DNA of 42,752 nucleotides from Candidatus Yonathbacteria bacterium RIFCSPLOWO2_01_FULL_43_27 (lineage in GTDB: Bacteria > Patescibacteriota > Minisyncoccia > Phycocordibacterales > UBA1550), in NCBI GenBank assembly GCA_001823545.1, contig MHUV01000004.1, forward strand, positions 16,790 through 59,541, read 5' to 3'. Under the pieces are notes generated by a model, which saw nothing but the letters and a program-made list of their open reading frames with translations, was not told the origin of the DNA and searched no databases. Made by a program: the position numbers and the translations under genes. Shown here piece by piece: positions 1 through 42,752 of the stretch. How positions within the stretch are numbered: the stretch's first letter is position 1; each line of letters starts with the position of its first letter.

Positions 1-97
1 GGGTTGGCTTCCCTCTTAGATGCTTTCAGAGGTTATCCATTCCCGACATAGCTATGCTGCGGTGCCCTTGGCAGGACAACAGCCACACCAGAGGTCA

Positions 98-128
<31 letters not shown>

Positions 129-273
129 ATCCCCTCAAAAATCAACGCCTGCAGTAGATAGGAGACCAACCTGTCTCACGACGGTTTGAACCCAGCTCGC
201 GTAACTTTTTAATTGGCGAACAGCCAAACCCTTGGAAGCTTCTCCACCTCCAGGATAAGTTGAGCCGACATCG

Positions 274-643
274 CTGTCGTATTTGTCTCGCATTACTGCG
301 AGGATCGGACTATTCTTCACCCTCTCGATCAAAGAGGCGTTGGCGTATTAGCTATGATCTTCTCATAACTCTGTCATATAGTGATTGTGCATACTATGCA
401 CTCTCAGATGACAAGTCTCTACGGGGTTATACACTCAATCCTGTATTTTAAAATACAGCGTAGCTCTTCATAAAATTATGAAGTGATCGCTTTCTTGAAT
501 GCAAACTTCCCACGGTATTACCCCTATATTGTTCATGTATAAGGGCTTCACCGTTATAAGCCAAGATTTCTTTTATATATTATTTAATGACGATTATAAA
601 TTTGTTGCTACAGGATTACTCCTGACGCACCCCGATTATGTTA
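274..643 (-). other. Group I intron in 23S rRNA, insertion after U2500 (E. coli numbering), about 370 nt, no ORF
   Basis: Exon continuity GGCACCU|CGAUGUCGGCUC. The last exon base is U and the last intron base is G. The internal guide GGGUGC (627-632) pairs with exon GCACCU, with a U-G at the splice site. CAGGA-GUAA-UCCUG hairpin near the 5' end; GAAGAATAGTCC matches the P7/J8-7 core; 3' hairpin CTCGCA-GTAA-TGCGAG. Confidence 0.88.
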
Positions 644-1213
644 AGGTGCCGAACTCCGCCGTCGATATGAACTCTTGGGCGGAACTAGCCTGTTATCCCC
701 AGAGTAGCTTTTATCCGTTAATCTTCAACCGCGTCTAAAGCGTGTTGTCGGTTCACTATGCTCTGCTTTCGCACCTGCTCGACTCGTACGTCTTACAGTC
801 AAGCCCTCTTTTGCCATTACGCTATCGGCACGGTTTCCATTCGCGCCTAGAGGACCTTAATAGACTCCTCCGTTACTTTTTAGGAGGAGAGCGCCCCACT
901 CAAACTACCTACCAGATACTGTCACCGCACGTTTTTTCCGTACAGATTAGAATATGCCCCGAACAAGAGTGGTATTTCACTGACGGATCCACAGCCCCCG
1001 AAAAGGCTGCTTCAAATCCTCCCACCTATGCTACGCAGGTACAGAACATACTCAATATCAAGCTATAGTAAAGCTTCTGGGGTCTTTTCGTCTAACTGCA
1101 GGTAACCGGCATCTTCACCGGTATTGTATTTTCACCGAGCTGTTTCTCGAGACAGTTTCCCAGTCATTACGCCATTCGTGCACGTCTGAACTTACCAGAC
1201 AAGGAATTACGCT

Positions 1214-1420
1214 CTTCTATTCCTCACAGAAGGACTCTATCTTCATCCGCTCTATATAGAGTTGGGATGCATGGCGTTGGTCTCTCGTTAGCCATGATTG
1301 GATCAACAATACATCGCTGTATTGTAGGTAGCATTTCAATGTGTAATATATTTAACTTGCTTACCACTCACCCTATAATCGTCCCAATCCTTTCGGCACC
1401 AACATATAGTCAGTGCCGAA
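1214..1420 (-). other. Small group I intron in 23S rRNA, insertion after U1931, about 207 nt, no ORF
   Basis: Exon continuity CCTAAGGT|AGCGTAATTCCTTGTC (E. coli CCTAAGGTAGCGAAATTCCTTGTC). The insertion ends in G. It contains TAACGAGAGACC and GATGAAGATAGAGTCC, resembling the group I P7/J8-7 core. 5' hairpin TTCGGCAC...GTGCCGAA, and TTGGGAC can pair with exon GTCCTAA. Confidence 0.8.
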
Positions 1421-2305
1421 ACCTTAGGACAATTATAGTTATTGCCGACATTCACCAGGGCTTACAACGGTCTGCATACGCATCACACAACGCGCGATAA
1501 TAATTATCGTACCCTGTGTGATGCGCATACCGCCACTGTTTGACCTTCTGGCATTGGTCAGGCGTCACCCCATATACATCTTCTTACGAATTAGCATGGA
1601 GCTGTGTTTTTGGTAAACAGTTGCCAGGAAATCTTTCGCTGCGGCCCCTCCTCATTGCTGAGGAAAGGCAAGCCTTATCCCGAAGTTACGGCTGCTTTTT
1701 TGCCGAGTTCCTTGAGAAACAATCACTCGTTCGCCTTAGTCTACTCGACTCGACTACCTGTGTCGGTTTACGGTACGGTTTCTTTTTTGTTATGCTGAGA
1801 AGCTTTTCTCGGAAGACTGCTCTGTCTCATCCCGCGAGGCGAACCTCGCGATTTCTGCTGTACTTGGAGTGGGATTAAACCCAGATTCCCGGATTTACCT
1901 GAGAATCACCCTCATACCACAAACGCAAATCCAATAATGCGCGAAACATACAAATCTTCGTCACTCCATCGCACAAAAAAGAAGTCAGGGAATATTAACC
2001 CTGTGTCCATCGGTTCCGGCTTTCGCCATCACCTTAGGCCCGACTAACCCTTGGCTGATTATCATCGCCAAGGAAACCTTAGTCTTACGGCGTGCGGGGA
2101 TCTCACCCGCATTGTGGTTACTTGTGCCAACATTCTCACTTCTTGACGCTCCAGGGTTGCTCACGCTTCCCCTTCAGTGCAGACAAGAACGCTCTCCTAC
2201 CGCTTTACCATCTCGAAAGACGATAAAACCCTCAGTTTCGGTACTATGCTTAGCCCCGATTATCTGCGGCGCAGAATCTCTTAGTGAGTGAGCTGTTACG
2301 CTTTC

Positions 2306-2337
<32 letters not shown>

Positions 2338-2904
2338 TCACTGTCAATGAAACTCCACCTCCTTAAGTGCACTTAGCATAGATTTAGGGACCTTAACTTG
2401 AGATCTGGGCTTTTTCCCTTTTGACCGACGGAGCTTCGCCCCCGCAGTCTTACTGCCTTGTAATTAATCTCTGGTATTCGGAGTTTGATAGGATTAGCGA
2501 GATTTCTCCCTGTCCAATCCTTCCAGTGCTCTACCCCCAGAGGGTACACAAGACGCTAGTCCAAAAACTATTTCGGAGAGAACCAGCTATTACCAGATTC
2601 GATTAGCTTTTCACTCCTTACCACAAGTCATCCGATGGTGTCGCACGGCCAACCGGTTCGGGCCTCCCTCTTAATTTCTCAAGAGTTCACCCTGCTCATG
2701 GCAAGCTCATCTGGCTTCGGGTCTCATACATACTACAAACGCGCTATTCACACTCGGTTTCCCTACGGCTCCGCCCGAAAAGGGCTTAGCCACGCAATAT
2801 ATATGAACTCGTTGGCTCATTCTTCAATAGGCACGCCGTCACCCCCGAAAGGGCTCCGACTCCTTGTAAGCATATGGTTTCAGTTCTATTTCACTCCCCT
2901 CGCC

Positions 2905-2949
<45 letters not shown>

Positions 2950-3761
2950 TTCTCAGAGTATTTAGCCTTAGGAGTTAGTACTCCTGGATTCCCCCGAGCT
3001 ATTCATGTCTCGAAGTACTCAAGAACAAGAGCAAAAAAGATGTTTAGTTTTCGCTTACCGGGCTATCACCGTCTAGGGCGTTGCTTTCCAGCAACTTCAG
3101 CTAACAAAACATTTTGTAACTTTTCTCGTATAAATACGACGCTCTTGCCTTACAACCCCCCCACCACTCTTGAAACAATATTTTTCAATATTGCGTCAAC
3201 AGTGGTGGGGGTTTGGGCTCTTTCCGTTTCGCTCGCCGCTACTCAGGAAATGTTCTGCCATTCGGCAGCTTTTTTTATTTTCCACCAGGTACTGAGATGT
3301 TTCACTTCCCTGGGTATGCACCTTACTAAGTAAGGTATTGACCTATAAAAGTCAATGAGTTTCCTCATTCAGAGATCTCCGGATCAAAGGTCGCTAGGCA
3401 CCTCCCCGAAGCTTATCGCAGCCATACCACGTCTTTCGTCGCCTCTGAGAACCAAGGCATCCACCATATGCTCTTAATTTCCTGTAAGGAAATTTAAGAA
3501 CCACAATCATTATTTACTTACAACTCCGTCACGTGTGTGACGGAGTCTTCTTTTTTTTACCTGCCTGCCTCTCTACGCCTCAAAGACCCACATTAACGGG
3601 CGTACAGGACAGAATTCAGTTGTCAATTAACAGTCGATGAGGTCTTAACGAAAAAACAAAATCCGCACCAGGCGGACAAAAGAGAGAACCAAAAAGGTCT
3701 TTCTATCCCGCCTGGGAGTGTCTTTTATTGATCTTCGTACTCATATGCAACAATAGAGTGC

Positions 3762-3789
3762 ATTATATACAAAAGAAAAACGATGTCAA
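3762..3789 (-). promoter_or_regulatory. Predicted sigma70-type promoter of the 23S rRNA transcript
   Basis: On the minus strand: TTGACA (3789-3784), 16-nt spacer, TATAAT (3767-3762). Both hexamers match consensus exactly. Confidence 0.8.
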
Positions 3790-3922
3790 CCCCCACACCT
3801 ATCCTCGCATCGCTTTTGTTCTGCCACTTTATAAACAAAGGGTTTTATTTAGTTAACAGTAAAAGATACTTCTTATAAACAAAATTCCAAAAGCAGAACA
3901 ATGCGAGGATAGGTGTGGGGGT
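3789..3922. repeat. 22-bp perfect inverted repeat (arms 3789-3810 and 3901-3922) separated by 90 nt
   Basis: ACCCCCACACCTATCCTCGCAT versus ATGCGAGGATAGGTGTGGGGGT. The left arm overlaps the outer base of the rRNA -35 hexamer. Confidence 0.9.
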
Positions 3923-3983
3923 CAAGCGATATGTGGGGAATGCAAAAAGTTAAGAACCATATGACTAAAAATACCGAGTCTCA

Positions 3984-4023
3984 TCAACAGAAAAACCCGC
4001 CATCTGGCGGGTTTTTCTGTTGA
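3984..4023. terminator. Rho-independent terminator between the mechanosensitive-channel-like CDS and the 23S promoter
   Basis: 19-bp perfect stem TCAACAGAAAAACCCGCCA-TC-TGGCGGGTTTTTCTGTTGA with A/T flanks. Confidence 0.9.
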
Positions 4024-4047
4024 TAAATAAATCCTAAAAAAGACGTA

Positions 4048-4740
4048 TTATCGGCTTGAAATATCTTCTCGAAGCTTTTCAATATAACGTGCTGCTGCAT
4101 CCTTGCCACCGAGACCAAATGAGAGGCCTCCTGCGATTGCAAGCATTGCGACAAGACCTGTCACGAGTGTGCTCAAGATCTGATCTGCAATGTGTAACTG
4201 CATCAACGCTGCGATAATAGCAAAAATCCAAATTGCCCAACGAGCGATACCGCCAACAAGTCCTGAAGATTTTGCATCAACAGCCTTTGCTGCGCCCGAC
4301 ATTACTTTCTGAACAAACTCAGCGAGGATTGCACCTACAATGAGAATGAGTGATGCAATTGCAATGTTTGGAATAAACTGTGTGACTACAGAAGTCAAGA
4401 GCGCATTGATTGCCTGAAGTTGAAATACATCAAGTGCTGCTACAAGAAAACCGATCACCACAAACCAACGTACGATACCACCCAAAAACGCACCTGAGTT
4501 AAGGTTGAAGCCTGCCTTGTTTACCAAATTACGTGCTCCTGCGCTCTCAAGGATGCTATCGATCTTGAGTGTCTTTACAATTTTCTCTACTACTTCACCA
4601 AGGACTGAACCGATTACCCAACCTGCAACAAATATTACAACTGCAAGTACAAATCTTGGGAGAAATCTAATGATTTCAACACCCAAGCCCTGGTTGAAGG
4701 AATTGCTCAAGCTCACTCCCCATTGATTAACTAATTCCAT
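4048..4740 (-). CDS. Mechanosensitive-channel-like membrane protein (conserved TM-helix family)
   Basis: 230 aa with repeated hydrophobic segments and Gly/Ala-rich C-terminal motif AIAGGLSFGLGGKDAAARYIEKLRED, typical of MscS-related TM-helix proteins. Confidence 0.75.
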   Translation of the reverse strand: MELVNQWGVSLSNSFNQGLGVEIIRFLPRFVLAVVIFVAGWVIGSVLGEVVEKIVKTLKIDSILESAGARNLVNKAGFNLNSGAFLGGIVRWFVVIGFLVAALDVFQLQAINALLTSVVTQFIPNIAIASLILIVGAILAEFVQKVMSGAAKAVDAKSSGLVGGIARWAIWIFAIIAALMQLHIADQILSTLVTGLVAMLAIAGGLSFGLGGKDAAARYIEKLREDISSR

Positions 4741-4893
4741 ATTATTTTTATTATCCCCTGCGAATAAATTCGCACAAGGTACTATAAACTATTAAAACCT
4801 AATAAAAGCACGTTACCTAACGTAAGTCCTTAGTACAAGAAACAGAAGAGCGTAAATGCTTCTCGGTTCTCTTACACACAGTACTTACTATTT

Positions 4894-4956
4894 GATCAAC
4901 CCCGTATTTTGTATCTTCCTATGGCCACGGAAGAGACAAAATACGGGGGGTTGATT
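4894..4956 (-). promoter_or_regulatory. Long hairpin at the predicted 5' leader of the mechanosensitive-channel-like gene
   Basis: GATCAACCCCGTATTTTGTATCTTCC / GGAAGAGACAAAATACGGGGGGTTGATT can form a roughly 26-bp imperfect stem. It lies just downstream of an extended -10 (TGGTATAAT; hexamer 4967-4972, minus strand). Confidence 0.55.
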
Positions 4957-4994
4957 CCGTAAAAACATTATACCACCTAGCATATACGGAATGG

Positions 4995-5026
4995 AAGGGG
5001 GGTGTGGATAACTCCACACCCCCCTT
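4995..5026. terminator. Hairpin/terminator-like inverted repeat
   Basis: 14-bp perfect stem AAGGGGGGTGTGGA-TAAC-TCCACACCCCCCTT between two minus-strand genes. Confidence 0.65.
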
Positions 5027-5070
5027 TGGCTCTTTATACGCTCACAAACATGAACTACGTACCATCGCGT

Positions 5071-5688
5071 TTAGATCCTTAATTTATCAACCACGCGATC
5101 GTGTTTAAAATCAAGAACGTCATGTACGAACTTGTCGTAAACACTTACACGGTAAAGGAAATCCGCTGTCTCAAGAGCGCTATATGAAAGTTCCTTTCCT
5201 ATTTCTGACTCAAGGGAGCGAAGCGCCGATTCTAAAGCGCGTTTCTTGACCCCATCCCCCACCACCAAAACATCTACCCGTGAATCTGGTTCATCAATAA
5301 AAACTCCCGCCAAAATAAGGAGTTTAATTTTCCCTACTGAACGAAAACGTTTAATAATCTCATTACGATTAAGTGGCATTTCTGAAAAAATAAGATTTTT
5401 GAGTGGCGCAAGGAGAGAGAAATCTTGCTTGAATTGAAGACCGGTTACTCGTTTTTTTACGATCATTTCCTTTGTTCCTTTTTTAACCAACACTTCTTTT
5501 ATGCATGTCTTTTCACTCAGAAAACCTATTTTCTTCAAAAGAGATATTTCCTTACGCACCTCCACTCCCTTTACTTTGCTTTTTTGAGCCACATCATCAA
5601 CACTAAAAATCTCGAGTGAGTTCGAGAGAAAAAGACGCAAGATTTTTACGCGCGCAGTACTACCAAAAAGTGCTCCTAATGTATCCAT
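5071..5688 (-). CDS. Winged-helix transcriptional regulator-like protein
   Basis: 205 aa. The N-terminus (GSTARVKILRLFLSNSLEIFSVDDVAQKSKVKGVEVRKEISLLKKIGFL) reads as an HTH; the C-terminus (VLVVGDGVKKRALESALRSLESEIGKEL) resembles a nucleotidyltransferase-like domain. Confidence 0.65.
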   Translation of the reverse strand: MDTLGALFGSTARVKILRLFLSNSLEIFSVDDVAQKSKVKGVEVRKEISLLKKIGFLSEKTCIKEVLVKKGTKEMIVKKRVTGLQFKQDFSLLAPLKNLIFSEMPLNRNEIIKRFRSVGKIKLLILAGVFIDEPDSRVDVLVVGDGVKKRALESALRSLESEIGKELSYSALETADFLYRVSVYDKFVHDVLDFKHDRVVDKLRI

Positions 5689-5752
5689 TTTTTTAGTATA
5701 CCACGGCTTTTTAAATATGGAATTGACCGATAGTGTTCAGGGAGCATAAATA

Positions 5753-5781
5753 ACAAGGAGCGCCCTTCTGACGCTCCTTGT
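5753..5781. terminator. Rho-independent terminator
   Basis: ACAAGGAGCG...CGCTCCTTGT between 5071-5688 and the surface-protein gene. Confidence 0.7.
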
Positions 5782-5811
5782 ATTAAATATTACAAAACCT
5801 CACGGTTGAAC

Positions 5812-6753
5812 TTAAAACTGTTGTACTTTCCCCCTACAATCTGAAGGAGCATTGAGCATGGTCTCCCCTGGTTCACAAATACCATTTCCGTTGACTGCAG
5901 CAGGAAGTGGGCAGTAGGTACCAGGATCACAAGTCTGTGTCGCACTACCTGAATACCCGAACCCGCACGTACCGAGCCTTGTACCAGGGATGTCAGTACC
6001 GGGAGAATTCGAAGAACAGAAACCAGCCTGCTCATTACATGAACCCCACGACGTCACATTAGCAATCGTACAAGCAGGGAAATTAACATGTACAATATTT
6101 GAACCTGCAAGCTCTGGAGAAAAATCAACCCACCCAACAACATCTCCACCCCATGCATATGCATTTACATCATTAGAAAACGAACCATTATTCATAATTG
6201 AAACACCATAAGGACTACCATCGGTTGCTGTTCCCGACAATCGTATCCATCCATCCCATCCTCCTGCGGCAGCTCCAGCGTTTGAACTCGCACAAGTAGC
6301 CACAGGAACACCAGGAACTTCTTCACATCCAGAAATTGCGCGCGCCCATCCTGTCACAACACCGGTAGAAGTATTTACCTTTGCGATTGCCCCTACGCCA
6401 CCATTAAATGGAGCGAGAGGTGGGTTATTGGTTGCCGTACGATCAAAGCTAATCCATCCAATATGTTCACTCCACGCCGTCCCAGAAAAATCACCCGTTG
6501 CTGTATCTACATTAACGCCATATGCTGGTGGCGCAGATGCGTCGCTTGTATCATTAAAACTAATCCACCCAATACCAGGATTTGCATCAGCACCACCACT
6601 CCACGCAAAACCAGACACATTCTGCGCCGTAGATGATTCTGCTTTTGGTGCTTTCAAAAAATCAGGATTCGTGCGATACACAAAAATGACGATACCCGTC
6701 AGCACAACGAACATAATAGCTTTATACAAACGATGTAATGTGTGTGGTTTCAT
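5812..6753 (-). CDS. Membrane-anchored or secreted surface protein with GWISF-type repeats
   Basis: 313 aa, N-terminal TM/signal (AIMFVVLTGIVIFVYRT). Repeats AWSGGADANPGIGWISFND, AWSEHIGWISFDRT, GWDGWIRLSGT, AYAWGGDVVGWVDFSP; Cys-rich C-terminus. Confidence 0.8.
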   Translation of the reverse strand: MKPHTLHRLYKAIMFVVLTGIVIFVYRTNPDFLKAPKAESSTAQNVSGFAWSGGADANPGIGWISFNDTSDASAPPAYGVNVDTATGDFSGTAWSEHIGWISFDRTATNNPPLAPFNGGVGAIAKVNTSTGVVTGWARAISGCEEVPGVPVATCASSNAGAAAGGWDGWIRLSGTATDGSPYGVSIMNNGSFSNDVNAYAWGGDVVGWVDFSPELAGSNIVHVNFPACTIANVTSWGSCNEQAGFCSSNSPGTDIPGTRLGTCGFGYSGSATQTCDPGTYCPLPAAVNGNGICEPGETMLNAPSDCRGKVQQF

Positions 6754-6856
6754 AAGTTATTGATAATTATTATATGTAGATAGTATATCATTTATACTAA
6801 ACAAAACTCCAAAAAAAATGTGGTGTGTGGATAACTTAAAAATACTTAACGAAAAA

Positions 6857-6885
6857 AAGGGCCTGAGTGCAATACTCAAGCCCTT
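6857..6885 (-). terminator. Rho-independent terminator after the 125-aa membrane protein gene
   Basis: AAGGGCCTGAGT-GCAAT-ACTCAAGCCCTT stem with one mismatch and an A-tract, i.e. a U-tract on the minus strand. Confidence 0.8.
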
Positions 6886-6901
6886 GTGTATCATTTTTTT
6901 A

Positions 6902-7279
6902 TTAATCTTTCGGAAGGAGTAACTTCCTCCCTTCGATGACCACATAGTCATATCCAGGAGGTGGGAAGCTCTTCTCATTAAAAGTTCTTGTGAACATTAC
7001 CTTGCTATCAGAAAGACTGCGGAACTGATACCTTGTCCGTTCGTTTGATAGCACGGTACTCGAAAGAACTTCACACGAACCCGGGACTGTTCTGGAGTTC
7101 GTCACATCGAAACGTGACCATAGAACGCATACTACAAAAAAAGCTGAGGCGCTTCCTACAAGAAGGCGCACCATAATTCGTTTTCCTTTTTCTGTAACTG
7201 CATCGTATATTCCGATGATAGAGAATAGAACCACGCACGCAAGAAAAAGTACGATATAACCAAACATATCTACCCCCAC
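6902..7279 (-). CDS. Small membrane protein, unknown function
   Basis: 125 aa with two hydrophobic segments near the N-terminus; followed by a terminator. Confidence 0.6.
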   Translation of the reverse strand: MGVDMFGYIVLFLACVVLFSIIGIYDAVTEKGKRIMVRLLVGSASAFFVVCVLWSRFDVTNSRTVPGSCEVLSSTVLSNERTRYQFRSLSDSKVMFTRTFNEKSFPPPGYDYVVIEGRKLLLPKD

Positions 7280-7306
7280 CCTTCAAAATTTTAGTGTGTT
7301 ATCTTT

Positions 7307-8698
7307 TTATATTATAGCAGTTTTGACAAAATTTGTCAATTCGCTAATAGGGAGGCGTTCCTGCTCGCCGGTATCACGATGGCGAATCGTAATGGTATCC
7401 TTAAGCTCTGGTTTTTCGCCAAGGGTGTCAAAGTCGATCACCACACAAAATGGCGTACCAATCTCATCCTGACGACGGTAGCGCTTGCCAATGTTGCCGT
7501 TATCATCCCACATGATTTGAGGGACTTCCTTTTTGAGAAGCGCATACACTTCACGCGCTTTCGCGACGAGCTCTGGTTTATTTTTCAAAAGGGGCGAGAC
7601 CGCAACCTTGACGGGAGCAAGGTGTGGAGCAAGTCTGAGAACAACACGCGTTTCCCCATCCATTTGATCTTCGTGGTAAGCATCACACAGAACGGCAAGA
7701 AACACACGACCCATTCCCATCGATGTTTCAAGAATCCATGGCACATACTTTTCCACTGTTTCAGGGTCGGTATAACGAAGATCTACTCCCGAGAATTTCT
7801 GATGCTGTGTTAAGTCATAATCAGTACGATCATGGATACCTTCAACTTCATCAAATCCTCCAGGAAATTCATACTCGATATCCCACGCATCCTTCGCATA
7901 AAACACAAGATTTTCGTGCTGTTTAAAACGAAGTTTTTTCTCATTAATACCAAGAGAAAGATACCATTGCCAACGCTCCTTTTTTATGCGCTCATACGCT
8001 TCCTTATTTTCGTTCGGCTTAATAAAGTACTGTGTATCTGCTTGTTCAAACTCACGTGTTCGAAAAAGAAAGTTTCGTGGTGAGATTTCATTCCTAAAAG
8101 CCTTACCAATTTGTGCCACGCCAAATGGAATCTTGGGATTCATTGAATCAACAATATTTTTGTAGTCGAGATAAATGCCTTGGCATGCCTCGCCGGGAAG
8201 ATACACGGGTTCAGTACCCTCAGACGTGAAATCACCGAGATTGGATTTAACCAAAAGGTTGAATGCTCGTGATCGGCTAAAATCTTTTTTACCACACGAA
8301 GGACACTTAATTTTGTCGCGGTGCGTATCAAAAAGATCATTGATAGCCGTCTCAGACATCTTTTCGTCTGCAGTAACTCCGATCTTTGCCAGCTCTTTAT
8401 CAACACGAATACGAGTATTGCAATTTTTACATTCAGCAAGCGGGTCTGAAAAGCCAGAGACATGCCCTGACGCTTCCCATGTACGCGGATGCTTGAACAT
8501 TCCACTATCAAGGCCGTAGTAATTCTCCTTGTCATATACATTCGCCTTCCACCATGAATGTTTGATATTTTTAAGGAGCTCAACGCCACGTGGACCAAAA
8601 TCATAGACCCCCGCAAGACCCCCATAGATCTCTGAACCTTGGTAAATGAACCCTCGACGCTTCGAGAGGGAAACAATTTTTTCCATTATATCAACCAT
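7307..8698 (-). CDS. glyS: Glycyl-tRNA synthetase (single-chain dimeric type)
   Basis: 463 aa. Class II motifs including RRGFIYQGSEIYGGLAGVYDFGPRG, FRNEISPRNFLFRTREFEQ and ETSMGMGRVFLAVL. Confidence 0.95.
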   Translation of the reverse strand: MVDIMEKIVSLSKRRGFIYQGSEIYGGLAGVYDFGPRGVELLKNIKHSWWKANVYDKENYYGLDSGMFKHPRTWEASGHVSGFSDPLAECKNCNTRIRVDKELAKIGVTADEKMSETAINDLFDTHRDKIKCPSCGKKDFSRSRAFNLLVKSNLGDFTSEGTEPVYLPGEACQGIYLDYKNIVDSMNPKIPFGVAQIGKAFRNEISPRNFLFRTREFEQADTQYFIKPNENKEAYERIKKERWQWYLSLGINEKKLRFKQHENLVFYAKDAWDIEYEFPGGFDEVEGIHDRTDYDLTQHQKFSGVDLRYTDPETVEKYVPWILETSMGMGRVFLAVLCDAYHEDQMDGETRVVLRLAPHLAPVKVAVSPLLKNKPELVAKAREVYALLKKEVPQIMWDDNGNIGKRYRRQDEIGTPFCVVIDFDTLGEKPELKDTITIRHRDTGEQERLPISELTNFVKTAII

Positions 8699-8705
8699 AA
8701 TTATT

Positions 8706-10631
8706 CTACTCTATCACAACTCCTTGATTCCCCCTATATTGAGGGTCGGCAGTAATATTGGTGGTAATAGTAGACTTGCGATCGCCTACCTGTGTTTTTG
8801 TAAAGTCATCCATTGCCGTAAGGAAACTCTCCCCTACAATCACCGGCAGTTGATTGCGCTGACTCAAACTTGGCGTAATAGAAACCTGAAATGCCGTCTC
8901 GCGTGTACCTCCCGCAGGAATACGCCCTGCATTCCATGTAATAGTCGCACTACCCTCATCGTACTTCACGTCCTCACCCACGGGCGAGACATTTGCGAGC
9001 CACGATGCGTAAATAGGAAGTGTTGTTTTCACTGCCACATTTGAAATATTGTTTGACCCATTGCGCACCGTCCACACAATTGTGTATGACGTTTCTTGTT
9101 CGACGCGAGGTGGTAATGGTCCAAAATTCTTGATAGGTCCCGTTGAGTACAATCCACGTGCCAACAAACTAATGTCTGTTTCAATTTTAATCTTGCGTGT
9201 GGCGAAGGTAATGATTTCTGATGAACCCGCGTCAATAGAAGCACGCCGTGCACGCGCAGTTACTTCGAGGGTAATTTGCGGATTTTTCAACATATTCCCC
9301 GCTCCTACACCCGCGACACGAGGAGAGAAACTGAAACCGATAGTTCCCTGCTCTCCTGGGTCAAGCACCGCAAGCTCGGGTGTGGTCGTCTTTTCCCACA
9401 CAATCGTATCATCGAGAGAACGGTAGAACCCTCCACTTGAAGCATACACTGAGTAGCGATTCAATGTTTCTCCTTTGAGTTTTACCTCGATAACAGCATC
9501 AGTAATTTTGGTCGGACTGTTGCTCTTCCAGGTAATATCAGCACGTACTCCTTTTTCAAATGGCACCGCGTGCTCAGGCGCGCGATCTCCATCAAGTGAA
9601 ACATCAATACTGAACAACGATTCCGTAATAATGGTTGTCTCTGTTACTGTGTTATAAACGACACCAATTTGTCGATCGTCTTTTGGGTTTTGTGTGCCGA
9701 TAGATATTTTTGTAATCTTTTCTTCTCCCTCATCACCATCAATAATACCTTTTACTTTAATCGAGCGTTTCCCTTGTTCTTCCATAGTACCGAGCGCCCA
9801 AACATTATTTCCATATGAAGGTGCCGGATCAGCACTTTTGAATACAAAATTATTCGGATATGTTGCCTGAACCATGACACCATCAGTGGTATTTTGACTG
9901 TTTGATTCTATGTTTATCTGCATTTCAATTTCCTGCCCTGCACTTACCTCCTTAACCATAGTTAAGGCAACATTGAGTGGCGAAGAAGATATTTTGATGG
10001 TGTATGAAGATTTCTTTTTTAGGGTTGCGTTTGAACCAGCAATACGATATTCCAAAACGACGGAAATTTCTTTTTGTGTATTCTCCTCACCATACACGAG
10101 CATGTTCTTTTTCTCGGTAACTGAATCACCTGCAGGAACTACCCCGAGTTTCTTGGTATAACGAGGAAGGGGCGTACCGAGAAGCGGGTCAGAAAATCCT
10201 GTAGGATATTCCACGTACAACGTAACATCATTCAGAGCAACTTTATTATCGTTGGTAACAGTGAAACTTGTTTCAAACTGCTCACCACCCGCAACAGCGA
10301 CAGGAGATGAAATTTCTATATTGATATTATCGCCAGAAATAATATTTCTACCACCCGACCATACAAACCACGCCACGAGCGCGGTTACTACAAAGAAAAG
10401 AACTGAAATGAGTAAAAATTTTTTCATTATTTTTTGACGACGCTCCCCGCGTACTTTTTTCTCGATAATATCCATTGCAAACTTGGCACCTTCTTCTGCA
10501 CGATCATTCCACGAAGGAGACGTGGGGGCCGCCGGACGAGGAGAGAGTGTTTCATTGACCTTTTGTGGCGTAAAGTCTTTTGCGTACAACTCTTTTTCAA
10601 GTTCTTCTATTTTACTTTTAGTATCAGACAT
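8706..10631 (-). CDS. Membrane-anchored extracytoplasmic protein with repeated beta-sandwich (DUF11/CARDB-like) domains
   Basis: 641 aa. Cytoplasmic N-terminus, one TM (FLLISVLFFVVTALVAWFVW), then repeats such as SFTVTNDNKVALNDVTLYVEYPTGF and SYTIVWTVRNGSNNISNVAVKTTLP. Confidence 0.7.
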   Translation of the reverse strand: MSDTKSKIEELEKELYAKDFTPQKVNETLSPRPAAPTSPSWNDRAEEGAKFAMDIIEKKVRGERRQKIMKKFLLISVLFFVVTALVAWFVWSGGRNIISGDNINIEISSPVAVAGGEQFETSFTVTNDNKVALNDVTLYVEYPTGFSDPLLGTPLPRYTKKLGVVPAGDSVTEKKNMLVYGEENTQKEISVVLEYRIAGSNATLKKKSSYTIKISSSPLNVALTMVKEVSAGQEIEMQINIESNSQNTTDGVMVQATYPNNFVFKSADPAPSYGNNVWALGTMEEQGKRSIKVKGIIDGDEGEEKITKISIGTQNPKDDRQIGVVYNTVTETTIITESLFSIDVSLDGDRAPEHAVPFEKGVRADITWKSNSPTKITDAVIEVKLKGETLNRYSVYASSGGFYRSLDDTIVWEKTTTPELAVLDPGEQGTIGFSFSPRVAGVGAGNMLKNPQITLEVTARARRASIDAGSSEIITFATRKIKIETDISLLARGLYSTGPIKNFGPLPPRVEQETSYTIVWTVRNGSNNISNVAVKTTLPIYASWLANVSPVGEDVKYDEGSATITWNAGRIPAGGTRETAFQVSITPSLSQRNQLPVIVGESFLTAMDDFTKTQVGDRKSTITTNITADPQYRGNQGVVIE

Positions 10632-10670
10632 AAAATATATAATACCACATCTATTACGTCACCTCTAGGG

Positions 10671-11264
10671 TTACAGATGTGTCTCCCTGAGTACATTATT
10701 GACGTCGCGGAGCGCGAGAAGGCGCACGTTTTCAAATGATATAAGGGTATCCTGAGACCATTCTCTATTTTGTACAAAATCTTTATATAACTCAAAATTG
10801 TCGTACCCTAAATGCGAAAGGACACGCATCGTGGCAAGCGTCTCAAACGATGAGTGTAGGAACGATGGAACAATTTCTGATCGTAAAAATTCTGTAATAT
10901 CTGAAAGCTCTTTAAAGAGTATTTTATTTTGCTCTTCCCCGTGCACCAATCGCGCCACGAGCGCACACACGCGCGCAAGTAATACACGATTCTCAGAAAA
11001 AATTCCTCCTTGATGCACAGAATCTTTTTCTTCGGCGATAGCACTTGTAATACGCCACACCTCTCGTCCGTGCACGAGATCGACATTGATCCATGAAAAA
11101 TCTTGGAGGGTGTATCGAAGTTTTGAAGATAACTTCCTCACGGCCTGTGCGGTAGCACCAACAAGCCCGAGCTCTTCGGTAAAAATTCTATAGTATTTAT
11201 TTGATTCACGCGTAGCCACACTGCCGAGTATCAGACCATGGGTGTGATAAATGTGGTGAGCCAT
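10671..11264 (-). CDS. recO: DNA repair protein RecO (short form)
   Basis: 197 aa. HTHGLILGSVATRESNKYYRIFTEELGLVGATAQAVRKLSSKLR matches the RecO N-terminal OB fold; adjacent to the ileS stop. Confidence 0.8.
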   Translation of the reverse strand: MAHHIYHTHGLILGSVATRESNKYYRIFTEELGLVGATAQAVRKLSSKLRYTLQDFSWINVDLVHGREVWRITSAIAEEKDSVHQGGIFSENRVLLARVCALVARLVHGEEQNKILFKELSDITEFLRSEIVPSFLHSSFETLATMRVLSHLGYDNFELYKDFVQNREWSQDTLISFENVRLLALRDVNNVLRETHL

Positions 11265-11267
11265 ATG

Positions 11268-14200
11268 TTATTCACCGAGCACGACGAACAATGTGATGGT
11301 ATCGAATTCTATCTTGCTCACCTGCCCCTCAGGTGATACAAAACCATCTTTTGTTTGTTCTTTTTCAATATCACCAAACGTAACACTGCTCACGTGAGCC
11401 AACTTTTTAAGTTCCTCGGTAAACATTTCAATTAACGCATGGCCGTCTTCGTTCGTCTCTATCTTTAATACGGTCATATCTGAAGGCGTAAGACCTTTTT
11501 GTTTGCGGAGCTCCTGAACCGTACGGACGACATCACGAAACTGTCCCTCTTTTTTAAGCTCAGGAGTAATAACCGTATCGAGGACCACTTCTTCTGCAGA
11601 AGTGTCCACAAAAACAACCTCTTTTACATTTATTTCATCTTTGATCAAATCCTTAAGTCCATTCTGCGAGATATTCTTCTCTGTATTCTTCACCATGAGT
11701 GACGCGAGAGGTTGACGCACTTTCACCCCTGCCTTTGCACGCGCTTCGAGTGCAAGCGAAACAATACGACGAACCTCTGTCATCGATGCCAGAGTTGTCG
11801 TGTCAGGTTTTTCCATTGTTGGCCACACCTCAAGATGCACACTCTCTTTCCCCCCTTGTATGTTCTGATAAAGATGTTCAGCAAGGAATGGCATCACCGG
11901 TGCAAGCAGTTTTGAGAGCTCAAGAAGGACCGTATGAGTTGTTTGTGACGCGAGCAAACGGTCGGCCTGATCATCAGACTTAAATCGGTCGCGCGAGCGA
12001 CGAAGGTACCACGTGGAAAGATCATCAACAAAACTTCCAATAGGCTTCACCGCACGATCAAGCTCGTACGCATCAAGGGAGGTGGTCATTTCATTCCCTA
12101 ACTCAGAGAGACGCGCAAGAATCCACTGATCTAAAATATTATCACTTTCGTTTACTTTTTTAAGAGAAGTCTGCGTTCCTTCTCCGTGTAACTGATAAAA
12201 TGAAAGAACATTCAACAAACGCATTGTTATTTTTTTCACCACTTCATCGACACCCTTTTCTGAAAACGAAAGGTCCTCCGCACGAACTACCGGCGATGAA
12301 AGAAGGTAGTAGCGCATCGCATCTGCACCATAACGATCAACAATGTACTGTGGGTCAGGATAATTCTTGAGGCGTTTTGACATTTTTTGTCCGTCTTCTG
12401 CAAGGACCATCCCGTTAACCACCACATTCTTAAATGGCGCCTTCCCAAAAAGACCTACGGACAAATTGAGCATATTATAAAACCATCCCCGTGTCTGATC
12501 TACACCCTCACCAATAAAATCTGCAGGAAAATTTTTCTCAAAAAGTTCCTTGTTCTCGAACGGATAATGAAACTGTGCAAACGGCATTGACCCTGATTCG
12601 AACCAGCAGTCAAACACGTACGGCACGCGCACCATAGGATGCCCTTTCGCGCACAGCACGGGAACTTCATCGATAGCAGGGCGATGCGTATCAAATTCAT
12701 AATCATCATTATGAGGAAACGGCGTAAATGAAAGTTCACGTACTTCTCCCGGTACCATAAAATCCTCTCTCCCTTTTTTAAGCTCAAGAAGATGTGGTGT
12801 TGCTACGCCAAGCGTACCAGCCGTAAGCATCCATGTAGGATACTCGTGGGTAACAATAAGAATTGTTGTATTGCAGTAAGTTCTTTCTAATTCCTCAAGA
12901 AACGCCATTGTTCTACGCTTAACATCGAGAAGGTTTTCACCTCCCTCGGGGCGCTTTGTTATTTTTTCTTCAAGCGAAGAAAAATGTTCATGATAGACAT
13001 CAATAGATTTGCCATCAAAAACACCCGTATCAATTTCTTTGAGGCGTTCGTCGAAAATTATTTTGTCAGCATCGTACCCTATCGTTTTTGCAACAAGCTC
13101 TGCCGTTTGCTTGGTGCGTAAAAAAGGTGAGGAAAATATGAGCTCGACAGGCTTCTTTGCAAGTTGTTCACTTGTTTCCGTCACAGCCTTAACACCGTTT
13201 GACGTAAGACCAAACGGCGCATTCGTTGCAAGTTTTGAACTTACAATTCCCTGTACATTACTTTCTGCCTCTCCGTGGCGCATTACTAAATATGTATTTC
13301 CCGATCTTTTTGTTCTTTCAGCGAGTTCAGCGCGTGATCCGGCGACAAAACGTTCGTCACATGTCGTACACTGCCACACCGGAAGCGGTGCACCCCAAAA
13401 ACGCGAGCGAGAGATCGCCCAATCGCGCGCGCCTTCGAGCCACCTTCCGAAACGTCCATCGCGCATATTGGCAGGCACCCATGTTGTTTTTGCATTTTCA
13501 GAAATAAGTCGCTCTTTCAAGTCAACAACTTTTACAAACCATGACTCTGCCGCATAGTTAAGAAGTGGCGTATCACAACGCCAACAATGTGGATATGAAT
13601 GAATAATCTTTTCTTTTGAAAAGAGTGCGCCAATACCTGCGAGGTGTTTGATGATAAGGATATCTGTTGCTTGATGTCCATCTTTTTCTTTTGCTTTTGG
13701 TTTTGCCGGTACACCCACAAAATCACGGACCTCGGGTTTCATCAACCCATCCATTCCGACATGTTGCACGAACGGAAGTTGTTCCTTCTTGCCCAGCGCC
13801 ATGTCATCTTCTCCAAAGGCTGGCGCAATATGCACCACGCCGGTACCACTCGCCATCGTAACAAATGGAGCGCCATAGATTTTCCATCCATTCTGATGAT
13901 TTTGAAGTGCCGTATTTTTTGCGTAGTAGTCAAACATAGGACGGTACGATTTCCCCACAAGTTCACTCCCTTTGAATTCACTCACGATTGTGTACGCTAT
14001 TTCTTTGAAGACGTGTGACAAACGTTCACGTGCCAAAATGTAATGTCCCCCTTCGGTAGAAATTTTTACATACGTTTCGTCAGAGTTTATCGCGAGTGCA
14101 ACATTTCCAGGAAGCGTCCACGGTGTCGTTGTCCACGCAAGCACGTACGTCCCTGGCTCATCCACAAGTTCAAACTTCACCGTCACTGAAATATCGGTGA

Positions 14201-14801
14201 TATCTTTGTATCCGTCAGCAACCTCATTATTAGAAAGTGTTGTTTCGCATCGAGGACAAATCTGCATTGCTTTGAAGCCTTGATAGATGAGTCCCTTTTC
14301 GTACAGCGTTTTGAATGCCCACCAAATCGATTCGGTATACGAAGCATCCATCGTTTTATACGAGTGTTCCATATCGATCCATCGTCCAATACGAGGAATT
14401 ATTTTTTTCCATTCTGCATCATAGCGAAGCACTGATGCACGCGCAGCTTCATTAAACTTGTCGATACCGTATGCTTCAATATCTTTTTTATGTCCGAGAC
14501 CAAGCTCTCCTTCGATGAGGTTTTCAATAGGAAGTCCGTGACAATCCCACCCCCACACGCGTCGCACGAAACGCCCCCGCATTGTTTGATAGCGCGGGAT
14601 TACGTCCTTGATCGTACTGGCGAGAATATGTCCGTAGTGAGGTACCCCTGTTGCAAAGGGAGGTCCATCATTAAACGAAAAATGTTCCCCATTTTTAGTC
14701 TGTTCAAGTGTTTTTTCAAAAATCTGTTTCTCACGCCAAAAAGCAAGGGTCGCCTCCTCGCGCTCCGCAATTTCTGATAGTTTTTTCTCTGTTTCGTCCA
14801 T
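11268..14801 (-). CDS. ileS: Isoleucyl-tRNA synthetase (eukaryote-like/type 2) with an embedded histidine-phosphatase domain
   Basis: 1177 aa. DGPPFATGVPHYGHILASTIKD (HIGH region), editing-domain AWTTTPWTLPGNVALAIN and GTGVVHIAPAFGEDD, and KMSKRLKNYPDP (KMSKS). Insertion YLVMRHGEAESN...SSPFLRTKQTAELVA...ERLKEIDTG...ILIVTHEYPTW at about aa 501-695. Confidence 0.95.
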   Translation of the reverse strand: MDETEKKLSEIAEREEATLAFWREKQIFEKTLEQTKNGEHFSFNDGPPFATGVPHYGHILASTIKDVIPRYQTMRGRFVRRVWGWDCHGLPIENLIEGELGLGHKKDIEAYGIDKFNEAARASVLRYDAEWKKIIPRIGRWIDMEHSYKTMDASYTESIWWAFKTLYEKGLIYQGFKAMQICPRCETTLSNNEVADGYKDITDISVTVKFELVDEPGTYVLAWTTTPWTLPGNVALAINSDETYVKISTEGGHYILARERLSHVFKEIAYTIVSEFKGSELVGKSYRPMFDYYAKNTALQNHQNGWKIYGAPFVTMASGTGVVHIAPAFGEDDMALGKKEQLPFVQHVGMDGLMKPEVRDFVGVPAKPKAKEKDGHQATDILIIKHLAGIGALFSKEKIIHSYPHCWRCDTPLLNYAAESWFVKVVDLKERLISENAKTTWVPANMRDGRFGRWLEGARDWAISRSRFWGAPLPVWQCTTCDERFVAGSRAELAERTKRSGNTYLVMRHGEAESNVQGIVSSKLATNAPFGLTSNGVKAVTETSEQLAKKPVELIFSSPFLRTKQTAELVAKTIGYDADKIIFDERLKEIDTGVFDGKSIDVYHEHFSSLEEKITKRPEGGENLLDVKRRTMAFLEELERTYCNTTILIVTHEYPTWMLTAGTLGVATPHLLELKKGREDFMVPGEVRELSFTPFPHNDDYEFDTHRPAIDEVPVLCAKGHPMVRVPYVFDCWFESGSMPFAQFHYPFENKELFEKNFPADFIGEGVDQTRGWFYNMLNLSVGLFGKAPFKNVVVNGMVLAEDGQKMSKRLKNYPDPQYIVDRYGADAMRYYLLSSPVVRAEDLSFSEKGVDEVVKKITMRLLNVLSFYQLHGEGTQTSLKKVNESDNILDQWILARLSELGNEMTTSLDAYELDRAVKPIGSFVDDLSTWYLRRSRDRFKSDDQADRLLASQTTHTVLLELSKLLAPVMPFLAEHLYQNIQGGKESVHLEVWPTMEKPDTTTLASMTEVRRIVSLALEARAKAGVKVRQPLASLMVKNTEKNISQNGLKDLIKDEINVKEVVFVDTSAEEVVLDTVITPELKKEGQFRDVVRTVQELRKQKGLTPSDMTVLKIETNEDGHALIEMFTEELKKLAHVSSVTFGDIEKEQTKDGFVSPEGQVSKIEFDTITLFVVLGE

Positions 14802-14858
14802 ATTCTTTCAGGATAGCACAAAGCCGTGGATGCGTAAAAGTATGAGCATGTCGAAGTC

Positions 14859-14887
14859 TTGACGAACACTCTAAAGTCTGATAGAAC
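14859..14887 (+). promoter_or_regulatory. Predicted promoter of folA-thyA
   Basis: TTGACG (14859-14864), 17-nt spacer, TAGAAC (14882-14887); an SD-like sequence GAGGAGG follows just before the ATG at 14930. Confidence 0.55.
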
Positions 14888-14929
14888 GAAAGAAGATTGT
14901 TCTACTAAAAACAAACAGAGGAGGCTAGT

Positions 14930-15448
14930 ATGCCAATCGAGATCATTGCCGCCGTCGCAGACGGTGGCGCAATTGGACATAAAGGAAGGATGCCATGGGA
15001 CCGCATACCGCGCGACCTAACACACTTCAAAGAGATCACCATGGGTCAAACGATTGTGATGGGATATACCACGCTCGTTTCCATCGGCAGAGAACTATCC
15101 GGAAGGAACGTACTCGCACTTACCCGTGATCCGAGCAAACTCGCGTCATTCCCTTGGTGTAAGGCAACGACCAAGGATGTCATTCTCGAGATGGCAAAGA
15201 CTGAACGCATCATCATTGCTGGCGGAGAGGCTACATATTTAGAATTCCTCCGCTACGCGACGATTGCACACATTACGAGGATCAGAAAGTACTTTGCAGG
15301 AGATACGTATTTCCCGGAGCTCCCTCTCTCGGAGTGGCATCTTGAGTCTTCGCAGTTTTGGGACAAGGGGGACAAAAACCCATACCCAATAGAATTCGAA
15401 ACATGGTTCAGAAGAAGGAATCTTCATGAAGAGAACGCTACTATTTAA
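14930..15448 (+). CDS. folA: Dihydrofolate reductase
   Basis: 172 aa. IIAAVADGGAIGHKGRMPWDRIPRDLTHFKEITMGQTIVMGYTTLVSIGR and IIIAGGEATYLEFL motifs; SD GAGGAGG. Confidence 0.92.
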   Translation: MPIEIIAAVADGGAIGHKGRMPWDRIPRDLTHFKEITMGQTIVMGYTTLVSIGRELSGRNVLALTRDPSKLASFPWCKATTKDVILEMAKTERIIIAGGEATYLEFLRYATIAHITRIRKYFAGDTYFPELPLSEWHLESSQFWDKGDKNPYPIEFETWFRRRNLHEENATI

Positions 15449-15460
15449 GGGAGGCTTTAT

Positions 15461-16381
15461 ATGGGACACGAACCGAAAGACGTCATAGCGTATCTTCCTC
15501 TCGAAAAAAGGGTCGTCGATACGCAGTACCACGATCTTCTCCGTCAGATATACGAGGACGGAGAGACCGTTCGTCCGATTCATGGAGGAGAATCGCGTAT
15601 GATAGCCGGAGCTCAGATGCGCTTTACTATGGCAAATGGCTTTCCAGTCATCACCGAGCGCGACCTCTCCGGCAACCTTTTCTACGGCGCGCTCGCCGAG
15701 CACATTGCATTCCTTCACGGAGCGCATACGCTTGAGGAGCTTCGCGCGTGGGGAGTAAACGATTGCTGGTGGGCACCATGGGTAACCAAGGAAAAATGTG
15801 AGTTTTTTGGACTCCGCGAAGGAGAACTGGGAAGTGCTTCCTATGGAGAAGCCTGGACCAGATTCCCTATCCGAGACGGTGGTACCTTTAATCAGATCAC
15901 CGCGGTCATTGACCAGATCAAGCGTATGCCCTTCTTGCGGACCCACCGCATCACAAGCTGGTACCCACCCGAGATCATCGGACCGCCAGGAACACGCAGA
16001 GTCGTCGTAGCACCTTGCCACGGTGACATCTATATCAACATGTTCCCCGAGAAAAAAGAGCTTATCATCCACCACGTACAGCGGAGTGGCGACCTGCCCG
16101 TCGGCGTTGCCTTCAACCTCGTTCAGTACGCGGCCTTCGGTATGATGCTCGCCAAGATCCTCGAATACACGTTTACAGAGCTCGTGTACACCTTCAACGA
16201 CGTGCACCTCTACGAAATGCAGTACCCGCACGTCGAAGAACTCCTTGCGCGAGAGCCGTTCCCGTTTCCAACAGTAACGCTGTCCAAAGACGCGGATGAC
16301 ATTATGGCATTTCGTCCAAGAGATTTCACTCTCAAGGACTACGTGTCACATCCAAAAATGACCATTCCGACGCCGATCTAA
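15461..16381 (+). CDS. thyA: Thymidylate synthase (divergent ThyA)
   Basis: 306 aa. VVAPCH active-site Cys, VQRSGDLPVGVAFNLVQYA and NDVHLYEMQ motifs; SD AGGGAGG; 12 nt after folA. Confidence 0.92.
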   Translation: MGHEPKDVIAYLPLEKRVVDTQYHDLLRQIYEDGETVRPIHGGESRMIAGAQMRFTMANGFPVITERDLSGNLFYGALAEHIAFLHGAHTLEELRAWGVNDCWWAPWVTKEKCEFFGLREGELGSASYGEAWTRFPIRDGGTFNQITAVIDQIKRMPFLRTHRITSWYPPEIIGPPGTRRVVVAPCHGDIYINMFPEKKELIIHHVQRSGDLPVGVAFNLVQYAAFGMMLAKILEYTFTELVYTFNDVHLYEMQYPHVEELLAREPFPFPTVTLSKDADDIMAFRPRDFTLKDYVSHPKMTIPTPI

Positions 16382-16392
16382 TCAGTATCACC

Positions 16393-16424
16393 AAACCCCC
16401 GCCTTCCCGAAGGCGGGGGTTTTT
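16393..16424 (+). terminator. Rho-independent terminator after thyA
   Basis: AAACCCCCGCCTT-CCCG-AAGGCGGGGGTTTTT. Confidence 0.9.
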
Positions 16425-16438
16425 GCTACGATACCCTA

Positions 16439-16906
16439 ATGAAACCCACCGTAAACATCGCTCATACGCGAAATAAAAAAAATGTATACGAAAAAATCGT
16501 GAGGGATAAGGTGTGTCCGTTTTGTGTCGACTTTTCTAAAAAACAAAAAATTTTCCAATATCACTCAAAACCTATTCTTTTCCATGGTACACACTGGGTG
16601 GTAACAGAGAACTTTGATCCTTACGAAGGAACAAAACATCACTTCATGTTCATTCACCGAAAGCACATTGTTTCTTTTTCGGAAATAAAACCTTTGGCTT
16701 TACAGGAACTCGTGCTTCTCACAAAAAAACTCGAGAAGAAATTTTCATTACCAGCAGGGGTGTTCCTTTTCCGTTTTGGTGATACGAGATACACAGGCGG
16801 TAGTGTGAACCACTTTCACGGACACTTCGTCCTCGGCGACAAGGGAGCAAAAGGAACGAGCGAGCCACTCACACTCTTCGCGGGGTACAAAAAAGCCGGC
16901 AAATAA
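16439..16906 (+). CDS. HIT-family nucleotide hydrolase/transferase
   Basis: 155 aa. CPFC near the N-terminus and the histidine triad VNHFHGHFVLG. Confidence 0.82.
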   Translation: MKPTVNIAHTRNKKNVYEKIVRDKVCPFCVDFSKKQKIFQYHSKPILFHGTHWVVTENFDPYEGTKHHFMFIHRKHIVSFSEIKPLALQELVLLTKKLEKKFSLPAGVFLFRFGDTRYTGGSVNHFHGHFVLGDKGAKGTSEPLTLFAGYKKAGK

Positions 16907-16932
16907 ATTTGCCGGCCACGGTCCTTTCACCG

Positions 16933-17784
16933 CTATGGTTCTACATAGATCATTTCAACCCCGTGATCACGGAGGGTCTTCACCCCATTGAGATTTGAAT
17001 ACCCTCCTGCAAAAAAGACTCTCTTTATTCCTGCGCCAACGATAGAGTTTGCGCATCTGTTACACGGAAAGGTTGTGACGAACATGTCCGCCCCTTTAAG
17101 TTTGAACCCTTCCCGCGCCGCGTGTGCAACAACACCGTCTTCGGCATGAAGGGATGTGTAGATCTCTACGAATTCGCCTGGGCCGAAGTTATTTCTCGGA
17201 TCACCATCAATGTACGGAGCGTATTCGTTGGGGTAATGGGTATTATGTGCTACGACGGTTGTTCCGTCTTCACATACAGCCATCGCAGCGATCTGCCTCC
17301 ACCAGTCGGAACTCTTTTCTCTAGCTTCAAGCAGAAGGTTCATGCGTGGCAATACGTCACCATACTCTCTGTCCCCCTTTCGAATGACCTTGTCAGCATT
17401 AGGAAGAGTTGTGCCAACGGCATCGATCGACTTGTCCCAATCCCACCGAAGAAAGGTTGGGATGTACTCGACTTTTCTGCCCTGAAAATGTTTTTTATAA
17501 AGAAAATGCGAAACATCTTCGTCAGGCATTACGAGTGTGACGTCTGAATCCTTGATCATCGAAACCGCCTTCGAAAAACACAGGGCGCGAAGCCCAAACA
17601 CAGAGAGTATCTTTTGCACTTCTTCAAACTGAAGTGCGCGAAGCTCTCGTGCGAGATGCGGAAGTTCAGAAACATCCTCCGCCTCAATAACGCAGACGCT
17701 TTTAGCACCAGACTTTGAAAGAAAGTCCAGGTACCCGCGATGAATCACGGGGACGAAGGAAATGATGATCTTTCCTCCTTTCAT
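16933..17784 (-). CDS. Deoxycytidylate-deaminase-family protein with an N-terminal nucleotidyltransferase-like domain
   Basis: 283 aa. Zn-deaminase motifs SLHAEDGVVAHAA and TFPCNRCANSIVGAGIKRV in the C-terminal half; N-terminus IISFVPVIHRGYLDFLSKSGAKSVCVI resembles a degenerate HxGH nucleotidyltransferase. Confidence 0.8.
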   Translation of the reverse strand: MKGGKIIISFVPVIHRGYLDFLSKSGAKSVCVIEAEDVSELPHLARELRALQFEEVQKILSVFGLRALCFSKAVSMIKDSDVTLVMPDEDVSHFLYKKHFQGRKVEYIPTFLRWDWDKSIDAVGTTLPNADKVIRKGDREYGDVLPRMNLLLEAREKSSDWWRQIAAMAVCEDGTTVVAHNTHYPNEYAPYIDGDPRNNFGPGEFVEIYTSLHAEDGVVAHAAREGFKLKGADMFVTTFPCNRCANSIVGAGIKRVFFAGGYSNLNGVKTLRDHGVEMIYVEP

Positions 17785-18389
17785 TATTTCACCCCCTTCA
17801 CTTCGTTGAAGTACCCATCCATTGCTTCGACAACCCTCTTTTTAAGTCCTCCTGCTCCATCGATCGTAAGATCGCGGATCCGTGCAGAAGTTGATGTCTC
17901 CGCCTGTGGCTCGAAGATTATGACTTTATCAACAATCTTCTCGATCTCCGCTTTTTTTGACGTAGGAAAATCCTTTGTCGAGTGAGACATAACGAGAACG
18001 TTTGGACGAATCGCCTTATGTAAGTAATCGATGTCTCTATCCGCCTCTTCGAATGTCCTCAGGGTCAGTATATCGACCGACCGTAAGAAGGCAAGCATCC
18101 TCAGACGCTCACTCTCGGGGACAACTGGCCTATCAGGCCCTTTGCGCTTGCGTGTCAGTTCGTCGGTGTCGACACCGACGATAAGAATATCTCCTTGCTG
18201 CTTTGCAAGCTCGAGATACTTTCCGTGCCCTTCATGAATGAGATCATAGACCCCCTGAGTAAGAACGACTTTGTGACCAAAATCCTGAAGATTTTTTACC
18301 ACTTCCTTGAGATATTCGATGTCGGGGATAAACCTTGCCTCGAACGGTGCACTGGGGGACAAAATGTCCTTTATGCTTCTTTTTGTCAT
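17784..18389 (-). CDS. Cytidylyltransferase-like nucleotidyltransferase (RfaE2/HldE-C type)
   Basis: 201 aa. VVLTQGVYDLIHEGHGKYLELAKQQGDILIVGVDTDELTRKRKGPDRPVVPESERLRMLAFLRSVD; SD AAGGAGG upstream; one-base overlap with the downstream deaminase gene. Confidence 0.85.
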   Translation of the reverse strand: MTKRSIKDILSPSAPFEARFIPDIEYLKEVVKNLQDFGHKVVLTQGVYDLIHEGHGKYLELAKQQGDILIVGVDTDELTRKRKGPDRPVVPESERLRMLAFLRSVDILTLRTFEEADRDIDYLHKAIRPNVLVMSHSTKDFPTSKKAEIEKIVDKVIIFEPQAETSTSARIRDLTIDGAGGLKKRVVEAMDGYFNEVKGVK

Positions 18390-18496
18390 AACAAAACCTC
18401 CTTATAGTTTAGGGTTTGAGTTTTTGAGAACTATATATCTATTTTGATACTACCCCAGCCTCCCAAATATGTAAAGGATGTATGATGTTGCCAATA

Positions 18497-18952
18497 CTAC
18501 TTCCCCGAACTGCCAAAACCACCATCACCACGAGACGTATCCGATAGTTCATCAACAACGACAATGCGCGGACTCTCGATTTTCTGTATGAGCATCTGCG
18601 CAACCTTGTTCCCTGCTTTAATAACATACTCCCGAGAATTAAAATTCCTAATTCCCACTTTCACTTCTCCGCGATACCCCGCATCGATAACACCGCCAAA
18701 TGTTTTTAAACCATGATTAACCGCAAGACCACTCTTGTCCCAAATAAGCCCCGCGTATCCTTCAGGAATTTCCATCGCAATTCCGGTCGAAACAATTGCG
18801 GTTCCTCCGACAGGTACAATAATTTCTTCTGAAGCAAAGAGATCCATGCCAGCATCCATTGCATACGCATACGACGGCACAACAGCTTCAGGGTGTAATT
18901 TTTTAATCTTAATTTCCATACTAGTGAGTGTATTATATTCTGAATTGGCCAT
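18497..18952 (-). CDS. dut: dUTP diphosphatase
   Basis: 151 aa. DAGMDLFA, DKSGLAVNHGLKTFGGVIDAGYRGEV, AQMLIQ and RGDGGFGSSGK motifs. The true start may be MEIKIKKL. Confidence 0.95.
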   Translation of the reverse strand: MANSEYNTLTSMEIKIKKLHPEAVVPSYAYAMDAGMDLFASEEIIVPVGGTAIVSTGIAMEIPEGYAGLIWDKSGLAVNHGLKTFGGVIDAGYRGEVKVGIRNFNSREYVIKAGNKVAQMLIQKIESPRIVVVDELSDTSRGDGGFGSSGK

Positions 18953-18986
18953 AAAAAAAAGCGTACACTATCGTACGCTTTTTTTA
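18953..18986 (-). terminator. Rho-independent terminator after rplK
   Basis: A-tract, GCGTAC-ACTATC-GTACGC, T-tract. Confidence 0.8.
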
Positions 18987-19006
18987 AATAATTCTAAAAT
19001 GTTGGG

Positions 19007-19426
19007 TTATTTTATCTCAACGCCTGCAGAACGTGCTGAGCCAGCAATGATCTTCATTGCAGCCTCGACATCATTTGCATTCAAATCTTTCATCTTGCGT
19101 TCTGCGATCTCGCGAAGTGCTTCTTTTGAAACAGTTCCTGCGCGTGAACCTTTTTTCCCTGAACCTTTTTCAATACCTGCAGCCTTAAAGAGGAGCGCTG
19201 AAGCAGGAGGAGTTTTGGTTACGAACGTAAAGGTACGATCTTCGTATACCGTCACGACAACAGGTACGATATCCCCCATCTGGTCGCGGGTCAAATCGTT
19301 AAACTTGGTAACGAACTCACCAATATTTACGCCTGCCTGACCAAGGGCTGGTCCCAAAGGAGGTGCTGGGGTTGCTTTACCCGCAGGGACCTGTACTTTT
19401 ATTCTTTTTGTTATTTTCTTTGCCAT
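19007..19426 (-). CDS. rplK: 50S ribosomal protein L11
   Basis: 139 aa. [26 protein letters not shown]... Confidence 0.98.
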
Positions 19427-19493
19427 AATATGTTGTTGTGGGGAGTTTACCTTAATTTACAATATTTTTCAAGTCTGCCGTATCCTTCAAAAA

Positions 19494-20039
19494 CTACATC
19501 TTTCTGATCTGCAAGAAATCGAGCTCTACAGGTGTTTCGCGCCCAAACATAGAAATGAGAACTTTTGCACGACCGCGCTCGTTGTCTACTTCTGCAACTT
19601 TACCTTCAAGTTCGTTAAATGGCCCATCGATAATGGTAACCTGATCACCAACCACGAGATCAATAGAGTGCTTAGGCATACTAGCGTTCATTCTCGAGAA
19701 AAGTGTGTCTACTTCTTTCTTATCGAGAGGAACCGGAGTCACACCTGCACCAACAAATCCTGTAACGCGTGGCGTGTTGCGCACTACGTACCATGAATCA
19801 TCCGTAACGATCATTTCCACTAAAATGTACCCAGGGTAAATTTTCTCCTCTGACTCAACGCGCTTCCCTTCACGTACTTTGATTTTCTTTTCCATAGGAA
19901 TAATCACGTTGAAAATCCTATCCTCCATACCGAGGGATTCAATACGCTGTTTCAAATTACGCAATACCGCGTTTTCGTATCCTACATACGTGTGGATCGC
20001 ATACCAATTACGCTCGCCGGTGATCTCTTGTTTTGCCAT
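19494..20039 (-). CDS. nusG: Transcription termination/antitermination protein NusG
   Basis: 181 aa. WYAIHTYVGYENAVLRNLKQRIESLGMED...YPGYILVEMIV...TPRVTGFVG...GDQVTIIDGPFNELEGKVAEVD. Confidence 0.97.
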   Translation of the reverse strand: MAKQEITGERNWYAIHTYVGYENAVLRNLKQRIESLGMEDRIFNVIIPMEKKIKVREGKRVESEEKIYPGYILVEMIVTDDSWYVVRNTPRVTGFVGAGVTPVPLDKKEVDTLFSRMNASMPKHSIDLVVGDQVTIIDGPFNELEGKVAEVDNERGRAKVLISMFGRETPVELDFLQIRKM

Positions 20040-20062
20040 ATGATGTGAGTGATTAAATATTT

Positions 20063-20248
20063 TTAATACCCTCCTACAAACTTCTTGATAAGGAATACAA
20101 ACAAACTATCAAATGCGCCGAGATAGAATGAGGTGGCCACCGAAAGCGCAACGGTCAAAATAGTGTACACAATTGCCTGGCTTCGTGTTGGCCACGTAAC
20201 ATGGGTGAGTTCCCCCTTGGTGTCACGCAAATATTGAATAAATGACAT
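20063..20248 (-). CDS. secE: Preprotein translocase subunit SecE
   Basis: 61 aa. FIQYLRDTKGELTHVTWPTRSQAIVYTILTVALSVATSFYLGAFDSLF, directly upstream of nusG. Confidence 0.92.
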   Translation of the reverse strand: MSFIQYLRDTKGELTHVTWPTRSQAIVYTILTVALSVATSFYLGAFDSLFVFLIKKFVGGY

Positions 20249-20363
20249 AGATAATAATGTATTAATAACCCCGTATCTAAAAAACCGCCCCGGAGGGCTT
20301 TTTTATACAATACTCCTTACCAGATGAAATGTCAACCATACAATAACCTTTATACTAAGCAAT

Positions 20364-20397
20364 AAAAAAAACGCACCTCGTATTGGTGCGTTTTTTT
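20364..20397 (-). terminator. Rho-independent terminator after the SIMPL-domain gene
   Basis: AAAAAAACGCACC-TCGTATT-GGTGCGTTTTTTT. Confidence 0.85.
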
Positions 20398-20410
20398 GAG
20401 AGAAAAGTCC

Positions 20411-21211
20411 TTATCTGATCTCGTATGTTACCGTTACGTTTGACGTAATCTTTTCCTGCCCTTGAGGAAGTTCTGGGGTTGGTGCACTAGGAACACTTTC
20501 TCCTCCTTTTGCCGTCGCGGTATCCAAACGATAAATGGGAAAACTCTGTCCTTCAGAAAACGAGACGATGCGAACCAAGGTCACATCGAGATCGCGCGCA
20601 AGTGTTTCTGCTTTCGCACGTGCCTTTTTGATTGCATCACGACGTGCCTCTGCCCTTAAATCGTCCTCCTTATCGATGGCAAAATTTGGCCCTTGCATAT
20701 CCGTAACACCAAGGGTGCCAAGCGTACCTACTACATCGTTGGTCTTATCAAGATCGCGTACGGTAATAGTAACCGATTGAGAAACCTCATACCCTACAAG
20801 AACCTGCTTTCCTGGGCGGTAGGGTGGGCAATTCAAACCAAGACACGAAACGGTGCCCTCCTGAAACTCATACTTAGGGTATGAGCTATAATTCTGGGTC
20901 TTAATATCTTTATCAGCAATATCAAGCTTCTTGATTGCCTCGAGAACTGCTTTCATTTTTGTATTTACTTTACCTTGTGCATCTTTTACCGTTTTTGCTT
21001 CATCGCGCACACTAAAAGTAATGGTAGCGATATCGGGCGATGCAAACACTTCTCCTTCTCCAGAAACAGAGATTGTATTGGTTGCAGAAACTCCGCCACC
21101 AATGAAACGGTAGCTCTTAATCTCGGTTATGATCATCGTAATCACAAACACCGCACTCAAAAGCGCAAGTAGAGAAAGTACTTGATACAGTTGGTTTTTA
21201 TTGTTTTCCAT
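20411..21211 (-). CDS. SIMPL (DUF541) domain membrane-anchored protein
   Basis: 266 aa. N-terminal TM and ISVSGEGEVFASPDIATITFSVRDEAKTVKDAQGKVNTKMKAVLEAIKKLDI. Confidence 0.85.
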   Translation of the reverse strand: MENNKNQLYQVLSLLALLSAVFVITMIITEIKSYRFIGGGVSATNTISVSGEGEVFASPDIATITFSVRDEAKTVKDAQGKVNTKMKAVLEAIKKLDIADKDIKTQNYSSYPKYEFQEGTVSCLGLNCPPYRPGKQVLVGYEVSQSVTITVRDLDKTNDVVGTLGTLGVTDMQGPNFAIDKEDDLRAEARRDAIKKARAKAETLARDLDVTLVRIVSFSEGQSFPIYRLDTATAKGGESVPSAPTPELPQGQEKITSNVTVTYEIR

Positions 21212-21213
21212 AG

Positions 21214-21588
21214 CTATTTTAGGATGTCGTCGACCTGACGTAAGATCGCCTCCATCGAATAATCGGACTTGATAATGTACCCACGAACACCAAGTTCAAC
21301 TCCTTCGCTCATTTTCCCGAGATCTGAAAGTTGGGTTTCCATAATAACAGGAATGTCCTTACCCCAATCCTCAGAACGAAGTTTTTTCAAAAACTCAATA
21401 CCGGTAACCTTAGGCATCATAAGGTCGAGCATAATAAGGTCAGGGTGTTCATTTTTTGCCACTTCAAAACCTTCAGCGCCATCAAAGCACGAAATTACTT
21501 CATATTTCCCCTGTCTACCTGCAACCAATGAGTCGCGGAGAATCTTTGAGAAGATTTTATCATCATCAATGATAAGTATTTTTTTCAT
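21214..21588 (-). CDS. Response regulator, receiver-only (CheY-like)
   Basis: 124 aa. KKILIIDDDKIFSKIL, DLIMLDLMMPKVTGIEFLKKLR, conserved Lys in GYIIKSDY; no output domain. Confidence 0.9.
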   Translation of the reverse strand: MKKILIIDDDKIFSKILRDSLVAGRQGKYEVISCFDGAEGFEVAKNEHPDLIMLDLMMPKVTGIEFLKKLRSEDWGKDIPVIMETQLSDLGKMSEGVELGVRGYIIKSDYSMEAILRQVDDILK

Positions 21589-21638
21589 ATGTATACAGCT
21601 ATTATATGCTAGTTCAAAAGAAATACCAAGAAGGCAGA

Positions 21639-23426
21639 CTACGCTAAAGGTAGCGTAAAGTAGAACGTACTTCCACTGCCAGATGCTGAGCGTACACCCA
21701 CCATACCACCATGAGACTCCACAATACCCTTCACAATAACAAGCCCGAGCCCTGTCCCCTCGTGGTTTTGCTGTCGGACACTTGATTCAAATTGCGTAAA
21801 TTTATTCCAAAGTTTGCGCGTGTTCTCTGGTGCAATACCTTCACCCGTGTCACTCACTGAAACAATCAAACTATTATCGAGCATAGGTATCGTCTCGCTT
21901 ATAGTGTCTTTCTTAGACCAAAGTACTCCTGTAGTAATACTCTCGACAGAAACACCATCTTGACGATATGGGGCACATCGAATAGTTACTGTGCCACCCT
22001 TAGGTGTATATTTGAGCGCGTTTGAAACAAGGTTATCAACAACCTGCGAAATTCTTTTTGTATCAAGGAGGATACTCGTGGGTGTTTCTTTTGCAAATTC
22101 ATAATGAAGCAGCACTCCTTTATCTTGAGCGGTAGCACTAAAAAATTTTACTCGCTCTGAAATAATTTCTTTAATATCAAACGGATGTTTATCTACTTCA
22201 AATTTTCCGGCCTCGAGACGTGCAACGTCCAAGAGATCATTCACCAAACTGAGCATCGAAGAAGAACTTTCATAAAGCATCGAGATATATTCTTTGCGCT
22301 CTTCTTTGTTATCAAGCACGTTACCGGTACTCAACATCTCACCAATTTTTTTAATATTCCCTAATGGTGAGCGAAGTTCGTGCACCATCATTGACGTAAA
22401 ATCACTACGCATTTTTTCTGCTTCTTTTTCGTGCGTCATATCATGGAAGATTACCGCACCACCAAGAATTTCTCCTTTTGCAACACCGGTATTTGTTTTA
22501 ACTGGCGTTACGAGTATCTGGTAATACTTATCTCCTAAAAGAATTTCCTCTCCCTTGATTACCTTATCGAGCTTGATTGCTTCTTCGAGTTTTCCTTTGA
22601 TATCAAATGTATTTTTAAGAATATCAATAAAATCAAAAATAGTAGGCACTCCTTCGCGCGCAAAACCAATGATTGTTTTTGCTGCGGGATTCGCAGCGAT
22701 CACACGGTAGTCGCGATCAGTCATCACTACGCCCTCAATCATACTTTCAAGCATTGCGGCTATTTTACCCTGTTCCGTCTTAACCACTTCTTCTAGTTTT
22801 GTGACCGCTTGCGACGCCTGATTGATAATCTTATAGAGAATCTCCATTTCCGCCTCCTTATACAAACCCGCTTTCGTGCTTGCAATAGTGAGTACCCCAA
22901 CCAATTCATCGCCGATGACAAGAGGGATATTAAAATATGACTCAATAGGTTCGGAAAGCACCTCGAGCATCAGCGCGCCGGTAACAATCTCTTCTATTTG
23001 TGTATTTACTAGATCACGCCCCAAAAGTGCGCTCAACGAAGAGAGCATGCGCGTGCGCATATCTTTGATGAATTGTGGTGACACCGAGCGATCAAGATCT
23101 ATTTTGAAAACAATCTTTGATGGTTCGAGGAGCATATACGAAACCGCATTGTACTCCAGAAATTGATTGAGGGATCCTGAGATAACGTCGAGAATTTTTT
23201 TAATATTGAGCGAATATCCTGTGCGGTCTGAAATTTCTTTCAAAATTGCGAGCTCATACAAGCGACGTTTCACTTCCTGCTCCTTCCCCTCCATTCCCTC
23301 ACGCATATGCTTCGTCCACCAATACATAAAAATTCCTACCACAAGGAAGAGCGTTAGGGTAATAGAAATGAAAGGAAGATATTCAGAAGGAGCCATAGGA
23401 ATTAGTAACCAACATACGAACGGCAA
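21639..23426 (-). CDS. Sensor histidine kinase (TM, GAF-like, PAS, HisKA, HATPase)
   Basis: 595 aa. H-box FTSMMVHELRSPLGNIKKIGEML, N-box VDNLVSNALKYTPKGG, G-boxes VSDTGEGIAPE and GTGLGLVIVKGIVESHGG. Confidence 0.93.
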   Translation of the reverse strand: MPFVCWLLIPMAPSEYLPFISITLTLFLVVGIFMYWWTKHMREGMEGKEQEVKRRLYELAILKEISDRTGYSLNIKKILDVISGSLNQFLEYNAVSYMLLEPSKIVFKIDLDRSVSPQFIKDMRTRMLSSLSALLGRDLVNTQIEEIVTGALMLEVLSEPIESYFNIPLVIGDELVGVLTIASTKAGLYKEAEMEILYKIINQASQAVTKLEEVVKTEQGKIAAMLESMIEGVVMTDRDYRVIAANPAAKTIIGFAREGVPTIFDFIDILKNTFDIKGKLEEAIKLDKVIKGEEILLGDKYYQILVTPVKTNTGVAKGEILGGAVIFHDMTHEKEAEKMRSDFTSMMVHELRSPLGNIKKIGEMLSTGNVLDNKEERKEYISMLYESSSSMLSLVNDLLDVARLEAGKFEVDKHPFDIKEIISERVKFFSATAQDKGVLLHYEFAKETPTSILLDTKRISQVVDNLVSNALKYTPKGGTVTIRCAPYRQDGVSVESITTGVLWSKKDTISETIPMLDNSLIVSVSDTGEGIAPENTRKLWNKFTQFESSVRQQNHEGTGLGLVIVKGIVESHGGMVGVRSASGSGSTFYFTLPLA

Positions 23427-23448
23427 TACTCCTTAAAAACAATGTGTC

Positions 23449-23712
23449 CTAGAGAGATTTTATCTCTGGATACTTGGTAAAAATAGGACCAAGAGCATTT
23501 CTCACAATCTGTCCAGAAAGCTCCACGTATGCATCAATAAGTTTTTTAAGTGCTTGTGCGGGATCACCTTGTACCTCAGCTACTTTTCCATCAACGAAAC
23601 TAATTTCAGTAACTTTTTTTGCGCGCAACAACGCCATTTCAGGACCAAGGATAATACTTTGCTTTGCAATAATTTCAGTCATCACTGCTTTATATTGTTC
23701 AATCTGTTCCAT
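23449..23712 (-). CDS. Conserved-looking small protein, unknown function
   Basis: 87 aa, no obvious signal; located between the kinase gene and a small membrane protein gene on the same strand. Confidence 0.6.
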   Translation of the reverse strand: MEQIEQYKAVMTEIIAKQSIILGPEMALLRAKKVTEISFVDGKVAEVQGDPAQALKKLIDAYVELSGQIVRNALGPIFTKYPEIKSL

Positions 23713-23738
23713 AGTGTTTTGTATAAAATATAAATAAC

Positions 23739-24062
23739 CTATCCGTTTATCACTTTAAGGAGTTTATTTGCTCCTACACCCATTAACGCAAACCCTGCAA
23801 TATAGAGCGGTCCGTACATAAACGTCAGCGTAGGAAGAAATTCTTGAAACCACACCATATTTGCCATAAAACCAAAGAACACGAAAAGCATTCCTCCACT
23901 GAAATATGCGAGCACGGTACCAAATACTCCCCCACGCATTTTGCGTGAGAGCATTGCCACGGCGATGGTCATCGCAAAAGCAACAATAACCGTGGACCAG
24001 AATGAAAAGTTCTCGAGAACACTAGCGTACACGTCAATATATTCAAAAGTAGTGAGCATCAT
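23739..24062 (-). CDS. Small multi-pass membrane protein
   Basis: 107 aa with three hydrophobic segments. Confidence 0.6.
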   Translation of the reverse strand: MMLTTFEYIDVYASVLENFSFWSTVIVAFAMTIAVAMLSRKMRGGVFGTVLAYFSGGMLFVFFGFMANMVWFQEFLPTLTFMYGPLYIAGFALMGVGANKLLKVING

Positions 24063-24148
24063 AACATTGATAATTTATTGGTAAAAGAAACGATGTCATT
24101 AGTATACCACAGCCACAATAAAACAAACGAGAAGAAATGGTACTTTTA

Positions 24149-25465
24149 TTACTCGTTAGTATTCCCCAAGTTCTTTCTTACCGCTTGTTTATACTCCTCT
24201 ACGTACGGCTGATCAAAAGCATTGATATCAAGTAACTGCGCAAGATACATCACCACGCACATCTCGAATTGCATCAACGCACCTATTCCCTGAAGAGAAA
24301 TTTCGGGGAGCTCGATCTCAGAAAAACGAATACCCCGCTTTTGATATACCTCTTTCACCCCTCGGTAAATTATTTCCATTATTTGGCACGGTGCACGACC
24401 AGAAACCCCTGGAACGAGAGAGAGGAGTGCCCGTTCATTTGAAAAAAGATCGTGTCCCCAATGTGAAGAATTTACACGCACAATCGTGCGCGCAAATAGT
24501 GCGGGGTCCGACAGATACAACTGCTCAACAGAATGAAGGTCCGTGGTGCCAATCGATGCAGTTGGTACGATATGGTGCTTGGTGGGTACACCATCTCTTG
24601 TAACATCCTTACCGAGCGATTCGGCAAAAAGTTGACGATACCATTTACCAAAAGATTCTAACTCTGGATGAAAGAGGAGGAGATCAAAAATAACGGCACC
24701 ATCTCTACTTTGCGACACAATGTCGCATGCAACACGAAACGCGTCACTCTCTGCTCCGCGCTCAACACACTCTGTAACAACCTCCCCCGCTCCTTGGATA
24801 AGTTTGTCAGCTTCTATCCCAACCGCAAGAAGTGGGAATACTCCGACAGGAGAAAAAACCGAAAAACGTCCGCCAACAGTTTTAGGAATAGGGAGTAATT
24901 GGACACCCTCTTTCTCCCCCGCGTGCCACAGCGGAGATCCTTCGTCAGTAATATATACCATACGGTCATTTATGGTACCGAGTTTTTTTTCAAGCGCATC
25001 AATGAGAAAAGAAGCGTTGACCATCGTTTCGGTTGTACCTCCTGATTTGCTAATCACGGCAATAATAATCTCATCTTTGGACGCTACTTCCTCAACAATG
25101 ATCCCCGTGAGGTCTCCTAAAAATTCAGGGGAACACGTATCAGCAAAAATCATTTTGGGTAACGAGGGACCATACCCATCAATCGTTCCACACATCGCCT
25201 CATACACTGCTTTCGTGCCAAGATACGAACCTCCAATACCAACCACTACTACATACGAAAGGTTTGGGGTAGAGAGTTTTTCCGCAAGAAGACGCGACTT
25301 TTCAAAAAGTTCATTATCGAAAGGCAAACGCAAAGAGCTCTCAGGGAGCAAGTAACTCCTATCGCTCATTGCACGACGCATGGTTGCAGCATAGTCAGTA
25401 GCGTGAGCACGAAATTCTTCCTGCCCCATAATTGGCGTAAGGTCGTGAGGATTTATGTATTTCAT
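24149..25465 (-). CDS. pgi: Glucose-6-phosphate isomerase
   Basis: 438 aa. VVVGIGGSYLGTKAVYEA, IAVISKSGGTTETM, SFGKWYRQLFAESLGKD, GTTDLHSVEQL. Confidence 0.95.
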   Translation of the reverse strand: MKYINPHDLTPIMGQEEFRAHATDYAATMRRAMSDRSYLLPESSLRLPFDNELFEKSRLLAEKLSTPNLSYVVVVGIGGSYLGTKAVYEAMCGTIDGYGPSLPKMIFADTCSPEFLGDLTGIIVEEVASKDEIIIAVISKSGGTTETMVNASFLIDALEKKLGTINDRMVYITDEGSPLWHAGEKEGVQLLPIPKTVGGRFSVFSPVGVFPLLAVGIEADKLIQGAGEVVTECVERGAESDAFRVACDIVSQSRDGAVIFDLLLFHPELESFGKWYRQLFAESLGKDVTRDGVPTKHHIVPTASIGTTDLHSVEQLYLSDPALFARTIVRVNSSHWGHDLFSNERALLSLVPGVSGRAPCQIMEIIYRGVKEVYQKRGIRFSEIELPEISLQGIGALMQFEMCVVMYLAQLLDINAFDQPYVEEYKQAVRKNLGNTNE

Positions 25466-25550
25466 ATGGGTACATTCTACACCAAAAACATCAATTGTGT
25501 AATGTTGTCACGACGGTTGCCCTTGACCAACAATTTGCTACAATGATCCC

Positions 25551-26207
25551 ATGGATACACAAAAAAGAATCGTTATTTGGGCATCAGCAGTATTAATCAT
25601 TGGCATTATTGCCGTAGGGGCGTGGAGTATTGCTACTGGACCCACAACAACACCAATCAATAATAACGGACTTCTTTCAGAAGAGGTGACGGCGAGCGAT
25701 TGGACAAAAGGTGCACAAAACCCCAAAGTTACCCTCGTTGAGTACAGCGACTTCCAATGCCCTGCCTGCGCCGCATATTTTGAGATGGTTGAACAAGCAG
25801 TCACCGAATACGACGACCGCCTATCGTTCACCTACCGACACTTCCCGCTCGCGCAACACAAGAATGCACAGAGTGCGAGCTATGCTTCCGAGGCAGCAGG
25901 AAAACAGGGGAAATTTTGGGAAATGCACAAAATGATTTTTGAGCAACAAGCAGACTGGGCAGAAAAAAACAACGCTTCGGAGATTTTTAAAGGATACGCA
26001 CAAGAACTCAAACTCGACCTCGCACGTTACGCGACAGACGTAGCATCTACTGAGATTAAGGATGCGGTGTCACACGACAGAGATACGGGATTGCGTTCTG
26101 GAGTTGATTCTACTCCTTCGTTTTACCTCAATGGTAAAAAAATGCAGAACCCTCGTAGTTACGATGAACTTAAAGCGCTTATTGAATTTGCGATTGTAAA
26201 TGGCTAA
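25551..26207 (+). CDS. DsbA-family thiol oxidoreductase, membrane-anchored
   Basis: 218 aa. N-terminal TM; VTLVEYSDFQCPACAAYFEMVEQ (CPAC), GVDSTPSFYLNGKK (cis-Pro). Confidence 0.93.
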   Translation: MDTQKRIVIWASAVLIIGIIAVGAWSIATGPTTTPINNNGLLSEEVTASDWTKGAQNPKVTLVEYSDFQCPACAAYFEMVEQAVTEYDDRLSFTYRHFPLAQHKNAQSASYASEAAGKQGKFWEMHKMIFEQQADWAEKNNASEIFKGYAQELKLDLARYATDVASTEIKDAVSHDRDTGLRSGVDSTPSFYLNGKKMQNPRSYDELKALIEFAIVNG

Positions 26208-26240
26208 TCACCAAAATACTTAGTACATATTCTACTCTTT

Positions 26241-26687
26241 ATGAACACCCTTATTAGCAAAATAACTCCTACACTTCTCATTATACTTATCCTCGTATTT
26301 TCTCTTATGGGGTTTTCTGATGCGCTATTTCTCTTTATTAAAAAAATCGCAGGGGGTCCTATCCCCTGCTTTATCGGAACAGGGTGTGATACCGTCGCAA
26401 GTTCCCCATATTCAAATATCTTTGGTATCCCTGTTGCACTCTATGGCGTAGCGTTCTATCTTCTTATTGGTGTATGTACGCTTTTCTACCTTGATACGAA
26501 GAAAATGTTCTTTGCACGTCTTCTTCTCCCCCTTACCACGCTCGGATTTCTTATGTCGCTTTACTTCATATATGTACAAAAATTTCTCATCGGCGCATTC
26601 TGCGTGTACTGTATTATTTCAGCGATTATTTCCACAATTCTTTTTGTCCTTGGTATTGTAAGTCGTTACGTAATTCGCACCCCATAA
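26241..26687 (+). CDS. Vitamin K epoxide reductase (VKOR) family protein
   Basis: 148 aa, four TM segments. GCDTVASSPYSNIFGIPVALYGVAFY and FCVYCIISAIIS (CxxC); follows the dsbA-like gene. Confidence 0.92.
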   Translation: MNTLISKITPTLLIILILVFSLMGFSDALFLFIKKIAGGPIPCFIGTGCDTVASSPYSNIFGIPVALYGVAFYLLIGVCTLFYLDTKKMFFARLLLPLTTLGFLMSLYFIYVQKFLIGAFCVYCIISAIISTILFVLGIVSRYVIRTP

Positions 26688-26693
26688 TAAAGG

Positions 26694-27596
26694 TTATCTT
26701 TCGTTTTTCACGCTTATATCCTCTCCATCAGTAACAAATGTTATCGTGCCGCGTTCGGCAGTACTAAAAGAAGGAATATTAAATTCATCAAGAAGGTTCA
26801 CCACCTCCTTATGAGGATGGCCGTAGGGATTTTCCTTACCAGCAGAAATGATCGCATAAGAAGGATTTACAGCAGAAAGAAACATACGTGAAGTCGATGT
26901 GCGAGAACCATGATGTCCAAGTTTAAGAACCGTCGATGCCATCATAGGTGAACCTGATTCTATATTAATATGTTTACTGATGATGTATTTTTCTATCTCC
27001 TGTGGCGCATCACCAGTAAACAAGAAAGATTTGGTGCCGTAGGAAAGTTTTGCAACGATTGAAGCTGTGTTTGTTTCCCACCCGACAACATTTCTATCAG
27101 GAGAAAGGATTTCAAGAACAACACCAGTATCGAGAATGATGCGTTCCCCACTACGCGCAAGAACACGCGTAGCACCTTCCTTCTGTATTTCATTTTCAAA
27201 TGCCTCATATACACCCGTCGCAGAAGTATTTTCTGTGGTTACGACACCATCTATCTGCATACGAGAAAGAACGTCGGGAAGTCCTCCGGTATGATCCTGA
27301 TCAGGATGCGTTGCAATAACGAGGTCGAGTGAACGATCCCAAAACGGCATAACGCGACCGAGCGCACGAAGTGTTTGTCGACCTCGCCCACCATCGATAA
27401 GAACCTGATTACCATTCGGCGCTTCTATATAAATAGCATCACCCTGTCCTACATCTAAAAAAGACACCGTGAGTTCGCCACGCCGATCGCTCCGTATCTC
27501 GATTCCCCAAATGAACAAATTTGCAAGGAGAAGAGCACCAAGCACTAACCATTGAATATATTTTTTCTGAACCTGTAGCAATAAAGAAGCGGGCAT
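26694..27596 (-). CDS. ComEC-like metallo-beta-lactamase-fold protein (stand-alone)
   Basis: About 300 aa using the internal Met. VSFLDVGQGDAIYIEAPNGNQVLIDGG, THPDQDHTGGL, LGHHGSRTSTS, SAGKENPYGHPH. The ORF extends to 27650. Confidence 0.85.
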   Translation of the reverse strand: MPASLLLQVQKKYIQWLVLGALLLANLFIWGIEIRSDRRGELTVSFLDVGQGDAIYIEAPNGNQVLIDGGRGRQTLRALGRVMPFWDRSLDLVIATHPDQDHTGGLPDVLSRMQIDGVVTTENTSATGVYEAFENEIQKEGATRVLARSGERIILDTGVVLEILSPDRNVVGWETNTASIVAKLSYGTKSFLFTGDAPQEIEKYIISKHINIESGSPMMASTVLKLGHHGSRTSTSRMFLSAVNPSYAIISAGKENPYGHPHKEVVNLLDEFNIPSFSTAERGTITFVTDGEDISVKNER

Positions 27597-27643
27597 TATG
27601 GTACTATATATAATAGCACTCACGGAAACACTTTTCTCACCAT

Positions 27644-28243
27644 ATGCCAACAGATATCAACATCGAAATGATTATTACCGTTGCCGGATATTTCGGTATT
27701 TTTGCGCTTATGGTAGCAAATGGGGCGCTTTCATTCCCTTCTAGTCAGGTACTCTACGTTGTTACCGGATACTTTATTGCACAAGAAAAACTTTTACTCA
27801 TCCCCGTGCTTTTAGCTGGAGCACTTGGCAACACGGTGGGCAACATCATCCTTTACGAACTTGCCCGGAAATACGGTAAATCCTTTATCATAAAATTAAA
27901 ACTGTTTCCCTCAAGAGAACTTGAGAAAGTAGAAATGGCATTCCAGAAAAAAGGTGCGTGGTTTATTTTTATTGGTAAATTACTCCCCGCAATTAAAGTA
28001 TTCGTTCCTATTCCTGCAGGGCTTGGCAAAATGCACCGTGGTTTTTTCGCATTGCTTATGTTTATTGCATCATTTATCTGGGCACTCGGCTTTATCGCCC
28101 TCGGTTATTTTTTTGGAGGAACGTTTAAAGTATTTGGCCTCTACGCGCTCATCCCTATCGCCATTGCGATTATTGTCGTGGCACTTTTCTACCGATACCT
28201 CAACAGTAATGAGATATTAAATGAATTAAAAAAAGAGGAGTAA
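27644..28243 (+). CDS. DedA-family membrane protein
   Basis: 199 aa. GNTVGNIILYELARKYGKSFIIK, GKLLPAIKVFVPIPAGLGKM, several TM helices. Confidence 0.85.
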   Translation: MPTDINIEMIITVAGYFGIFALMVANGALSFPSSQVLYVVTGYFIAQEKLLLIPVLLAGALGNTVGNIILYELARKYGKSFIIKLKLFPSRELEKVEMAFQKKGAWFIFIGKLLPAIKVFVPIPAGLGKMHRGFFALLMFIASFIWALGFIALGYFFGGTFKVFGLYALIPIAIAIIVVALFYRYLNSNEILNELKKEE

Positions 28244-28247
28244 AACA

Positions 28248-28454
28248 CTATTTCTCGTGAGATATCTCCTTTTTACTAAAGAAGAAAATATAGACGATTT
28301 CAAGGATCGCGAATAAGTTTACGAGAAGGAGCGCAACAAACCACCATTTTTCACCACGGCGTGCAGACTTCCATAGCGCATACCCTTTCCACGGAAGTGT
28401 CCATATCGCAAGCGCCACGAGCACCCATATGTTTTGTAATAATATTTGTTCCAT
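28248..28454 (-). CDS. Small membrane protein (DUF5652-like)
   Basis: 68 aa. WVLVALAIWTLPWKGYALWKSARRGEKWWFVALLLVNLFAILEIVYIFFF. Confidence 0.7.
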   Translation of the reverse strand: MEQILLQNIWVLVALAIWTLPWKGYALWKSARRGEKWWFVALLLVNLFAILEIVYIFFFSKKEISHEK

Positions 28455-28573
28455 ACCATAATAATACCACTGTTTATTCCCTGCGCAACATATTTACTAT
28501 TTGTTTTTTTATGTGTAGTATCTACATAGACTAGAATTTCAAAAATCTATCACTTGATAGGAGGAGGTATAAA

Positions 28574-28795
28574 ATGTCCAAGGACAACAAAACAGTTTGG
28601 GTCAAAAAGACAGTATGCACTGAATGCGATGGTTCCTACCCGGACCATAAGGAAGGATGTTCTTTTCGTGGTAAAGACGGGTGGACCATTACTGGCGGAG
28701 TACACGGAGGGTGCGGCGGAAACATAATCACACGAGGCAGCTGTCGCAAATGTGATAAATGCGACGAACATTTTTGCGGATGCGCAGCTGGATAA
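28574..28795 (+). CDS. Cys-rich small protein, putative metal-binding, unknown function
   Basis: 73 aa with 9 Cys. Strong SD GGAGGAGG 9 nt before the ATG and a terminator at 28812-28844. Confidence 0.7.
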   Translation: MSKDNKTVWVKKTVCTECDGSYPDHKEGCSFRGKDGWTITGGVHGGCGGNIITRGSCRKCDKCDEHFCGCAAG

Positions 28796-28811
28796 TCCTC
28801 AACATGTCCAC

Positions 28812-28844
28812 AAATGACCCTGTCTCTTATAGACAGGGTCATTT
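28812..28844. terminator. Rho-independent terminator between convergent genes
   Basis: AAATGACCCTGTCT-CTTAT-AGACAGGGTCATTT. Confidence 0.9.
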
Positions 28845-28859
28845 TATTTTGAACATTCC

Positions 28860-30392
28860 TTACCTCAACTCTGTTGGACGATACGAAAGTGCTTCCATAA
28901 GGTGCTGTTCAGCTAACGCTTCAGAATGTTCAAGGTCTGCAATAGTACGTGCAACTTTGAGAACCTTATGGTACGCGCGCGGAGAAAGTTTTAGGCGCTC
29001 GGCAGATGAATTAAAGAGTGCGCGAAGTTGCGGTGTAAGTACAATATATTTTTCCACATCCTCAGCACGCATTTCATTGTTGGTCGTGATGCTACGTGGG
29101 TGTTCTTGGAATCGCGCTTCCTGTACTTCGCGCGCCATAGCAATACGGTTACGAACTATCTCACTCGTCTCTCCCTTCCTTTCTTCAGAGAGTTTGTCGT
29201 GACTCATTTTAGAAACTTTTACCCACAAATCAATACGATCGACAATAGGACCAGAAAGTTTGCGCTGGTATGAGGCAAGTACTGCAGGCATACAAACACA
29301 ACGCTCTTCGCTTCCATGTTTACCACACGGGCACGGATTCATTGCTGCGACAAGAATAAAGCGTGCGGGAAAATTCTCATACCCTTTGCTTCGCGCTATG
29401 CGGATATGCCCTTCTTCAATAGGTTCGCGCAGAGACTCAATCACCCTTCGATCAAACTCAGGAAATTCGTCGAGGAATAATACTCCGCGATGTGCAAGGG
29501 TAATTTCGCCTGGCTTTGGGGTAGCTCCCCCGCCAATAACCGACGGGTACGATGCCGTATGATGAGGTGCACGCAAAGGTGGGCGCGTAACCACTTCCTC
29601 ACGAAGTATCCCTGAAACTGAATGAATGCTCGTAACTTCAAGTTTTTCTTTTTCGCACAGATCGGGAAGAAGATTAGTAAAAGCTTGCGCAAGCATCGTC
29701 TTGCCTGTGCCTGGTGGCCCCCACATTGCAAGGTTGTGTTTTCCCGCTGCAGAAATCTCAAGAGCTCGTTTAGCAAACTCTTGTCCTTTAATATGAGAAA
29801 TATCAAACTCAGAAACCGTCTCGCCTATTGGGGCAATCTCACCACGCGCACATGAAAGCAATACGGTTGACGTTTTAGTATCAAGATGGTCGATAATTTC
29901 TGCGAGTGTATGCACGCCATACACCGTGACCCCTGAAACAAGCGCCGCTTCACGTGCATTCTCCTCAGGAACAAAGATCTCACTAAACCCTTCTCGCTGT
30001 GCTACCTGTGCATATAAAAGTACTCCTCGAATAGGACGCACTACCCCATCAAGAGAAAGTTCTCCAAGAAATAGTTTACCTTTAGGATCAAAGCGCGCCT
30101 CTCCACCCGCCATCAAATACGCAAGTGCGATAGCAAGGTCATAATGTGATCCTTCTTTTTTAAGTTCAGCTGGCGCGAGCGACACCACAATTTTCTGATT
30201 TTTTTGTTTGGGAGACGTGAACCCAGAATTTTTAATCGCGGCACTCACCCGATCACGCGACTCATCTACTGACGCAGAGGGTAACCCTATGAGAGAAAAA
30301 TTATGAAGTCCCCGCGAAAGATCCGCTTCTACATCAATAATGTGTGTAGTTAGTCCGACGATTTGCGCCGAGAAAATTTTAGAAAATTGCAT
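28860..30392 (-). CDS. YifB/ComM-family Mg-chelatase-like AAA+ ATPase
   Basis: 510 aa. GLPSASVDESRDRVSAAIKNSGF, MWGPPGTGKTMLAQAF, RAPHHTASYPSVIGGG, GVLFLDEFPEF, AAMNPCPCG. Confidence 0.95.
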   Translation of the reverse strand: MQFSKIFSAQIVGLTTHIIDVEADLSRGLHNFSLIGLPSASVDESRDRVSAAIKNSGFTSPKQKNQKIVVSLAPAELKKEGSHYDLAIALAYLMAGGEARFDPKGKLFLGELSLDGVVRPIRGVLLYAQVAQREGFSEIFVPEENAREAALVSGVTVYGVHTLAEIIDHLDTKTSTVLLSCARGEIAPIGETVSEFDISHIKGQEFAKRALEISAAGKHNLAMWGPPGTGKTMLAQAFTNLLPDLCEKEKLEVTSIHSVSGILREEVVTRPPLRAPHHTASYPSVIGGGATPKPGEITLAHRGVLFLDEFPEFDRRVIESLREPIEEGHIRIARSKGYENFPARFILVAAMNPCPCGKHGSEERCVCMPAVLASYQRKLSGPIVDRIDLWVKVSKMSHDKLSEERKGETSEIVRNRIAMAREVQEARFQEHPRSITTNNEMRAEDVEKYIVLTPQLRALFNSSAERLKLSPRAYHKVLKVARTIADLEHSEALAEQHLMEALSYRPTELR

Positions 30393-30434
30393 GTGGAGAA
30401 TAGACTTCTGTCGGACACCACACTCTACAAAAAA

Positions 30435-30836
30435 CTATCCTTCGCGATGTTCGATACAGGTTGGTGCAGCTGGATTTGCACGAAGACGTGCTTCTTCGAT
30501 AGGATTTTTACAAATACGACACACGCCATACGTACCAGTTTCAATACGCGCAAGTGCTGCGTTTATCTCAAGGAGACGTGCTTCAAGTTCTACTTCAATA
30601 GAAGCATTTTCTTCAAATGTTTCCATGCTATCAGCTACATCATTAGAATCTGCGGTTGGGTTGTTAAGGTCTGGCGCTGAAGGCTCCCAGTCTCCCGCAA
30701 TCTCGGGATTTTTATGCGCAATGCCCGTCATTTCCCCTTCAATACGGGCTTTTTCATCAAGTAATAAATCTTTAAATTCGGTGGTATGTATAGTTGTCAT
30801 AGGAATCATTTTAACGTATGTCTGTTCAAAAAACAA
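30435..30836 (-). CDS. TraR/DksA-type zinc-finger protein
   Basis: Up to 133 aa. YGVCRICKNPIEEARLRANPAAPTCIEH; coiled-coil N-terminus. The start is probably an internal Met. Confidence 0.88.
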   Translation of the reverse strand: MFFEQTYVKMIPMTTIHTTEFKDLLLDEKARIEGEMTGIAHKNPEIAGDWEPSAPDLNNPTADSNDVADSMETFEENASIEVELEARLLEINAALARIETGTYGVCRICKNPIEEARLRANPAAPTCIEHREG

Positions 30837-30844
30837 GAAATGCC

Positions 30845-31915
30845 CTATTGCGAGCCGCCCTTGGTTTTCATAAAAATTTCTTCAAGTGCACTCTGCGAAC
30901 CGGCAATTAACAGGGTGTTTTCATCAACAAACACATACGAAATACCTTTCACTGAGCCAATTTCCCCCACACGTGCATCACGCCCTACTATTATGGCATC
31001 ACGAAATACAATTTGTGGTGAGGAAGTAGCTGATGTCATTCTACCAAACACCATATCGAAAAAATATGGTAATTTCTTTTCCCATAAGAGAATACCCGCA
31101 AGACCACCATCATACGTTGAAACTTTAAGCACGAGAAATGGCGTAGTTGCATTTTCTTCACCTAAAAATCCAACCATAAAATCATCTTCAAGTGCCCTCG
31201 TAAGCATTTCGGGGACACGAAAATCCAAGAGTCCGAGAAGTCGACGGGAAGAGATTGTTTGAGAAATCATATCCCCCTCTGCTCCTTTAACTTCTTCTGT
31301 AAAATAAATATTTTTAACCATCCCCTTTTCTGCACCGAGGCTGTGCTCATCAATAATCTCAGCAAAAATGAGCTCAGCTGATTTCCCTGTAATATCAATC
31401 TTCTTTTCAGCTTGCGCGGGGATAAGAGAAGGGGTAAGGATAATCGGCACTGATACAGGAGAAAGATTATCAGCTGTTGGAAGATTATCCGGTCCTCCAA
31501 AATTAGGAAGACTGATATCTGGAATCTGTATCTTGAGAGAAGGAAGGACGCGAACAAACAACACCCCAAGAGTACCAACAGCACCGACAAGAACCGCAAG
31601 CACTACCACAAGAAACAATCGTCCGTGTGGTCGAGGGGCAACGGGAGACGCATCTTGTACAGAGGCTTTTTCTTTTTCCTGCATGCGTTGTGCTTCTACT
31701 TGTGCAGCTTTTTTTCTCTGTTCAGCAAGTGCAATAGAAACAAGTGATTCATTTTTCTCTTCAATCGCACGCGCCATATCACTTTTCATCGTACGCATAG
31801 GTTGCGCGAACGGAGTATTTCCTTCTTGAGGTATATTAATTTCACGAGGAAAAGTACCTGCGGTACGCGAAGGTGGGACGAGTGATGCATTAGGGGGAGT
31901 ATTTGGTATTTCCAT
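30845..31915 (-). CDS. Membrane-anchored protein, unknown function
   Basis: 356 aa, one TM (RLFLVVVLAVLVGAVGTLGVLFV) and a long extracytoplasmic C-terminus. Confidence 0.7.
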   Translation of the reverse strand: MEIPNTPPNASLVPPSRTAGTFPREINIPQEGNTPFAQPMRTMKSDMARAIEEKNESLVSIALAEQRKKAAQVEAQRMQEKEKASVQDASPVAPRPHGRLFLVVVLAVLVGAVGTLGVLFVRVLPSLKIQIPDISLPNFGGPDNLPTADNLSPVSVPIILTPSLIPAQAEKKIDITGKSAELIFAEIIDEHSLGAEKGMVKNIYFTEEVKGAEGDMISQTISSRRLLGLLDFRVPEMLTRALEDDFMVGFLGEENATTPFLVLKVSTYDGGLAGILLWEKKLPYFFDMVFGRMTSATSSPQIVFRDAIIVGRDARVGEIGSVKGISYVFVDENTLLIAGSQSALEEIFMKTKGGSQ

Positions 31916-31946
31916 AGTACTATGTTACCTCAATCAATTTACCTAC

Positions 31947-33023
31947 TTATTGTGTCGCTGTTTTTTCAGCAAGTGCTTTTTCCTGTTCTTCAACGAGGGC
32001 GACAGCATCTGCGCGTGCTTTTTTGAGCGCCTCTGCGACTTCTTTTTCAGCAGTTGCGACCGCCATACGCACACGTTCATCCGCTGTCTGTTTTTCTTTT
32101 TCTTCGTTTATTATCGCCTGATCTGCTTCTTTCTTTTCTCTTACGGCTGTAGATTCTGCGACCTCTGCTTCCTTCTTTTCTTTTTGCGCAACCACTTCTG
32201 CCATTTCTGCATCTTTTTTTTCTTTGAGGGCTGTGACATGCGCAGCCTGAGCCTCTGCTTCGGCTTGCACTCTTTTCTTTTCTGCTTCTTGCCTACGAGC
32301 TTCAGCAAGGGCACGCTCTTCTCGTTCAATAATTTTTGGTATTTCTGAAAGCGCGCGCTCTTTTTCAGCAATAATCTCAGCAGCTTTTGCAGAAACTTCG
32401 CTTAATTCCTTTTTTTGAAGCGCAACGACCTCTTCGGAACGCGTGAGTGTTTTCTGTCGTACGCGTTCTCTGGCTTCAATGATTTCGGGACTTTCTGTAG
32501 CATTCAGTGTTTTTGCTTTTCGTTCTTCAGCTTCACGGCGCGCTTTTTCTCGTATTGCCGCAACCTGTTCTGCTTCTCGACGTGCTTCGTCCTCAATAGC
32601 TTGTGCCTCCTTAGCGCGCTCATCTGCTGACTCCTTTTCTTTTTGCTTCTCTGCTTCCTCTCTCTTTTTTTGCTCAACTATCTGAAGTTCTTTTGCTTTT
32701 TTTGCTTGCTCAACCATCCGCGCCATTTCCTCTTCCTCTTTTGCACGTACCGCCAACTCGCGCCCAATACGCTCTTCTTCTTCTATAAGTTTTCCCGCTT
32801 CAGCAGATGCTTTCCCTGTAATTCTCTGCCAGAATGAGTAGCTACGGATTAATTCTTTTTTCTTTTGCTCTCGTAAGGATACTCGGGAACTACCATTTTT
32901 CTTTTGCTCTTCAAAAAGAGCAATGTCGTCTTTCATGGTATGGGTGGCTCGCATCTCGGGAGTACTTCCTGAAACATTAGTTTGTAAACTGCGAGACGGA
33001 GAAGGAGGAATTATTATATTCAT
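31947..33023 (-). CDS. Highly charged coiled-coil protein
   Basis: 358 aa of Glu/Lys/Ala-rich heptad-like sequence with repeats such as KEKKDAEMAEVVAQKEKKEAEVAESTAVREKKEAD. Confidence 0.7.
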   Translation of the reverse strand: MNIIIPPSPSRSLQTNVSGSTPEMRATHTMKDDIALFEEQKKNGSSRVSLREQKKKELIRSYSFWQRITGKASAEAGKLIEEEERIGRELAVRAKEEEEMARMVEQAKKAKELQIVEQKKREEAEKQKEKESADERAKEAQAIEDEARREAEQVAAIREKARREAEERKAKTLNATESPEIIEARERVRQKTLTRSEEVVALQKKELSEVSAKAAEIIAEKERALSEIPKIIEREERALAEARRQEAEKKRVQAEAEAQAAHVTALKEKKDAEMAEVVAQKEKKEAEVAESTAVREKKEADQAIINEEKEKQTADERVRMAVATAEKEVAEALKKARADAVALVEEQEKALAEKTATQ

Positions 33024-33188
33024 GGTACAGTAAATATGTTTCGCTAAAAAATGAGTATGTCAATATTCCCTTGTAAGGTTTATTAAAATTATTATACCGC
33101 GTATTCCTTTCCTCTGCACGCACGTCTTGTTGATAAAAGCGGTATCTACCCCGGGGCAAGCCCCGGACAAAATGTTGTTCACTTCGTT

Positions 33189-33313
33189 GTCACGGGTCTT
33201 TTTCCGCTGAAAAAGCCCGCTACCCCACCTCGCGCCGTCCTAGAGCGTTCGTGCGAACGCACGGAGTAGCTCGCGCTCCGGTCTTGCGAAGCTCCATGTA
33301 TTCGCTTCTCACC
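33189..33313 (+). repeat. Dispersed intergenic repeat family, copy 1
   Basis: GTCACGGGTCTTTTTCCGCTGAAAAAGCCCGCTACCCCACCTCGCGCCGTC...GCGCTCCGGTCTTGCGAAGCTCCATGTATTCGCTTCTCACC closely matches the minus strand of 39495-39586. Confidence 0.8.
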
Positions 33314-33465
33314 TCGGCTCCCTGGCCGACTGCTGTCAGCGGGCTAGGCGGAAATGAGAAAGATTACTTTCTCATTTCACTCGCTCTACGTCGCTAATAA
33401 CACCAACACAAACATTTAAAAAAACACCTTCGTTTTTTGAAGATGTTTTTTGTGTATATTAAAAA

Positions 33466-34059
33466 TTAATTTTTAGGTGGGGTTTCTTTATTCCTGTCTA
33501 CTTTATTACGTCCACGACGGTACGTTCTATTATTACCGTTACTCCTTTCTCGCGCTCCTCCTAAAAGGTATTTACGTGAATCTTCACTCATATCTATAAA
33601 GTCGTCAGCTACCTCACGAAGACGTCCTGATGCTGAGCGACCAAACGTGATCACCTCAACCTGTGTCCCCATAAATTTCAAATACTCTACGAGGGGAACA
33701 AAATCTCCGTCTCCTGATGCAAGAATAATGGCGTCCACTTTTGGCGCGAGACGGACAGCATCTACCGCAAGACCAACATCCCAATCAGCTTTTTTCGCAC
33801 CGCCGAAAAAGATTTGAATATCTTTTGTCTTGGTTTCTATACCTAAACTATTGAGTGCTTCAAAGAAACTTTTCTCGTCTTCTGCTTCTGTCGTAATAAC
33901 ATATGCAATGGCACGTACAAGATGTCGTCCAGATACTGCTTCTTTAAGAATTGCACCAAAATTAACCTTCGCACCATAAAGATTGCGAGCGCTATGATAA
34001 AGGTTCTGTGTATCGATGAGCATCGCTACACGCTGTTCCTTTTGTTTGATTATTGCCAT
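33466..34059 (-). CDS. NYN-domain (LabA/DUF88-like) protein
   Basis: 197 aa. RVAMLIDTQNLYHSARNLYG, KKADWDVGLAVDAVRLAPKVDAIILASGDGDFVPLVEYLKFMGTQVEVITF. Confidence 0.88.
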   Translation of the reverse strand: MAIIKQKEQRVAMLIDTQNLYHSARNLYGAKVNFGAILKEAVSGRHLVRAIAYVITTEAEDEKSFFEALNSLGIETKTKDIQIFFGGAKKADWDVGLAVDAVRLAPKVDAIILASGDGDFVPLVEYLKFMGTQVEVITFGRSASGRLREVADDFIDMSEDSRKYLLGGARERSNGNNRTYRRGRNKVDRNKETPPKN

Positions 34060-34074
34060 AAGAGGTGGTAAGGA

Positions 34075-34338
34075 TTATTTTGCTCCTACCTTTTTTGCTA
34101 CGACATCGTAACGATCTCTGTTTTTGCGCTTGAGGTAATTCAAATGCGCGCGACGGTCAGCAACCATCTGCAAAAGACCACGACGAGAATGGTTATCTTT
34201 CTGGTTTTTCTTCAAGTGTGCAGTAAGGTCATCAATACGCTTTGAAAGCAAAGCGACCTGCGCCTCAGGAGATCCCGTATCCTTGCTGTGGATCTGCACT
34301 TTCTTGATAATATTCTGTTTTTGCTTTGTTGATATCAT
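34075..34338 (-). CDS. rpsO: 30S ribosomal protein S15
   Basis: MISTKQKQNIIKKVQIHSKDTGSPEAQVALLSKRIDDLTAHLKKNQKDNHSRRGLLQMVADRRAHLNYLKRKN. The ORF extends to 34392. Confidence 0.95.
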   Translation of the reverse strand: MISTKQKQNIIKKVQIHSKDTGSPEAQVALLSKRIDDLTAHLKKNQKDNHSRRGLLQMVADRRAHLNYLKRKNRDRYDVVAKKVGAK

Positions 34339-34432
34339 TAGACATACTTTATCATATCTTGGCAAAAAATGCAAGACCCACCCCTGAAACACATCTAAAA
34401 CACCTTATTTTTCAACAAAACACGCAAATATC

Positions 34433-34726
34433 TTAAAAATCCTTATCTCCCTCTTCCGGGTTCAATATTTCAATACCGCTCTGTTCGTAAATTTCTTTTG
34501 AAAAATCTTTGAGGGGCTTAGCATAGAGGGGTGCTTCAGTGTCTTTCTCTAGGAAAATACCTTGTTTCTGCATTGTGGCACGAGATGCATCACTGAGTTC
34601 TTTTTCATCAAACACAACTCCATCAACACCTGAAGTATCATCATCAGAATTTTGAGAACTTGTAATAAGAATGTAATCGTCAGTTCCGCTCATAGCAAAA
34701 GGGTACCATTTCTCATGACAATACAC
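34433..34726 (-). CDS. Hypothetical acidic protein
   Basis: 97-aa ORF. The start may be internal (MSGTDDYILITSS). Confidence 0.45.
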   Translation of the reverse strand: MYCHEKWYPFAMSGTDDYILITSSQNSDDDTSGVDGVVFDEKELSDASRATMQKQGIFLEKDTEAPLYAKPLKDFSKEIYEQSGIEILNPEEGDKDF

Positions 34727-34728
34727 AA

Positions 34729-37700
34729 TTACTTCCCTTCTAGCTTCGTACGCGTGAGTGGCCCCACATATCCCGATGCAGGAGTAATGTGATACTTTTG
34801 TTGGTACTTGATAACGGCAGATCTAGTTCCTGGGCCGAAGTAGGTGGTTTCATTGCCCGGAGAACCAGCGCCAGAGGATGCAATACGGGTTTCAATATCT
34901 GCATTGAGTAACTGTTGGAGTTTCTTTACATCGTCACCTTTAGAACCAATGGTGAGGTTACGATAGAAAGTGGTAGAGATGGTAGTGGAACCGTAGAGTT
35001 GGTTCAGTTTGGTTTTCGTAAGAGGGCCTACGGTACCTTGTGCAGGGGTAATAGCATACTTCTTCTGGAAGGCGATGATAGCGGACTTGGTACCGGGGCC
35101 AAAGGCACCATCGACAGGAGATGTGAGGGGGAGGAATCCTTCGATTTGGAGGATCTTTTGGAGTTCACGGACATCGGTACTGTCACGCATACCGTAGGTG
35201 ATGGCACTATCAGAGGAGAAGATGTAGGACGGATGGGAGGCATTCGGTACTTTAGTACAAGGTTTCCCTGTGATCGTAGAGTAGGTCGTGGTTTCGGTAC
35301 AGCCTGCTTCAATGATGGTGTAGGACACATTGGTTTGGGCGAGGGATGCTTGGGGAGTAACCGAGAGACCGAGGGTTGAAGTGTAGTTGGGTGCCTTATC
35401 GTAGGCGGAGAGCAAGGATCCGCCTGAATAAGAAGAATTACTGCTAGGGGGAGAGGATGGACTAGTGTGATTCGTGGCTTCTGCTTGCGGTTGAGCGGTA
35501 TTATCAGATACTTTTTCGAGGGGAGTCGGGTTTAATATTTTTGAAGTTTGCTTATTGTCAAATTCAATGGCCCCCTTATCCCAATTATTATCAAATCCTC
35601 TTGTTTTGCCAAACATATCCTTGTCGTAATTATTTCCAAGGCTATAGCCGGCCTTAGTGGGTACAAGAAGATGGTAACCGGAAAGAATGGTGCCCGTTGC
35701 GATTTCCTTATTTGTTTCCGTAATCTTATCTTCGCCGGATCCTTTGAACAGATTATAATCATGAGTTACGTCATTGCCGAATTTAGCCGACGGACTGTTG
35801 TGCCATAAATTATTATAGGCATTCACGTTGCTGATTTTTTTATAGATCGTAAATATCCTTCCGGAGCCGCCATTAGTAAGGTTGATGAAGGAGTTGTTAT
35901 AGATATTGATGTCATCTGCGTAGTAGGTGTCGGCTGAATCCCAGCTGCCGATTGCGCCATCATATGCGGTCGTGCCGAAATCCTTCGACCAGGTGAAAAT
36001 GTTTCCGTAGATGTCCCAATTTTTTGCCCTTCCCATGATGATCCCGCCGGTACTGACGTAATCTTTTATGATATTGTTTTTTATGACCACATTATGAGTA
36101 TCGCGAGCTGACCAGATTTCCGAATGTTGCGCCTGGTTTTGTCCGTTTCTTTCCAGTTGGCAGTTTTCAATCAGGATATTTGAAACATTCATAGTATATA
36201 GGATTGTCCTTGAGGAATGGTGCAGGTATGAATTCTTGAATATCCAATCGCTTCCGCCTTTAACTCCGTAAACGATGTCTTGTCCGATGTATCCGGGCTT
36301 AAAGCCAAGTGTCATTTCGATATGGTCGAAGACTAGATTGGAAACAGGATTCAAGATATTTACCGCCTTTGCTTTGTCGGAATCACTTGTAATTTTGATG
36401 CCATGACCGGACGTGAAGCTATTCGGGCCGCCGCCAACCTGGCCATCTATTTCATAATTACCGGTTGTGAATGAGATCGGCTCAAGTACAGCAGCGCCGT
36501 CGCCCATAGAATTCGTCCAGCCCGTATTTACGCCATGATCAGATGGAATCGCTTTCTTGATATAGATCCAACCGGTTCCGGCGTCACTGAATTTGTGGCT
36601 GGCATATTTTCCGTCAGCTAAATAATAAAGGGTATTTCTCGTTAAAGAAGCCGGCAAATCAGTAAAGGCATTTACCCAGTCTGAGCCATCGTTTTTCCCA
36701 GAAGCAGACGGGTTAACGTAAAAAAACTTTGTTGTTACAGGGATAGACTTTTTTTGTACGGTTGAGAGTGTAGCTGTGATTGTTTCAGTGTCGGATGAAA
36801 TTATGGCTGTTTGTGGTCCGCTGTATGGATTCGTCTCGGGAATGCTGGTGATTTTAATTATTTCGTCTGACCCCATATCCCATGGGTTTGTCCTATTTTG
36901 TCCGTCAATATCGTTAGAAAATGAAAAATTTGGATCAGCTGATAAGTCTACTCCTTGATCTTTAGCTGAATTATCAGTGTTTGAAAGGTGAAAATCTTTA
37001 TTTACAGAGTTTAAAAAGACGAAAGTCTGATTGAATTTATTACTCTGATCTGCAGGAATCCCAGAGATGGACTGACCAAGATTGGTTGCAGAGTAAGTTG
37101 TTTGAGAAACACCAAAACCGGAGTTAGATATGTCAGTCGTATTGTTGGTAAAAATAGAGTTTTTTAAGGTTGAAAATTTTGCATCCAAATATACTGCCGT
37201 TGCGTTATTCGCGTAAGTGCAATTATAAAAAAAACCATTAGTTCCGGTGAAGCGTATGCCGAAACTGGAATCATAGATAAGGCAATTTTTGACTTTGACA
37301 TTATCCCCTGAAAGGTAGAGGCCGATGCTGCTATTTTTAATTATGGAATTTGATATTTCCACCCCGCTTTGATATGAAAGTATGCCTTGTGATGTTGAGG
37401 TCTTATTGTCAATTTGTATTCCGTCGATTTTTACATAAGGCTCAACATTATAGATAGCCCTTCCGGAATTTGACAAACGATATTTCGCATCACTCCAAAC
37501 CCCGACATGTCTCGCTTCAGGTGCGGTATAGATCCTGATGTACCTCGTTGCATCGGTCGTCCAGCCATCAATCGTTACAGCCGTGGTATCGGGATTTGTC
37601 CACGTACCCTCAATCCTCGCTACCGCAATTTCATTAGTAACAGTAAGGTTTCGGTTTTCTGCAGCTTCCCACGCAGAAAGTGAGGTGTAACAGTTGGAGT

Positions 37701-37815
37701 ACCCCGTACAATCTTGGCGGATAATACGGATGGATTCGGTCGCTGCGGAGGAGAAGCTGGGAATGATAAAAAGGAGAACAAGAGAAAGTATATACACGAG
37801 GTGCTTAATGGACAT
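34729..37815 (-). CDS. Secreted surface protein: parallel beta-helix regions plus two C-terminal peptidoglycan-binding domains
   Basis: About 1028 aa with a signal peptide (MSIKHLVYILSLVLLFIIPSFSSA). Beta-helix-like repeats (SNILIENCQLERN, HNVVIKNNIIKDY, DDINIYNNSFINL) and PGB motifs VDGAFGPGTKSAIIAFQKKYAITPAQGTVGPLTKTKL and TYFGPGTRSAVIKYQQKYHITPASGYVGPLTRTKL. Confidence 0.88.
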   Translation of the reverse strand: MSIKHLVYILSLVLLFIIPSFSSAATESIRIIRQDCTGYSNCYTSLSAWEAAENRNLTVTNEIAVARIEGTWTNPDTTAVTIDGWTTDATRYIRIYTAPEARHVGVWSDAKYRLSNSGRAIYNVEPYVKIDGIQIDNKTSTSQGILSYQSGVEISNSIIKNSSIGLYLSGDNVKVKNCLIYDSSFGIRFTGTNGFFYNCTYANNATAVYLDAKFSTLKNSIFTNNTTDISNSGFGVSQTTYSATNLGQSISGIPADQSNKFNQTFVFLNSVNKDFHLSNTDNSAKDQGVDLSADPNFSFSNDIDGQNRTNPWDMGSDEIIKITSIPETNPYSGPQTAIISSDTETITATLSTVQKKSIPVTTKFFYVNPSASGKNDGSDWVNAFTDLPASLTRNTLYYLADGKYASHKFSDAGTGWIYIKKAIPSDHGVNTGWTNSMGDGAAVLEPISFTTGNYEIDGQVGGGPNSFTSGHGIKITSDSDKAKAVNILNPVSNLVFDHIEMTLGFKPGYIGQDIVYGVKGGSDWIFKNSYLHHSSRTILYTMNVSNILIENCQLERNGQNQAQHSEIWSARDTHNVVIKNNIIKDYVSTGGIIMGRAKNWDIYGNIFTWSKDFGTTAYDGAIGSWDSADTYYADDINIYNNSFINLTNGGSGRIFTIYKKISNVNAYNNLWHNSPSAKFGNDVTHDYNLFKGSGEDKITETNKEIATGTILSGYHLLVPTKAGYSLGNNYDKDMFGKTRGFDNNWDKGAIEFDNKQTSKILNPTPLEKVSDNTAQPQAEATNHTSPSSPPSSNSSYSGGSLLSAYDKAPNYTSTLGLSVTPQASLAQTNVSYTIIEAGCTETTTYSTITGKPCTKVPNASHPSYIFSSDSAITYGMRDSTDVRELQKILQIEGFLPLTSPVDGAFGPGTKSAIIAFQKKYAITPAQGTVGPLTKTKLNQLYGSTTISTTFYRNLTIGSKGDDVKKLQQLLNADIETRIASSGAGSPGNETTYFGPGTRSAVIKYQQKYHITPASGYVGPLTRTKLEGK

Positions 37816-37967
37816 GGCGATATATGTAATAATGATTAAATTAATTAGCATTAGTATATCGTGTTTTAGAGAAAAGAAGGAGAACGTTATCCACACTTCC
37901 CTGTCATTCTTTTTTTAGCATACCACACAAAAGTGCAAAAAATTAACAGGACGTGTATGATAGAAGT

Positions 37968-38546
37968 ATGATCGCCCACCTTTCAGGTACCCTTTTTTTT
38001 ACCAACGACCACTTCGTGGTGATTGATGTTAATGGTGTAGGGTACAAAGTACGTACCTCTCTCAACACGTTGCATACTCTCGAAAAAGAAGTGTCCAAAA
38101 AAATATCCCTTTGGATACATACGGTCGTCCGAGAAGACGTGTTTGACCTTTATGGCTTTTTACACAAAGAAGAACTCGATTTCTTTGAACTACTTATTAG
38201 TGTATCGGGTATTGGGCCAAAAAGTGGACTTGGTATTCTCAACATTGCTTCGGTAGCTAGTCTCAAAGAAGCAATTTCAAATGGTAATGCCGTTGCTCTT
38301 ACCAAAGTTTCTGGTATTGGTGCAAAAAATGCACAAAAAATAATCCTTGAACTCCGCGACAAGCTTGGCGGTGCTGGCAGTGAAATATATGGTGGTAAAC
38401 TTGATGAAGAACATGATGCTATTGAAGGACTTGTGGCGCTAGGATTTTCCGAGCGTGACGCACGAGAGGCACTCAAAAATGTATCCCCTGAAATCAAAGG
38501 TCCGAGTGCACGCATTAAGCACGCACTCAAACATCTCGGTCGGTAA
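37968..38546 (+). CDS. ruvA: Holliday junction DNA helicase subunit RuvA
   Basis: MIAHLSGTLFFTNDHFVVIDVNGVGYKV...VSGIGPKSGLGIL...VSGIGAKNAQKIILELRDKL (two HhH motifs). The ORF starts at 37953. Confidence 0.95.
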   Translation: MIAHLSGTLFFTNDHFVVIDVNGVGYKVRTSLNTLHTLEKEVSKKISLWIHTVVREDVFDLYGFLHKEELDFFELLISVSGIGPKSGLGILNIASVASLKEAISNGNAVALTKVSGIGAKNAQKIILELRDKLGGAGSEIYGGKLDEEHDAIEGLVALGFSERDAREALKNVSPEIKGPSARIKHALKHLGR

Positions 38547-38614
38547 ATTTTAAAACCAACGCTACAAACCATCGACACGTAGACTTTCCTGTTTTATTTC
38601 GCTATACTTTATGT

Positions 38615-39022
38615 ATGCTCAGTGTTTTTCCTCAATTATTTGATTACAGCTTTCTTGCAATCACCGTGCTCCGCGTTACGCTTGGTATTATTTTTATTTT
38701 TTTTGCCTACGGGAAACTATTTCGTGAACGCGCAATGCGTATCGCTTTTTTCGATAAGCTCTCTCTTCGTCCTGCAATTGTATTTTTCTCGATCGTTACC
38801 GGCCTTGAACTTATCGCTGGCATTTTTCTCACGATTGGGTTATTCACTCAAATAATGGCACTCATTACCGGAACACTTATGGTACTCGCCACCCTTATCA
38901 AGTGGCGTCGCCCTGACGTGCTTCCCTACAACACCGTGGAATTCTATATTCTTCTTGCACTTGTTTCCTACTCACTCGTCTTTCTGGGGCCTGGCTCGTT
39001 TGCGTTTGATTTTCCACTATAA
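38615..39022 (+). CDS. DoxX-family membrane protein
   Basis: 135 aa, four TM. LRVTLGIIFIFFAYGKLF...TGLELIAGIFLTIGLFTQIMALITGTLM. Confidence 0.8.
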   Translation: MLSVFPQLFDYSFLAITVLRVTLGIIFIFFAYGKLFRERAMRIAFFDKLSLRPAIVFFSIVTGLELIAGIFLTIGLFTQIMALITGTLMVLATLIKWRRPDVLPYNTVEFYILLALVSYSLVFLGPGSFAFDFPL

Positions 39023-39098
39023 AAACAAACGAGGCTCTGCAGGGTTTCTAAAAAGGATATTTTATGGTAGTATCCTTTTGTTAAACGTAAAAAAGTAA

Positions 39099-39171
39099 GC
39101 GCCCGTAGCTCAGTCGGTAGAGCAGCTCCCTTTTAAGGAGACGGTCGTTGGTTCGATTCCAACCGGGCGCA
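39099..39171 (+). tRNA. tRNA-Lys (anticodon TTT), CCA not encoded
   Basis: GCGCCCG-TA-GCTCAGTCGGTAGAGC-A-GCTCC-CTTTTAA-GGAGA-CGGTC-GTTGGTTCGATTCCAAC-CGGGCGC-A cloverleaf. Confidence 0.95.
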
Positions 39172-39185
39172 CAAAGCGGAATTTC

Positions 39186-39211
39186 AAAAGAGCACCCTGC
39201 GGTGCTCTTTT
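39186..39211 (+). terminator. Hairpin/terminator after tRNA-Lys
   Basis: AAAAGAGCACC-CTGC-GGTGCTCTTTT. Confidence 0.75.
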
Positions 39212-39494
39212 CGCTTTGTGCGAGACGGAGCGATATTTTGCGAGCACGCAAAATCGCGAGTCGGGGTCGCGGAAATTTTTGAGCGTCGGCGAGAAAATTA
39301 TCTGTGACCACAAAAGATCAAAAGGGTGTCCTGCGCGCTGTTTTTTAGTTGTGCGAGGCGCAGTGATGTTTTGCGAGCTCGCAAAACCACGAGCCAGGGT
39401 CGTGAAAATTTTTTGTGACGACAAAAAATTATTCCTGACCACAAACAAGGCAAGCTCCACCAGAAAGCAACTTAGCACACAAAACCACGAGTCG

Positions 39495-39586
39495 GGTGAG
39501 GTGCGAATACGTGGAGCACCGCAAGGACGGAGCGCGACGGCGCGAGGAGGGGTCGCGGGATTTTTCAGCAGAAAAATACCTGTGAC
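39495..39586 (-). repeat. Dispersed intergenic repeat family, copy 2
   Basis: Minus strand GTCACAGGTATTTTTCTGCTGAAAAATCCCGCGACCCCTCCTCGCGCCGTCGCGCTCCGTCCTTGCGGTGCTCCACGTATTCGCACCTCACC matches 33189-33313. Confidence 0.8.
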
Positions 39587-39679
39587 CGCGGAAATTTTTG
39601 AGCGTCGGCGAGAAAATTATCTGTGACCACAAAAGATCAAAGGGGTGCCCTGCGGCAAGTTTTTAGTTTTTCATCACAC

Positions 39680-39708
39680 TTGACATAGTATATTTAGTAC
39701 TGTAGAAT
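39680..39708 (+). promoter_or_regulatory. Predicted promoter of the 39768 gene
   Basis: TTGACA, 17-nt spacer, TAGAAT. Confidence 0.65.
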
Positions 39709-39767
39709 AGCACCAGATATATAGATTGATTCAAATAAACAATACTCTAAAAGAAAAGGAGTTGCCA

Positions 39768-40181
39768 ATGGAAAAGATGGAATCTGTTGACTACAAGGAG
39801 CCCTATTCGATCAAAGTTGGAAAGTTTCTTCTATTGAGGGACTTCGTTCTCTCTTCGTGTACCGGCTCTGCAAATTACTCGTTGGTCGAGGGCCGCGTGA
39901 TTGGTATCCTGCGCAAGGATCCGGAGGCCAAACCGCAGAAATACCTGTTAGGCCTCCTCACACGAGAGCCCCTGCGGGCGTTTATCGGAACGATATGGTT
40001 CGAAGGGAGGGGTGCCAGTGAAACGAGGTGGGTTTTAGAGGTTTATGGTCGCAAGCATGTCGAATTGCTCAAACAATTGGGCGAGGAAATGGCTTCGACT
40101 TTCAACACTCATATTGATATTCGTCTCGTGACCGAGCAACCGAAGTTCGAGACAACCTATGAGGACGATTTCCATCCGTAA
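39768..40181 (+). CDS. Hypothetical protein
   Basis: About 137 aa. SD AAAAGGAG before ATGGAAAAGATGG, own promoter and a terminator at 40189-40223. The ORF extends upstream to 39726. Confidence 0.65.
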   Translation: MEKMESVDYKEPYSIKVGKFLLLRDFVLSSCTGSANYSLVEGRVIGILRKDPEAKPQKYLLGLLTREPLRAFIGTIWFEGRGASETRWVLEVYGRKHVELLKQLGEEMASTFNTHIDIRLVTEQPKFETTYEDDFHP

Positions 40182-40188
40182 CGTACCC

Positions 40189-40223
40189 GAGCCCCTCACA
40201 GAACGCAATTCTGCGAGGGGCTC
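40189..40223 (+). terminator. Rho-independent terminator
   Basis: GAGCCCCTC...GAGGGGCTC followed by AATTTTT, with an inner CAGAA...TTCTG stem. Confidence 0.85.
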
Positions 40224-40314
40224 AATTTTTATCTGAACTTGATTTTTACCATATCCGAATTGCGGAGCGATGATATATTCTTTTAAAGAATACTCTGTGA
40301 TATTCTTACCTCAT

Positions 40315-41319
40315 ATGAAAAAAATATTTCTCCTTCTTTTAGTCATTGTGTTTACGTTTGTTGGTATTAAGTTTTACCAATCATCTCATACGAAGAAAAC
40401 TGATTCTCTTGATCAATACTTTTCTATTATCCACAACAACACCGAACGAAGATACCGAGTTCACATACCGACAACATACGACGAGAACAAAAAAACTCCT
40501 GTGATACTCAATCTTCATGGCGGTGGTGGAAACATCGACAGCATGGCAGATATGACAGGAATGAATGAAACCTCAGATAAGTATGGGTTCATCGTGGTAT
40601 ATCCTGAAGGCACGTTACAAAAAGTGCTGGGAAAATCCCTAGGGAGCTGGGACACGGGAATGATTAAAAAAATAATAACCGTTGACGACGTAGGATATAT
40701 TTCTGCAGTTATTGATGATGTAAAAACAAAATACAATATCGACGAAGCAAGAGTATATGCTACGGGAATATCAAATGGTGCGCAGATGTCCTACAAACTT
40801 GCGTGTGAACTGTCCAATAAAATAACTGCAATTGCTCCCGTTGCGTCGCAAGGAGCCTTTACGACCTGCCCACTTTCACGACCAGTGCCAACGATTCATT
40901 TTCACGGAACCGAGGACATCTGCGCTTCGTACAATGGTGGTCTTTGTGGAGGGTGTCTTCAAAAATATTTTGAGACCCTTATCGGAGTGAGCACGGCAGA
41001 CACCACCTACGCATGCGAGTCGGTTCCAAATTTTATAGAAAAATGGGTAAAAATAAACAACATATCAGAAGCACCGAAACTTGTTCTTGAAAAAGATACT
41101 GCTCGTTGTATTTCCTATGGAAACGGGCAAGACCGCGAAGTAGCCTTTTGTTCTGTTGGCAATATGGGGCATGCATGGCCGGGAGGTAATCATGGTATCG
41201 TTTGTGAAGATGCTGATAGTAAAAAATGTAAAGACTATATACGTGTTATGGGAAACACCAGCAACACAATCTCGGCGAATGAATTAATGTGGCAATTCTT
41301 TAGTAAATATTCTCTATAA
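40315..41319 (+). CDS. Secreted PHB-depolymerase/LpqC-type esterase
   Basis: Signal-like N-terminus; VILNLHGGGGNIDSM, GISNGAQMSYKLAC (GxSxG), HFHGTEDICASYNGG, GHAWPGG. Confidence 0.88.
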   Translation: MKKIFLLLLVIVFTFVGIKFYQSSHTKKTDSLDQYFSIIHNNTERRYRVHIPTTYDENKKTPVILNLHGGGGNIDSMADMTGMNETSDKYGFIVVYPEGTLQKVLGKSLGSWDTGMIKKIITVDDVGYISAVIDDVKTKYNIDEARVYATGISNGAQMSYKLACELSNKITAIAPVASQGAFTTCPLSRPVPTIHFHGTEDICASYNGGLCGGCLQKYFETLIGVSTADTTYACESVPNFIEKWVKINNISEAPKLVLEKDTARCISYGNGQDREVAFCSVGNMGHAWPGGNHGIVCEDADSKKCKDYIRVMGNTSNTISANELMWQFFSKYSL

Positions 41320-41364
41320 CTGTATTGTTTGACTTTTTATATCAGATTGATATCGTGTGAACGT

Positions 41365-41895
41365 ATGTCAGGACATAATAAATGGGCTCAGATCAAACAC
41401 AAAAAAGCTGCGACGGACAGCAAGAAGAGCAAAATCTTTGGAAAATTCTCTCGCCTTATTACGGTCGAATCAAAGAAAGCTCTCGGTGACACCTCTTCCC
41501 CAGGACTTCGCGTGGTAATCGAACGCGCGCAAAAAGAAAATATGACTGCCGATGCTATTGATCGCGCGGTAAAAAAAGGAATGGGGAGCGACGCAGGTTC
41601 TATGGAGCCGGTACTTTTTGAAGCATACGGCCCCGGTGGATGCGCGCTTCTCCTAGAAGGACTTACCGACAATAAAAATCGCACGGTTGCGGAAATTAAA
41701 CATATTCTTTCTAAGCGGGGGCTTTCTCTCGCAGGACAAGGTGCTGCGGTATGGGCGTTCACGCATACTCATGAAGGATACGAACCAACCACCACCATCC
41801 CCCTCTCTCCAGAAGACGAACAGGTACTTTCTGAAATTCTCGAGGAGCTCGATGAACACGACGATATCCAAGAAGTCTACACGAACGCGGAGTAA
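41365..41895 (+). CDS. yebC: YebC/PmpR-family protein lacking the central domain
   Basis: MSGHNKWAQIKHKKAATDSKKSKIFGKFSRLI...EAYGPGGCALLLEGLTDNKNRTVAEIKHILSKRG...AVWAF joined directly to a C-terminus YEPTTTIPLSPEDEQVLSEILEELDEHDDIQEVYTN. Confidence 0.92.
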   Translation: MSGHNKWAQIKHKKAATDSKKSKIFGKFSRLITVESKKALGDTSSPGLRVVIERAQKENMTADAIDRAVKKGMGSDAGSMEPVLFEAYGPGGCALLLEGLTDNKNRTVAEIKHILSKRGLSLAGQGAAVWAFTHTHEGYEPTTTIPLSPEDEQVLSEILEELDEHDDIQEVYTNAE

Positions 41896-41930
41896 AACGA
41901 AGGAAGAGGTATTATGCTACTATAGTTCAT

Positions 41931-42398
41931 ATGCGTATTATCTCTATTGACCCAGGGTACGAACGTCTCGGTATTGCCATACTAGAAAAACAAAAAAAGG
42001 AAACACTCATTTTTTCTGAGTGTTTTAAAACTAAATCTGACCTCCTTTTTATAGAGCGCCTCGAGCTCGTGGGGCGTGAAGTTGCTCGGGTAATAGCAGA
42101 ATATAAACCAGAGGCACTCGCCATCGAGAATCTCTTCATTTCAAACAACCAAAAAACTGCGATGCGCGTCGCCGAGGTGCGGGGCGCCATCCTTTACCAG
42201 TCACGCTTGAGCGGTCTTTCTGCTTACGAATACACTCCGCTTCAGGTTAAAACGGCAACCACGGGCTACGGAAAAGCAACAAAAGATCAAGTATCTACGA
42301 TGGTGCGAAAAATCGTTCCAGAGGCCCAAAATATTACCCAAGATGACGAAATAGACGCTATTGCCATAGGGATTACACACTTTGCCTATATTCGCTAA
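41931..42398 (+). CDS. ruvC: Crossover junction endodeoxyribonuclease RuvC
   Basis: 155 aa. MRIISIDPGYERLGIAIL, ALAIENLFISNNQKTAMRVAEVRGAI, YTPLQVKTATTGYGKATKDQV, DDEIDAIAIGITH. Confidence 0.95.
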   Translation: MRIISIDPGYERLGIAILEKQKKETLIFSECFKTKSDLLFIERLELVGREVARVIAEYKPEALAIENLFISNNQKTAMRVAEVRGAILYQSRLSGLSAYEYTPLQVKTATTGYGKATKDQVSTMVRKIVPEAQNITQDDEIDAIAIGITHFAYIR

Positions 42399-42484
42399 TG
42401 TAACGCACGCTCGACTTTTCCACAGCTTTATTGAAAAGATATTGCATGATAAAAAACTTTTTGATACAACTATGAAATCCTTAG

Positions 42485-42697
42485 ATGGTGGGTATTTTAA
42501 TAGGAATAAATAAAGAACATGAGCTTATGTTAGATGAAGAAAAAAACATAGATGAAGAGGAAGTGTTTGGTGGTGGAGAGGAGGACATAATTGATGATGA
42601 TGGTATCGATATTGGCGATGAAGAAGTTGATGGATTAGGTGCTGATGAAGAGTTTTCAGCCCTTTCTTTTAGTGGAGCACGCGGACTCGACGAATAA
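42485..42697 (+). CDS. Small acidic hypothetical protein
   Basis: 70-aa ORF (start may be MLDEEKN at 42527), Asp/Glu-rich, after ruvC. Coding status uncertain. Confidence 0.4.
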   Translation: MVGILIGINKEHELMLDEEKNIDEEEVFGGGEEDIIDDDGIDIGDEEVDGLGADEEFSALSFSGARGLDE

Positions 42698-42752
42698 TAG
42701 ATTTCGTGAACCATTAATATCTCGTATAGGATTACAACAAAGCGCGCGCCCA

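Follow-up and report, generated by a model that had tools for sequence, protein, structure and literature searches.

Inserted domains in synthetases and joined histidine phosphatases

The nearest precedent for the gene described here is found in cyanobacteria, where the CAAD domain, a membrane anchor, has been recruited repeatedly into class I aminoacyl-tRNA synthetases (PMC4893482). As is apparently the case for the present enzymes, the foreign domain occurs repeatedly and independently at internal sites of class I monomeric synthetases, including ValRS and IleRS, and stand-alone homologues as well as one case of neighbouring genes are reported there (PMC4893482). Removal of CAAD from ValRS barely affects catalysis (PMC4893482), whereas the domain considered here is soluble, has an intact active site and sits in the second zinc-knuckle loop. 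A membrane-anchoring helical domain of the CAAD type was not found in the insert carried by the window (the whole stretch of 42,752 nucleotides analysed), which instead has the fold of a soluble histidine phosphatase (HP). No description of an IleRS with an HP was found in a literature search of open-licence papers.

Two other kinds of system are comparable in part. The family ileS_w_GNAT (NCBIfam NF040702) also carries an enzyme domain inside IleRS, but that enzyme is an N-acetyltransferase rather than an HP; the window protein scores 323 bits against this model (cut-off 1999) and contains no GNAT family by Pfam. In RNase H/acid phosphatase (PRK07238) and in MutT1, a branch-1 HP is joined to a nucleic-acid or nucleotide enzyme. 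These are end-to-end fusions, whereas the present HP is inserted inside a catalytic domain. The nearest solved structures of the HP itself are the PhoE, PspA and CobC enzymes (PDB 1h2e, 4ij5, 6nru), which share its catalytic set but are stand-alone proteins and not embedded in a synthetase. The window HP falls below the equivalog cut-offs for PspA (68 versus 350 bits) and CobC (72 versus 163), so the resemblance is one of fold and motif only.

An isoleucyl-tRNA synthetase with an embedded histidine phosphatase

The ileS gene of the window occupies positions 11268..14801 on the minus strand, and consists of a single uninterrupted open reading frame encoding 1177 amino acids. It is directly followed by recO (10671..11264, minus strand, PF11967). 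The product scores 864 bits against the NCBIfam model for ileS (TIGR00392, cut-off 621). Pfam finds a split tRNA-synt_1 domain, His_Phos_1 at aa 505-671 and Anticodon_1 at aa 891-1032. The first class I signature (HIGH motif) reads HYGH at aa 55-58 (14628..14639, minus strand). The second had been described as a retained KMSKS; the signature is indeed kept, but reads KMSKR at aa 806-810 (12372..12386, minus strand). An AlphaFold model of the whole protein, run with 40 related sequences, has a mean pLDDT of 88, and its top PDB matches are IleRS structures with TM-scores (target) of 0.77-0.92 among the best twelve. The best match to the IleRS body is the mupirocin-resistant type 2 enzyme of Priestia megaterium. 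The equivalog score, both class I signatures, the anticodon-binding domain and the fold thus all place the protein among the isoleucyl-tRNA synthetases, and it is an intact type-2-like IleRS. Because the other matches to the IleRS search listed for this genome are weak and of a ValRS-like kind, the sequence evidence suggests that the protein is the sole IleRS of the genome and hence a working enzyme. Its IleRS part would then perform the usual charging job.

The inserted stretch, as delimited by alignment with insert-bearing and insert-less IleRS, covers approximately aa 496-703 (12693..13316, minus strand). It lies in the loop of the second zinc knuckle, between the halves C478-x2-C481 (13359..13370) and C717-x3-H721 (12639..12653, both minus strand), to which we assign a zinc-binding role on the assumption that IleRS structures apply here. 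In the IleRS of insert-less relatives this loop holds just a short link, for example ...GSTKELGVKLKDLHRPYID in L144. The third-position GC content (GC3) of the HP segment (12702-13310) is 0.32, below that of the rest of ileS (0.41-0.43).

Within the insert, PF00300 (His_Phos_1) matches aa 505-671 (12789..13289, minus strand) with 105.4 bits against a cut-off of 21.7 (E 4.1e-30). The RHG motif comprises R508, H509, the expected phospho-acceptor, and G510 (13272..13280). The second catalytic arginine is R562 (13116..13118), the catalytic acid E589 (13035..13037) and the second catalytic histidine H652 (12846..12848), all on the minus strand. All of the embedded IleRS HPs of the window type (104/104) retain R508, H509, R562, E589 and H652, although the set is strongly diverged, with mostly 30-60% identity to the window's domain. 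In the tandem HP copies of family f77, the catalytic residues are likewise intact (12/12 and 10/10). For pairs without saturated synonymous sites, dN/dS of the HP is 0.04-0.13 and resembles that of the IleRS body. Modelled alone, the domain reaches a pLDDT of 95.4 and a pTM of 0.92, and matches Hydrogenobacter thermophilus phosphoserine phosphatase, Bacillus stearothermophilus PhoE and Rv2419c with E-values of 1e-11 to 1e-14. Profile score, catalytic set and fold agree in assigning the insert to branch 1 of PF00300, and judging from its sequence the embedded HP is apparently active.

These results bear out most of the original prediction, which had placed an HP domain inside IleRS at 12717-13301 (aa 501-695) with the synthetase in frame throughout. 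The coordinates are right and all of the HP motifs quoted are present. The proposed addition of a catalytic-type module to an essential, otherwise intact IleRS agrees with the TIGR00392 score, the Pfam domains and the fold model. The domain search proposed for the 1177-aa protein recovers His_Phos_1, and both parts are modelled confidently, with a pLDDT of 88 over the full length and of 95 when the HP is modelled by itself. The accompanying suggestion, that the module couples removal of phosphate or sensing of a metabolite to Ile charging, describes a possible role.

Distribution and repeated recruitment

Searching 287 Patescibacteria genomes with the IleRS recovered numerous relatives, many of them alignable across the insert and many others lacking it. 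A profile built from 29 embedded HP domains finds embedded HPs in >40 of these genomes. A pattern-limited scan of GTDB genomes yields at least 76 patescibacterial loci, each with the HP inside a long open reading frame; among the names in the matches listed are Yonath-, Nomura-, Campbell-, Zambryski-, Adler-, Lloyd-, Taylor-, Kaiser- and Jorgensenbacteria. A census sampled 55 genomes of the window's class: 38 carry an HP in IleRS, and in 21 the IleRS-borne copy is the sole HP found. HPs in open reading frames longer than 800 aa number 39 in this census, 38 of them in IleRS and one in ValRS. The insert is clade-wide. No HP at all was found in nine of the 55 genomes and the IleRS of some further genomes of the class lacks the insert, so HP function is dispensable in some lineages. 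HP domains also occur in shorter frames of 437-486 aa, in G176, G216, G225 and G276 (family f55) and at G132:C2:10748 (L242).

HP insertion is not limited to a single HP in a single synthetase, and goes further than had been guessed. IleRS of family f77 carry two tandem HPs in the same loop as the window protein. A 1572-aa IleRS (L154, genome G243, 1167-5882) has three HP domains at three different sites, and another (L148, genome G046, 2638-6990) combines a GNAT acetyltransferase domain with an HP near the anticodon domain. ValRS with one or two HPs are present in seven genomes (G223, G044, G191, G003, G046, G229 and G327). Further hydrolases accompany the HP in some enzymes: an IleRS (L163, genome G281) also contains NUDIX and serine hydrolase domains, and a ValRS (L150, genome G229) HAD and serine hydrolase domains. 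In the HP tree, whose deep branches are weakly supported, the f77 and ValRS copies fall apart from the window type. Because of this separation, several independent insertions of HP into IleRS and ValRS of Patescibacteria are likely.

Separate histories of the phosphatase and its host

The HP tree unites the domains of the window's order in a single clade (support 87/88) and those of family f60 in another (99/98). With wider sampling, the HP of G290, from the same class, joins the clade of the window's order (98/90). The corresponding IleRS cores are split between different core types in the core tree, for the window's order and for f60 alike, and constraining either set of cores to one clade is rejected (AU test, p 8e-50 and 4e-56). 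Across core types in f60, identity of the N-terminal core drops from 71-78% to 50-55%, while that of the HP stays at 41-53%. The proposition that the HP follows core type is rejected at p 2e-4, for groups that were picked after seeing the trees. A narrower constraint, uniting the HPs of L010, L012, L013 and L015 in one clade, is not rejected (p 0.07, groups again picked post hoc). A recombination breakpoint inside the IleRS core was considered and discarded: trees of the N-terminal and C-terminal halves place both main core types alike, and the conflict is therefore between HP and core. The IleRS cores fall into at least two types, which match neither GTDB families nor the window's order.

These trees show that the HP and the IleRS core have evolved separately, and point to frequent exchange of ileS in Patescibacteria. 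Either ileS would have been replaced around the HP, or an HP cassette would have moved between ileS genes.

HP genes also occur unfused at the same locus. Embedded relatives widely retain the gene order argS-ileS-recO, of which the window retains ileS-recO (tblastn of flanks). In at least four genomes (G274, G299, G321 and G318) argS and an insert-less ileS flank a stand-alone HP gene, which in three of these overlaps ileS or is a few bases away from it. These HPs, and one located elsewhere in G174, are intermixed with embedded HPs in the tree, and their union as a single clade is rejected (p 0.02). This arrangement suggests that the HP entered or left ileS at a single locus. Where the stand-alone copies nest within embedded ones, movement out of ileS is the simpler reading. 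Since the unfused HP genes adjoin ileS, a covalent link between HP and IleRS, or channelling within one protein, is not strictly required. More tentatively, the phosphatase may be a stable resident at the ileS locus, foreign ileS genes having been adopted around it by recombination, or with the HP moved out as a gene next door. On the other side of ileS in the window and divergent from it, genes for dihydrofolate reductase and thymidylate synthase and a weak HIT-domain match occur in a row (14930-16906, plus strand).

Possible functions of the embedded phosphatase

The explanation we favour, with a probability of roughly 0.55, is that the HP is an active small-molecule phosphomonoesterase, similar to PhoE and PspA, that rides on an interchangeable synthetase and whose benefit is tied to aminoacylation. 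It would act via a phosphohistidine on H509 and strip a small soluble substrate of its terminal phosphate. The synthetase would be an interchangeable carrier through which the phosphatase is expressed, and its amount set, in step with charging. The benefit would be connected with aminoacylation by the isoleucyl and valyl, and perhaps arginyl, synthetases, because the recruitments seen are in IleRS and ValRS and the unfused HP lies between argS and ileS. Small phosphorylated metabolites are the substrates of the nearest enzymes that have been characterised, which makes a small soluble compound the best guess here. However, the HP is only ~22-28% identical to the PhoE, PspA and CobC structures (~26-28% for PspA and PhoE), which is too distant to name the substrate.

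A possible but rather doubtful alternative is that the HP clears a nucleotide by-product of aminoacylation, such as AMP, where it arises, or helps other inserted hydrolases to remove adenylates that are toxic or faulty, such as Ap4A and adenylate-type inhibitors. Recruitment is repeated in IleRS and ValRS, both of them editing synthetases that produce much AMP, and the additional GNAT, NUDIX, HAD and serine hydrolase domains inserted in these synthetases are suggestive only. Mycobacterial MutT1 also pairs NUDIX with HP; its substrates include diadenosine polyphosphates and 8-oxo-dGTP, but its HP motif was dispensable for the activities tested (PMC11784022). Adenylates and Ap4A would also be poor substrates, because HP enzymes need a terminal phosphate. 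Moreover, no HP was seen in LeuRS or in AMP-producing synthetases other than IleRS and ValRS, and the HP persists in unfused form.

A regulatory role, in which the HP would control charging by dephosphorylating proteins or tRNA (for example IleRS itself, a translation factor or the damaged end of a tRNA), is unlikely. There is a precedent in the SixA-like enzymes of the superfamily, whose substrates are phosphohistidine proteins, and fixation of the HP to a synthetase would suit such a role. However, its sequence and fold are nearer to the small-molecule enzymes PspA and PhoE than to SixA.

Still less probable is a passenger that brings no catalytic benefit, hitchhiking in a tolerant loop or only propping the zinc knuckle. 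The loop does tolerate inserts, and the knuckle cysteines are lost in some hosts (L007, L008 and L010). However, the complete catalytic sets of all 104 diverged domains, together with the purifying selection seen as low dN/dS, disfavour a dead or merely structural domain, and the HP gene is kept beside ileS where ileS itself lacks the insert.

That the embedded HP is the cell's phosphoglycerate mutase is very improbable. Among the NCBIfam HP models, dPGM_arch (NF038349) scores highest with the window's domain, and the genome encodes enolase with no PF01676 mutase found, but the score of 86 bits is far under the cut-off of 225. The same genome also has two further HPs, one of which may be its mutase. 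As a general role, mutase activity is rejected by the distribution of its companions, because many genomes in which the IleRS-borne copy is the only HP encode a PF01676 enzyme (e.g. G043, G061, G089 and G103) or lack enolase (e.g. G290, G309, G311 and G330). Finally, although nearly all source genomes are metagenome-assembled, an assembly or binning artefact, including the chimera against which the original prediction had advised a check, is refuted by the occurrence of the same architecture at >100 loci in independent assemblies, with uninterrupted frames, shared boundaries and low dN/dS.

Significance

Insertions in synthetases are already known, but a complete and conserved enzyme within the catalytic module of an essential IleRS is unusual, as is an HP that has apparently been recruited several times and evolves apart from its host. 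The result is a testable case of a two-function synthetase in very small genomes, often accompanied by no other HP that could be found. The embedded, adjacent and absent states of the HP provide a natural experiment on the use of physical linkage between enzymes. Because the HP is kept even where the surrounding IleRS has been swapped, its retention points to a real job. If the phosphatase is indeed a resident of the ileS locus, this would represent a previously unrecognised phosphatase step linked to the charging of branched-chain amino acids.
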